A DNA stretch of 64,000 nucleotides from Siphonodentalium dalli (Eukaryota; Mollusca; Scaphopoda; Gadilida; Siphonodentaliidae): NCBI GenBank assembly GCA_032622095.1, contig CP136067.1:131505990-131569989 (forward strand), written 5' to 3'. The notes beneath the pieces were generated by a model. It was not told the origin of the DNA, did no database searches, and was given only the letters and a program-made list of their open reading frames with translations. The first letter of the stretch is position 1. Each line of letters begins with the position of its first letter. This document shows positions 1-64,000 of the stretch, in pieces. Both the position numbers and the translations under genes were made by a program.

Positions 1-178
1 CCGCACAGTATAGCCATCACCCAATAGTCATCTCCCAATAGTCATCACCCAATAGTAATCACCCAATAGTCATCTCGCTTATGCACGTCATTTTCTGCAA
101 ATTAGGTCTGGGGATTTCATTCTCCAGATGACAGACACACTATTGGCAGGCTTGGCAATGAGAAACGTACTGTTTATA

Positions 179-571
179 TTAACCCTTTACCCAACAGAAG
201 GGCACTGTGCCAATGCATTCTCTTATATATGCGAGTCGACCATAGGTCGCCTCGCATATATAAGAGAATGCATTGGCTTAACACATTAAAAATTATAAAA
301 TTGTTAAAGAATGTAAGAACAAATGGTAAAAAGTGTTAAAAAAATTTAGGCCAATGCATTCTCTTATATATGCGAGGCGACCTATGGTCGACTCGCATAT
401 ATAAGAGAATACATTGGCACAGGGCATAACTGTAACCATCACAATGTGGTCAATGAGCCGGTTCCAATGATATCCATATGTGTATGGTTTTATTGAGACA
501 GACCCAAGATAATTTAGGCTGTTGCAGCTTTATTTGGCCGTTTTTGGCCGGTTTGTTGGGTAAAGGGTTAA
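179..571. mobile_element. TTAA MITE family PB-1, copy a
   Basis: TTAA target duplications flank termini CCCTTTACCCAACA...TGTTGGGTAAAGGG. Inside are two perfect-arm hairpins (213-276 and 352-416) built on CCAATGCATTCTCTTATAT and separated by an A-rich spacer. One subterminal arm is short, the other about 150 bp. TTAA targets and CCCT(T) ends suggest cross-mobilisation by a piggyBac-type transposase (inference). Non-coding. Confidence 0.85.
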
Positions 572-813
572 TTACTAAAGCATCATTGGTGAGTAGTTAT
601 CCCATGGGAAATGCTCAGATAATAAGTTCAACAAACGACCATAGATCTTATTATCTAAACATTTCCCTCAATAAATAGGACTCATTCTGTACTTTTATTT
701 ATCTGTGATCTGCTTTTTCTACCTGTACATCCCATCAAAATAAAAAAATGGACCAATCCGATGTATACTGTTATAACTGACTGGGAGAATTCACTTAGTA
801 TATAAAGGGTTAA
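568..813. mobile_element. TTAA MITE family PB-4, copy 1
   Basis: Shares its left TTAA with the right TTAA of the preceding MITE and ends tataaagggTTAA. Contains paired arms around aaatgttcagataataagttc and a reverse match. Related copies are at 15987-16253 (inverted), 20656-20927 and, without clear ends, 49465-49682. Confidence 0.65.
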
Positions 814-2359
814 AGATTCACTGTCCGATTTGATGCGAAATAATTCAGAATTTCCTAAACCAATTGTATGAAACTCACATTAGACCAGCTGCGGGCTCCG
901 AACTCATATCGATGTGTTCACAACTACGACAAAAGTCGGACACACTGACCTATGGAACATATCCGAAAATAGTGTGAATTTAGTGACGCTCTCCCGCAAG
1001 GAGGACGATACCGTCACCAAATTCACCATCTGTGAACCTCATTCTCTTTAGGCCTCAACTGCTAAGGGAGATCTAGGATCAGATTAAATTTCCCCAGTTG
1101 AAGCTGGTGATATCAATTGTATTGAACGGACACTAAGTAATCCCATGGATTGTTATCTGGCTCCAGACGACAATCCGCGAGATCGAGTAGTAATCCTCAG
1201 ACCGATGTAATCATATATGCAGAACTATAACGTTTGTATACTGGACATATTACTTCCTTTGGATAGGCACAATCCGACATCGATTTCACGAGAGTGGTCC
1301 CTCAAGTGGCTCAATAAATAAATCACATTTAATGAAACGTGAACCTTTATTTATTACACTATATCTTCTAGTCTGTCTAATATACTACATCCCAGTGACC
1401 TGATTAAATTTGCAACCAAAAATATTTATATATCTGCGATGCTCTAGAAATTCAGTCCAAACGATTGTCACCAGTTGCATATATATACGTATTGATCGAT
1501 TTTACGTGTATACATGGGTTATGTTCTTTGCCTTCGGTCCGTATAGTTGGTAAATGTAGGTATATCTCCCAATTTATTAGGAGATCCGTTTGTAATTATA
1601 ATTAACCTGGCATTGCTGAGGCAAATACTTCAATATTGATGCCAGATATTAAATTTCGAAGCTCATAAAGAGCCAATTTGACCAATACACTTGATTTGCC
1701 ACTCATAATTTCCGTTGCACCTGCAGAATCACGCATTGGTAATGAAAGGTAATATTCACCGACACGTTCGTCATCATTTTAGTACCCTAAAGCTACATAA
1801 TTAACTAACGCCTCGCTCTAAAGTCCATATTCAGTATAATCCAAGCAAATAAACTCACACATCGAACCTGGTTCTGGTAACGCACAAAACAATTTAAACA
1901 AGTCTTGTTGTTATAATATTGTGATGTAAGTCTATGGGGAGAGGAGCAACCTAAGTTGTTATAACTTGTGCGCCGATCCCAATTGTACATAAATGCCAAT
2001 AAAATATGTTTAAAATAAACTAACGTAATATCCTGGGTTGAAACCACCTGTCTATACACAAGTTTTTGTCACCAGTTTTGACGTTTCGTTCAGCTATTTT
2101 CACATTTTCAGGATGAGCAGGAAATGGTCCCATTCGAGTACATTACTCTTGTGCAACAATATGTTATTTTCGACTGAAATTTCCATTTCATTTCGAATAG
2201 GTTACATGATATGCTACTCACGCTCTTGCGTTGCGGAACACTGACATCCTTATATTGTTTCAGGTGTCACGATGATGCACCGATGTGCAGAAATCAGAAG
2301 TAAATAAACAACCCGTGAGCAACCACATATCAAGTATGACAACGGTAAGACTAGTTGTT
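814..2359. other. Non-coding interval with a foldback relic
   Basis: At 860-1110 there is a decayed copy of the 8-bp-TSD foldback family (gtgaatttagtgacgct... followed by an inverted caccaaattcacc and cctcattctc). Nothing gene-like is seen in the rest; the small ORFs have no recognisable motif or splice context. Confidence 0.5.
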
Positions 2360-2745
2360 TTAAAGCCCCACCAGATCACATAATAATTCGAAGCTCCAAA
2401 ACATTCTGTTATCAACTGATCCGGTCGAATAAACTGGGAACATGTTTTTTTTTTTTGAGGTACCGATGTGCGTTCTGTGATTAACTTTGATCCGGACTGT
2501 ACTGTCTTGTACATGTATTATCAATGGAAGGGAATAACTATATCTGTTAGTTTCAATTTTGATGCATTCTGGGTTGACGACGGTGGAGTCTTTGAACTCT
2601 ATCACTTGGTGGACACTCCTATGCCACAGCTGTTCGGTATTGTGGTGGAATATATATATTGTGTGTTCCTCTTCCAAGTTGTATATAATACGGAATATGT
2701 GTTTATAACGTTATCTGATCCTTCGAAAATTAAGTGGGCCTTTAA
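2360..2745. mobile_element. TTAA MITE family PB-5, copy 1
   Basis: TTAA-flanked at both ends. The right end ttcgaaaattaagtgggcctTTAA matches the other PB-5 copies at 7697-8342, 39299-39781 and 40391-40854. The left end is degraded. Apparent ORFs inside are fragments of the element. Confidence 0.65.
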
Positions 2746-4566
2746 GCTCCTTTACCATTTGAGCAAGACGCATTTTGTAGTAGTTTTTTTATTAACAACC
2801 CGACACCTCTCAATAAAGCATGTTTTGCTAAATTGAAATTCAAATACAACTGCAATAAGTACACATCTATATATGCAGCATGTGATATCAAGAGTTTCAA
2901 AAGCGATGGGTAGAAAATGTCACTAATGAGAAAACTGATTGTCAAGCTGATTTCCCACAACGCCAACGATACACATGTATGTATACCCCGGATAACACAA
3001 TGCTATATTTATAAAGCCCGAAACTCGAGCTATCTATGAATATATCTGCGCCAAAACTTAACTCGTATATAAAAGTGTATAGCATGACATTCGTCATTAA
3101 TAGCACGAACGTTGTGTCACACAATTGCCAGCGGAATAACAATCTACTTATTTCTTCAGAATAACTATACCACACCAACTGTATGATTCATGTATGATTT
3201 TCTTAATGTCATCAGTGAGAGAGTGGCCCAAGTGAAATTAACTTGGGGGCGTGCTTTGTTTGTTTTGTTAGGGTTTTACGTCGTTTTAGCCATGAGGCCA
3301 TACCAGGATTGCGAGAAACTGAATCACGATAAAGCGGATCAACTGTTTATAGACGTAACCGTGAATTAGACTAAACGAAATAAAATATATACAAACACCC
3401 ATATCAGAGTCATTAAGAAACTGACCATTGGGCAGACACATACAACAGAATATCAAAGCAGATAGAAATACTACTTTGAGAACAGCAAGTTATACTGCGT
3501 GAAATGTAATCAGCAGATATAATTAATCTTATTTAATAAGGCCTCTATGTATCGAAATATGTGGGGTAGCTGACAGCCTCGCATCCTGCATGATTGATAA
3601 GATATTTATAATATCTTATGAATCTATGTGTGACAGACAAATTTCTGTTTTGGAACAATCGGATCAACTTGCAAAGATTGTTTTGGAGGAAATGCCTTAA
3701 TGACAGTTTCTGGAACAGGAATAATATCAGTCGCCTCAACTTCTGTTGCTACATGTAATGATATACTGACGAGATTGGTTTTACTCAGTGTCTGAATACT
3801 GGCATCATGAAACACACATTTTGGTAGACACGTTTGCTGACTCTGCTGAGTATATGACATGTGGATGTGAACCTTGACAGTTAGAAATTTTATAAAGATT
3901 ATGACCAGAAATAGAACATCATGCACATATGGTTTCTCTACTTGTACACTGTTAATGACCATGGTCATACCACTTACATTTAAGCCATCGCAATGGGTTT
4001 GGACGATATGTTCTTAAATCCATCTTCATATACCCAACCTTCAATGTCGTGGATGTTCGGCCCGAAATGAAGGTCAGAAGATAACTGTTTGTCTATCAAC
4101 ATTTTTGTAAATTTACAGACTCCTGTAACTTAGACAGTATCTCTGATTCAGCTATATCGCGAGTTCATAACGCAGCTCTGCTATTTATTCAATGTCTTGT
4201 TTGTGAGTAATCAACACCGGTTTATGTACAATAGATTTTAATTGCACAAGGGCGTTAGTTGAAATTTTCCTGATCATTCGATCAGAAGAGCCAGTTAGTG
4301 GCCCAGTCCTGATCGGTTTGACACACTTTAATTGTCCGGCTATGCGTTGTAGAGTTTTATAAATCAGACATGCAGAAGCTCATTTGACATTTGGATCAAA
4401 ACCAAGTACCAAGTACTTAGGATAAACCTCAGCATCAGTGGAACTTGGCGAGTGGTCAATCTTACGTTTCTGTTTGTTAAGAGTTGCCATATGGAAAGCA
4501 AATAATCAACAAATAGCCCAGCAGCTGCCTCGAACTACCCTTCAAATTGTTGTAGGGTCAAAGACT
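2746..4566. other. Interval without recognisable features
   Basis: AT-rich sequence with scattered short ORFs on both strands. I see no domain, splice-supported exon, tandem array or clear transposon end. Confidence 0.4.
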
Positions 4567-4574
4567 GGTACGTA

Positions 4575-4892
4575 CAGGGGCACTGGAAGCATCCAAGGGC
4601 AGGGGGGCAGAGCCTACAAAAAGGGCACTTTTCCGCAAAAAAAGGTCATTTTCTCAGCAAACTCGGGAAAATAACCATAAATTCATTGTGGCAAAAATCC
4701 CTATTTTAATGGTATTTGTCGGTTTTTATGGCCGTTTTGTGATAAAATTGACAAAAAATTAATATTCCTTGCGAAATTGGTGGTATTTGGACCAAAAAAG
4801 TCACATTTTGCTATAAAAACACGAGATTAAACACACAAAAAGCATTTTCTGTCAGCTGCCCCCTCTGCCCCCCCCCTCTTCCGGCGCCCCTG
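4575..4892. mobile_element. Non-autonomous hAT-type element (318 bp)
   Basis: Direct repeats GGTACGTA at 4567-4574 and 4893-4900 form an 8-bp target-site duplication. Termini CAGGGGCACTGGAAG and CTTCCGGCGCCCCTG are imperfect inverted repeats starting CAGGG. 8-bp TSD plus a CAGGG end is characteristic of hAT. It has no transposase ORF, and the interior is AT-rich with G- and C-runs near the ends. Confidence 0.8.
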
Positions 4893-5384
4893 GGTACGTA
4901 GCTGAAGCGGTGACCCTTTTAGCCACTGAATATAACATCCTGCTGGTACCTCACCACATTGAGACAGATGTGAATAGTACAAGATTGAAACATTTAACAA
5001 TCATGAAGACGAAATGCAAACAGAAATGACACGATAGAAACAACATACATGAGAAACAGAAGACACAACTAGATACCGGAATCAAAATACAACAGATATC
5101 GATATGTAATCTGAAACACTGGACAGGCGTAAATATCCGATTGAGCCGGGTAGGCTTAGCTGGATGAATGATATAACCTTTATACGTGTATGACTGAATG
5201 GGATACCCCATCCTTTATGACACTATACAGCTACAATTGGCAAGCTTTCAACGTGCATGCCAGAACATGAGATGGCACCCATGTGTCCATTGACCATTTC
5301 AATATTGAATGGATTCTAACATTCAGTTATAAAAGTATATATTAGAATGGTAACGTATTCCAGCCTGTTCTCCCAAAAATCAGC

Positions 5385-5525
5385 ACATTAGCTGCTTACA
5401 ATAGAACTTGTTTTAGGTAGATAATCTACTCAGAATCGCCTAATTGTTTAGTCGATAATGTGCTGAAAATGAGAACATTTTAGTCACATTATCGACTGAT
5501 AATGAGGCGATTGTAAGCAGATCAT
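5385..5525. repeat. Foldback palindrome with a distant inverted relative
   Basis: Arms around tagtcgataatgtg and cacattatcgact, flanked by aatcgcct and aggcgatt. The right part plus the following acaatgacacaaata reappears in reverse complement at about 47465-47620. Confidence 0.6.
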
Positions 5526-5985
5526 GTGCAGACAATGACACAAATAAGCCAACTCACGACTTTTCAGGTGTACGCTCTTTAACACTGTTTTCGCCGTGGC
5601 CAGTACCATAAAAATAGGTACGAATCCATATCTGCTTATTTAAGAATAAAATAATCACATGATGTACATATTCACATTATAGGTCGATTATGTGCATATT
5701 TTCGCGAAGATATGTTGAGTATTCATGTAGAGGGGTGTTCATGTCATACAGACGACAGACATGGGAACATATAATAACAGTGCAGAAGGGTTCATATCCG
5801 TTTGAGGGAAATGTCCAGATTATAAGTTCAACAAACGTTTGTAAATGAATATTTAGTATAGAAAGGATTGGTATAATATGCTGGAGGTCAGATGTCGGCG
5901 TTCAAACAAGCCAGTTTTAACACATTTTGGTTTTTGTCACCCCAAAATTCCAACGATCGTCTGATAACAAGCGTCAGTGCTTCGT

Positions 5986-6372
5986 ATAACCCTTTACCCA
6001 ACAGAAGGGCCCTGTGCCAATGCATTCTCTTATATATGCGAGTCGACCATAGGTCGCCTCGCATATATAAGAGAATGCATTGGCTTAACACATTAAAAAT
6101 TATAAAATTGTTAAAGAATGTAAGAAAAAATGGTAAAAAGTGTTTTTTAGGCCAATGCATTCTCTTATATATGCGAGGCGACCTATGGTCGACTCGCATA
6201 TATAAGAGAATGCATTGGCACAGGGCATAACTGTAACTATCACAATGTGGTCAAGGAGCCGGTTCCAATGATATCCATATTTGTATGGTTCTATTGAGAC
6301 AGACCCAATATATTTTAGGCTGTTGAAGCTTTATTTGGCCGGTTTTGGCCGTTTTGTTGGGTAAAGGGATAA
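5986..6372. mobile_element. MITE family PB-1, copy b, with ATAA target duplication
   Basis: Same layout as copy a (hairpins at about 6017-6083 and 6153-6219), but flanked by ATAA on both sides (5986-5989 and 6369-6372) instead of TTAA. It ends 263 bp upstream of exon 1. Confidence 0.8.
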
Positions 6373-6635
6373 AGCAGTACCGATACATAATGCATAACGT
6401 TCTCAATTATATACAGTATATATTCTCAAATATCATTTGTAATCGTGTTCATGGTAAAACTGATGGGTTCTTTCGTGGATTTTCGTGATTTCAATTATTA
6501 TTCTTTTTCTTTTGCCTGTTGTGCAGATTATTTTTCTTCGTAATTTGGCCTCAAATCTGACGGTGTTATTCTAAGATTGTGATAAACTTAATTGCTATAG
6601 CGACCCAGCTACATTAATTTTCTACCAAACTTCAG

Positions 6636-6729
6636 GTCAACGTTGTGGACATTGCTACGCAAAATGCTGGGATTCTGATGGCTCGCATGGAGTGTATGTG
6701 GTACATGAAGCATTTTAATGACTCAGAAG
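6636..6729 (+). CDS. GPCR exon 1 of window: N-terminal helix of the hormone-binding domain
   Basis: 94 nt between an AG acceptor (6634-6635, cttcag) and a GTGAGT donor at 6730. Starts in phase 0 and leaves one base (G) for the next exon. It encodes a Met- and Ala-rich helix with a single Cys (MEC), fitting the first of the six ectodomain cysteines and the N-terminal alpha-helix that contacts the peptide ligand in class B receptors. An N-D-S sequon lies near the end. The exon is internal: it opens directly from an acceptor, so the initiator Met and signal peptide must be upstream. A MITE begins 71 bp after the donor. Confidence 0.85.
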
Positions 6730-6800
6730 GTGAGTTGTTATATTCATTATTAATTATTGGATTTATATATGTCCCTTGGACAATAGTGTTACCCCAACTG

Positions 6801-7190
6801 TTAACCCTTTACCCAACAAACCGGCCAAAACCGGCCAAATAAAGCTTCAACAGCCTAAAATATCTTCGGTCTGTCTCAATAGAACCATACAAATATGGAT
6901 ATCATTGGAACCGGCTCCTTGACCACATTGTGATAGTTACAGTTATGCCCTGTGCCAATGCATTCTCTTATATATGCGAGTCGACCATAGGTCGCCTCGC
7001 ATATATAAGAGAATGCATTGGCCTAAATTTTAACACTTTTTACCATTTTTTCTTACATTCTTTAACAATTTTATAATTTTTAATGTGTTAAGCCAATGCA
7101 TTCTCTTATATATGCGAGGCGACCTATGGTCGACTCGCATATATAAGAGAATGCATTGGCACAGGGCCCTTCTGTTGGGTAAAGGGTTAA
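6801..7190. mobile_element. MITE family PB-1, copy c
   Basis: Inverted relative to copy a. TTAA at 6801-6804 and 7187-7190, hairpins at about 6954-7021 and 7093-7160. It begins 71 bp after the exon 1 donor, inside intron 1. Confidence 0.85.
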
Positions 7191-7696
7191 GCGATGTCGA
7201 ATCTAATGCAAACTGTCATTATTTACATTCTGATAAGAAGTGGCGAGAGGGGCACACATGTACACGTACAGGTATCAAACCAACGTCGCAGGCTTACCAA
7301 ACAGCAAGCTCGATGTATAGTTCAGTCCCCCGATACGCAGGAGTTACCACTGCCAGCACATACGCAGAATGAGGAAATCGCTACTTATTTTATTTGAGAC
7401 TTGTGTTTGTTACAACTCATTCTACGTTATTCTGAAAAACCGATCCGTCCACATTTATTTGACAATTGCCTATAGATCATGCCAGAATGAATTGTAACTG
7501 ACAAAGTACTTTAATAAAAAATGTTATATTTTAAATTAAGAACATACACATGCCGGCAGCTGTCAGACATAGCGTAGTGGGGGGGGGGTTGAACTGTTTT
7601 GCAGCTTGACCAAACATGTAACATAATAATAACCACCATATGTACGTTTTATATATTTTTTCTGACGGTCATATATCAACGTCAAATGACGAAGTT

Positions 7697-8342
7697 TTAA
7701 AGGCCCAATTAATTTCCAAACCCCCAGATAATTTTATTTAACCCTTTGAGTGCCAGGGGCCGATCTCATCGGCCCTAAACCTACAAAATAAGTCTGTTAA
7801 AGAATATAAGAATAAATTATTAAAATTTGTTAGGCCAATGCATTCTCTTATATATGCGAGGCGACCTATGGTCGACTCGCATATATAAGAGAATGCATTG
7901 GCACAGGGTATATGGGTTGATACAAAAATCGACCTGGCACTCAAAGTGTTAAAATATATACCATATTATTTACCATCTGAAATAGGAAGCTCCAAAACAT
8001 TGTATTATCAATTTATTCGGTGTAATAAACTGTGAACATGTTGCTTTTTTGTTGAGATACCCACCTGTTTTATCTTAAGATATAGAGTTATTCCCTTCCA
8101 TTGAAAATACTTGTTCAATTTGAAATGTCTTGTATTCTGGGAGCCATAACGGGGGGGGGGGGTGTTTCTATGATCTCACTGTTTTCTATTTCTCTATGGA
8201 CATATTCTGATACACAGACGTTTCAAATGGTGATGAATTATAGTATTTTAATCATATTTTATGGCATAGATTGTTATTTAAACCGTATATCAAGGCACTA
8301 CAAACAAATAATCGATGACTCGAAAATTAAATGGGCTTTTAA
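7697..8342. mobile_element. MITE family PB-5, copy 2, interrupted
   Basis: Starts TTAAAGGCCCAATTAATTT and ends cgaaaattaaatgggctttTTAA-like. It is split by a PB-2 MITE at 7738-7952, so PB-5 inserted first. A G-homopolymer lies at 8151-8162, with a matching G-run in the copy at 40391. Confidence 0.7.
7738..7952. mobile_element. TTAA MITE family PB-2, copy A (nested)
   Basis: TTAA-flanked termini CCCTTTGAGTGCCAGG with an inverted CCTGGCACTCAAAG. The ends differ from PB-1 beyond CCCTTT, yet the element carries one copy of the same hairpin (7833-7901). The palindrome GGGCCGATCTCATCGGCCC sits next to the left end. Confidence 0.85.
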
Positions 8343-8795
8343 CACGTTTTTGAAATTGTGTTAGCCTAGAAAAAATTCCAATGATCGCATCTGAAGAAGA
8401 GCGTCTATGCTTCCGTCGCCTCCAAAAGAGTTGATAATAAAGATCGTTTTAACTTTTAATCATGTAGACGCTTTTGTAGATTTTTTGTGATGCATGTTCT
8501 ATATGCACGGTGGAAATTGAAAGTATTTTTTTTTTCAGTTTTAGTTTTACCTTGTAAGGTGATAATTAACTCGGGCAATTTCTACTACTTTGATGTCAAT
8601 TCGGAACGATATATGTAGTGTTAAGACGGACATGGCAGCTTTACTGTTAAATCTGACTAGGTATATCTAGTGTTAAATCTGATAGGACATCCTTAATGTC
8701 AAATGAGACAGGGCTTATTTAAATATGAATACACCCAGTAACGACGATGAACTGAACGATGAACTAAACATTCCAACTACATAACTATACATGGC

Positions 8796-9082
8796 TTAAC
8801 CCTTTGAGTGCCACGGGCCGATCTCATCGGCCCTAATTTACGATGTGTAAAATCGGCCCTAAAAAATAAAAATAAATGTTTTTGTTTTTTTTTATTTTAA
8901 AAAAATTATTAAAATTGTAAAAAATTGTAAACAATAATAACAAATGATGAAAAATTGTTAGGCCAATGCAGTCTCTTATATATGCGAGGCGACCTATGGT
9001 CGACTCGCATATATAAGAGAATGCATTGGCACAGGGTATATGGGTTGATACAAAAATCGTACCTGGCACTCAAAAGGGTTAA
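8796..9082. mobile_element. MITE family PB-2, copy B
   Basis: TTAACCCTTTGAGTGCC at the left and ctcaaaagggTTAA at the right. The shared hairpin is at 8961-9027, with a long T/A-rich spacer. Confidence 0.85.
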
Positions 9083-9377
9083 TACAATGGTGCTGTTAAA
9101 AGGAATTATTGTCATTGTCACGAAAGTTGAAACTGTTCAAGGTGATAGTCCTAACAATCAAGACAAATTGCAGATCAGCTAAGAGATTGACTGCGAATTA
9201 CGATCGAAATAAACCACATTAATGTTCCTTTATAGACAAATAATATATAACATCTTCAGTTGTATCTATGATTCTATGTTGTATTTATTCACATAATAAC
9301 CATTTAAAGTTGAGGTCTTGAAATCGGAATTTATAATAATAATGTTGTAATTGTGGCCAGTAAGAGATAGATCATTC

Positions 9378-9843
9378 TTAACCCTTTCAGTGCCAGGGGC
9401 CGATCTCATCGGCCCTATTTACGGTCTGTAAAATCGTCCCTAAAAAATATTTTTAAAAAACATTTTGTTTTTATATTTTTTTGGGTTGATTTTTTTTTGG
9501 GTATGCTTAAGCATGCTATAGCGAATTTAAAAACAAACTGGATAAAACCTTAGGGGCATGTTATAACTCAAAACTATCACCAGGTATTCATAGTAATAAT
9601 TTTGATGCCCATGAAAAACGTAAGATTCCCTGGCACTAAACCTACAAAATAAGTCTGTTGAAGAATATAAGAAAAAATTATTAAAATTGTAAAAAATAAT
9701 AACAAATGATGAAAAATTGTTAGGCCAAAGCATTCTCTTATATATGCGAGGCGACATATGGTCGACTCGCATATATAAGAGAATGCATTGGCACAGGGTA
9801 TATGGGTTGATACAAAAATCGGACCTGGCACTGAAAGGGTTAA
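9378..9843. mobile_element. MITE family PB-2, copy C, with an extra 150-bp segment
   Basis: TTAACCCTTTCAGTGCC and ctgaaagggTTAA ends, with the hairpin at about 9722-9792. Between them is a segment of about 150 bp starting gcttaagcatgctatagc and ending near gattccctggcac, which is also present in copy E at 59223-59641 and absent from A, B and D. Confidence 0.8.
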
Positions 9844-9939
9844 AGAGACTCAAAGTCTTCGATGGTTTCATGCGAAATAACATAAATTTTATGTAAAACA
9901 ACTGTAATCAACAAGTACATGTAAAAATAGATCGACTGT

Positions 9940-10410
9940 GTTTTTAAGAACTCTTCTTTGTTGAGTAAATAGAGGATCTACAACGAGTCCCCAGCTTATA
10001 GCGGAATTTACAAAACGAGTCCAGTAAATTAGGTCTGGGTCGAGCCTTTGGCATTTATTACATGATCCAAAACATTGACAAAACATACTTAAATCAACAA
10101 ATGGGACGCACAACTAACATTGGCTTCTATAAGGCATGTGGTGACGTTTCGTCCACGATAAATAATTACTCTTTGGTGTACTTAATGGCGTATATTTAAT
10201 GACATATGTTTTCAAACTCTTCATTCATTATAGTTTGTTTGAAAATTGTTGGAAGCCATAGTATTTTTAGACGTAGCTTATGGAATGTAAACAGACGACA
10301 ACCCGGAAGTCAAGAGTCACCTGGCACTATTTCCTGTTCTTAAACGGACGTTTAATATCACAATTTATAGAATGGGTTTATTGAATGGAATAAGGGTAGG
10401 ATCATGTAAT
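9940..10410. repeat. Dispersed repeat; holds the empty site for MITE copy d
   Basis: Similar to 24302-25245 (landmarks: ggatctacaacgagtcccca, acatacttaaatcaacaa, gaatgggtttattgaatgg). Here tatatTTAAtgacata at about 10191-10206 is uninterrupted; in the second copy a PB-1 MITE sits at this TTAA. Confidence 0.8.
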
Positions 10411-10750
10411 AAAAAGTACTTCTACATTGGCATTATCGACCAATTAGACATTGACATCAGGAAAATTCCAAGCATTGAAAATCATATTTGAAATTAATGC
10501 ACAATCAGTGACGTTTGTTGACTAATAATTGTGACTATAGTTAACTATCGTTTCAACACGCCAATTTTTGCTATTGGAGAGCTATCAGTAATTAAAGGGA
10601 TACTGTATCCAAATGTTGTTGTTGATTGCTTTAGTCTCTGAGTTGTCGAATAAGGTAACCAGATTTCCATTATTTGAAAGCTGTTGAGTACGAAGTAATC
10701 TTACGGATTGCAGATTAGCCGGACTGCGGAAATACCAATTGTCGTTGTCG

Positions 10751-10842
10751 AGTAATTTTTGGACTGTTTTCAAGCAAATAAATGTTATATATAATATAAC
10801 ATTTATTTGATACATTTGCTTGAAAACAGTCCAAAAATTACT
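10751..10842. repeat. Palindrome (foldback)
   Basis: Arms agtaatttttggactgtttt and the reverse complement aaaacagtccaaaaattact, extended by caagcaaataaatgttat and its complement, around a short AT loop. Confidence 0.8.
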
Positions 10843-11447
10843 AGTCCCATATACGCATAAGTCATTGTATATTCACTAGTCAGTGAGTGGCTTGAGTTTA
10901 CGCCACATATCAACATATTTTTTTACACGGTCATGTGTGCCACGCTTTGCCCAATCCACTATCCGTGAATTATTTTGATTACATCTTGTACGCGGATATT
11001 CGTAATTTAATTTATGACTCCAGCCATAAATTAAATTTATATCAAATTACTAACTTTGATTTTAAGATAACCTATTAACCTGAACGTTTACAGAATACAT
11101 CTTCGACTCAAATTACTTAGTTTTCTATATATTATCGATATTAGATCGTTGTTATCACACCGGGAATTTATTGGAAATGGCGTACAGTACCCATTTAACA
11201 TATAAATACAGTTTATTCATTTCTTCGTACTCTTCTTATATAATGGCGACATTTAACTTGTATAAATTATGTTGTGCATATTTACAAACTGTAAGTGTCT
11301 TGGTCCCTTTAATTCTCGTTTGCTGTTCTCTGTTGTCATCATTTTAACTGACGGTAAGGGTTACACATGTGTCAATCTTGATAGTCCACCCTTTTTTATC
11401 TTAAAATTTGACACCGTACATTGTTGTTGTTTGTTTATTACATTCAG
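10843..11447. other. End of intron 1, no features seen
   Basis: AT-rich. The only supported signal is the exon 2 acceptor and its pyrimidine-rich run-up at the right end. Confidence 0.4.
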
Positions 11448-11552
11448 GTTGTAGTACAATCTTCGACACAATCATGTGCTGGAAGGGAACAGCTGCTGGC
11501 TCAACGTTAACTCAGGGATGTCCGAACTACGTCCAAGGGTTCGTCGTTAATG
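11448..11552 (+). CDS. GPCR exon 2: hormone receptor domain, cysteines 2-4
   Basis: 105 nt after the acceptor cattcag. GT completes the Gly codon begun by exon 1. The peptide carries GCS, then FDTIMCW, an A-G turn and GCPNY, the standard hormone-receptor-domain order (C2, Asp, CW, G, CP.Y). It ends on N-G with one base left over. The donor reads TG followed by GCAAGT, so the following intron is a GC-AG intron; no in-frame GT alternative at this point keeps the motif. An N-G-T glycosylation sequon is formed across the junction with exon 3. A GC-rich minisatellite starts about 50 bp downstream. Confidence 0.92.
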
Positions 11553-11558
11553 GCAAGT
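11553..11558 (+). promoter_or_regulatory. GC-type splice donor of intron 2
   Basis: The exon 2 coding frame ends at AATG followed by GCAAGT. GC-AG introns normally compensate with a strong downstream consensus, and the CAAGT context fits. Chosen because it joins exon 3 in phase and gives the conserved Gly-Thr-Ala-Ser-Arg-Thr-Cys order. Confidence 0.75.
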
Positions 11559-11599
11559 ACATATCAAAGCACCAGGTGCTAAATGTCGGGAACGGGACC

Positions 11600-13640
11600 A
11601 ACCGACCCAGAGGCAACCTGGCGTACCCGATCAAACCGGGACAATTCGACCTGAGACAACCCAACCCAGGGGCAACCCGACCCAGGGACAACCCGACCCG
11701 ATCAAGCCGGGACAATCTGACACGGTACAACCCGACCCAGGGACAACCAAACCCTGGGACAACCCGACCCAGAGACAACCCGACACAATAAAACCTGAAC
11801 AACCCGACCCAGGGACAACCCGACACAGGGACAACCCGACCCAGGGAAAACCGACCCGGATATCCTGACCCGATCAAGCCGGGACAATCTGACACGGTAC
11901 AACCCGACCAGGGACAACCCAACCCTGGGACAACCCGACCCAGAGACAACCCGAAACAATAAAACCAGGACAACCCGACCCAGGGGCAACCCGGCAAAGG
12001 GACAACCCGACCCGATCAAGCCGGGGCAATCTGACACGGTACAACCCGACCCAGGGACAACCCAACCCTGGGACAACCCGACCCAGAGACAACCCGACAC
12101 AATAAAACCTGAACAACCCGACCCAGGGACAACCCGGCACAGGGACAACCCGACCCAGGGAAAACCGACCCGGGACATCCTGACCCGATCAAGCCGGGAC
12201 AATCTGACACGGTACAACCCGACCCAGGGACAACCAAACCCTGGGACAACCCGACCCAGAGACAACCCGACACAATAACACCTGAACAAACCGACCCAGG
12301 GACAACCCGACACAGGGACAACCCGACCCAGGGAAAACCGACCCGGGACATCCTGACCCGATCAAGCCGGGACAATCTGACACGGTACAACCCGACCCAG
12401 GGACAACCCAACCCTGGGACGACCCGACCCAGAGACAACCCGAAACAATAAAACCTGGACAACCCGACCCAGGGGCAACTCGGCAAAGGAACAACCCGAC
12501 CCGATCAAGCCGGGGCAATCTGACACGGTACAATCCGACCCAGGGACAACCCAACCCTGGGACAACCCGACCCAGAGACAACCCGACACAATAAAACCTG
12601 AACAACCCGACCCAGGGACAATCCGGCAAAGGGACAACCCGACCCGATCAAGCCGGGGCAATATGACACGGTACAACCCGACCCAGGGACAACCCAACCC
12701 TGGGACAACCCGACCCAGAGACAACCCGACACAATAAAAACTGAACAACCCGACCCAGGGACAACCCGACACAGGGACAACCCGACCCAGGGAAAACCGA
12801 CCCGGGACACACTGACCCGATCAAGCCGGGACAATCTGACACGGTACAACCCGACCCAGGGACAACCAAACCCTGTGACAATCAGACCCAGAGACAACCG
12901 ACACAATAACACCTGAACAACCCGACCCAGGGACAACCCGACCCAGGGACAACCCGACACAGGGACAACCCGACCCAGTGAAAACCGACCCGGGACATCC
13001 TGACCCGATCAAGCCCGGACAATCTGACACTGTACAACCCGACCCAGGGACAACCCAACCATGGGACAACCCGACCCAGAGACAACCCGAAACAATAAAA
13101 CCTGGACAACCCGACCCAGGGGCAACCCGACACAGGGACAACCCGACCCGATCAAGCCGGGGTAATCTGGCACGGTACAACCCGACCCAGGGACAACCCA
13201 ACCCTGGGACAACCCGACCAGAGACAACCCGACACAATAAAACCTGAACAACCCGACCCAGGGACAATCCGACACAGGGACAACCCGACCCAGGGAAAAC
13301 CGACCCGGGACATCCTGACCCGATCAAGCCGGGACAATCTGACACGGTACAACCCGACTCAGGACAACCCAACCATGGGACAACCCGACCCAGAGACAAC
13401 CCGAAGCAATAAAACCTGGACAACCCGACCCAGGGGCAACCCGGCACAGGGACAACCCGACCCGATCAAGCCGGGACAATCTGACACGGTACAACCCGAC
13501 ACAGGGACAACCCGACCCAGAGAAAACCTAACCCGATAAAACCTGGACTATCCGACACAGGGACAACCCGACCCGGGACATCCCAACCAGAGACAACCCG
13601 ATCCGATAAAACCTGGACAACCCGACACAAATAAGAGATA
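11600..13640. repeat. GC-rich minisatellite with a composite higher-order unit
   Basis: Built from blocks of about 15 bp such as GACCCAGGGACAACCC. The marker GATCAAGCCGG recurs at 11700, 11872, 12014, 12187, 12360, 12503, 12646, 12819, 13007, 13150, 13322 and 13464, giving higher-order lengths of 142-143, 172-173 and one 188. These steps differ by about 30 or 15 bp, as expected if whole blocks are gained or lost. The many overlapping ORFs are by-products of the array. It lies in intron 2, about 50 bp after the GC donor. Confidence 0.95.
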
Positions 13641-13971
13641 AAATATAACTTTGCCAACTTCATTTAAAAAAAAGAATAAAATATATGGGGAAACATGATA
13701 GATTCGTGTAGTTATAATCTATACACGGCGCAATGTAACGGAGTATATATACTAGTATTATGTGTTAGGGAGATTGTCAACGTCGTCCAACATGAATAAC
13801 AATATAGATATAAAATATAACATGTATGGCACCAGAAAATCACAAATCTGAATCTGAAGAACTGTGCATATTTAGCGACAACTTCGTGTTTTAAAATATA
13901 AATTTAACATTTCGATGAAAATATGCAGAAAAAATAATTTTAATACGGCAACAACTATTTAATTAAAACAT

Positions 13972-14572
13972 GGGACAACCCGACCTGGAAGTCTTGACAA
14001 CCCGACCCAAAATACGGCCGGTCGGGTTGTCCCTGTCGGGTTGTCCCTGTCGGTGGACGCGCTTAACGGGTCGGGTTGTCCCTGTCGGGTTGTCCCGACC
14101 CTGTCGGGTTGTTCCTGTCGGTGGACGCGCGGGTCGGGTTGCCCCTGTCGGTGGACGCGCGGGTCGGGTTGTCCCTGTCGGTGGACGCGCGGGTCGGGTT
14201 GTCCCTGTCGGTGGACGCGCGGGTCGGTTTGTCCCTGTCGGTGGACGCGCGGGTCGGGTTGTCCCTGTCGGGTTGTCCCTGTCGGGTTGTCCCTGTCGGG
14301 TTGTCCTGCATGGTCGGGTTGTCCTGATCGGGTTGTCTCTGTCGGTGGACGCGCTGGTCGAGTTGTCCCTGTCGGTGGACGCGCTGGTCGGGTTGTCCCT
14401 GTCGGTGGACGCGCGGGTCGGGTTGTCCCTGTCGGTGGACGCGTGGGTCGGGTTGTCCCTGTCGGTGGACGCGCGGGTCGGGTTGTCCCTGTCGGTGGAC
14501 GCGCTGGTCGGGTTGTCCCTGTCGGTGGACGCGCTGGTCGGGTTGTCCCTGTCGGTGGACGCGCTTAACTAA
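13972..14572. repeat. 30-bp minisatellite, inverted relative to the previous array
   Basis: Unit of 30 bp containing GTCGGGTTGTCCCTGTCGG followed by TGGACGCGC, about 17 units with variants. It holds GTCGGGTTGTCCC, the reverse complement of GGGACAACCCGAC in the 11600-13640 array. A short stretch at 13972-14020 still carries the core in the other orientation. Confidence 0.95.
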
Positions 14573-14765
14573 ATGTCTACCTCTATGTCTATCCACCGCA
14601 TTCTGAGTGAAAAAAAAGCTGATTTTTCCTTAGAATAGTTTATTTGAGATTTCCGATTTGATTAGATCCGACTGAATCGTTATGCATCAGCATTGATAAA
14701 CCACGTGTCTCTAAATTTGAAGTAGTTGTATACTGTATACTGGCGACGTGTGTCTGGATAAATAG

Positions 14766-14905
14766 AGAATACCTACAGTTTTAGTTTGAACACCTAAATA
14801 TCTCATTCGTGTCTGGAAATAAGTATCGAATTTTCGATTATTGTTTCCAGACACGAATGATATATTTCAGGCATTCAAACAAACAAAATGCAGGTATTCT
14901 TTTTA
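14766..14905. repeat. Palindrome (foldback)
   Basis: Arms around attcgtgtctggaaa and tttccagacacgaat, extended outward to agaatacct...aggtattc. The loop is about 28 bp. Confidence 0.75.
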
Positions 14906-15986
14906 TTATGTGCACCTTATTAAAGCTCAAAGTTGCTAAGCTATGTGGCATTTTTACTTTTAATATAATGTACAGAAATTTTAAGAATACTTCCTACTAA
15001 TCATAAGTGCACAATTACCCAGATAAAGCAACAAAACTCGTGCACAGAAATGAAACACAGCATCGAAACTAACGAGTCTCCGTGTCACCACAGTCGAACT
15101 ATTAATCCCATGTGCACGGGCCCCGGCTGCACAGTGTGTGATAAGCACCGGCTAGCCAATCACAAACGCAGAATCGCTGACGACACTTGAGTGTCAAGAG
15201 TGTCTGTTTCAACTTTACGCGCGTGTCATTTTTTTTAGAAAGTTTTTCGCTTGTTTTACTTCTGCCTTCTACGTATGTTGGTTCCCCTGTGAAAGGACGG
15301 ATTAAATTATAAGAATAATTTTTGCTTCGAATAAGCTTATGGGTCATATACCTGATTTTAAACCCGTCGATAGCCGATGCAGAGGTGTGAGTCCCCAACG
15401 CAGAGCAGCCAATACTCCGAGGATTATATAGCAAACTATATGAAATCGGGGTTCGCGATGAGGTATCTAATGATAGTCAATCTCAGTAACACGTGTCACG
15501 GGATGTTCGATTGATATCAGAATATAGGATATCATATAATCCCATATCCCATAATATGTCAAATATAGCGAATTATCTAAATATGAATTACAACGAAAAA
15601 GCGAAATAGAAAATACAGCGAAATAGTGGAATAAAAAATGCAGCGCAATGGCGAAATAGAGCGAAATATAGGAATAGGGAGTTATTATTATCAACGAAAT
15701 AACGAAAATATTTGAAGAAGTGTTTTAAAGGTGTTGCAATTGCTTTCGTACAAATCTCCCTTATTTCGTCAAAGTACATGCTATATAGAGTTATCACCAT
15801 TCAGATTAAATATGACACTCAATCGAAACTACGCGTGCCACCTGTGGTCGCGATTATATACCAATCGCCATGTAATCGTGAACCCCGAATAGTTAGCTTC
15901 TGGTAGTCAATTCGTGTGGGCATTAGGTACCACATAGATACAAAACAAAGTGTTTTAAATCGACATTAACTGACATCAGCACTGAC
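14906..15986. other. Interval with relic of a long foldback element
   Basis: At 15680-15850, gacgaaataa-like, tatttgaagaagtgtttt and tatagagttat match the interior of the foldback element at 53393-53923, and acgcgtgccacc resembles part of its arm. A tract of gcgaaatag-type repeats lies at 15590-15670. No gene seen. Confidence 0.45.
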
Positions 15987-16253
15987 TTAACCATTTTTAT
16001 ACTAAATGGATTCTCTCCCTCAGTTAAAGTTACAAAGGGTACATCGGAATGGTCTATTATTGATTTGCAGGGACGTACATGTTATATAAGCAGACGACAT
16101 ATAAAACAAAGTACAGAATGAGTCCTATAGTTATACTGAGAGAAATGTTTAAATAATAAGTTCATGGTCGTTTGTTGAACTTATTATCTGAACATGTCCT
16201 ATATATGATGGGATAACTACTCATCAACGATGATATAGTATCGAACGGGTTAA
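15987..16253. mobile_element. MITE family PB-4, copy 3 (inverted)
   Basis: TTAACCATTTTTATACTAAA at the left and cgaacgggTTAA at the right. Internal text is the reverse complement of copy 1 (gatgggataactactcatcaa versus its complement near 590-610). Confidence 0.65.
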
Positions 16254-16597
16254 TGAAGTTATTATCTGAATATTTCTAAGGTAGCTACAAGTACTCTCAG
16301 ACGAGTGATTCTCCGAAGAATATATTCTAGTTCTGCGTGCCATAAACACGTAGCTACTCGGAGACTAGTCTCGCCGTAAGTTCATGGTCGTTTGCTGAGC
16401 TTATTAACTGAATATTTCCTATGATGGGATAACTACTCATCAACGATGCTTTAGTATCGAACGGGTTAATGAAGTTATTATCTGTGTACTTCTAATGTAG
16501 CTACAAGTACTCGCAGACGAGTGATTCTCCGAAGAATATATTGTAGTTCTGCGTGCCGTAAACACGTAGCTACTCGGAGACTGGTCTCGCCGTAATT
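16160..16597. repeat. Tandem duplication, about 218-bp unit
   Basis: Two successive copies (about 16160-16377 and 16378-16595) share ttcatggtcgtttg, catcaacgatg, ctacaagtactc, gacgagtgattctccgaaga and cgtagctactcggagact. The first copy overlaps the right end of the PB-4 element. Confidence 0.8.
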
Positions 16598-16854
16598 ATG
16601 TTGAGCCCGATATCAACGTCCCACATGGCCCTCGGCGCGTGACCTAATGCTTGAGGGTAATAGCCTAATATTACAAAGTGGGATTCGCTAATAAATCTCG
16701 TTAAACGCCGGCTAATGTTGGTTTTCTGTTAGCGCGGCACATTTTGACTTCTAATGATACCTCCTGAACTTTAACAAAGCAACATCAGACTAGAAGTTAC
16801 GATAGCAATAATCGGCATGTCGTCGTCAGTCTCTTTGAAAAGCCGACGGACATC

Positions 16855-17432
16855 CATGGTTCGCGCTGCCACTTGCCAAATTTGCCAATGCCAAAAATAA
16901 TTCATATTTGGCAAAAAATATTTTCATTTGGAAAAGGTTTTGGCAAGTCACTTTTTAATTCCTCAATAAAGTTGAAAAATATCGGTCAATCAAGACCATT
17001 CATTTTAGGAAATTATTATAATGAATTTTTTTTTCAAATTGTGTTTTATATGGTTTTGGTAAAGTTAACTTATCACCTCCATTAAGCTACAGTTAATATG
17101 ATATCATTAGTATCGATGGGTGGAGGGATTACTGTATTACCTGTGATTGTGGTGTTTACATAGCTAATCCTCTTGTGATGTTCCCTTCTGATGAAGCAAC
17201 GCTTCTACCATTGTACTGTTCGGTGATTTGTTAGAGATGAGAGTAAAATTATTAACCAACTGCTTTTCTATTGATATCAAACCGCGAGTGTCGAACCATA
17301 AGACTCAATCAAGGTTGAAGAAAATTATACTATCAGGGATAATATTTGGCAAATTAAATTCTAAAAGAATTTGGCAAAAAACATTTTCATTTGGCAAATT
17401 ATCGGTTATGGCTCAGAGTGATTTCATTAGTT
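16855..17432. mobile_element. Dispersed element rich in TTTGGCAA motifs, copy 1
   Basis: Begins near ttcgcgctgccacttgccaa and ends with aatttggcaaaaaa and catttggcaaat. The same order occurs in a second copy at about 31968-37850, where foreign DNA interrupts it. Shared landmarks are atatgatatcattagtatcg and accgcgagtgtcg. Confidence 0.7.
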
Positions 17433-17769
17433 AGTGGTGTAACAGATCATTTCAAGGCGGAATCCAATATTTATAAAAAGCATATTACAATTACATACAC
17501 TGCTTCGTTGTTACTTATCTTTAAATTTGTTATGATTTCAGTCGGCTTTTCAAAGAACAAAATCCATGATTGTAAGCGACTGAACGAAATAATTCCCATC
17601 ATGATAAGAATTAGTCGTCAAAATCCCAAAAGGAGCGACGGAGTAGGCGGACAATTGTTCTGTTTCGTAATGTCGGTCGCTGTTGGGACAGACTGTATCG
17701 ATACCGCGAAAGATCGCGACTACCAACCGGGAAAACGATAATATCGTCTAGGACGATCGTGATAAGACC

Positions 17770-17993
17770 CATATACAGTAATGCCCTAAATAATCGACTC
17801 CTTGACCACAGCAGAATTATGGGTAACTTTTCAGGATTTAGTCGGAAATATGGCTTGTTGCCATTCATCGGAAAGCTCTCACCGAGAGCTTTCCGATGAA
17901 TGGCAACAAGCCATATTTCCGACTAAATCCTGAAAAGTTACCCATAATTCTGCTGTGGTTAAGGAGTCGATTATTTAGGGAATTACTGTTGGA
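17770..17993. repeat. Perfect-arm palindrome
   Basis: Arms of about 105 bp meet at gagagctttccgatgaatgg and its complement around 17880. Very few arm mismatches (for example gtggtcaagg versus gtggttaagg), which implies recent origin or correction. The identical nine-residue start of ORFs on both strands is a consequence of the symmetry. Confidence 0.85.
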
Positions 17994-18166
17994 GCAATTT
18001 ATAGTCTGGAGTTACAATGTTAATAGTTCCGGTGCTGTCCATTGGAAGTCAAACTGGGCTGCGCTAACAGAAAACGAACATTAGCCGGCGTTTAACGAAT
18101 TTTATTAGCGAATCCTACTTTCCAATATTAGGCTATTAACCTTAAGCATTAGGTCAAACATTTGGG

Positions 18167-19727
18167 GAGCAAGGTTCAATTTAATATTAGTGTGGATATT
18201 CTCATAGTGACTGTGTTTACTGGACGAAGAACTGAGATCATGTCATGGACATGTATACTCTGGCTATGCCGTAGAGATAAGATTACCCCCGTTCAAAACC
18301 TGTGAACTGTGATGATGTGACGGGAAAGTTCATTATCATAACATTGAAAAAACAGTGCAGGTAATATATTTCTTAGCTAATATATGTTCCCTACTAATGG
18401 CTTTAACTGTCGGTGAAGGTCCCAGCTCGAGATTGCTGAAAAGTATATACGATCACTGACATGTTTTATCTCGTTGTTTTGTTCTTGTATATGTCTTGAA
18501 TTCCGCAAAACGCAGTCGCTTAGAGACGAAACCCACTACAGTTAAGCAACTGCCGACTTGAAATTGCTCTTATTTGTGACTTATCACCATCGTAGAACTC
18601 GGCATATTGACTTCATGTATCACTTTAGACATTATCGTTTTCCCGGTAGGTAATCATGACATTTCGTGGTATCCACACATCATGTCTCGACGGTGATCGA
18701 GGACACGAACACAGACAAGTGTGCTCCTTATCCGTGACGTTTGTTACAGTTTTTGATATAACTATTTATCTGGTGGTGAAGAAGTACTCTCCATGCGTGA
18801 TACAAGCGAGCAATTAGACAGTGTTAGCTTTAGTTGATGACTGTATATATCATTTAAAGATGCATAATCCGAATTAACGCTTGCGAATTACTATTTCCTT
18901 GGCTTCATGAGCAAACAACATTTGATTCGAGTCGAGGAAACACCATCAAAGCTCAGAGTGATCAGATATCGAAATTTGAAATCTATTATTTTTCACCACC
19001 AATACGTTTTAGTGGCCTACTAAAAAGTCGACGAGAAGACGGTCTCGGACCAAATTGCTGACAAAGATGGATAACACTAAAATCAGGTGACTTTGTTGTA
19101 TCAGATATTTGACAAACCGGCAACACTTCGTAAAAGAAATAACAGATTTTTGGAAATTTTATACCATTCGGGTAACTGAAGCGGCATTTCAAAAAATAAT
19201 GTTGTTGTTGTTGTTGGAATCTGATGGCACGGGGACCATTGAATCGGATTGAGTACCTTTAATATCATATGTTTCTTTAAAGACACATTATGCTGAATAA
19301 GTAAAACACTCAATGCATTCACCAAATAAACCCACACAAAGTTCCTTACTTGACAAACAAAGTATATATAACATTATGTTACTACACGTACATTTGTTCA
19401 ACTTTGGCAATTAGATCGGAGAGAGCATCACGGGATTTATGGCGATCAAATTACGTCGTTATCCACAAAAAACTCCGTGATAGCCGCGCACTCGTAAATC
19501 ATTCCTCTCCGAATAGTGCAAGAACACCTTCATTATTTGCCGTCAAAGCAACTATCCACCGAATGAGAAATATGAACCACCAAGGCATTTCCAGACATTA
19601 CTAATAATTACGAGCCACCGAGGCTTTCAACTTCCAACGAGAGGTGACGTCGACTATGTAGACACTTTGTTAAATATAACAGATTTCAACCCACGAGGTT
19701 GCCTGTCACATTGGCGACAGCACAGCT
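18167..19727. other. Interval with a relic of the 56571 foldback family
   Basis: At 18215-18460, catgtcatgga, gtagagataagatta, aatatatttcttagctaatatatg and ggtcccagctcgaga parallel the arm of the foldback at 56571-57085. No supported gene in the rest. Confidence 0.45.
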
Positions 19728-20065
19728 ATCTGACTCCTGAAATTTCGCGAAAACCCTGTGCCAATGCAAAATTTTAATATATGGGAGTCGACCATAGGTC
19801 GCCTCCCATATATAAGAGAATGCATTGGCATAACCAATTTTATATTATTTTTTTTATATAACTGTTTAAGAATTTAAGAAAAAATGAAAAAAAAAGAAAA
19901 AAAAACTGTTAATGAATGTAAGAAATAATGACAATAATTGATCAAAATTATTAAAGAATGTAAGAAAAAATTATAAAAAATGATAAAAAAAAAAAAAAAA
20001 AAATTAATGAATGTAAGAAATCATGATAAAAAATGATAAAAAAAAAACTGTTAAAAGAATTTAAG
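19728..20065. mobile_element. MITE family PB-3-like copy with expanded A-rich interior
   Basis: Starts cctgaaatttcgcgaaaacc-like, then a diverged hairpin (19762-19829). It continues as repeated blocks of gttaaagaatgtaagaaa and atgataaaaa, an expansion of the spacer seen between hairpins in other MITEs. Confidence 0.6.
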
Positions 20066-20284
20066 AAATAACAAAAACTGAAAATGCATGAAATCAGATT
20101 ATTTCTGCGCAGCACTTTAAAAACACACAGCTGTCTACATTTACATGTCTGCTGCACCAAACTTCCCCAGAAATGTCCTCAATAATGGATGCGGCATCCT
20201 ATATATAAACACGTTATATATCATAAATTAACTTAAATCATCTCTACCTTCTTTGAATATCACACCATTCCGTCCAAATACAAT

Positions 20285-20515
20285 GACTGGAGCAGCCTGA
20301 ATTTTTGCGAAAACCCTGTGCCCATGCATTCTCTTATATATGCGAGTCGACCATAGGTCGCTCGCATATATAAGAGAATGCATTGGCCTAACAAATTTTA
20401 TATTATTTTATATAATTGTTAAAGAATGTAAGAAAAAATTGAAAAAATTAATAATTGTTTATAAAGAATGTAAGAAAAATTGATAAAGAATGTAAGCAAA
20501 AATGATAAAAACTAG
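20285..20515. mobile_element. MITE family PB-3-like copy
   Basis: gactggagcagcctgaa, ttgcgaaaaccctgtg, hairpin 20320-20387 (one arm lacks a G at the centre), then aagaatgtaagaaaaa blocks. The right terminus is unclear. Confidence 0.6.
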
Positions 20516-20655
20516 AGGTGTGCAAAGCCATTTCATCCCTTTTATACACACACTCCATCAGGTTATCTGCCTTGTTCTTCGCTATATTAGAATGACAACC
20601 CTTGATCTCCAAACTACGCGAGTTACCAACCTTAGTGTGTGAATGCATTAACCCA

Positions 20656-20927
20656 TTAACCCGAGATAATAATTCCCGCTTAGCCATTTCAAAACTAAAG
20701 CATCTTTGACGAGTACTTATCCCATTGGAAATGTTCAGATAATAATGTCGTGTAAGTATTCAACTTATTATCTAAACATTTCCCACAATCAGTAGGAATC
20801 CTTTTGTAATTGTATTTATATGTCGTCTGCTTATATTAACTGTACATTCTTGAAAATCAATAATAAACCATTCCTATGTTCACTTGTTAACAGGCTGGGA
20901 TAATCCATTTAGTATATAAAGGGTTAA
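20656..20927. mobile_element. MITE family PB-4, copy 2
   Basis: TTAACCCGAGATAATAATTC at the left and gtatataaagggTTAA at the right, in the same order as 568-813. Confidence 0.65.
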
Positions 20928-21164
20928 TTCAATAACACCGGAAATGATAAATACCCGTATCTCGTTATCGGGTTATTTGGTTCGTTTAGATACCAGTCAG
21001 TAGGTTAATGGGATATATTCAGCATTAGCCTCGTAGGGTCTAGTCTAGTTCAGCACCTGTCTGGAGTAAACTACATACCCACATATAAAATAGTGGGTCT
21101 GATGACTTTTCGTAGAGTTTTAATTTCCCAACCGCGGGATTCCACGTCAGTAGCGCCAATCAGA

Positions 21165-21775
21165 ACTCACTGTGATCCGGGAGTCCATTATTCTGCATCA
21201 CACTATTACATGTGCCCACATATAACAACACTATGATCCGGGAGTCCATTTTTCTGCACCGCACTACATGTGCCCACATATAACACTCTTCGCAGGTCCG
21301 ACAGTCCATTGTTCAGTATCACCTTGTTATATGTGCCCACATATAACAACACTATGATCCGGGAGTCCATTATTCTGCATCACACTGTTACATGTGCCCA
21401 CATATAACAACACTATGATCCGGGAATCCATTATTCTGCATCACACTGTTACATGTGCCCACATATAACAGGTCAGACAGTCCATTGTGCAGTATCACCT
21501 TGTTACATGTGCCCACATATAACAACACTATGATCCGGTAGTCCATTATTCTGCATCACACTGTTACATATGCCCACATATAACACTCTTCGCAGGTTCG
21601 ACAGTCCATTGTTCAGTATCACCTTGTTACTTGTGCCCACATATAACAACACTATGATCCGGGAGTCCTTTATTCTGCATCACACTGTTACATGTGCCCA
21701 CATATAACACTCTTCGCTTGTCCGACAGTCCATTGTTCAGTATCACCTTGTTACATGTGCCCACATATAAGAGAA
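21165..21775. repeat. 60-bp tandem array with two alternating unit types
   Basis: CCCACATATAACA recurs about every 60 bp (21214, 21274, 21337, 21398, 21458, 21511, 21572, 21634, 21696, 21758). Units carry either atgatccgggagtccatt or a cgcaggtccgacagtccatt variant, interspersed. Confidence 0.9.
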
Positions 21776-23504
21776 ATCGCAGGTCCTGGAGTCCCGATGT
21801 TCAACAAGTGATATACATCCTATCATGCACGATTCTGAATTAAAAACATGTGACATGAAACTGTATGTTCTATCGTCACTCATTTAGATAATGGCTGCGG
21901 ACACACGTACCACAGAAGCGATGGCATATAGTAGGTGTGACAATTAATTATGGTAGAGTTTGGTGACAATTGGTCAACATAATTTATATGCCATAGGGAG
22001 TCGTGTCGCGCGCCGCATATTCGCACTGTGAGTCGACTGACCAAATAACCCATTGGTCCGAATCGGCATCTCTGGTTTAGACTAGGTTTTATTCTAGACC
22101 AGGTTTAACTCCAGTTTAAACTAGGTTTAAGTAGGGTTTAAACTTGGTTTTACAGTAGTTAAACCAGGTTTATGGGAGTAAAACTGGGTTTTAGCGTACT
22201 TAAACCAAGTTTTGTGATAAACTCAGTTTAAGTTGAAACTAGGTTTTATTAACGTGATAAAGTTATGGTAATATTACTAGTTGTTTGTGGTGAATTGGCT
22301 ATATAATCATCAGTATAAGCTTAGGTATATATGATTTATACGTACCATACGTCTCGCCTCGAACATACACCTTTAAATATACCTTGAAAAAAATTCAAAG
22401 TTAAACCACCCTACCCCAGGTTTGACTAAAACCTAGTTTTTTGGGGTTTAATTATTCGGCCGATATTTTTCGCCCAATATTGATGTTGTTTCTTCGTAAA
22501 TATGGGAGTGTTTATTTTGAATTGGGGGAGGCGTTTATTTTGTGTATACTAGTAATATTGTTATTTTCAGTACCTTTATATACCAATACTGTGTATAACA
22601 ATGCATATAAATTAATCCATGTAATCATGTATATTGATTCAACGGATTCAGTGGTTTTTTCCACCAGTCTATCAAATTTGCGGGGAAAACATGGCCACAA
22701 CCAGTACACCCTGTTAAATTTCGAATTTGAATCAATTGGCGCACCCTGCAGCTAGCTTTTATTGGAGAACTTTTTCTCATGTGGATAGTTTGGGTCACCG
22801 CTAGATGTGAGCCATGTTTTGTTCTCAAGCTGTCCTTGTGAAGACATCACTGCCAGCGGTCATCTTGAATTTTACTATTTTTATGGCTAAATAATTTGGT
22901 TGATCCTACAGACGACACCCCTTGTCCGATCGTCACCAGATTCCACAATGATCTTCTGGATAACCAGGGTGAGAGTAATCTAATTTTCCCGAATTTCGTT
23001 AAAAAACATTACCACAGGCAGCAATTTGGTATCTTACTGTTTGATCCTCTTTTGCGTGACTGAATTGTTTAGCAACTGTACAGTCATATCCCTCATCTGA
23101 TAGTCACCACACTTTATATTGATCTTCGGGCTGACAACTAGATGGGAGCTATCGAATGCTTTGAATTTTTTTGGAAAACATTGTCGCCAGCAGTCATCTT
23201 CTATTTTGGTTTTTATATACATGTATATCTCTTCATTCGGATAGCCAGTATTACGTAGGTACTTCAACTTTCCGCATTCCTGTCATCATTTGAAATATAA
23301 AAATTTACCTGATACCATGCACCCATCAAAATTTGTTTCGTCGTATCTATTTTAATGACCCGTATGGTAATATTGATACAGATATATTTGTCAAACATTT
23401 CTTTGTACAATATACAGGTATTTAGTTTGTAACTAAATCTAGAAATATATAATAGTAGCTGGTGGACCCTACTTCGTCCGGGATGTTCCCCTCTGATTTT
23501 CGGA
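21776..23504. other. Non-coding interval with an AAACCAGGTTTA-type low-complexity tract
   Basis: At 22070-22440 degenerate direct and inverted copies of actaggttta and aaaccaggttta are scattered. Between 22440 and 23500 I see no supported feature. Confidence 0.5.
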
Positions 23505-23900
23505 GAATTGCGCGATTTAACCTTGAATTGACCATTTTAAAGGTGAACGTCATGTCGGGTCACGATTTGATCCGTCCAAAACACTCCCCGGACAAAAGTC
23601 ACGACAAAAGTACCCGTCGAAATCCGCCCGGCTTTACCCGATTTGACCTTGAATTGACAATTTTGAATGTCAAGATCAGGTCAGGGTCATAATTTGACCC
23701 ACCCGAAACACTCCTGGGACAAAAGTAACAGTAGGTATTATATTTCGTTGAAATACTTCCGTTTTACCAGATTTGACCTTGAATTGATCTTTTTGAATGT
23801 CAAAGTCAGGTCGGGATCAAGATTTGACCCGTCCAAATAGTCCAGAAACATGCCTACATCAGCACGTTCGAGAACATGGTCCCACGTGAAATTGGACCCG
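23505..23900. repeat. Degenerate tandem repeat, about 127-bp spacing
   Basis: gatttgaccttgaattga recurs near 23642 and 23769, with a diverged copy near 23514. Each is followed by aatgtcaagatcaggtc-like text and a hacked gtccaaaacactcc. Confidence 0.7.
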
Positions 23901-24149
23901 TCCATATTGCTCCCGGGATCGAAGTAGTCCTACACACAAATTTTTAGTCGGATCGGTCAAGGTCCAGAAACATGCCTATGAGCGAGGTCAAGTTGACACG
24001 TTAAATACCAAATCCGAGTCGGATCAGTCGAGCAGTGTTAGAGTCTATAACACATACACACATGCATTCATGCATACACACATACATACAGACAGGTGTT
24101 CCAAAATGTATAATCGATAGCTACAACAATTCTATGGTAGATAGTTCAC

Positions 24150-24275
24150 GGCCGACCTGATGCATGCATCTTAGTTTTCTTGTTCGTGACTAGCAGTGGA
24201 AATATCAATTTCAACTCGCGACATGGGGTCGCTCATTGAAAATTAATATTTCCACTGCTGGTCTCGAATGAATTT
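24150..24275. repeat. Palindrome
   Basis: agcagtggaaatatcaattt and its reverse form taatatttccactgct, separated by about 40 bp. Confidence 0.65.
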
Positions 24276-24301
24276 ATTATCGATCTCCTATACGGTTTTG
24301 T

Positions 24302-25245
24302 ATATAGAGGATCTACAACGAGTCCCCAGTTTATGGAGGAATTTACAAAACGAGTCCAGTAAATTAGGTCTGGGCCGAGCCCTGGGCGAGTTCCAGACCT
24401 AATTTACTGGACGAGTTTTGTAATTTCCGCTTTAAACTGGGGACGAGTTGTAGATTTTATTTATTATATGATCCAAAACCTCGACAAAACATACTTAAAT
24501 CAACAAATGGGACGCGAAACTAAATATCGGCTTCTATAAGGCATGTGTTGGCGTTTCACATAACTATGCGTTGTTCGCCCGCGTAAAGAGATAGTCCCAG
24601 ATAAATAAAGACTCTTTAGCGTATTTCATAGCGTATATTTAACCCTTTATCCAACAAACCGGCCAAAAACGGCCAAATAAAGCTGCAACAGCCTAAATTA
24701 TCTTGGGTCTGTCTCAATAAAATCATACAAATATGGATATCATTGGAACCGGCTCATTGACCACATTGTGATGGTTACAGTTATGCCCTGTGCCAATGCA
24801 TTCTCTTATATATGTGAGTCGATCATAGGTCGCCTCGCATATATAAGAGAATGCATTGGCCTAAAAAAAATCTTTTTTAACACTTTTTACCATTTTTTCT
24901 TACATTCTTTAACAATTTTATAATTTGTAATGTGTTAAGCCAATACATTCTCTTATATATGCGAGGCGACCTATGGTCGACTCGCATATATAAGAGAATG
25001 CATTGGCACAGGGCCGTTTTGTTGGGTAAAGGGTTAATGACATAACTTTTCAAACTCTTCATTTTCATTATAGTTTGTTGGAAAAATATTGGAAGCCATG
25101 GCATTTTGAGACGTAGCGTACGAATGTAAACAGACTACAAGCCGGAAGTCAAAGGTCACCTGGCACTATTTCCTGTTATTAAACGAACGTTTAATATCAC
25201 AATTTATAGAATGGGTTTATTGAATGGAATAAGGGTATGCTCATG
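24302..25245. repeat. Second copy of the 9940-10410 repeat, palindromic at left, with MITE inside
   Basis: 24302-24455 is a palindrome (aacgagtccccag ... ctggggacgagtt). Then 24475-24638 and 25038-25245 match 10060-10410, interrupted by the MITE at 24639-25037. Confidence 0.75.
24639..25037. mobile_element. MITE family PB-1, copy d (occupied site)
   Basis: TTAA on both sides, hairpins at about 24795-24861 and 24940-25006. The paralogous locus at 10196-10199 has a single TTAA in the same context, which defines the exact ends of the insertion. Confidence 0.9.
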
Positions 25246-25249
25246 TAAT

Positions 25250-25392
25250 AAATAGACAGAACACAACGCGCATCTTAATCGAGACTCTTTTATCGAACGA
25301 GTTGCGGATGGCGTAAGGATATAACTTTGCGCCGTCCGCAACGAGTTCGATAAAAGATTCGAGATTATGATGCAAGTTGTGTTCTGTATTTA
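25250..25392. repeat. Palindrome (foldback)
   Basis: Arms from acagaacacaac inward through cgagactcttttatcgaa and gttgcggatggcg, mirrored with a few mismatches. Confidence 0.75.
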
Positions 25393-26170
25393 TTCTACAC
25401 CGTTCAGTCAGACAAGTTAAATCCATGAATGTCACATTCACTGTTACTCTGGCTACCTTTATTGTGATTTTAAGTCTGACAAATAACCAGTAATTATGGG
25501 GGGATCACCGGAAGCGGATGATCGACGTAATGTACGTCATCTTTCTTGGCGACAACGTCAACAAGAATAGTTCCGGCTTGTATTCCACTAGAGGTATACA
25601 CTAATATGTATTCAATGGCTGGGATTCAGTTGAATACATGTGACTCACGTCAATGGGTGTGGAATAAATATCATTATACTTCTTGGGTGACGATATTCCA
25701 TATTTACTTTTAATAATATTTATGGATATCAAAAATACATACTCATTCAGACTTGTCATATAAAATTACAAATCAACAGTTACAGATATTGAAGAGATTT
25801 ACAAATAAATTGTCGGTTTCAATTATTCGTTTTGTGGGGCTTTATTTATTTAGTTTATGAGTGCAGACAACTGCGTACCTTTCTTCAATGGGACAAGAAT
25901 CAGTCCTGGCCATGTCTCCTTTGTTACAAATGAGACTGGATATGGCCAGCGCCTGTAACCACTTACCAAAGTGCAAGCAGTTTCTTTCTACACATCTCAA
26001 TAACAAAAAATAGAAATGAGAAATTAATATAAATTTGATTTAGTCTAATAGTCTAAGGGAAGCATCAGAGCAGGTATATATAGAGTCGTTACCTCGACTA
26101 ACCACCATAACAGTGTGACTTGTGAATAGAGAATTTAAAAGTGAGGATATTTCTATTTATATTTTTTCAG
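25393..26170. other. 3' end of intron 2, no further features
   Basis: AT-rich. It ends in a strong polypyrimidine tract before exon 3. Confidence 0.4.
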
Positions 26171-26322
26171 GTACGGCGAGCAGAACGTGTACAGAGAATG
26201 GCACGTGGTATATAAGTCCAAATACTCAAAAAGAATTCACAGATTACACAGGGTGTTATCCACCGTCTCATCAGAACAATGGACATACAAATAAAATACC
26301 AGAAGTGGACCCCATTCTCGTG
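26171..26322 (+). CDS. GPCR exon 3: hormone receptor domain, cysteines 5-6, and linker
   Basis: 152 nt after a strong pyrimidine tract (attttttcag). The leading GT completes Gly with the last G of exon 2. Encodes TASRTC, an N-G-T-W (sequon plus the conserved G-W), then YTGC, which supplies the fifth and sixth cysteines, followed by a polar linker ending P-E-V-D-P-I-L-V. The donor is GTATGT at 26323 in phase 0. The ORF continues past the donor to a nearby stop, but the exon 4 join restores the expected class B sequence. Confidence 0.93.
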
Positions 26323-27113
26323 GTATGTCGGATGGTCACGTGATGTAAACAATATTTATTCTAGCTCTCACATATACATGAATATATAATAATGTAATTA
26401 TAATAAATACAATTTTTTCGTTTCTTGTTTTTGGTGAGTTTTTCAAATGTGAGATATGGAAGATCTGACAACAAGCAAAATGCTTTTTTAAAGTCATCTC
26501 CTCAGTGTGTTACTTCTGAATCAGAAATGATTTCATTATGGTTATATGTCGATTATTATATGCCAAGTTAGCTTTTTTCTGGTCCAGGTGAAAATTAGCA
26601 CATGGTCGTCTATAAAGGAAAATCATGATTGGGTAAAAGATTTCGAAAATATATTGTAACTGAAGTTTGTCATTAACTGTATCTATACGATACTCTTATC
26701 AGTCAATAGTGTATGACTAGGATGTTTTAAAGAGAAACTAGAATAATTTAATATTCATAAAGACAAAAAAGTACAATTGAAAATCCCACTTGTGCTGATA
26801 AGTTGGATGGTCACTTGTTTGAATCGGACAATAGCTAATGCGAATAATTATGACCTCCATCCCGCCTAATGAATAATTGACCATTACAATGTGTATTTGT
26901 ATTACTGATAGGAGAATCCACATAGTAAAGAGGGTAAGGATGTTGATCTCTTTCCGACACCATGTACACCAATATATGTTATGCTAGTCTGAAGGCGATT
27001 TGACTAATGTTGCACCAAAAACGTGTTTCAAGAGATAGAATTTTAATAAAAATGTAATAATGTGATAAAGGGTGACTGTACACTAAATCCGGCCACTTAT
27101 GGTGCCATCTCCT
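26323..27113. other. Start of intron 3, no features seen
   Basis: AT-rich, no array, transposon end or exon identified. Confidence 0.4.
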
Positions 27114-27500
27114 TTAACCCTTTACCCAACAAAGCGGCCAAAACCGGCCAAATAAAGCTTCAACAGCCTAAAATATCTTCGGTCTGTCTCAATAGAACCA
27201 TACAAATATGGATATCATTGGAACCGGCTCCTTGACCACATTGTGATAGTTACAGTTATGCCATGTGCCAATGCATTCTCTTATATATGCGATTCGACCA
27301 TAGGTCGCCTCGCATATATAAGAGAATGCATTGGCCTAAAAAAATCTTTTTACCATTTTTTCTTACATTCTTTAACAATTTTATAATTTTTAATGTGTTA
27401 AGCCAATGCATTCTCTTATATATGCGAGGCGACCTATGGTCGACTCGCATATATAAGAGAATGCATTGGCACAGGGCCCTTCTGTTAGGCGCAGGGTTAA
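27114..27500. mobile_element. MITE family PB-1, copy e
   Basis: TTAA-flanked, hairpins at about 27268-27335 and 27404-27472. One hairpin arm has a T for G near the centre. The right end is slightly degraded (ttaggcgcagggTTAA). Confidence 0.85.
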
Positions 27501-28101
27501 TACTCAACCGAATATATGCAACAAATGAACAATTTGAGTCATGGATCAGTGCAAAATACACTCACATGCTCTGTGAACGATGCAAACAACATGGTAATTA
27601 TTATGAAATGAATTTATGACTGGAGTCATTAACAAATTTTAATCAATTGATTGTGGCAATCCCCAATATCTTAGAACTAAGCTGATACACTCCCAATCCA
27701 TGATCTTTGGTAAAAATGTAACGCATGTTTAACCCATTTCCACAATTGACGTGAATTGGTTATCCAACAAACTCGCCATCCAACTTTTATGTGAGCATGA
27801 ATAACATAACTTTTGTTGAGCAGCGGTCAACTTACTCCAGAAATAACGGTTTGATGAGTCTATGTATGGTTATTGGGTGAGTAAAACAGCCACATACTCA
27901 ACTACCGTGGTTAGTTGTCACCAAACTGCACCACATTAAGGAAAGACATATACTATGACATCGCTACAATGACATGGCGGTTGTATCATCAGCCATTACA
28001 CAACAACTTATAGTGCATTCTTACTTGAGATTATTAGGTTTATACTCGAAATTTGCCACATTTTATCAACTTGGTAATCAGTGTTTATTATTTATTCACA
28101 G

Positions 28102-28196
28102 GAAAATCTGAGCAGGATAGAGCTCATGACGAGCATAGGATACGGAACATCCCTGTCAGCTTTAATCGTTGCCACTGTCATCATGCTTTATTTTCG
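28102..28196 (+). CDS. GPCR exon 4: stalk and TM1
   Basis: 95 nt from the acceptor ttcacag to a GTAAGA donor at 28197, phases 0 to 2. Encodes ENLSRIELM (with an N-L-S sequon) and then a hydrophobic stretch of about 20 residues starting IGYGTSLSAL and ending LYF, the class B TM1 pattern (GYS.SL). The last two bases CG are completed by the first base of exon 5 to give Arg, matching the usual ICL1 F-R-x-L-H-C. Confidence 0.95.
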
Positions 28197-28766
28197 GTAA
28201 GACATGTCTCATACGGACAAATATGTCTTTTTAAACTGTTGGGTGTATGTACTATAAAACACAATTTTTGTAATTCAAAATTTGTGTTTTATTGTGTTTG
28301 ACTGAATTTCGGGTTATGGGGTTCACATGAGCCATACCGTTTAGGGAGCAAACTTGTATCGTAACACGGCCTCGCTGTCGTCGAATTATTAAACCTGGAA
28401 AGCACTTTCAATGTCTTTAATGGTTGTCAATAATACCAATAAAACCTTCACCTTGCATCGGGGCACAGTGTTTGATAATTCCATTGCTGCTCCTTCCAAA
28501 AATAATATATAGCTGTAAATGAGGTGCACCAGGGGCCTAGTCACTATGGCATCTGCCAAAAGCAGGTCGTGTGCAAGCAGACAACTGACGAATTAATGCT
28601 GATAAAGTAAACAGCCTTAATGGTTACAAAGCAAAAATAATGGGACTCCTAAATTGAAAGTTAATCTACTATCTAAAGCAGATGCTGAATTAACGCAAAC
28701 CAGTACTGCAAAAATTTATATTGATGCTCACCCCCATTAACCAGATTATGCAGATTATGTCTTAGC
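28197..28766. other. Start of intron 4, possible retroelement remnant at the right
   Basis: No intact ORF. The last 18 bp before the MITE (tgcagattatgtcttagc) are the same as the 18 bp before the MITE at 29659, so this side belongs to a duplicated segment. Confidence 0.4.
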
Positions 28767-29289
28767 TTAACCCTTTACCCAACAAACCGGACAAAACCGG
28801 CCAAATAAAGCTTCAACAGCCTAAAATATCTTCGGTCTGTCTCAATAGAACCATACAAATATGGATATCATTGGAACCGGCTCCTTGACCACATTGTGAT
28901 AGTTACAGTTATGCCCTGTGCCAATGCATTCTCTTATATATGCGAGTCGACCATAGGTCGCCTCGCATATATAAGAGAATGCATTGGTTTAACACATTAA
29001 AAATTATAAAATTGTTAAAGAATGTAAGAAAAAATGGTAAAAAGTGTTAAAAAAATATTTGTTTTAGGCCAATGCATTCTCTTATATATGCGAGGCGACC
29101 TATGGTCGACTCGCATATATAAGAGAATGCATTGGCACAGGGCATAACTGTAACTATCACAATGTGGTCAAGGAGCCGATTCCAATGATATCCATATTGG
29201 TATGGTTCTATTGAGACAGACCGAAGATATTTTAGGCTGTTGAAGCTTTATTTGGCCGGTTTTGGCCGGTTTGTTGGGTAAAGGGTTAA
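28767..29289. mobile_element. MITE family PB-1, copy f: full-length symmetrical form
   Basis: 523 bp, TTAA on both sides. Here both subterminal arms (about 150 bp: accggccaaataaagcttcaa ... its complement) are present and both hairpins lie inside them. The other complete copies have only one long arm, so this looks like the ancestral layout or a symmetrised version. Confidence 0.88.
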
Positions 29290-29658
29290 ATTGATGCCTA
29301 ATATGGGGCGCATAAATAAACGGAAGTTTATTGATAAACGGAAGTTTATTGATGATATGCCGGAGCCCAAATAATAAAGCCCAGTTATATCAGCTGGTCA
29401 GCTCATATCGTGGTGGTAGCTACGAAGGGCGGCAGACATCGTTTTGCGTCGATTTCCGCGAAGTGAAGTAACTAAACCCCTGTCCTATTAACTTCTAAAT
29501 CTGCTTGGACAAACTAAGTAATTCAGATCCATCGAGGCAATGCCTAGTCGCTGAGGAAAAAAATCGGCCTTCACATGCTGCCGAGGTTTATTCAAAGTTT
29601 ATGTTATGGTATTTGGGCTCCAAATTTCTCCGGGTCTTTATGCAGATTATGTCTTAGC

Positions 29659-30058
29659 TTAACCCTTTACCCAACAAACCGGACAAAACCGGCCAAATAA
29701 AGCTTCAACAGCCTAAAATATCTTCGGTCTGTCTCAATAGAACCATACAAATATGGATATCATTGGAACCGGCTCCTTGACCACATTGTGATAGTTACAG
29801 TTATGCCCTGTGCCAATGCATTCTCTTATATATGCGAGTCGACCATAGGTCGCCTCGCATATATAAGAGAATGCATTGGCCTAAAAAAACACTTTTTTAA
29901 ACACTTTTTACCATTTTTTCTTACATTCTTTAACAATTTTATAATTTTTAATGTGTTAAGCCAATGCATTCTCTTATATATGCGAGGCGACCTATGGTCG
30001 ACTCGCATATATAAGAGAATGCATTGGCACAGGGCCCTTCTGTTGGGTAAAGGGTTAA
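29659..30058. mobile_element. MITE family PB-1, copy g
   Basis: Asymmetrical copy with TTAA ends, hairpins at about 29814-29880 and 29962-30028. Left flank duplicated from copy f; right flank runs straight into the reverse-transcriptase remnant. Confidence 0.88.
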
Positions 30059-30709
30059 GTCCATTGTGAGCTAGGGAGCTTCGCAATAGCCTATATCGAC
30101 GACATTTTTATTTTCAACCAAAACCAGAGACAACATTTCCAAATTGTGCTTGACGGGCTCAAGCATCACAGCTTGAAGCTTAAATTAAAGAAGTTTCAAT
30201 GCATGGGCAAAGAAACTAACTATCTGGGATTGAAATGGAGTCTGTGCAGCCATGGAGAAAGTGGATGCCATTTGCTCCCTCGTATGTCAGAAACAGAAGT
30301 TTTATAGGGCTATTTAACTATTATTGTTAACCGCAAATTCTCAAAAATTGCAGAACAGACAGTTACCCTTACCAAGATATATGCCAATTTTAAATGGAAC
30401 ACTGTCTGCATAAATGCATTTGAATACCTCAAAATGTAATTAATTGTCATCCCTTTATTAACTTACCCTGACCCCTCGAAACCATACATCATGTTCGCCG
30501 ATGATAGTGAGAGCTGTATTGGGCCTGCGCCACTCAGGCATGGAATGGATATGACTCATCCTATATATTTCCTGTCTTATAAACTAACTGACACCAGACT
30601 CATTGGCATGTGGTGGGAAAAGAGTGTTATGCCATCCATTATGCTTTGCAGAAATTTGCAGGCCCATTATCTACATTACGTTAATTTTGTCACCAATACC
30701 TGCCACTAG
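30059..30709 (+). pseudogene. Decayed Ty3/gypsy-like reverse transcriptase-RNase H fragment
   Basis: In one frame from about 30062 the text reads ELGSFAIAYIDDIFIF (catalytic YIDD at 30092-30103), then a K-rich helix (LKLKLKKFQC) and YLG, the usual RT order. After frame breaks, a W-N-T..AFEYLK..L..P.L.YPDPSKPY block leads into FADDSES.CIG and HPIYFLSYKL at 30490-30600, corresponding to the RT connection and the first part of RNase H. At least one in-frame stop and shifts make it inactive. No LTR, gag or integrase was recognised. A MITE sits directly upstream and probably cut the element. Confidence 0.8.
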
Positions 30710-31960
30710 CCTTTGATATACAATGAACTCTATGTTTCTGAAGTAAGATTATGTATATAGGTATTATCGGTATATGGCTATGTTGGCACAAACAAGATCT
30801 CATCAGACGAGTTGAATGAATTCACCAACAGAACAAAGTAACCACCTGATTGACACCTATATTGTTTTATTCATAGTTTCGCAAGTTTCTGATAAAACGG
30901 ACAAGTATGTGCGGTATCATATTTGTGTACATAGTAACATATATGGCTATTGTTATGAAACATATACATTTATCAAATAGGTCGTGGCTCCATTTACCAT
31001 GACATAGATATAGCAATGGGACTTAATCAGACATGGCTCAATCGAGCATCCAAATTGTGTGTATTTAGTTTGGAAGGAGGTATAAGATAGGTTTACAAAT
31101 AACTGATATATTGAAATACCGGCTTCATATTCTCTGAAAAGTACTTACCATGGTCACTTTCCAGCTTTTTCCAACTGTTTGGAAAGAAGCGAAACAAACG
31201 CTCTCTATTTATACAACATAAAAATAGACCAAATGCTATTGTTTGTTCCATGCCGTGTATTTTGTGTGTGTTTGTTTGGGACCCAAATATCGTGTTCAAA
31301 GTTTTATTTTTCGTGAATTATATGCGTCATTCTGGGATATATAATGCTCGTAGACATGTAGTTTAAGTAATTATATTCTGATACCGGGAAAGATTCGAAA
31401 TCGAATATTCTTAGGTTTGTTTTGGACCGCAAACCGACAAGTGGCTTTAAATATGTGGAATTACGTAATTACCCATAAGTTGGTGATGTTAGACACAACA
31501 TTTAGTGAACAGCTATATTACTATATTTGACATCCACATTAATTTAGCAAATTATTGCGTTCCAAACAAAAGGCATACCTCTAACGTGAGTGCACCTGTC
31601 TATTTAAAGATGCTGTATCTCTTACTGGCACAAGTTTCTACACCATTTCTTGGAAATGTGTTTTAAAGGCACATTAGCACAGCTCTTCCCAGACAAACAC
31701 ACATGAAACACCTGGTGTTACAACTATTTCAAATAAAAGTATATTCAAACAGACATTTTCTATCAAAATGAAGCAATGATCTTATAATAGCCGAATAAAC
31801 TGATTCATAGAAAATGATGCATAGAAAACATCATTCTTAGTAACAGACGCTCCAGCTGAATGGTTGCCCAGGCTAATAATTATTATTTTACACACCGAAT
31901 CAATACAAACGAAATCAGAGATACACCATCTCTAATTATTTGAAATGCAAACACAACTAA
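30710..31960. other. Intron 4 interval without recognised features
   Basis: Likely further retroelement or spacer DNA, but I see no domain, LTR or array. Confidence 0.35.
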
Positions 31961-31967
31961 AATCAGG

Positions 31968-32342
31968 TTTCGCGCTGACACTTGCCAAATTTGCCAATGG
32001 CAAAAATAATTCATATTTGACAAAATATATTTTCATTTTGGCAAAAGTTTTGGCAAGTCACTTTTTAATTCCTAAATAAAGTTGAAAAATATCGGTCAAT
32101 CAATACCATTCATTTTAGGACATTATTATAGTTTAAATTTTTATTAATTGTGTTTTATATGGTTTCGGAAAAGTTATCACCTCCATTAAGCTGCAGTTAA
32201 TATGATATCATTAGTATCGATGGGTGGTGGGATTACCCATATCACATGTTATTGTGGTGTTTACATAGCTAATCCTCTTGTAATGTTTCCTTCTGATGAA
32301 ACAACGGTTCTACCGTTGTATTGTTCGGTGATTGTTTTTTTA
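31968..32342. mobile_element. Dispersed TTTGGCAA element, copy 2, left part
   Basis: Matches 16855-17226 in order (ttcgcgctgacacttgccaa, tttttaattcct, gatatcattagtatcgatgg, ttgttcggtgatt). Interrupted at 32342 by the Helitron; its continuation is at 36354-36478. Confidence 0.75.
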
Positions 32343-32351
32343 TCTATATTT

Positions 32352-32362
32352 ATATTTGCGAA

Positions 32363-32409
<47 letters not shown>

Positions 32410-32410
32410 G
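32352..32410. repeat. (GTCT)n microsatellite at Helitron 5' end
   Basis: About 11 consecutive tgtctgtc tetramers; a second, impure run is at 33906-33950. Confidence 0.95.
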
Positions 32411-32559
32411 TTCTATAGAAATTCACAGGGGACCATCTAGATGATGCCAAAGGGATCTACTAGGAGTAACTTTTTACGAGAAAGATAATGGTCAGGGTTA
32501 GAATTTTCTAAAGTGACGCCGTTGTTGTCAGGGGCAGAAAATGGGGAGGGGCAGAACAA

Positions 32560-34560
32560 AAAATTGCCGCCGATTGCCACCAAACTTATACATAATAATC
32601 CCCATGATATGAGGAATCTAATGGTGTGGTTTAAATATGGCAAAAGTCGCACCGTTCGCGTCAGGGGTGCCCGGAAGGGAGGGGGAGATTTTTTTTCTGT
32701 CGCCGATTTCCACCAAACTTATATATAATCATCCCCATGATATGAAAAAACAAACGGTGTGGTTTAAAAGTGGCGTCGTTCGAGTCAGGGATGCACGGAA
32801 GGGGAGAGCGGCATCAAAATTGAAAAACTAATTTTAGCGCCGATCTCCACCAAATTGATATATATTCTTCTTCATGATATAAGGAATCTAATTGTGCGAT
32901 TTAACAACGCCAAACCCATGATATGAAAACAACAACGGTGTGGTTTAAAAGTGGCGTCGTTCGAGTCAGGGATGCACGGAAGGGGAGAGGGGCACCAAAA
33001 TTGATAAACTAATTTTAGCGCCGATCTCCACCAAATTGATATATATTCTTCTTCATTATACAAGGAATCAAATTGTGCGCCTTAACAACGCCAAATTGTT
33101 GTCTTTTGGTTGAGAGATTGGGAGGGGGTGGGCACTAAATTTGATAATAATTGGTTTAGTCGCCGATTGCACCACACTTATACAAAATCATCCCCATGGT
33201 ATGAGGAGTATAATGGTGTTGCTTATATCTGTCAAATGTGGCCTCATTCGAGTCAGAGTTGCATTGAAAGGGACAGTGGCACCAAAATTGATGCACAATT
33301 GTTTTGCGCCAATTTCCACCAAATTGATACACGTTCTTATCCAAGATACGAGGAATCTAATCGTGTGATTTAAAGACGCCATAGTGGTCCTGTTTGTTCG
33401 AGAGATGGGGTTGTGGACTGGCACCAAATTTGATAAAAAAATTGTGTAGTCGCCGATTATCACCAAACTTATAAACAATCATCTACATGATATCAGGAGT
33501 ATAATCATGTGGTTTAAGGATGTCATAAGTTGGGCCATTCGAGTCAGTGGTGTATAGAGATGAGAGGGACACAACAAATTATATCTATATGTTTAGTGCC
33601 GATTTCCACCAGATTGATACATATTCTTCTCTGTGATACGAGGAATCTTGTCGTTTAGATACACCAAATGTGTGCCCTGTGGGTGAGAGATATGGGGACC
33701 TTAAATTTGATATGAATTTGTAAACTCGCCAATTTTCACCAATTTCATATATATGCATCTGTAATCTCTAATGAGTCTTAGTGTGTGCAGCTTGAGACTG
33801 AAATAGGGACGGGAGGGTCACCAAGACATATACAAAATATTTTTAGTACTAATTACCATCAAATTCAGACACGTTCTTCTCAAATGATACAAGAAATCAA
33901 ATCGTGCTGTCTGTTTGTCTGTCTGTCTGTCTTTCTGTCTGTCTGTGTGCGTTCTATATATAACTTCACGAGGTACAACGATATGGCACCAAGGCGTTCT
34001 AAGAGGGGTAACTGTTTACAAGGAAGATAACGGTGCGGGTAAAAAGTTTCTAAAATGACGCTGTTGGTGTCAGGGGAAGAAAAGGGGGAGGTCGGCAAAA
34101 TTAAAAATATATCGTGAAATAGTTTTGTCGCCGATTTCCACAAAACGAATACATAATCACCTTCGCAATATGGCGCTGTTCGAGTCAACAATTGATTTAA
34201 TAAGCTATCTTTAGCCCAGATTTCCACCAAATTGATATATTATTCTTCTCTATGATACAAGGAATATCATCGTGTGATTTAAAGACGTCAAATTGGCGAG
34301 AGATATGGGTCATAACTATTCTCAGAATTTGTTTAGTTGCTGATTACCACCAAACATAAATATAATCATCGCCAGTATATCATGCATCCTTGAGTCTAAT
34401 GGGAGTGGTTTAAATATGTCAAAAGAGGCAAACGCTGGTACAAATTTATTTGGCACCAATTTCCACCGAATTCATACACGTTTTTCTCTAATGATATACC
34501 ATGAATTAAATCACATTTGGTGTCGTTTGCGTCGCGGACGGCGAGCGGATATGCACTATC
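32560..34560. repeat. Degenerate tandem repeats inside the Helitron
   Basis: Successive blocks contain accaaacttatacataatca, ccatgatatgaggaatcta, gtgtggtttaaa and gttcgagtcagggatg at irregular spacings of roughly 110-240 bp, with decay to the right. Confidence 0.7.
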
Positions 34561-34577
34561 ATTGATAAGATTGCTAT

Positions 34578-35281
34578 CAGGGATGTGGCTAGAGGGTCTC
34601 CGCTGGGGGGTGTCCACCTTGGGAATTTACAACTGCACCCCCCCCCCCCCTTGAGTCGGAATCACACCAACACAACTTATAATTCCATTTGCACCCCCCC
34701 CCTTGATTCGGAATCACACCAACACAACTTTTTGCATAATTCCATTTGCACCCCCCCCCCTTGAGTTGGAATCACACCAACACAACTTTTTGCATAATTC
34801 CATTTGCACCCCACCCCCCTTGTACCTCATGCTCAGGCCTAATTTCCTATATATTCATAAGCCATGCTTCTATTTTCCCAGTATGAGAACATTAAGATAT
34901 TTTAACCTGAAAATTACCCCAAAAAAACAACTAGTGATCTAATTCCAGACAAATGCACACAGCTACCGACAACAGACCAGGAAACACCGGGCCGATCATG
35001 GTTGTTCGGGCCGGTGTGAGAAAATTTTGAAAACTATACAAGAAAATCGCAAATCCTAGCATCTAGACTGGCCTCAACTGAAGCTTTCCTAGTGTTGGAA
35101 ATTTCAAACCTCATACTCCCCCTCAGGTTGGAAAATTCTTCAACTGATGACCATTTATGTCTACAAGTTTGACCAAATGTAGTAAAATATTGTTTTGCTA
35201 AACTATTGAAAATATAGCTCTCTGCTGGGGGGGGGGGGGGTGAGACACCCCCACACCCCCCCCCCTCTAGCCACATCCCTG
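34578..35281. mobile_element. Non-autonomous hAT-type element nested in the Helitron
   Basis: 8-bp TSD ATTGCTAT at 34570-34577 and 35282-35289. Perfect 19-bp inverted ends CAGGGATGTGGCTAGAGGG. The interior has about three tandem copies of a C-run plus ttgagtcggaatcacacc block (34636-34820) and no transposase. Confidence 0.88.
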
Positions 35282-35289
35282 ATTGCTAT

Positions 35290-36330
35290 TCGCCTTTATC
35301 TACATATAAGTTATATACAGTCACCCATGCCATCTCCATATCATTTTAAGTAGTTTTGGACGTTCACATTTCACAATCCCGACATATGGTGACCCACTTA
35401 AGTCACTTGAACAATTATATCTTCTTAACTGTCATATGTATATGGGAATAGCAATCAGGGCATTCACAAAATGAGCTAGCAAAAAGAGATACATAGAAGA
35501 AGCATTAAGCGTATATTTATCATTCTATGCAAACTGAGAGACCCCGAACCGTCAGAGGATTACATATATATTATAACAAAATTGAGTCTGTTCCATTCAA
35601 TACAGTTTCCATAAAAAAGTTACAATTTGTCAAGAGATATGGAAGGCCTGTTCAAATTCAAAAATAGTCGCCACAGTGTGCAGTCAAATATAGTTTCTTC
35701 TGATATACAAGAAAATGCAGTTAGTAGCATAAGACTTTTCAGGATCCTCCCAATACTGCACATCTGACAAGGTTTTATAACAGACTCCTCGACTGACATA
35801 AACAACTCAAAATCTCGCTCTGTGCCTGGCACATGTAGCTAATATTTATGCGCATCAACATTTCGTTTAAACTGAGAATATTTAGCCAATATATAGCACC
35901 ATGAACAGAGGAGCAACTAGACATTTGTTTGGAAACATCTGTATCTTCATGGAGATAGCCAGGTGTCCTCGAGAACTTAGTCCAACCCACTAAATTGATT
36001 GATACATCTCAATATTTGAAACCCAATTATCATCTTTTATCGAACTGATGTGTTTATGATGTTCATGTATGATATTATAACGTCTAATGTATACGCAGTT
36101 GTAAATAAATACATACTTCATTATTGTTGGAACGGATTAATCGCGACAAACAGAATGACAATTGACAAGGTGAGCCACTACTTATATCCCATGACTGTAA
36201 TAATAATGTTTTATGATGCTCTTTGAATATACAATTTATGAGAAAACGTATAACACTTTTAAGCAAGAGCATTCTCTATCCCCAACAAATATCCACAGCA
36301 TACAGAAGGTTTCTCATCGCATTTACCTGG
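35290..36330. other. Right part of the Helitron, no ORF of note
   Basis: AT-rich sequence with small minus-strand ORFs lacking recognisable domains. Confidence 0.4.
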
Positions 36331-36353
36331 GCAACGCCGGGTAACCCTGCTAG

Positions 36354-36478
36354 TATATGATAAACCACAATAGAGATGAGAGTAAAATTATTAACCAACT
36401 GCATTTCTATCGATATCAAACCGCGAGTGTCGGAACATAAGACTCAATCAAGGTTGCAGAAAATTATACTATCAGGCA
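36354..36478. mobile_element. Dispersed TTTGGCAA element, copy 2, continuation
   Basis: tagagatgagagtaaaatta, tatcaaaccgcgagtgtcg and aaaattatactatcagg match 17232-17336. After a G-run the match stops and resumes at about 37776-37848 (tatcagggataatatttggc), so another 1.3 kb has been inserted. Confidence 0.75.
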
Positions 36479-37775
36479 GGGGGGGGGGGGGTCAGGAAAA
36501 AAATCACGGATACAAGGTGGAAATTTTGTGTTTTTCAGTTTTGGGGACCCACCACCCCGGGAGCGTAAGTGTTTTCCACCCAGGTCTGGGACACCCACCC
36601 GGGACCGTATGTTTTTTCCACCAGGTCTGGGACACCCACCCCCAAAATTTATGAAAATCTTGTAAATTCTACTAAATAAATAGTGGCAGGGTAAGGGTCT
36701 CTCATTGTGTCTGCACTGGAACTGAGAGAACGCTGATCAAGTACACCCACACAAAATAAACAAACAAAGCACATGGCTGAAAAATATGCCAACAAAACCA
36801 GTGACAAAACGTTTAAAAATCCAAATATTTATGGCTATAAAGATAAAATACCCACGTTAAAATATGTGCATGTGTAAAGTAAAAACACCATCAATTTGAT
36901 TAAATAAAACAGTTCCAGTCCTCTCCATGTGGGAGATCACTGGTGAGCAATAAGGAGCTCCCCTTAAAATCATTCTAGGCGAGTAGCTCTCCTACAAAAT
37001 GTCGAGGCGAGTAGTATCCCAGCAGGAGATGCCTTTAGCATCTCCCGAAGTCCTGAGGAGAGAGTACGGGAGGGGGTCAGGGGGCCTCCCCCGGAAAATT
37101 TTGAAAATTAGATGCTCTGAGATTGAATCTGGATCCTTATAATGCACTTCGACCACATGGTCACTGTATTTATCGTTTATTCGATATCTTGACTGAATCA
37201 GTTCGATTTTGAATTAATACCTCGATCTATTTTAGTAAATAGCGCATATAATAAAAGAAAACCTTCGTGTTTTGAGTGAATATCGGAATTACCTCATTCG
37301 TGGTCACAGTGAGATACTGGAATCATCAACTCGTGGCCTTTAACTCGATGATTCCAGTATCTCACTGTGACCACTCATGAGACTTCTGGTATTCACTCAA
37401 AACACGCAGGTATCCTCTATGTATAATAAGTTTAAAAAGCCATGATAAACCAGGATAAACCTGGATCAACTATGAGAAAAGATGAGAATGGATATTTTTT
37501 TCATTGCAAATTTTTTCCTCGACCAAAACCGGACCCACCCCATCGTTTCAACTGCTAAAGGTAGAAATTGTGGACAAAATATTAAAATATAGAGCCCCCC
37601 TCACTTGTATAAGTCTATAGCATACACTACTATATGAATCCGATTGTTTCAATTCATTTTGAAGCTGCAAAAATTGCATGACATCAGAAAAAAACTGCAT
37701 TCCGGGCTCGGGTACACCCACCCACCTGGTCCTTGTATCCTGTAATTTTTTTCCGACCCCCCCCCCCCCGCCCTG
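36479..37775. mobile_element. Unclassified insertion between G-run and C-run
   Basis: Bounded by atcaggcagggggg (36474) and ccccccccgccctgtatcagg (37771). Both edges contain ...cccacc/ggg-type text: ggacccaccaccccgggagc (36544) and gggtacacccacccacctgg (37710) partly mirror each other, as do tacaaggtggaaatt-like and gtccttgtatcctg. Probably a foldback or hAT-like element; class unresolved. Confidence 0.45.
37255..37415. repeat. Palindrome (foldback)
   Basis: Arms ccttcgtgttttgagtgaat and gattccagtatctcactgtg mirrored around aactcgtggcctttaactcg. Confidence 0.8.
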
Positions 37776-37994
37776 TATCAGGGATAATATTTGGCAAATT
37801 CTAAAAGAATTTGGCAAAAAATATTTTCATTTGGCAAAAGTTAATTTCAGTCCATCGCGGACCCTGACTAAAATAACGCGACGGATTAAAATAGCAGCGT
37901 CCCATCAACACAGCAGTCGTCAACGCTGGCAATATTTACAGAGCCGTTGATGGAGACACTTCATGTCAAATTTAATCTTCTTTTTTCATTTCAG

Positions 37995-38163
37995 CAAACT
38001 TCACTGCCCAAGAAACATCATTCACATTAACCTGTTCGTGTCATTCATCTTACGAGCTGGAGTATTCTTCCTAAAACAAATTTTATTGGTTCAAGGGGTG
38101 GGCTTGGAATCTGACATCACATACGACGGAGTCGGCAAATTAATATTCAACCCAAACGGAACG
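37995..38163 (+). CDS. GPCR exon 5: ICL1, TM2 and ECL1
   Basis: 169 nt after ttcatttcag. Encodes KLHCPRN, IHINLFVSFILRA and a continuing hydrophobic helix, then an ECL1 rich in G, D and E ending N-P-N-G-T. The R-N-x-I-H-x-N-L-F pattern is the conserved TM2 start in secretin-family receptors, with the key His. The donor is GTATGT at 38164, phase 0. The N-G-T is a likely glycosylation site, completed before exon 6. A diverged copy of the local hairpin MITE sits about 75 bp downstream. Confidence 0.95.
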
Positions 38164-38236
38164 GTATGTAATGTGTTCCATATTACATGGCAACCAATGT
38201 TTTCACGTCAACTGGGTCAATATTTGTGAATACCAT

Positions 38237-38398
38237 GTACCAATGCATTGTATCATATGTGCGAGACTCCGAATATGTAAGAGAATTCATTGGCTTAAAA
38301 ATATTTACATTGACCGTGTAACCCAGTGCATTGCCTTATATATGCGATGCTCCCTGTGGTATAATCACAGATATAAGAGAATGCACTGGCACATGACC
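38237..38398. mobile_element. Diverged hairpin MITE remnant
   Basis: Two decayed hairpins (gtaccaatgcattgtatcat...gaattcattggc and agtgcattgccttatatatg...gaatgcactggc) in the PB-1 arrangement, about 75 bp after the exon 5 donor. Older than the near-identical copies elsewhere. Confidence 0.6.
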
Positions 38399-38506
38399 GC
38401 GAATGCTGCACTATCCCAGCTCTCGTCATGAACGGGTTGAGTTTGGTAAGGTAATGTTAATATCGATGGTCATTGAAATTTTTTCAGAAACTTAATCTTC
38501 CAGAAT

Positions 38507-38744
38507 CAAGCCTTGAAATAGTGTGTCTGTCATTTGCAGAATGAGGTCCCCAGAGGGTGAATTTAGTGATGCTACCCCGCATAGCGGGCTAGCATCACCA
38601 AATTCACCCTCTGGGGACCTCATTCTGCTTACACCTCGGCAGAATGAGGTTCCCAGAAGGTGAATTTGGTGATGCTAGCCATCACTAAATTCACCCTCTG
38701 GGGACCTCATTCTGCAAATGACAGACACACTATTTCAAGGCTTG
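38507..38744. mobile_element. Foldback element with 8-bp TSD, copy 1
   Basis: TSD TCCAGAAT at 38499-38506 and 38745-38752. Ends CAAGCCTTGAAATAGTGTGT and the exact inverse; the arms run through cagaatgaggtccccag and gtgaatttagtgatgcta. Two palindromes lie head to tail in the interior. No ORF. Confidence 0.85.
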
Positions 38745-38946
38745 TCCAGAATTGAAGCTACATCCTCAAACGTGTACAAGTACTGATGTACATGTATTTG
38801 CGGTAAAAAGGTACCATTAAAGCAATTAACGACTCATCCTCCAAAATGGCGCTTCCCAGTTTCAAAAGAATATCCACGTTATCTACCAAAGTAGATAAAA
38901 TGCATAAGTGAGTACCTCATACTGTAAATGTCAGACACACTATATT

Positions 38947-39199
38947 CAAGCCTTGAAATAGTATGTCTGTCATTTGCAGAATGAGGTCCCTAGAGGGTGA
39001 ATTTAGTTATGCTACCCGCATAGCGGGCTAGCATCACCAAATTCACCCTCTGTGAACCTCATTCTGCTGAGGTGTAAGCAGAATGAGGTCCTCAGAGGGT
39101 GAATTTGGTGATGCTAGCCCGCTATGCGGGTTAGCATCACTAAATTCACCCTCTGGGGACCTCATTCTGTAAATGACAGACACACTATTTCAAGGCTTA
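38947..39199. mobile_element. Foldback element, same family, copy 2
   Basis: Starts CAAGCCTTGAAATAGTATGT and ends ctatttcaaggctta (last G mutated). The preceding 20 bp (gtaaatgtcagacacactat) look like the end of another copy, suggesting two elements once adjoined here. Confidence 0.75.
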
Positions 39200-39298
39200 C
39201 ATGGAACTAACAAACCAGTGAGTGTGCAAGATCACAAACTTAGCTTTCTGTTGTTTTTTTTAGGGGGGGGGGTCATAATGATTCAACTACAGTTTGAT

Positions 39299-39781
39299 TT
39301 AAAGGCCCACTTATTCGAGTCACCAATTATTTTTGTTATAATGCCTTTGATAACAATCTATGCCATAAAATACGATTTTCATACTATAATTCATCACAAT
39401 TTGGAACGTCTGTGTCTCGGAAGGTGCCCATAGAGTTATAGAAAATAGGTAAAATCATAAAATCATTTTCCCCGTTATGGCTCCCAGAATGCACCGTAAT
39501 TCAAACTATAGTTTATTTTCAATAGAAGGTGAATAACTCTTATCTAAATATATAGAGTTATTTCCCCTTCCATTGAAAATAATAAGACTTTGTGCAGAAA
39601 ATTCAGCACAGGACAGACATCCGTTTCTCAACAAAAAAAACATGTTCACCTGTGTTCAGTTTATTACATCGAATAAGTTGAAAATACAATGTTTTGGAGC
39701 TTCCTCTTTCAAATGATATATAATATGGCATATATTTTATACAATATGATCTGGGGATTCGAAAATTAAATGTGGCTTTAA
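39299..39781. mobile_element. MITE family PB-5, copy 3
   Basis: TTAAAGGCCCACTTATTCGA at left and cgaaaattaaatgtggctTTAA at right. Interior contains gaccatagatt-like text in the orientation opposite to copy 4. Confidence 0.7.
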
Positions 39782-39997
39782 TTTGGTTTTTATAAATATT
39801 TTAGGTGTTTAATAATAAAAGCAGACGAGATAGAAAAAACATATAATACAAGAGCAGAATGGTTCATATAGATTGGAGGGAAATGTTCCCAAAATAAGTA
39901 AAAAAAAACGTTTGTTCAACATTATCTGAACACTTATAAGGGAAAAATTCGTCGATGAGAATGTAATAAAGATATGGTTAACTCTTCTGCAAGGGTA

Positions 39998-40110
39998 TGG
40001 TTCTCTATTCCGAAGGTTCGCTATTCCGAAGGTTCATTGTTCCGAAGGTTCCCTATTCCGAAGGTTCATTATTCCGAAGGTTCGCTATTCCGAAGGTTTT
40101 CTATTCTGGG
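39998..40110. repeat. 15-16 bp tandem repeat ATTCCGAAGGTTCGCT
   Basis: About seven units of ctattccgaaggttc. A second array of six to seven units is at 41273-41375 in the opposite orientation (ccttcggaatagcgaa). Confidence 0.9.
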
Positions 40111-40390
40111 CGTATTTAACCAGAAATGTATCAAAATGTGCACCCCCACACAAACACACGCGAGGAATGAAAAATACTATTATGCTAGTATTCACATATA
40201 GTACATTTATACAACCCGTTCTAATTGCCAGAGTGTCCCAGATGTCGGTTATTAATAGCAAGAAGACAGTATCAATTTATCGTTTATTATGGACAGTTGA
40301 AAACACGATGATTGTATGACTGAAATAAACTACAGGTAAGAGATACAGTCTGTCCGAACTGGCAATCTGTATTTGAAAGAAACATCAAAA

Positions 40391-40854
40391 TTAAAGGCCC
40401 ACTTAATTTTCGAACCCCCAGATCACATATATAAAATATATGCCATATTGTATTATCAACTTATCCGGTGTAATAAACTGTGAACATGTTTTTGCTGAGT
40501 TACCGACGTGTTTTTGTGCTTAAGTTTCATCTGGTTTTGTTGTGCAAAGTATATTATTTTCAATGGAGGGGGAATAACTCTATATTTTAAAGATTGAGTT
40601 AGTCCATTGAAAATACATTTTAGTTTGAATTATGTTGCATTCTGGGAGCCATTACGGGGGGGGTCTTTTTATGATATCATATATATATATATATGTATTC
40701 TATTTCTCTATGGGCATCTTCTGAGACACAGACGTTTCACATGGTGATGAATTATAGTACTTTAATCATATTTTATGGCATAGATTGTTATTAAACCGTA
40801 TATGAAGGCACTATACAAAATAATCGGTGACACGAAAATTAAGTGGACCTTTAA
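40391..40854. mobile_element. MITE family PB-5, copy 4 (best preserved)
   Basis: TTAAAGGCCCACTTAATTTT at left, aaaattaagtggaccTTTAA at right; TTAA on both sides. A short AT dinucleotide run is at 40680-40693. Confidence 0.78.
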
Positions 40855-41272
40855 AGTCAATACAAAGTCACAATTGCAGTTAGGTTCAACCCATACCCGT
40901 CTATTCAGCGATACAGCTACGCAGTATGTTATGGCGCTCCAGTATTCATTACGCGTTATAGCCCCACTGTTATAATCCGTCTTTATCTGGCGTATTCATA
41001 CCTCTAAGATTATTGGTATATAACATAGTACGTGGTGGCATTAAATCGTATGGAAACGTAGCAATTATGTGGGCTGCGCGACGTGAATACGTATTGAGAA
41101 ATAAAGTCATACGTAATGACATTCAATATCAAGGAAACCAGCGAAAACCAAAACAAAATCACATTTATTGTTTTAATGTTTTAAGTTATTTCCTTCACAA
41201 AAGAGTCTTCGTGATAAGGAACCCTCTCAATACTTTAGAATATAGAATTAACCTTTAAAATAACAAAACCTT

Positions 41273-41375
41273 CGGAATAGCGAACCTTCGGAATAGTGAA
41301 CATTCGGAGTAGCGAACCTTCGGAATAGAGAACCTTCGGAATAGTGAACCTTCGGAATAGCGAACTTTCGGAATA
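41273..41375. repeat. Inverted array of the ATTCCGAAGG repeat
   Basis: aaccttcggaatagcg units, reverse complement of the array at 39998-40110. Together they could close a 1.3-kb stem-loop. Confidence 0.9.
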
Positions 41376-41454
41376 GAGACATGTCCACCTTCTGCAAGTA
41401 TCATTCATATGAACTTTGTTGTCTACATATTTTGGTTCTCGGAACCGGTGACGT

Positions 41455-41800
41455 GAACCCTGAATGAGGTCCATAGAGGGTGGATGTTGTGTCGTTAGCC
41501 CAACATGCCTAATTCTGCTATGCGAGACCTTGAATCAGATTGAAATTCCCCAGTTGAGGTTGGTGATACTCGCACATCAGTCACATCGATTGTGCATATT
41601 GTCTTCTGCAAATTAGGGGATATAGAAACTGAACAGAAGTGAGAAAGTGAAAACAATGTTAATTTGAGACTATATACACTTCCCAGAAGATGAGGCCTAA
41701 GATGTGTGAGGTCCCCAGAGGGTGAATTTGGTGACGCTTGCCTGCTGAGTGGGATATCGTCACTAAATTCCCCATCTGTGGACCTCTTTGATTCCCACTT
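41455..41800. mobile_element. Foldback family, long diverged form
   Basis: Carries gaatgaggtccatagagggt at left and gaggtccccagagggtgaat with inverse cactaaattcccc at right, plus the inner agatgaggcctaag seen in the copies at 43108 and 52221. Ends 126 bp before exon 6. Confidence 0.55.
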
Positions 41801-41926
41801 GACTGACTCCGCTGTGACAAAAAATACTATTCAGATTCGGAGGTCGGACAATCGCGAAAACAGTGAACAAATATAATTTGAGCGGTGACAATAATTATTA
41901 TGTCTCTCTTTATACATTCATTTCAG

Positions 41927-42083
41927 CATTGGGAATGTAAGACACTGGTATCTGTTTATAACTACGTCCATACAGCGAATTATGTCTGGATTATGGTGGA
42001 AGGTCTCTATCTACAAATGTTGCTGTCAGTGACAGTCTTCTCGGAAAAATCGGGCCTCAAGTGGTACATTTTATTCGGATGGA
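41927..42083 (+). CDS. GPCR exon 6: TM3, ICL2, start of TM4
   Basis: 157 nt after the acceptor cattcatttcag. Encodes HWECK, containing the TM3 Cys that pairs with ECL2, then NYVWIMVEGLYL (the class B TM3 signature), ICL2 with FSEKSGLKWY, and FGW at the start of TM4. It ends with one base, A, giving Ser (AGT) across the junction where the family usually has Gly (GWG). The donor is GTGAGT at 42084. The last about 20 nt plus donor and about 30 nt of intron recur at 42551-42602. Confidence 0.96.
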
Positions 42084-42106
42084 GTGAGTTTTCTCCTTTA
42101 TTTACC

Positions 42107-42545
42107 CCTTCCATGTTGCGAAAACCCTGTGCCAATGCATTCTCTTATATATGCGAGTCGACCATAGGTCGCCTCGCATATATAAGAAAATGAATTGGCC
42201 TAACATATTTTATATAATTTTTTATAATTGTTAAAGCATGTAAGAAAAAATGGAAAAAAAATACATTAAAATTGCTAAAGAATGTAAGAAATAATAATAA
42301 AAAAGAAACATTTTGTTAAAGAATGTTAGACAAAATGATGAAAATTGATAAAGAATGTAAGAAAAAATTATCAAAACTGATAAAAAATTGTTAAAGAATG
42401 TAAGAAAAAATGATAAAATTATTAAATAATATAAGAAGAAAGGATAAAAATTGTATAGAATGTAAGAACAAAATATAAAAAAAACAGCCACAGCTTTCTT
42501 TTATATATGCGATTCTCCCATAGGGAGCCTCGCATATATAAGATA
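42107..42545. mobile_element. MITE family PB-3, copy 1, just after exon 6
   Basis: Begins ccccttccatgttgcgaaaa 23 bp after the exon 6 donor. Hairpin 42131-42199, then about eight blocks of gttaaagaatgtaagaaaaaatgataaa, then a second, different hairpin (gcgattctcccatagggagcctcgc, 42505-42535). Confidence 0.7.
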
Positions 42546-42550
42546 ATATG

Positions 42551-42602
42551 TACATTTTGTTCGGATGGTGTGAGTATTCCCCTTTGCTTAACACTTCCAT
42601 GA
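42551..42602 (+). repeat. Duplicated exon 6 splice-donor segment (decoy)
   Basis: Similar to 42065-42116 at a 486-bp offset: tacattttNttcggatggN then GTGAGT, then tNttcNcctttNNtta and cttccatg. It preserves 18 nt of exon 6 coding text and an intact donor at 42570-42575, downstream of the real one. Confidence 0.85.
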
Positions 42603-43070
42603 CTGGAGCTTCCTGAAATGTTGCGAAAACCCTGTGCCAATGCATTCTCTTATATATGCGAGTCGACCATAGGTCGCCTCGCATATATAAGAGAATGCAT
42701 TGGCCTGACAGATCTTATATTATGTTTTATAATTGTTAAAGACTATAAGAAAAAAATGGAAAAAAATGATATAAAAATTGCTAAAGAATGTAAGAAATAA
42801 TAATAAAAAAGATAAATTTTGTTAAAGAATGTTAGAAAAAATGATGAAAATTGATAAAGAATGTAAGAACAAATTATCAAAACGGATAAAAAATTATTAA
42901 AGAATGTAAGAAAAAATGATAAAATTATTAAAGAATATAAGAAAAAAGGATAAAAATTGTATAGAATGTAAGAACAAAATATAAAAAAAACAGCCACAGC
43001 TTTCTTTTATATATGCGATTCTCCCATAGGGAGCCTCGCATATATAAGAGAATATGTAGCTATCTCCCCA
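42588..43070. mobile_element. MITE family PB-3, copy 2 (tandem duplicate of copy 1)
   Basis: TTAACACTTCCATGACTGGA, hairpin 42637-42702, the same A-rich blocks and the same second hairpin (42994-43045). The block order matches copy 1, so both arose by tandem duplication of about 486 bp. Confidence 0.75.
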
Positions 43071-43089
43071 TTGTTTATAGGTAAAGTAT

Positions 43090-43530
43090 TTTCCATTTCT
43101 TAACCCTTCCATGCAAATAATGAGGTCACCAGAGGGTGAATGTAGTGACGCTATCCCGCTTAGCGAGCTAGAATCACCAAATTCACCCTCTGGGGACCTC
43201 GTTCGGCATGGCATCATCTGATATGGGTGATATAGACAGATCGACGTTCCGAAATGGTGAATAATGTGATGTACGCCCATTGGGAATCTCAATTACGCAA
43301 TGTGTTGTCTTCAAATTCGGGAAATAGAGAAACTAAAACAAAAAAGAAATAGAATCTATGTGAAGTTTCTATAGAAATTTGATAATAAAGAAACTTTCCA
43401 GAGAAGATGAGGCCTAAGCAGAATGAGGTCCCCAGAGGGTAGATTTAGTTATGCTAGCCCGCCGTGCGGGATAGTGTCACTAAATTCACCCTATGGGGAC
43501 CTCATTCTGCAAATGACAGTCACACTAAAC
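43090..43530. mobile_element. MITE end fused to a long foldback copy
   Basis: TTAACCCTTCCATG is followed directly by caaataatgaggtcaccagagggtgaat, a foldback family copy with two palindromes (43108-43205, 43415-43510) joined by the agatgaggcctaagc spacer. It ends gcaaatgacagtcacact. Confidence 0.6.
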
Positions 43531-43668
43531 TTAGACTTGATGTCTGTGTTATTTATTTGATGTTACAAAGTTCCCCGTCATTTAATCAAAAATTTCTGGT
43601 GTTTTGAATGGGTTGAATGTGTTATCAACGAGAGTAGCCAGAGTAAAGATTCATGGCGCGGTCTATGT

Positions 43669-43792
43669 TTAACCCTTCCATGACTTGAGCTCACTGAAAC
43701 TTTGCGAAAACCCTGTGCCACACCATTCTCTTATATATGCGATTCTCCCATATGGAGCCTCGCATATATACGAGAATACATTGGCCGAACAA
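43669..43792. mobile_element. MITE family PB-3, copy 3, short
   Basis: TTAACCCTTCCATGACTTGA, gcgaaaaccctgtgcc and one hairpin with gcgattctcccatatggagc at the centre. It lacks the A-rich interior. Confidence 0.65.
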
Positions 43793-44164
43793 TATGCCTG
43801 AAATATGTAGCTATATCTCCTTTGTTTAAAATAAAAGTTCTGAATCGAGGCATTTCAACCATTACATGTCTATCGGTATCAATATATCTAACGTCACAAG
43901 TTATTGATCTTTATTTATTGACGTAATTGGAGGCACTGGTGTTATTAGGTATACTGATTGTATAATCTATATTGTGTATATCAATTGTTGGTATTTATCT
44001 TCCATTTAAAATTTAATGAACATATGAAAAAAGGAGTTTGATACATCCAACAATTAATTTATAATGGCGGGAGTGGTAAAATCGTACATGTGCACTTTTG
44101 CGAATATTCGGAAGGTAATGAAAAACGTTACGTAAAACGATAATATGGTGTTTAAAATATGCTA

Positions 44165-44262
44165 CAAAAATCTCCATACTTCTTGGTAATCTCCATACTT
44201 CTTGGTAATCTCCATACTTCTTGGTAATCTCCATACTTCTTGGTAATCTCCATACTTCTTCG
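44165..44262. repeat. 19-bp tandem repeat
   Basis: Five units of tctccatacttcttggtaa. Confidence 0.95.
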
Positions 44263-44335
44263 CATTACGTATCACCCACGATTCTCCGTATTGCGGTAGT
44301 TTCATCATATTTTTCTAACCGTTGGATGTCACTAT

Positions 44336-44734
44336 TTAACCATTTACCCAACAAACCGGCCAAAAACGGCCAAATAAAGCTTCAACAGCCTAAAATATCT
44401 TCGGTCTGTCTCAATAGAACCATACAAATATGGATATCATTGGAACCGGCTCCTTGACCACATTGTGATAGTTACAGTTATGCCCTGTTTCAATGCATTC
44501 TCTTATATATGCGAGTCGACCATAGGTCGCCTCGCATATATAAGAGAATGCATTGGCCTAACAAAAATCTTTATTAACACTTTTTACCATTTTGTCTTAC
44601 ATTCTTTAACAATTTTATAATTTTTAATGTGTTAAGCCAATGCATTCTCTTATATATGCGAGGCGACCTATGGTCGACTCGCATATATAAGAGAATGCAT
44701 TGGCACAGGGCCGTTCTGTTGGATAAAGGGTTAA
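44336..44734. mobile_element. MITE family PB-1, copy h, next to exon 7
   Basis: TTAA on both sides, hairpins at about 44491-44559 and 44637-44703. Its right end is 20 bp from the exon 7 start, so the intron 6 branch point is probably in or right beside the element (candidate CTAAT at 44737-44741). Confidence 0.88.
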
Positions 44735-44754
44735 ATCTAATTATTTTCTTTCAG

Positions 44755-44815
44755 GTTGGCCGCTACTCTTCGTTATTCCTTGGGTCATCGTTCGATCAAC
44801 TCTGGAAGATATATA
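44755..44815 (+). CDS. GPCR exon 7: TM4
   Basis: A 61-nt microexon-like exon, phases 1 to 2. Encodes WPLLFVIPWVIVRSTLEDI, matching the TM4/ECL2 start of class B receptors (GWG.P..FV..W...R). The acceptor is ttattttctttcag, only 20 bp after the end of a MITE. The donor GTAAGT at 44816 is the first of a 32-bp tandem array. Read-through gives TAG at once, so only this first donor keeps the frame to exon 8. Confidence 0.93.
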
Positions 44816-47022
44816 GTAAGTGTGGAGAGTCTGACGAAAGATATATAGCAAGTGTGGAGAGTCTGACGAAAGATATATAGTAAGTGTGGAGAGTCTGACG
44901 AAAGATATATAGTAAGTGTGGAGAGTCTGACGAAAGATATATAGTAAGTGTGGAGAGTCTGACGAAAGATATATAGTAAGTGTGGAGAGTCTGACGAAAG
45001 ATATATAGTAAGTGTGGAGAGTCTGACGAAAGATATATAGTAAGTGTGGAGAGTCTGACGAAAGATATCTAGTAAGTGTGGAGAGTCTGACGAAAGATAT
45101 ATAGTAAGTGTGGCGAGTTTGACGAAAGATATCTAGTAAGTGTGGAGAGTCTGACGAAAGATATATAGTAAGTGTGGCGAGTTTGACGAAAGATATAAAG
45201 TAAGTGTGGAGAGTCTGACGAAAGATATATAGTAAGTGTGGAGAGTCTGACGAAAGATATCTAGTAAGTGTGGAGAGTCTGACGAAAGATATATAGTAAG
45301 TGTGGAGAGTCTGACGAAAGATATCTAGTAAGTGTGGAGAGTCTGACGAAAGATATATAGTAAGTGTGGAGAGTCTGACGAAAGATATATAGTAAGTGTG
45401 GAGAGTCTGACGAAATATATCTAGTAAGTGTGGAGAGTCTGACGAAAGATATCTAGTAAGTGTGGAGAGTCTGGCGAAAGATATCTAGTAAGTTTGGAGA
45501 GTCTGACGAAAGATATCTAGTAAGTGTGGAGAGTCTGACGAAAGGTATCTAGTAAGTGTGGAGTCTGACGAAAGGTATCTAGTAAGTGTGGAGAGTCTAT
45601 CGAAAGATATATAGTAAGTGTGGAGAGTCTGACGAAAGATATATAGTAAGTGTGGAGAGTCTGACGAAAGATATATAGTAAGTGTGGAGAGTCTGACGAA
45701 AGATATATAGTAAGTGTGGAGAGTCTGACGAAAGATATATAGTAAGTGTGGAGAGTCTGACGAAAGATATATAGTAAGTGTGGAGAGTCTGACGAAAGAT
45801 ATCTAGTAAGTGTGGATCGAGAGTCTGACGAAAGATATCTAGTAAGTGTGGAGAGTCTATCGAAAGATATATAGTAAGTGTGGAGAGTCTGACGAAAGAT
45901 ATCTAGTAAGTGTGGAGAGTCTGACGAAAGATATCTAGTAAGTGTGGAGAGTCTGGCGAAAGATATCTAGTAAGTTTGGAGAGTCTGACGAAAGATATCT
46001 AGTAAGTGTGGAGAGTCTGACGAAAGGTATCTAGTAAGTGTGGAGTCTGACGAAAGGTATCTAGTAAGTGTGGAGAGTCTATCGAAAGATATATAGTAAG
46101 TGTGGAGAGTCTGACGAAAGATATATAGAAAGTGTGGAGAGTCTGACGAAAGATATATAGTAAGTGTGGAGAGTCTGACGAAAGATATATAGTAAGTGTG
46201 GAGAGTCTGACGAAAGATATATAGTAACTGTGGAGAGTCTGACGAAAGATATCTAGTAAGTGTGGAGAGTCTGACGAAAGATATCTAGTAAGTGTGGAGA
46301 GTCTATCGAAAGATATATAGTAAGTGTGGAGAGTCTGACGAAAGACATATAGTAAGTGTGGAGAGTCTGACGAAAGATATATAGTAAGTGTGGAGAGTCT
46401 GACGAAAGATATCTAGTAAGTGTGGAGAGTCTGACGAAAGATATCTAGTAAGTGTGGAGAGTCTATCGAAAGATATATAGTAAGTGTGGAGAGTCTGACG
46501 AAAGATATATAGTAAGTGTGGAGAGTCTGACGAAAGATATCTAGTAAGTGTGGATCGAGAGTCTGACGAAAGATATCTAGTAAGTGTGGAGAGTCTATCG
46601 AAAGATATATAGTAAGTGTGGAGAGTCTGACGAAAGATATATAGTAAGTGTGGAGAGTCTGGCGGAAGATATATAGTAAGTGTGGAGAATCTGACGAAAG
46701 ATATATAGTAAGTGTGGAGAGTCTGACGAAAGATATCTAGTAAGTGTGGAGAGTCTGACGAAAGATATCTAGTAAGTGTGGAGAGTCTATCGAAAGATAT
46801 ATAGTAAGTGTGGAGAGTCTGACGAAAGATATATAGTAAGTATGGAGAGTCTGACGGAAGATAATAGTAAATGTGGAGAGTCTGACGAAAGATATCTAGT
46901 AAGTGTGGAGAGTCTATCGAAAGATATATAGTAAGTGTGGAGAGTCTGAAGAAAGATATATAGTAAGTGTGGAGAGTCTGACGAAAGATATATAGTAAGT
47001 GTGGAGAGTCTGACGAAAGAGA
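44808..47022. repeat. 32-bp minisatellite, about 69 copies, derived from the exon 7 donor
   Basis: Unit gatatatagtaagtgtgg + agagtctgacgaaa (32 bp). The first unit contains the genuine exon 7 end and donor (gaagatata ta/GTAAGT). Nearly all units keep GTAAGT. Variants (gatatctag, tctatcgaaag, a 30-bp unit, a 36-bp gtggatcgagag unit) recur together, showing that multi-unit blocks were duplicated. Minus-strand 273-codon ORF is a by-product: three 32-bp units equal 32 codons. Confidence 0.97.
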
Positions 47023-48330
47023 AAATATCTCAATGACTATCTTTGAGAAGCTCTTCAAAAACATTTTGATCTGACATTTGGAACTCCTTAGATAAAAACA
47101 ATGAACGAATGTAAATATAAACATAACTTCGAAAAGGGTCTAACAAGCCACATAAATATGCCTAGTTAATGTACTATCACTAAACATAAACGATATGGCA
47201 AACATAAAGAGAATAAAACAATCTTGCAATATAACACTTATAACATCAGTCTATCATATTTTTTATATACACGATCATACTAACTAGCTTTACCTTCTAA
47301 GATAGTCATCAGATCAACATATCACACACTATCGACCTATAATGTGGAGTAGGTACATAATGAGATTACTTGATTCTGAAATAAGCAGATAATAGACCCG
47401 TATCCGTTATATCGTTTTATGGCGCGGGCCGCATTGAAAACACCTGTTATTGTGCGTAAACATCAAACGTCGTGAGTTGGCCCTATTTGTGTCATTGTCC
47501 GCACACAATCTGCTTATAATCGCCTCATTGTGAGTCGATAATGTGACTAAAAACTATCATTTTCAGCTCGGTATCGACTAAAATTGAGGCGACTCTAAGC
47601 AGATTATCTATCTAAATCAAGGTTTTCGGGAGATCAGGCTGGATGAGAGAAGCACGTTATGTAACATAATGGCAATCGTTCAATTCAGTTGGACGTACAA
47701 CACTGCAACAACCGCGTTACACACGAAATTCGCTGCAGACACTACTAGTTTGTTTGTTCTCTAGAATATCCAATATTTTGATATCTCGTCTACGCATGAC
47801 GAGCGGAAGTGTTCGGAACAATATGCGCACATGCTTTGTGACGATCCAACCTATATTTGGAAGAGCTCCACATTATGTAGGAACAAGTGGTACTCTTTCA
47901 TTTTGGGTCTGCAGTTCGTGTTTTCTTTCTTCAGAAAAGCATGTGTGTCCATGTTATCGACCTTTGACAGCTGGTTTCCAAATGCCTTTGAACTGTACCC
48001 CCGTTTTCTAAGTTGAACTTTGAGCAACGCCTATGACGCTCTTAGAAGAGACACAAATATCAGACCAGTAGGTCGATGTCTCCACCGAACTCCGTATGTA
48101 ACGGTTGTTGCAGTGTTTGTGATATTTGAAATGGCCGTCAGTTAAAATTTCCAACAGTTGGAAAGCTTGTTGTATACCAGTTGGAATATGGGGGGATAAA
48201 ATTCCTCAAACTGCAAACAACTTGTTAAAAGGGGTGCAGTCGGAAATATCAAGGTTTACGCCCCCCCCCCCCCCCCCCCCCCATGAAATGTAGATTGCAC
48301 TACCATAGTTGCATACCATCTTACTTCTAG
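47023..48330. other. Rest of intron 7
   Basis: Contains the inverted relative (47465-47620) of the palindrome at 5385-5525, a C-homopolymer of about 23 at 48260-48282 and otherwise no supported feature up to the exon 8 acceptor. Confidence 0.5.
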
Positions 48331-48400
48331 CTGCTGGAGTACACACCCGACAAAAGGATACTTCTGGATTTTGAAAGGACCAATATCAGCAACGATCGTT
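48331..48400 (+). CDS. GPCR exon 8: ECL2 Cys-Trp and start of TM5
   Basis: 70 nt from acceptor ttacttctag to a GTGAGT donor at 48401. The first C completes the Tyr codon (TA from exon 7), then CWSTHP, Y-F-W-I-L-K-G-P and a hydrophobic ending ISATIV, matching the class B ECL2 CW and the W.I..P...S I..N approach to TM5. Ends in phase 0. I found no following exon in the rest of the window, so TM5-TM7 and the C-tail probably lie downstream. Confidence 0.92.
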
Positions 48401-49464
48401 GTGAGTATATACTTAATATCTATATCAGCAACGACGCTCGTGTATTTTATTTATGCCACAATGATTCATTTAGATTTTTTTATCACAGCCATTTGATATC
48501 CCCATCCAGATATTTCCTAGTTCATATAACAATAGCAATCTGCGTTGATTGATACGCAGGCAATTTTCTTCATATTTGATTGATTTCATAACTACTTCCC
48601 ATTTTAAAGGAATATGTAACAAAGCAAATATTTTGCTAACTAAGATGTAGTTCTATTTTGGGTATAACAGTTTAACCCATGAAATGACGTTTGAATATTT
48701 ACACCCAAAGTAGAAATGTATTCCCACAGTAGGGGTGACGAACAAAATGTGTGGTATACACAACCTAGCATAGACAATTATGGTGTAAATACATTCATTG
48801 ATCAATAACAAAATATTGTTTATTTGTATGCCACCTCATGTGTGGAGTCTCTGTGATAGCGTTCTTTGTGTTAAGAGGGAGGTAAAGTGGAAACATTTGA
48901 ATGGGGAATTCAGTGTTAATTTTTTAGAAAGTTTCAAGACTTATCTAGTGACAACGCGAAGCGGAATTTTTATTTTCATCCCAGGTTGGATAGTATTTGA
49001 CATTATTAAAAAGTAGGTCACCATTGTTTATCATTGTTTATAATATTTCCATCACATGTCACAAATCAAAACATAAAATGAAAATTACGCTTTGCGTTGT
49101 CACTAGATATGAAGACATGAAGTATTGTTTTAAGGTTTGTAAATATTGAGTGATATTATCTTGAAAATTAACACTGAATTCCCCATTATATGTTGCCACT
49201 TTACACCTCTTAATTCTGGAATCCGACGTGTATTTGCAGATAAATTTCGGCTTCTTCTGCAACATTATAAGAATACTATTCACAAAGCTACATGCAGTAA
49301 ATTCACCCGAAGCCAGAAAATACAGGTATAAGTAAGTATAGTTTGTCATTTGTTAGCATTCATTGAACATTGCATATGTTTGCCCTCAAGCCGTCTTGGT
49401 ATTTCTATGTTAACGCCTCTGAACGAGAAACATTAAACAACTTTATGTTAATCATTTATATGCT
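48401..49464. other. Start of intron 8, inverted repeat only
   Basis: gggaattcagtgttaatttt (48903) and its reverse form aaaattaacactgaattccc (49164) form a wide imperfect inverted repeat (about 48870-49200). No TM5 exon seen. Confidence 0.5.
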
Positions 49465-49682
49465 AAATACTCGTTTGCGGGTAATTGTTCATTAGGAAAT
49501 GTTCAGACAATACAAGGTCGTTTGTTGAACTTATTATCTGAACATTTCCCCAATAAATATAATCCCTTCTATACTTATCGTCTGCAGTTTTTTGTTATCA
49601 AGCCCTCGAGATGAATAATATACCATTCCAATGTATACTTTTACAACAGAGTGGGAGGATCCATTAAGCATGGAATGGGTTA
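49465..49682. mobile_element. MITE family PB-4, diverged copy
   Basis: attaggaaatgttcagacaa, gaacttattatctgaacatt and a right end gcatggaatgggtta correspond to copy 1; the ends have decayed. Confidence 0.5.
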
Positions 49683-49828
49683 GTGCGTACATGAATCTAA
49701 GAAGTCCCGATAACGTGCTACCTGAAGGCAGTTGTTCATTTGTAAAGGTGCGTTCATACTCTCGCAAATTAGCCAGACATTCTTTTGCAGGCATGCTGCA
49801 TAGAAAGCTACAAAGCCTGCAATGTGCC

Positions 49829-50034
49829 CAAGCCTTGAAATATTGAGCTTGTCATTTGCAGAATGAGGTCCACAGAGGGTGAATTTAGTGATGCTATCCG
49901 GCACAGCGGGCTAGCATCACCAAATTTACCCTCTGTTGTCCTCATTCTGCTTAGGCCTTAGCAGAATGAGGTTCACAGAGGGTGAATTTGGGAACCTCAT
50001 TCTGCAAATGACAGGCTCAATATTTCAAGGCTTG
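49829..50034. mobile_element. Foldback element with 8-bp TSD, copy 3
   Basis: TSD AATGTGCC at 49821-49828 and 50035-50042. Ends CAAGCCTTGAAATATTGAGC and inverse. The target duplication independently confirms the boundaries inferred at 38507-38744. Confidence 0.87.
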
Positions 50035-50214
50035 AATGTGCCAGAAACCGAATGATAAAATTGCTTACAATATGCTCGCTACATTTATGTCAGAAGTAAA
50101 AACTATGTATTACCACTAGTAGCGCTATTATCAAAATTAGAGTGTATATACATAACATGCAAATTTTGGGCAAGAATCAATCATACTAATATGTTATAGC
50201 AACGTGTTAGTAAC

Positions 50215-51195
50215 GCTGAATAGGTCACTCTCACCGGTTTTCTGTGATAAAGTTACCCAGGTTCCCGAAATTGTGATAAAGTTACCCAGGTTGGAGAGGA
50301 TTGTGATAAAGTTACCCAGGTTAATAACATTTCATGTTTAGCAACAAATTATTCATTTTTGCGATCAATATGACGAACTACAGTACTAATATGTCTTAAT
50401 TTATGCTTAATAAGGGCTATTACTTGCCAAAACTGAACAATATTTCCCTGTGTCACTTTTAAATCGAGTTGATATTGTGAGATTTGCTTTATCACAATTC
50501 TCTCCAACCAGGGGCCTGTACTATATATTTACAATTGCCGTGTTTGAACAGGTGTACAAGGTTATGGGAGGTACACAGGAGGCGTGAAGTGCAATATACC
50601 ACTGTATTGTAATAGAGTAGATTATACGCGTGTGCTCATTGCTGATGGGTGATTTGGTTTGATCAGAATGGTATTCAATATAATACTCCAGCGATTTTGC
50701 ATGACAACCCAACTAGAAATTGAAATACATCTTAAAACTTGAATTGTTGGAACAGACGATAACCATTGATGACATAATTATAACACAATGCACGAGCGGT
50801 TGCGGCGTACTCACTGAGCGATTATTTAAAGGATACCGATTACCCCACTAATACAATTGAACACGGATTACCCATGCACTAGCGATAACATATCAATGAG
50901 TGTCTCCGAGGAATATTTTTTTTCATTGGTCAATCAAGTCACATGTGGTAAACCTATTATTTTATTGGTCACCGTGCATGTAAACGAGGCGTTGCAAGAA
51001 GTCGCCTTTTCACTGTAAGAATAAGAGTGGATGTCTATGGTAATCGACACCTTCTGTGTGCCCCACATAACCTTGTACACATGTTCAAACACGGCAATTG
51101 TAAATCTATAGTACAGGCCCCAGGGTAACTTTATCACAAACTTAGGAACCTGGGTAACTTTATCACAGAAAACCGGTGAGAGTGACCTATTCAGC
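50215..51195. mobile_element. Long-arm foldback element with 9-bp TSD (Mutator-like)
   Basis: TSD GTTAGTAAC at 50206-50214 and 51196-51204. Ends GCTGAATAGGTCACTCTCAC and exact inverse, followed by gataaagttacccagg repeated three times at left and twice (inverted) at right. A second pair of arms (acaattgccgtgtttgaaca, 50528 and 51090) lies inside. A 9-bp TSD with long arms fits Mutator-like elements. No transposase. Confidence 0.78.
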
Positions 51196-51245
51196 GTTAG
51201 TAACACTGTTACATGTGGAACTACCGAAAGTTCACTATTCCCGTT

Positions 51246-51793
51246 GTTAGGGCCGGTTTACATTGCTGTAGATCTGTATACAGTTCTACACGCATACTAG
51301 TGCAAACGGTTGATATAGAAATGCACACAGAAAGAAAACGGTATTCGTTCGTGTGAGAAACAATCGTATCCGTTATACATCAATTCAACCCATGTATTTC
51401 ACACTGTGTAAGCGAGAACCTGTGTGCTGGTGCATGTGGTGACAAAGTACTTAAAGTAAAGTTTTTACTATATACAGTATATCTTATTAATATTTGTTCT
51501 TCTTGGAGTTTGGTAATACCTTAGTACATTTAGTGAACAACCGGGCGACCGCAAAAGCATAACATATAACCATTATCAACTGGTGTAAGAATAAACTGCT
51601 TTGGTCTGCTGATAGTTGATTCATTTTGTTGTTGTCTGGCCTGAACTGACACGACTCATAGTGAATTGTCAATTAGCAGAGTACTGATGAGCGCGCGTTC
51701 ACTATCAGTAATCATGTTGTTATCACAGCAATCTGCGACACGTGACTTCACACAGATCTGTATACAGATCTACAGCAATGTAAACACACCTTA
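51246..51793. mobile_element. Foldback element
   Basis: gtttacattgctgtagatct at 51254 and agatctacagcaatgtaaac at 51766 as inverted ends; no certain TSD. Confidence 0.6.
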
Positions 51794-52220
51794 GCTTTGG
51801 TAAATTAGCATCTTATATGCATTTTGCCGTTAATATTCTGGCACCATGGGGTGTTCTATGACAACATGCCTGCACAAAATGTCGTGCAAACTCGCCACTG
51901 TATGAACGTACCCTGAGTGTCTTATGCTGTACTAGAATAGAATAGTTTAGACCATATATTGTGATACACACTATAGTGAGAATCTGATGCGCACTGCACC
52001 TATCTGTGTCATGTTTGCCGCGCTGTGCTTAAAATGTGACATTTCAGACTGTTTAGATGTAAATGTAATTGGTTATGCTTGGTCAAGTTCGATTACACAC
52101 ATATTTGATATTGATATCTATTCGGCGGACATAGAAAATTATTTGGCATTATCTGTCAAATGGAATATTTCACTTGCCGGACCAAATTCACAGGTACCCT
52201 GGTGCGAGAACCCCCACATG

Positions 52221-52580
52221 CAAGCCTGTGTGTAGTGTGCCTGTCATTTGCAGAACGATGTCCCCAGAGGGTGAATTTATTGACGCTATCCCGCATAGCG
52301 GTCTAACATCAATAAATTCACCCTCTGGGGACCTCATTCTTCTTAGGCCTCATTTTCTCTGGAAAGTTTCTTTATTATATAATTTCCATAGAAACTTCTT
52401 CACATAGATTATATTCACCATTTGGGAACCTCAATCTGAGTCTATGTCTTCCATAGCAGATGAGGCCATGCAGAATGAGGTCCCCAGAGGGTGAATTGGA
52501 TATGATAGCCCGCTATGCGGGATAGCGTCACTAAATTCACCCTCTGGGGACCTCATTCTGCAAATGACAAGCACACGTAA
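52221..52580. mobile_element. Foldback family, long form, copy 4
   Basis: CAAGCCTGTGTGTAGTGTGC start, two palindromes of tgaggtccccagagggtgaa joined by the ttaggcctcattttctctgg spacer. The right end breaks off after gcaaatgacaagcacac. Confidence 0.65.
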
Positions 52581-52920
52581 CATATTACCTACATTATATG
52601 GTATTTTGTTCAGTAATAAAAGTTAGAGTGTGGACAAAAAAGAAAACGAAATCAATTTCTGTTGCTAGAAACTTGTTAATCACTAATTCCAACTAAACAT
52701 TATTGTTAAACGTGTTTGCGCTATCTCACACTTTCTATTATTTATATAGTTATAACAATAATTTTGAGTTGGAGTTGAGACAAAGAAAGTGCATCTTTGC
52801 AATGCGAAATCTCAACATAATTATACAGTCAACAAAGAAATATTAGCTACCATGGGGATTTAATCTCCATATCTGGTTGAACAATACCACGTTTTGCACA
52901 GTCTCTTTGAAAGGCCGACG

Positions 52921-53300
52921 AAAATCCTATATCGGATGTACGTCTCCATAACACTCAAATTAAAATCCTATATCGGATGTACGTCTCCATAACACTCAAA
53001 TTAAAATCCTATATGGGATGTACGTCTCCATGACACTCAAATTAAAATCCTATATCGGATGGATGTACGTCTCCATAACACTCAAATTAAAATCCTATAT
53101 CGGATGTACGTCTCCATAACACTCAAATTAAAATCCTATATGGGATGTACGTCTCCATGACACTCAAATTAAAATCCTATATCGGATGTACGTCTCCATA
53201 ACACTCAAATTAAAATCCTATATGGGATGTACGTCTCCACAACACTCAAATTAAAATCCTATATCGGATGTACGTCTCCATAACACTCAAATTAAAATTA
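52921..53300. repeat. 41-bp tandem array, about nine copies
   Basis: Unit aaaatcctatatcggatgta + cgtctccataacactcaaatt. One unit carries a 4-bp ggat insertion, and alternate units share the tggg variant with catgac, suggesting two-unit duplication. It starts beside gtctctttgaaaggccgacg, a sequence also in the foldback at 16833. Confidence 0.93.
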
Positions 53301-53392
53301 GGTTGTGCTTTGAAGGGTTCCCTCCATTTCATTGGAGAGTGGCGCAGATTACGCCCGATGTCATTGTTTATGCGGGCAATTCTTCAAGGAGT

Positions 53393-53923
53393 GTCCACTT
53401 ATAAATGGACAATCGGTACCTAAAATGGTCATTAATAAATGGACAATCCAACCACGCGTGGCGCGCGAGCTTGGGATTGTCCACTAAATGAAGACATGTT
53501 TTGCTAATCCTGCATGTTAGCTTCATATTTAATATTAAGGGCAATAACTCTATAAATAATATTAATTTGCTAAATAACGGTGATTTGTATGAGAAGAAGT
53601 GTTTTTGACGAAATAACGGAGATATTTGAAGAAGAGTTGTTGACGAAATAACGGAAATATTCGAAGAAGTGTTTTTAAAGAGTTGATCTGTTGTGGTGTT
53701 GCAAATTTCTCACACAAATTTCCGTCATTTTAGTAAAGGTACATTCTTTATAGAGTTATATTACCCTTCAGATTTAATATGAAGCTAACATGCACGATTA
53801 TCTATATATGTCGTGATTTAGTGGACAATCCCAAGCTCGCGTGCCACGCGTGGTCGGATTGTCCATTTATTAACGACCATTTTAGGTACCGATTGTCCAT
53901 TTATAAGTGGACAATCTTATGCG
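53393..53923. mobile_element. Long-arm foldback element
   Basis: Arms of about 190 bp: tccacttataaatggacaat, ggtacctaaaatggtc, accacgcgtgg, agcttgggattgtcc and gcatgttagcttcatattta mirrored on the right. Interior has gacgaaataacgg-tatttgaagaag duplicated. Related text at 15680-15850. Confidence 0.8.
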
Positions 53924-54145
53924 CATTAGGTGTGTTTATGGTATAACAGATCGCTTTGCAGAACTGAGGTCAATGACGCGTTGACAATTTTCCCACGCAT
54001 TGTCAAACTCAACTATTGTTGGAAATCTGAATACAGGTGATATATCCATAATTCATTTTACTCATCGCAATATAGGAGACATCATCTTCGAGTTTTTATC
54101 AGTCAACGATATTCATTTCGCATCTTGTTGTATTTATAACTATTT

Positions 54146-54393
54146 TTAACCCTTTGAGTGCCAGGTAGATTTTTGTATCAACCCATATACCCTGTGCCAA
54201 TGCATTCTCTTATATATGCGAGTCGACCATAGGTCGGCTCGCATATATAAGAGAATGCATTGGCCTAACAATTTTTTATTTTATTTTTGTCACAATTTTT
54301 TACAATTTTACAATTTTATTCTTATATTCTTTAACATACTTATTTTGTAGGTTTAGGGCCGATTAGATCGGGCTCTGGCACTTAAAGGGTTAA
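54146..54393. mobile_element. MITE family PB-2, copy D
   Basis: TTAACCCTTTGAGTGCCAGG at left, tggcacttaaagggTTAA at right, hairpin 54198-54264, inverted relative to copy A. Confidence 0.85.
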
Positions 54394-55086
54394 ATACTAC
54401 GATTCTCACAAACATTGACTACGCCAGGAATGCACTCCATATTTGGAAACAATGTATTACGTCATGTTTGGGAATCCCGCGAGATCATAAGAATGAATTA
54501 TAATGGACAGTTATAGAGACATACATCCGTTAGGATATTCGTCGGCTGTTCAAACAGACTGAGATTTGCAATACAACATGCAGCTACTCCAAACTGCTAT
54601 CCCCGCATTTCGAGCTCAACGGTCAAACTCCGTGCAGCGCCCTCTACGTTATCACTGCGATATAACACTGCCACAAGGATGGTACTTCTCGGACCGAAAC
54701 ATCTATTATTACATATCGTCGGAACTATATGTAGTCACCTATTATCTTATTTTTACCACCAACAGTTTGCAATAATGGTAATTCTTTCGGTTTTGATAAG
54801 AACAATATGAACTGAGGCTGACATATACAATTTTAATCCTAAAACGTAAGAACTAAGAACACGTAAGAAATCCTTACCAAATATCCTTATGTCAGTGGTA
54901 TCTCAGCGGAGTTTGCTCAACGGTGTTATTCCATGTATGTACCGGGCAGAGGGTTTACCTCTGTTGCAATGCGAGGTTGCACAGTGAAACTTCCACAAAG
55001 ACTTATTTCTTACCTCCATATGATCTGTTATCTGCATTCTTCGTCCCCTGTCTCTATTTACTTTACACTCCGCTGTCGTGTATCAC
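54394..55086. other. Interval without recognised features
   Basis: Small ORFs (for example 54566-54775 and 54923-55168) show no motif or splice support. Confidence 0.4.
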
Positions 55087-55581
55087 CCCTGGTAAAGTGG
55101 TCCTGCTAATGTGCTATGATGCGGTTGAGTCCTGCCGAATTGCTATAATGATGTTTAGGGCAAACTGATGCTGTTAACAAAAAGTACCGTTATTTTTTTT
55201 CAATTTGTCTTTTTCGCAGTGTTCCGATAATCTGAACATATACAGGAAACGCTATTAAGCGTATCAAACATTCAAAAACATATTTATTGCGAAGTATTTT
55301 TAATACTGGTTGTATTAGTTGTTAAAAATCGACTATAATCAAGATGGTTATTCATGTAGTTTTAGAAACACCAGCGCAGCCGTTATTATATTTTTCAAAA
55401 ATATATTTGTTCTTGAATGTTTCATTCGCCCACTGTTTTTTCTCTCAAATCGCTCGGATTGCCAAACATCGCGAAAATAACAGTACTTTTTAGTAACGGC
55501 ATCAGTTTGCCCTACCCGCGTCATACCAATTCAGCCGGACCACCAGCATCATAGAATATTAGCAGGACCACTTGACCAGGG
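55087..55581. mobile_element. Foldback element
   Basis: Ends CCCTGGTAAAGTGGTCCTGC and GCAGGACCACTTGACCAGGG, continuing inward with gggcaaactgatg and its complement; no clean TSD. Confidence 0.7.
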
Positions 55582-56557
55582 ATGTGTATGTCTTTCGTTT
55601 TTTCTTCTATTCTTCTTCCCTCGTATGTCTTTACTTTTCTCCACCCCCTATATTGTTATATATCTCTTTCTCGTTCTTTTCACCTGCCAATTTTGTTTAA
55701 CCACTCAAGTTTACAGGCTTTTCAGAGTGAGTTACATTTCCTTTGCACCATGAGATTGCATGATAATCATTGCCTCCTTTGCCAGCGGATTTCGTTTGAG
55801 TATAGGGTTGCAGTCTTATATATCCCGATAAGAAGGCGCCCCATTTGTGATTTCTCTAGACAATCTCGATTACAATCTATCAATTTGAAGGAAATAATTA
55901 TCCTTGAAAACCAATGTATGATAGAGTACTATAGCAACACCTGTTTTTACCCTCAAAATATGAGAGATATGTTCTAATTGTGTGTAAAAGGGGTTTAAAA
56001 ATTAAGAACAAGTGTTTTGACATAGGTCGATAGAGAGTTGAATGGGTAATATTTGCAAAAACACACTACCGTATCAAGATTTGAAGCAATCTAGTGTATA
56101 TACATGTATGCGCGCTGTCTACCATCTGAAATCCTCATCTGTCTGCGAGAAAATGAATCAAATATTTTTCATTGCATATATTTTTTTATTTTATTTTTTT
56201 TTGGAAGCCTTTGCAGAACTATTGGAGGAAAAAATCGCAATAAAACAATAAAATGTCTGAAAAGATGAATCAGTATTGAGTATTTAGGTCTGCCAGATTA
56301 TTGTAAACGTGATCTAATACTATTTATGTCGGGTTATTTGTTTTGGTCCTTCACAAGATAAACAAAATAGTTCTGCAAATGGCCACCAAAAAAAAATAAA
56401 TATGCAATGACATATATTTGATTTATTTTCTCACGGGGATATAATTGATTTCGTATTGTCAAAATTAACTATTATAATTGGATAAAACTATACCTGTTCT
56501 ATTCAGGATGTACGTTATCGTTGGCCTCTCTGACTTTGTCTCTCTCTTTCTAGTGTG
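55582..56557. other. Interval without recognised features
   Basis: A 131-codon ORF (55582-55977) overlaps pyrimidine-rich sequence and has no recognisable domain. Confidence 0.4.
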
Positions 56558-56570
56558 CTAGGTATGGTGT

Positions 56571-57085
56571 GGATCATGCCATGAATCACTACTCAGGCTA
56601 GCGCCCGTAGAGATGATATTACACCAGTACAAAACCTTGGAACTTTTTAAAGTTTTGACAGGGAACCTTATAAAGTCAAAATAATAACGTGGGGAATATA
56701 TTTCTTAGTTAGTATATGTTCCTTAATAGTGTACTTCACTGTTCAGTCAAGGTCCAAACTCGAAATTTCACAATTTAAGTGACTTTGTGAGCAATTTTGC
56801 TTTGCGTTTCTTACAATTGTGGAATTTTTCCTGGGTAATTAATTGAATGTTTATTGCGATATCGGTTCTCAAAAGTCACAGAAAAGCATGCAATTTCGAG
56901 TTGGGACCTTCACATATAGTGAAGTACACTATTAAGGAACAGATCATCATTAAGAAATATATTCCCCGCGTTATTTTTTCGACTTTATAAGGTTCCCTGT
57001 CAAAACTTCAATAAGTTCCCAGGTTTTGTTCTGGTGGAATAATATCTCTACGAGCGTCAGACAGAGTAGAGATTCATGGCATGAT
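56571..57085. mobile_element. Long-arm foldback element flanked by a 13-bp direct repeat
   Basis: CTAGGTATGGTGT at 56558-56570 and 57086-57098. Arms of about 200 bp: atcatgccatgaat, accttataaagtc, ggaatatatttctta, agtgtacttcact and their complements. A relic of the same arm is at 18215-18460. Confidence 0.75.
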
Positions 57086-57209
57086 CTAGGTATGGTGTTC
57101 ACTTATCTTGGCAGTAGTGCTACCTGATAGGTCACCCACTTACCCTATACTGGTTACATAAAAACACTTTTACTTCAGGTAAACATGCGTGTGCAGATAA
57201 GTAGTGTGT

Positions 57210-58006
57210 CTAGTCCCAGTATGCTGGTACGTAAACCAGCTAAGATATTGGGATAGACAGATGCTGTGTTTACGTCCCAAAACGCCCCGATAACCTTTCT
57301 ATGACAGCGTTTACGCACTAATCACCAGCTCACATAAAACCACAAATAAATACAACTGCGACAATAAACGGGTTTTTTTCCGTAGAAGACATATTTGTTC
57401 TGAACACCACATCAATTGTTAATTGAAAGCGGTAATTTAATTTGAAACAAAATATTATCGCAATGTTTACATATTTTTAAAAGTATGCGAACTCAATTGA
57501 CCTCACGAAGTGACATTGGCATATTCCGGCTCTGGTAAGGTGAACATAAACAACCCCACTAAAAAGTAATATAGGATCACTTAAAAATAAACACATACTA
57601 GTGATAGAATATATTAACAGGGCACGATGATTGAATAAGGGTGCACTCGATTCTGATTGTTGTACTCGATTGACGACACAGAAGCCGGCTTAGCCGAGTA
57701 CGTTACGGAACACTTCGGCTTTCAGTTAAAACGTAAACTGATGTTAGTCCTAATAAACCAGAATATTCTATGTGTAATTTAACATCAAGGTTAGATTTTT
57801 ATACACCATTATGACCATAAGATGTAAATCTTTATATAGCATCAGGTATTGATTTGTTGGGTAACATCGAGTAAAAGAGCCGACCAATCCCGTCACCACG
57901 TGTGGGCGTAAGATCCGCTATAGAAACGCTATCGGGCGTTCTGGGACGTAAACACAGCTATCCCAGTATCTTAGCTGGTTTACGTACCAACAGACTGGGA
58001 CTATAG
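57210..58006. mobile_element. Foldback element, possible TA target
   Basis: Arms of about 95 bp (tagtcccag, ggtacgtaaaccagctaaga, gtgtttacgtccca, cgataacc) mirrored at 57905-58004. Both ends read TA/GTCCCAG, compatible with a TA target. Confidence 0.7.
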
Positions 58007-59222
58007 TTTGTCATGCGTTCATTATTCGCTTTCATCCAATCCCATTATAACAATGTCACCGCATGCTTTTACTTTAGTAAACAACTCATGCAGGTCTGAG
58101 AATGTGGTGCCGGGCAATCGAGAATGAATTATGAGAATGTGCAGGGTATCGTCACTAAATTCACCATTTGGAACCTTATTACGCGCGCTCCGCGCGTATA
58201 CTAATGTAGAGATTCTTATTTCGCCTGGTCGCATGGGTGATTTATTTATAGAATGGGAATTTTTGGGAGGATTAAATGTCGAACTGCGAACGGAGGCCGA
58301 GTCAGGTAAAAGGTGTAGTTGGGAATTTCAATTTCGTTTATTGTCGTTAACATTATGTCAATAATGTTGATTTTTAGTTTGTGATAAGCTATATGCCAAT
58401 TACAAATAAAAGATATGAAAAAGATAATTTGTAAGTCTTATATTTCAACTTTTATAGACATTTTTCGTTCTGCAGCCCATTGGGATTTGTGGTCGGCGAC
58501 AGCCGAGTCGGCCGCCGGTTCGTTAATTAGGTGCTGGTTGTTATTGTTATTTTTACGGAATTCTAAGTTGGTCATTCGCAAAACCAATATATTTTATATT
58601 CTATAATTACAATCATGGGTATATAATATATGATCTTGAGCGCGTTACCATTTCTGACATTTGTTTTCTTGTTCTGCAAATGTCCGGTACCATATTCTAT
58701 GTCCTGAAACCATGCATGCACTTATTTGTCCACCCAAATATATATATATGCATGGATGTGCACACACTGTGTAATTTGCATTGGTAATGGTGAAACAATT
58801 TGCCACCGCAGAGTTCAACAATGTCCAAGAATATAGCAATAGATTATGTGTAGATATGTAGTAAATACAATGCCACATCGACCAACTGCTATGAGACATC
58901 AGTGACATGCGCAATAACGTTACGGAGGTCAAGTGACCAATTTTGGTGAGCATTTCCATTCAAATCTCCGCAGCATAAGTTACAGTTGCAAATATTTATG
59001 TGTGTGATTTTGTGCATTATTGACAACACTACATTTTTACCTGTTGGGTCGGCTTGGAATTTGTTCATTAGAATGTTGGTGTATTTATTTGTGAATTGTA
59101 TATTGATTTATCAACACTATAGGTCAAGTGTTGTAATTCCAGAAAAAAAATCACAAATATAAATTTATGGAACAAAATGGAAATTTATCAAACGCCAACC
59201 GTCAGTTACATGTTATGTCTGT
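58007..59222. other. Interval without recognised features
   Basis: Small foldback scraps (caccatttggaac near 58160); no supported gene. Confidence 0.4.
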
Positions 59223-59641
59223 TTAAATCTTTCAGTGCCAGAGGCCGATCTCATTTTTTGTTTTTTGGGATGAATTTTTTTTGGGTATGCTTAAGCATGC
59301 TATAGCAAATTTAAAAACCAACTGGATAAAACCTTAGGGGCATGTTATAACTCAAAACTATCACCAAGTATTCATAGTAATAATTTTGATGCCCATGAAA
59401 AACGTAAGATTCCCTGGCACTAAACCTGCAAATTAAGTCTGTTAAAGAATATAAGAAAAAATTATTAAAATTGTAAAACAAAAATTGTAAAAAATAACAA
59501 CAAATGATGAAAAATTGTTAGGCCAATGCATTCTCTTATATATGCGAGGCTACCTATGGTCAACTCGTATATATAAGAGAATGCATTGGCACAGGGTATA
59601 TGGGTTGATACAAAAATCGGACCTGGCACTGAAAGGGTTAA
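59223..59641. mobile_element. MITE family PB-2, copy E, with the extra segment
   Basis: Left end decayed (TTAAATCTTTCAGTGCCAGA), right end ctgaaagggTTAA, hairpin 59523-59591 with two arm mismatches. Contains the same about 150-bp insert as copy C. Confidence 0.8.
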
Positions 59642-60029
59642 TGATATGGCTGCTTTAGTTTTTAGACAACTGCTTTATATATAACTTTTGTTGCGGGGAT
59701 TTGCGAGGAAATCCCCACTCAAAATTGGTCACTTTACCTCCTCTTAAAAAAGTGACTCAATTTTGTTATTCCATGATTATTACTCACTCCTATGCCTGCA
59801 GCTTGTTGCATGCTAAAATTTAAGTCAACGCTTAATTTAATAGAACATAGTAGTGATTTATGTAGACTTTAGTGAACAATTAACGTCGGCAAGTGCGATG
59901 TCAAAGTAATCGATGAGATTTGTCGAATGACAAAACATTTGTTTTTCATCTGTATTTTGCTTTGTTTCGTAAAAATAAATCAATGGGGTGCAATAAATAT
60001 TGTGCTGGGTCGGCTGCCGCACCAGCTAT

Positions 60030-60172
60030 ATTATTAGTTATCTTCGGCAACATCGGGGGTACATGGATATTTAATACCTGGATGTCGATTTTGAACCCCG
60101 AGGCGGAGCCGATGGATTCAAAATGAGACATGCACGTATTAAATATCCATGTACCCCCGATGTTGCCGGAGA
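60030..60172. repeat. Palindrome
   Basis: ttatcttcggcaacatcggg and tacatggatatttaatac mirrored around a cggagccgatgg centre. The piece cccccgatgtt recurs twice at 60368-60402. Confidence 0.8.
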
Positions 60173-60883
60173 TAACGATTTTGTCTCCACAACAATAACC
60201 ACGTTTCCTTAATTTAAGTGTGTTTTTCATAGGTTATCCGATTAATTCACACCAATAAGAATAATTAAGTAGATGACCTAAGGACCCGGCGTCAGGTGGC
60301 GTCAAATTCGGCGTGCGAGAGCAACGTCACGATTGGTGGAAACTGCCAGTTCAAGGGTCATTCATATACCCCCGATGTTTCACGTGCTCATATACCCCCG
60401 ATGTTTGGCCACGTTCTCTTATACCCCGCCGTCAAGGGTGACGGGGGACACGGTGATTTAAACGTGGCGGCGTTGTAGCCAATCAGATCGCTAGTTACAA
60501 CCGGATGTGGGGACAAGAAACAGTAACCACTATCTGATAGATATTTCCACTCACCCAGAAAGGGTACCATCTGGTTAGTCGAGAGCTGCATCATATATGG
60601 TACAGAGTTGTGTTAAATTTCGCGCATCACTATACCAAGTAAAACAACGAACAAAGACAACAATCTCGATAAAATATATACGAAAATATATTCACCACGT
60701 TACTAAGGTGTGTCCACGTGAAATTAAACAATTACTGTGAACACTTATTTCGCATGAACTTCGTCAATTTGCGAAGTGTCGACATTCGGTTGATTCACCT
60801 CGCTGGTTTATAAAAAATACATAAATACCACGCATTCCGGTTTATTGGACTAGATGTCAAGGCATTGTGACAAGTATGTTATC
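60173..60883. other. Interval without recognised features
   Basis: No gene or array seen apart from the two cccccgatgtt copies. Confidence 0.4.
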
Positions 60884-60955
60884 TTAACCCTTTACCGAAC
60901 AGAACGGCCCTGTGCCAATGCATTCTCTTATATATGCGAGTCGCATTGCAATGCG
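60884..60955. mobile_element. Truncated MITE family PB-1 end
   Basis: TTAACCCTTTACCGAACAGA, cggccctgtgcc and the first hairpin arm up to gcgagtcg, then unrelated sequence (cattgcaatgcgac). Confidence 0.75.
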
Positions 60956-61427
60956 ACGAGGGTTGATACCTTGGTGTTTTTTTGTTCTGTTGTGTTTAAC
61001 TTTATATTGTTATATTTCTTCATTTAATGTCAATTGTGATTCCTATGATGGTTCACCTTACATAATGCTAGCCATTTTTCATTTAATTTCCATGCATTTG
61101 TCAAACACGTTGGCATATTTTCTGTTCTGATTTGTTTCCTTGTTTTCTTATATTTCTTCGTTTTGCTTCAGCGAAGTATCAACAATAATGCACACAAGAT
61201 TGTATGCATTCAAAAGTATGACCTGGACACAAGTTAATTGTGAAAGCATTGTCTTTTCTTGAAGTTGGATTGAGAATTCAAAAACAAACATTCAAAACCT
61301 ATGAACTCACTCTAGAGATATGATAAATGGAATATGCAGTTTTGATATAGTACCTACCTGGGATTATTACAATGCCCATGTCCTAGATATAAGGTACATG
61401 TATACTAGTTCGTTCTGAGTGTCAGTT
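60956..61427. other. Interval without recognised features
   Basis: T-rich, no supported feature. Confidence 0.4.
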
Positions 61428-61493
61428 TTAACACGTCCATGACTGGAGCTTCCTGAAACGTTGCGAAACCCTGTACCAATGCATTCTCTTATA
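61428..61493. mobile_element. MITE family PB-3 left end, seed of the satellite
   Basis: TTAACACGTCCATGACTGGA, gcttcctgaaacgttgcgaa, then accctgtaccaatgcattct, the first array unit. The element never reaches the hairpin centre; the array replaces it. Confidence 0.85.
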
Positions 61494-64000
61494 AACCCTG
61501 TACCAATGCATTCTCTTATAAACCCTGTACCAATGCATTCTCTTATAAACCCTGTACCAATGCATTCTCTTATAAACCCTGTACCAATGCATTCTCTTAT
61601 AAACCCTGTACCAACGCATTCTCTTATAAACCCTGTACCAATGCATTCTCTTATAAACCCTGTACCAACGCATTCTCTTATAAACCCTGTACCAACGCAT
61701 TCTCTTATAAACCCTGTACCAACGCATTCTCTTATAAACCCTGTACCAATGCATTCTCTTATAAACCCTTTACCATGCATTCTCTTATGAACCCTGTACC
61801 AACGCATTCTCTTATAAACCCTGTACCAAGGCATTCTCTTATAAACCCTGTACCAATGCATTCTCATATAAACCCTGTACCAATGCATTCTCTTATAAAC
61901 CCTGTACCAATGCATTCTCTTATAAACCCTGTACCAATGCATTCTCTTATAAACCCTGTACCAATGCTTTCTCTTATAAACCCTGTACCAATGCATTCTC
62001 TTATAAACCCTGTACCAATGCATTCTCTTATAAACCCTGTACCAATGCATTCTCTTATAAACCCTGTACCAATGCATTCTCTTATAAACCCTGTACCAAT
62101 GCATTCTCTTATAAACCCTGTACCAATGCATTCTCTTATAAACCCTGTACCAACGCATTCTCTTATAAACCCTGTACCAACGCATTCTCTTATAAACCCT
62201 GTACCAACGCATTCCCTTATAAACCCTGTACCAATGCATTCTCTTATAAACCCTTTACCATGCATTCTCTTATAAACCCTGTACCAACGCATTCTCTTAT
62301 AAACCCTGTACAAATGCATTCTCTTATAAACCCTGTACCAATGCATTCTCTTATAAACCCTGTACCAAGGCATTCTCTTATAAACCCTGTACCAATGCAT
62401 TCTCTTATAAACCCTGTACCAATGCATTCTCTTATAAACCCTGTACCAATGCTTTATCTTATAAACCATGTACCAATGCTTTCTCTTATAAACCCTGTAC
62501 CAACGCATTCTCTTATAAACCCTGTACCAATGCATTCTCTTATAAACCCTGTACCAATGCATTCTCTTATAAACCCTGTACCAAAGCATTCTCTTATAAA
62601 CCCTGTACCAATGCATTCTCTTATAAACCCTGTACCAATGCATTCTCTTATAAACCCTGTACCAATGCATTCTCTTATAAACCCTGTACCAATACATTCT
62701 CTTATAAATCCTGTACCAATGCATTCTCTTATAAACCCTGTACCAATGCATTCTCTTATAAACCCTGTACCAATGCATTCTCTTATAAACCCTGTACCAA
62801 TGCATTCTCTTATAAACCCTGTACCAATGCATTCTCTTATAAACCCTGTATCAATGCATTCTCTTATAAACCCTGTACCAATGCATTCTCTTATAAACCC
62901 TGTACCATAGCATTCTCTTATAAACCCTGTACCAATGCATTCTCTTATAAACCCTGTACCAATGCATTCTTTTATAAACCCTGTACCAATGCATTCTCTT
63001 ATAAACCCTGTACCAAGGCATTCTCTCATAAACCCTGTACCAATGCATTCTCTTATAAACCCTGTACCAATGCATTCTCTTATAAACCCTGTACCAATGC
63101 ATTATCTTATAAACCCTGTACCAACGCATTCTCTTATAAACCCTGTACCAACGCATTCTCTTATAAACCCTGTATCAATGCATTCTCTTATAAACCCTGT
63201 ACCAATGCATTCTCTTATAAACCCTGTACCATGGCATTCTCTTATAAACCCTGTACCAATGCATTCTCTTATAAACCCTGTACCAATGCATTCTTTTATA
63301 AACCCTGTACCAATGCATTCTCTTATAAACCCTGTACCAAGGCATTCTCTCATAAACCCTGTACCAATGCATTCTCTTATAAACCCTGTACCAATGCATT
63401 CTCTTATAAACCCTGTACCAATGCATTATCTTATAAACCCTGTACCAACGCATTCTCTTATAAACCCTGTACCAATGCATTCTCTTATAAACCCTGTACC
63501 AATGCATTCTCTTATAAACCCTGTACCAATGCATTCTCTTATAAACCCTGTACCAATGCATTCTCTTATAAACCCTGTACCAATGCATTCTCTTATAAAC
63601 CCTGTACCAATGCATTCTCTTATAAACCCTGTACCAACGCATTCTCTTATAAACCCTGTACCAACGCATTCTCTTATAAACTCTGTACCAACGCATTCTC
63701 TTATAAACCCTGTACCAATGCATTCTCTTATAAACCCTTTACCATGCATTCTCTTATAAACCCTGTACCAACGCATTCTCTTATAAACCCTGTACAAATG
63801 CATTCTCTTATAAACCCTGTACCAATGCATTCTCTTATAAACCCTGTACCAAGGCATTCTCTTATAAACCCTGTACCAATGCATTCTCTTATAAACCCTG
63901 TACCAATGCATTCTCTTATAAACCCTGTACCAATGCTTTCTCTTATAAACCATGTACCAATGCTTTCTCTTATAAACCCTGTACCAACGCATTCTCTTAT
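61470..64000. repeat. 27-bp satellite derived from the PB-3 MITE end, continuing past the window
   Basis: Unit ccctgtaccaatgcattctc + ttataaa, about 93 copies in the window. Point variants (caacgc, caaggc, tgctttc) and one 26-bp unit (ccctttaccatgcattctc) recur at matching spacings, so larger blocks have duplicated. Because 27 is a multiple of three, both strands stay open for hundreds of codons (nine-residue repeats), which is not evidence of coding. Confidence 0.97.

Follow-up and report, generated by a model that had tools for sequence, protein, structure and literature searches.

A 5' splice site of a receptor gene has been amplified in tandem to form a minisatellite of 69 full head-to-tail units in the window, i.e. 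the whole stretch of 64,000 nucleotides that was analysed. There is good reason to regard this array as a minisatellite that was born by slippage across an exon-intron junction and that serves no selected role, with the first donor being normally used and a small leak to later donors at most. Most probably it is a harmless consequence of how rich this genome is in tandem repeats.

When cut into units of about 32 bp each, the array occupies positions 44806-47016 of the plus strand, and TRF reports it at 44806-47020 with a period of 32, 69.1 copies, 94% matches and a score of 3847. The 32-bp consensus unit, AAGATATATAGTAAGTGTGGAGAGTCTGACGA, is identical to unit 1, which is made up of the last 10 exon bases and 22 intron bases, and it is found in 30 of the 69 units; deviating lengths comprise two units of 36, two of 30 and one of 31 bp. 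GTAAGT is kept in 65 of the 69 units, the other four having GCAAGT (unit 2, 44848), GAAAGT (46128), GTAACT (46224) and GTAAAT (46867, where the unit lacks one base), and the plus strand of the window contains only 7 further GTAAGT outside the array. A search within the array for the donor word of the minus strand (ACTTAC on the plus strand) found none. The original prediction of a donor amplified about 69-fold, with about 65 consensus 5' splice sites, thus agrees with the 69 full units plus remnant and with the count of GTAAGT; of the span of 44806 to 47022 that it gave, the start holds, but the full units end at 47016 and an AAGA remnant at 47020. The units fall into twenty distinct types, some of which return in blocks, and the unit-to-unit match peaks at lags of 15 and 23 units, both being signs of recent homogenisation.

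The gene harbouring the array codes for a secretin-family (class B) receptor. A 7tm_2 search located exons in the window and also about 13 kb beyond its end, and six receptor exons (the five in Table 1 and a sixth beyond the window, at 76812-76950 in coordinates continued from it) splice to one open frame of 229 residues with GT and AG at every junction. The spliced 229-aa region matches 7tm_2 at 1.8e-60 (204.7 bits, above the curated cut-off of 20.6), and its best PDB match is PTH1R (9.7e-51), with the secretin receptor next (5.2e-50). The exon at 48331 was located via an acceptor able to complete the split codon and followed by Cys-Trp (AG/C TGC TGG), a hallmark of class B, and its phase-2 join with the exon at 44755-44815 reads LEDI-Y-CW. 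Frame, phase and a paralogue (see below) agree that the exon-intron junction at 44815/44816 is genuine and that the array keeps register with it, as had been claimed from the letters of the window. The hormone-receptor-domain match probably represents an upstream exon of the same gene, and if it belongs there the gene spans at least 65 kb; the original numbering of the array exon as 7 is tentative.

Table 1. Features of the receptor gene and its array (positions in the window) and copied donor junctions of related receptors elsewhere in the genome; a slash marks an exon boundary.
Feature	Position	Strand	Basis or remark
Hormone-receptor domain match PF02793, E 1.9e-5	11444-11566	+	
Receptor exon, TM1-TM2	37995-38163	+	7tm_2 search, exon joining
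Receptor exon before the array exon, TM3	41927-42083	+	7tm_2 search, exon joining
Dispersed-repeat copy with inner palindromes	44333-44737		Ends about 17-20 bases before the exon
Real exon at the array, 61 nt, TM4 of class B receptor	44755-44815	+	Last 10 bases start unit 1
In-frame TAG, read if any later donor is used	44814-44816	+	
Real 5' splice site GTAAGT, context ATA/GTAAGTGT	44816-44821	+	Phase-2 join to 48331-48400
Unit 2, nearest competitor of the real donor	44838-44869	+	GC donor GCAAGT at 44848-44853
AAGA remnant, right edge of array	47017-47020	+	Matches AAGA opening unit 1; direct read
Next receptor exon, begins C/TGCTGG (completes Tyr, then Cys-Trp)	48331-48400	+	Exon joining
Following receptor exon, TM5/intracellular loop 3	49240-49331	+	Exon joining
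L053	G000 C8:21.81 Mb		5 junction copies including the original, 4 with GTAAGT
L059	G000 C8:106.05 Mb		4 junction copies including the original, the three later ones GTGTGT
L045	G000 C8:179.61 Mb		16 junction copies including the original, 13 changed to GTAGGT
L040	G000 C8:179.24 Mb		2 junction copies including the original, both GTAAGT

With respect to the capacity of the later units to act as donors, the U1 gene copies begin with ATACTTACCTG (three copies read, of 42 matches), and pairing energies calculated with no modified bases suggest that U1 could plausibly pair with the array unit. The value for the consensus unit is -7.5 kcal/mol, the same as for the main variant unit, compared to -7.5 kcal/mol for the donor after the exon at 49240-49331 and -7.3 kcal/mol for the donor of the array-free paralogue on C8, and the value falls to -3.3 kcal/mol for the GC donor of unit 2. 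Since bases -10 to +22, and hence the local sequence, are the same in all consensus units, position must decide between their donors. Exons ending at later GTAAGT donors would be 125, 157 or 189 nt long, with further steps to a maximum of 2240 nt, the first three sizes being normal for exon definition. The predicted immediate in-frame stop after any later donor is confirmed by the TAG across the junction, and the use of such a donor would truncate the receptor after TM4. In the same genome, seventeen U1 snRNA matches stand in a tandem series with a spacing of about 2.15 kb and one double gap (G000 C1:103842444-103879156).

The 65 donors with mostly identical local context, the in-frame stop and the candidate exon sizes are also what would be expected of a length-dependent attenuator, in which later donors compete with the first, 32n extra bases and the TAG stop lead to destruction of the transcript or to a four-helix fragment, and a longer array means less receptor. 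The same architecture is found in the intron-18 VNTR of human ABCA7, where a 25-bp unit present in up to about 427 copies immediately flanks exon 18, the donor of this exon being part of it, a premature stop results if one unit is retained, and expression falls with array length (PMC5954066). However, what rises with length is the skipping of the next exon, whereas the unit-retaining isoform makes up about 2% of transcripts and is constant (PMC5954066). Like the ABCA7 unit, the unit described here includes the donor and is not a multiple of 3 in length, and a later unit in the transcript means a premature stop; unlike in ABCA7, where the array starts at the intron edge with GT, it also has 10 coding bases, and the splicing effects in ABCA7 are measured ones whereas those of the present array would be predicted.

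Against an attenuator, the donor columns of the array appear by variant types to be under no extra constraint: 4 types fall in the six donor columns and 18 in the 26 others, and 20 of the 32 possible six-column blocks have as few types as the donor block, or fewer. Counted by variant cells the donor block is quieter (4 cells, with only 5 of the 32 blocks as few), the counts of the non-donor columns being inflated by variants that have spread with the array, one of them to 27 units. In addition, the four donor-breaking variants are all singletons whereas 11 of the 18 other types have spread (one-sided p = 0.045, in an unplanned test), which could be a hint of selection or could merely mean that these mutations are recent, and unit 2, the nearest competitor, is among the four broken units, the chance of this being about 6% given four such units among the 68 later ones. 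Cell counts, singletons and unit 2 are thus weak hints against full neutrality, and the neutral reading is kept.

On a genome-wide scale, tandem arrays of GTAAGT seem to be common but not favoured, as three GTAAGT at a spacing of 4-34 bases have 24,680 matches compared to 36,991 for the pattern read backwards, with overlapping matches in long arrays being counted separately. Tandem arrays in general (period of at least 10, at least 3 copies, score of at least 80) were counted 16 times in the window and another 16 times in 78.6 kb outside it, where this amounts to about one per 4.9 kb. For a comparison at the level of junctions, 36 donor junctions of related receptors were hand-picked, and not drawn at random, from 138 7tm_2 matches; their donors were set by a simple score near the match end, with exon joining only for L074, an exon of the C8 paralogue, and L050, L057 and L070, having no clear donor, were dropped before the count. 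In this small sample of donor junctions, 4 of 33 are matched at 27 or more of 36 bases by a copy lying up to 600 bases downstream, as are 135 of 1030 control 36-mers, which were sampled at 20-base steps starting 60 bases beyond the donor and are presumed to be intronic; at 24 of 36 bases the numbers are 4 versus 170, and at 30 of 36 they are 2 versus 88. The control rate is rough, as long arrays give many control 36-mers (15 loci have a control match at 28 of 36 or more), and the independent number of junctions is lower than 33, since L067 and L068 are identical, L047/L049 and L040/L045 are recent copies, and L069 and L072 are 81% alike. Receptor donor junctions therefore appear to be copied locally at about the background rate.

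A TRF screen of the 36 junctions gave 2 crossing arrays and 3 nearby; the copied junction of L040 was missed by TRF and picked up by the 36-mer comparison. Where the copies have changed (Table 1), the GTAGGT copies still pair with U1 almost as well as the original (-10.0 versus -10.3 kcal/mol), and the values for GTGTGT are -7.8 versus -12.3 kcal/mol. L040 and L045 arose by recent duplication, with an identity of 98% across 311 bases to one side and 95% across 517 bases to the other, and their 2 versus 16 junction copies indicate that such arrays change length fast; one of the two would have changed by 14 units since the split, gain and loss being possible alike. The 69-unit array is larger than the other junction arrays found. 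Altogether, neither the variant types in the donor columns nor the abundance of GTAAGT arrays nor the background rate of junction copying lends support to a special role of the array as U1 trap, buffer or length switch, as had been suggested, and the regulatory proposals appear to be without clear support from the sequence. An attenuating function is therefore rather unlikely. We are just as sceptical of the wider scenario in which splice donors are caught up again and again in tandem duplications in this lineage, leaving many genes with strings of equivalent donors, and in which the 69-unit string of the receptor leaks measurably, each later donor being an instant stop, with array length setting receptor output among individuals.

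Further against attenuation, the tandem repeats across exon-intron boundaries of amphioxus genes, termed 'mirages', are said to leave normal splicing undisturbed (PMC3087553). They are described for Adh3, with units of 10-72 bp, and for the globin genes BflGb6 and BflGb9, with units of about 150-160 bp, BflGb6 having 6 and 3 units in its two haplotypes (PMC3087553). As in the mirages, the units of the present array span a real junction, 65 of 69 with GTAAGT and in the one haplotype at hand; it differs from them in having 69 units of 32 bp, in lying at a donor and in belonging to another gene family. Repeats at exon-intron boundaries are also discussed in a survey of human segmental duplications (PMC2812944). 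The array is thus best read as a large mirage-type minisatellite, in a genome in which junction duplications do not seem to be rare. For human IFI6, repeat units are described as alternative donors, with two downstream units giving three mRNA species (PMC4526556). In contrast to IFI6, a later donor of the receptor array, with its unit of 32 bp, would bring an immediate stop. The IFI6 (6-16/G1P3) unit is 12 bp long and in frame, and the isoforms gain residues; this minisatellite was reportedly described by Turri et al. in 1995. The view that there are few cases in which a minisatellite unit is itself a donor holds insofar as they are few, but published ones exist in IFI6, ABCA7 and the amphioxus mirages.

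As to the origin of the array, the C8 paralogue has the same layout of these exons, and its TM4 exon is also 61 nt long with the same phases, ending in ATT/GTAAGTAT and followed by A/TGT TGG, whereas TRF on the intron of this paralogue found nothing at the donor and one two-copy repeat only, about 1.2 kb in. A scoring scan for TM4 exons missed the array exon and ranked the stretch of the paralogue sixth with wrong boundaries, and the exon was therefore read directly from the sequence; tblastn with distant paralogues was too noisy for use. Because the exon of 61 nt and its junction are shared with a paralogue that has no array, the donor is older than the array, which grew from a donor at a shared, presumably ancestral site. 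The AAGA that opens unit 1 lies inside the exon, and AAGA also closes the array before other intron sequence follows, which seems to fit slippage between short direct repeats. Slippage across the boundary of exon and intron in the class B receptor gene, from one AAGA word to another about 32 bp away, probably produced the first duplication, and the array was then probably amplified and homogenised internally. The acceptor at 44755 would normally be paired with the first donor by the spliceosome via exon definition, to which the weakness of the GC donor in unit 2 presumably contributes. Later donors may be taken by a small share of transcripts, which would then end at the in-frame TAG, such a leak being plausible because a small one is reported for ABCA7. 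Both the use of the first donor and the absence of a selected role are inferred here from the makeup of the locus.

It is very unlikely that the array, or a mobile element bearing it, landed at the end of the exon and brought a new donor. A dispersed repeat does lie just upstream of the exon (44333-44737), and 16 bp of the unit are also present in a 32-bp array at C7:207.9 Mb and in a dispersed repeat, but an insertion is unlikely to keep donor position, exon length and phase equal to those of the array-free paralogue, and AAGA at both edges is what slippage predicts. Moreover, the donor half of the unit belongs to no large family outside the array, being found at 20 places in 6 clusters compared to 7 reversed-control matches (with a flexible gap). 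Of the 137 matches to this 16-bp core, those listed place it in a dispersed repeat of coding-like character, and the intronic half of the unit may have been imported in part. A dispersed family of donor arrays, comprising the array at C7:207.9 Mb and a 29-bp array at C2:202.6 Mb, was considered and taken as chance or at most partial borrowing. The latter array (L018, G000 C2:202567310-202567470) has 6 units, each with AAGATAGTAAGTGTGG, and closely resembles the receptor unit in its donor half. Finally, although long arrays are hard to assemble and one assembly was examined, an inflated copy number or a mis-joined gene fragment is hardly credible in view of twenty unit types that are in part arranged in blocks, of a gene that reads coherently on either side, and of junction arrays present elsewhere in the genome.

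Sixty-five near-identical donors behind one real exon amount to a natural competition experiment on 5' splice-site choice, the outcome of which, with local sequences so alike, has to depend on position and exon definition. A graded series within one genome is provided by the related loci with 2, 4, 5 and 16 junction copies, and it suggests that junction duplication happens often there and is tolerated. Should later donors leak, array length would be a simple and variable dial on a signalling receptor, and the ABCA7 repeat has been argued to act likewise as an expression dial in Alzheimer's disease.

Other repeats occur around the gene. The dispersed repeat of 44333-44737 has 8 other near-full copies in the window, and similar stretches are seen in introns of the C8 paralogue. 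A 27-bp array at 61466-64000, with 94 copies inside the window and with CCAATGCATTCTCTTAT, the arm of a palindromic dispersed repeat, in its unit, runs on beyond the window into L013 from base 1; L013 opens with a unit of this array, and the first TRF array there reaches 732. The 17-mer CCAATGCATTCTCTTAT occurs 43 times, on both strands, before position 61460. Two arrays of 16-bp units at 39999-40106 and 41267-41376, inverted, about 1.2 kb apart and about 91% alike, resemble terminal inverted repeats built of tandem units, in a Foldback-like manner. Another two inverted arrays, at 11625-13528 and 14021-14565, are about 67% alike, the first of them starting about 58 bases past the hormone-receptor-domain match.
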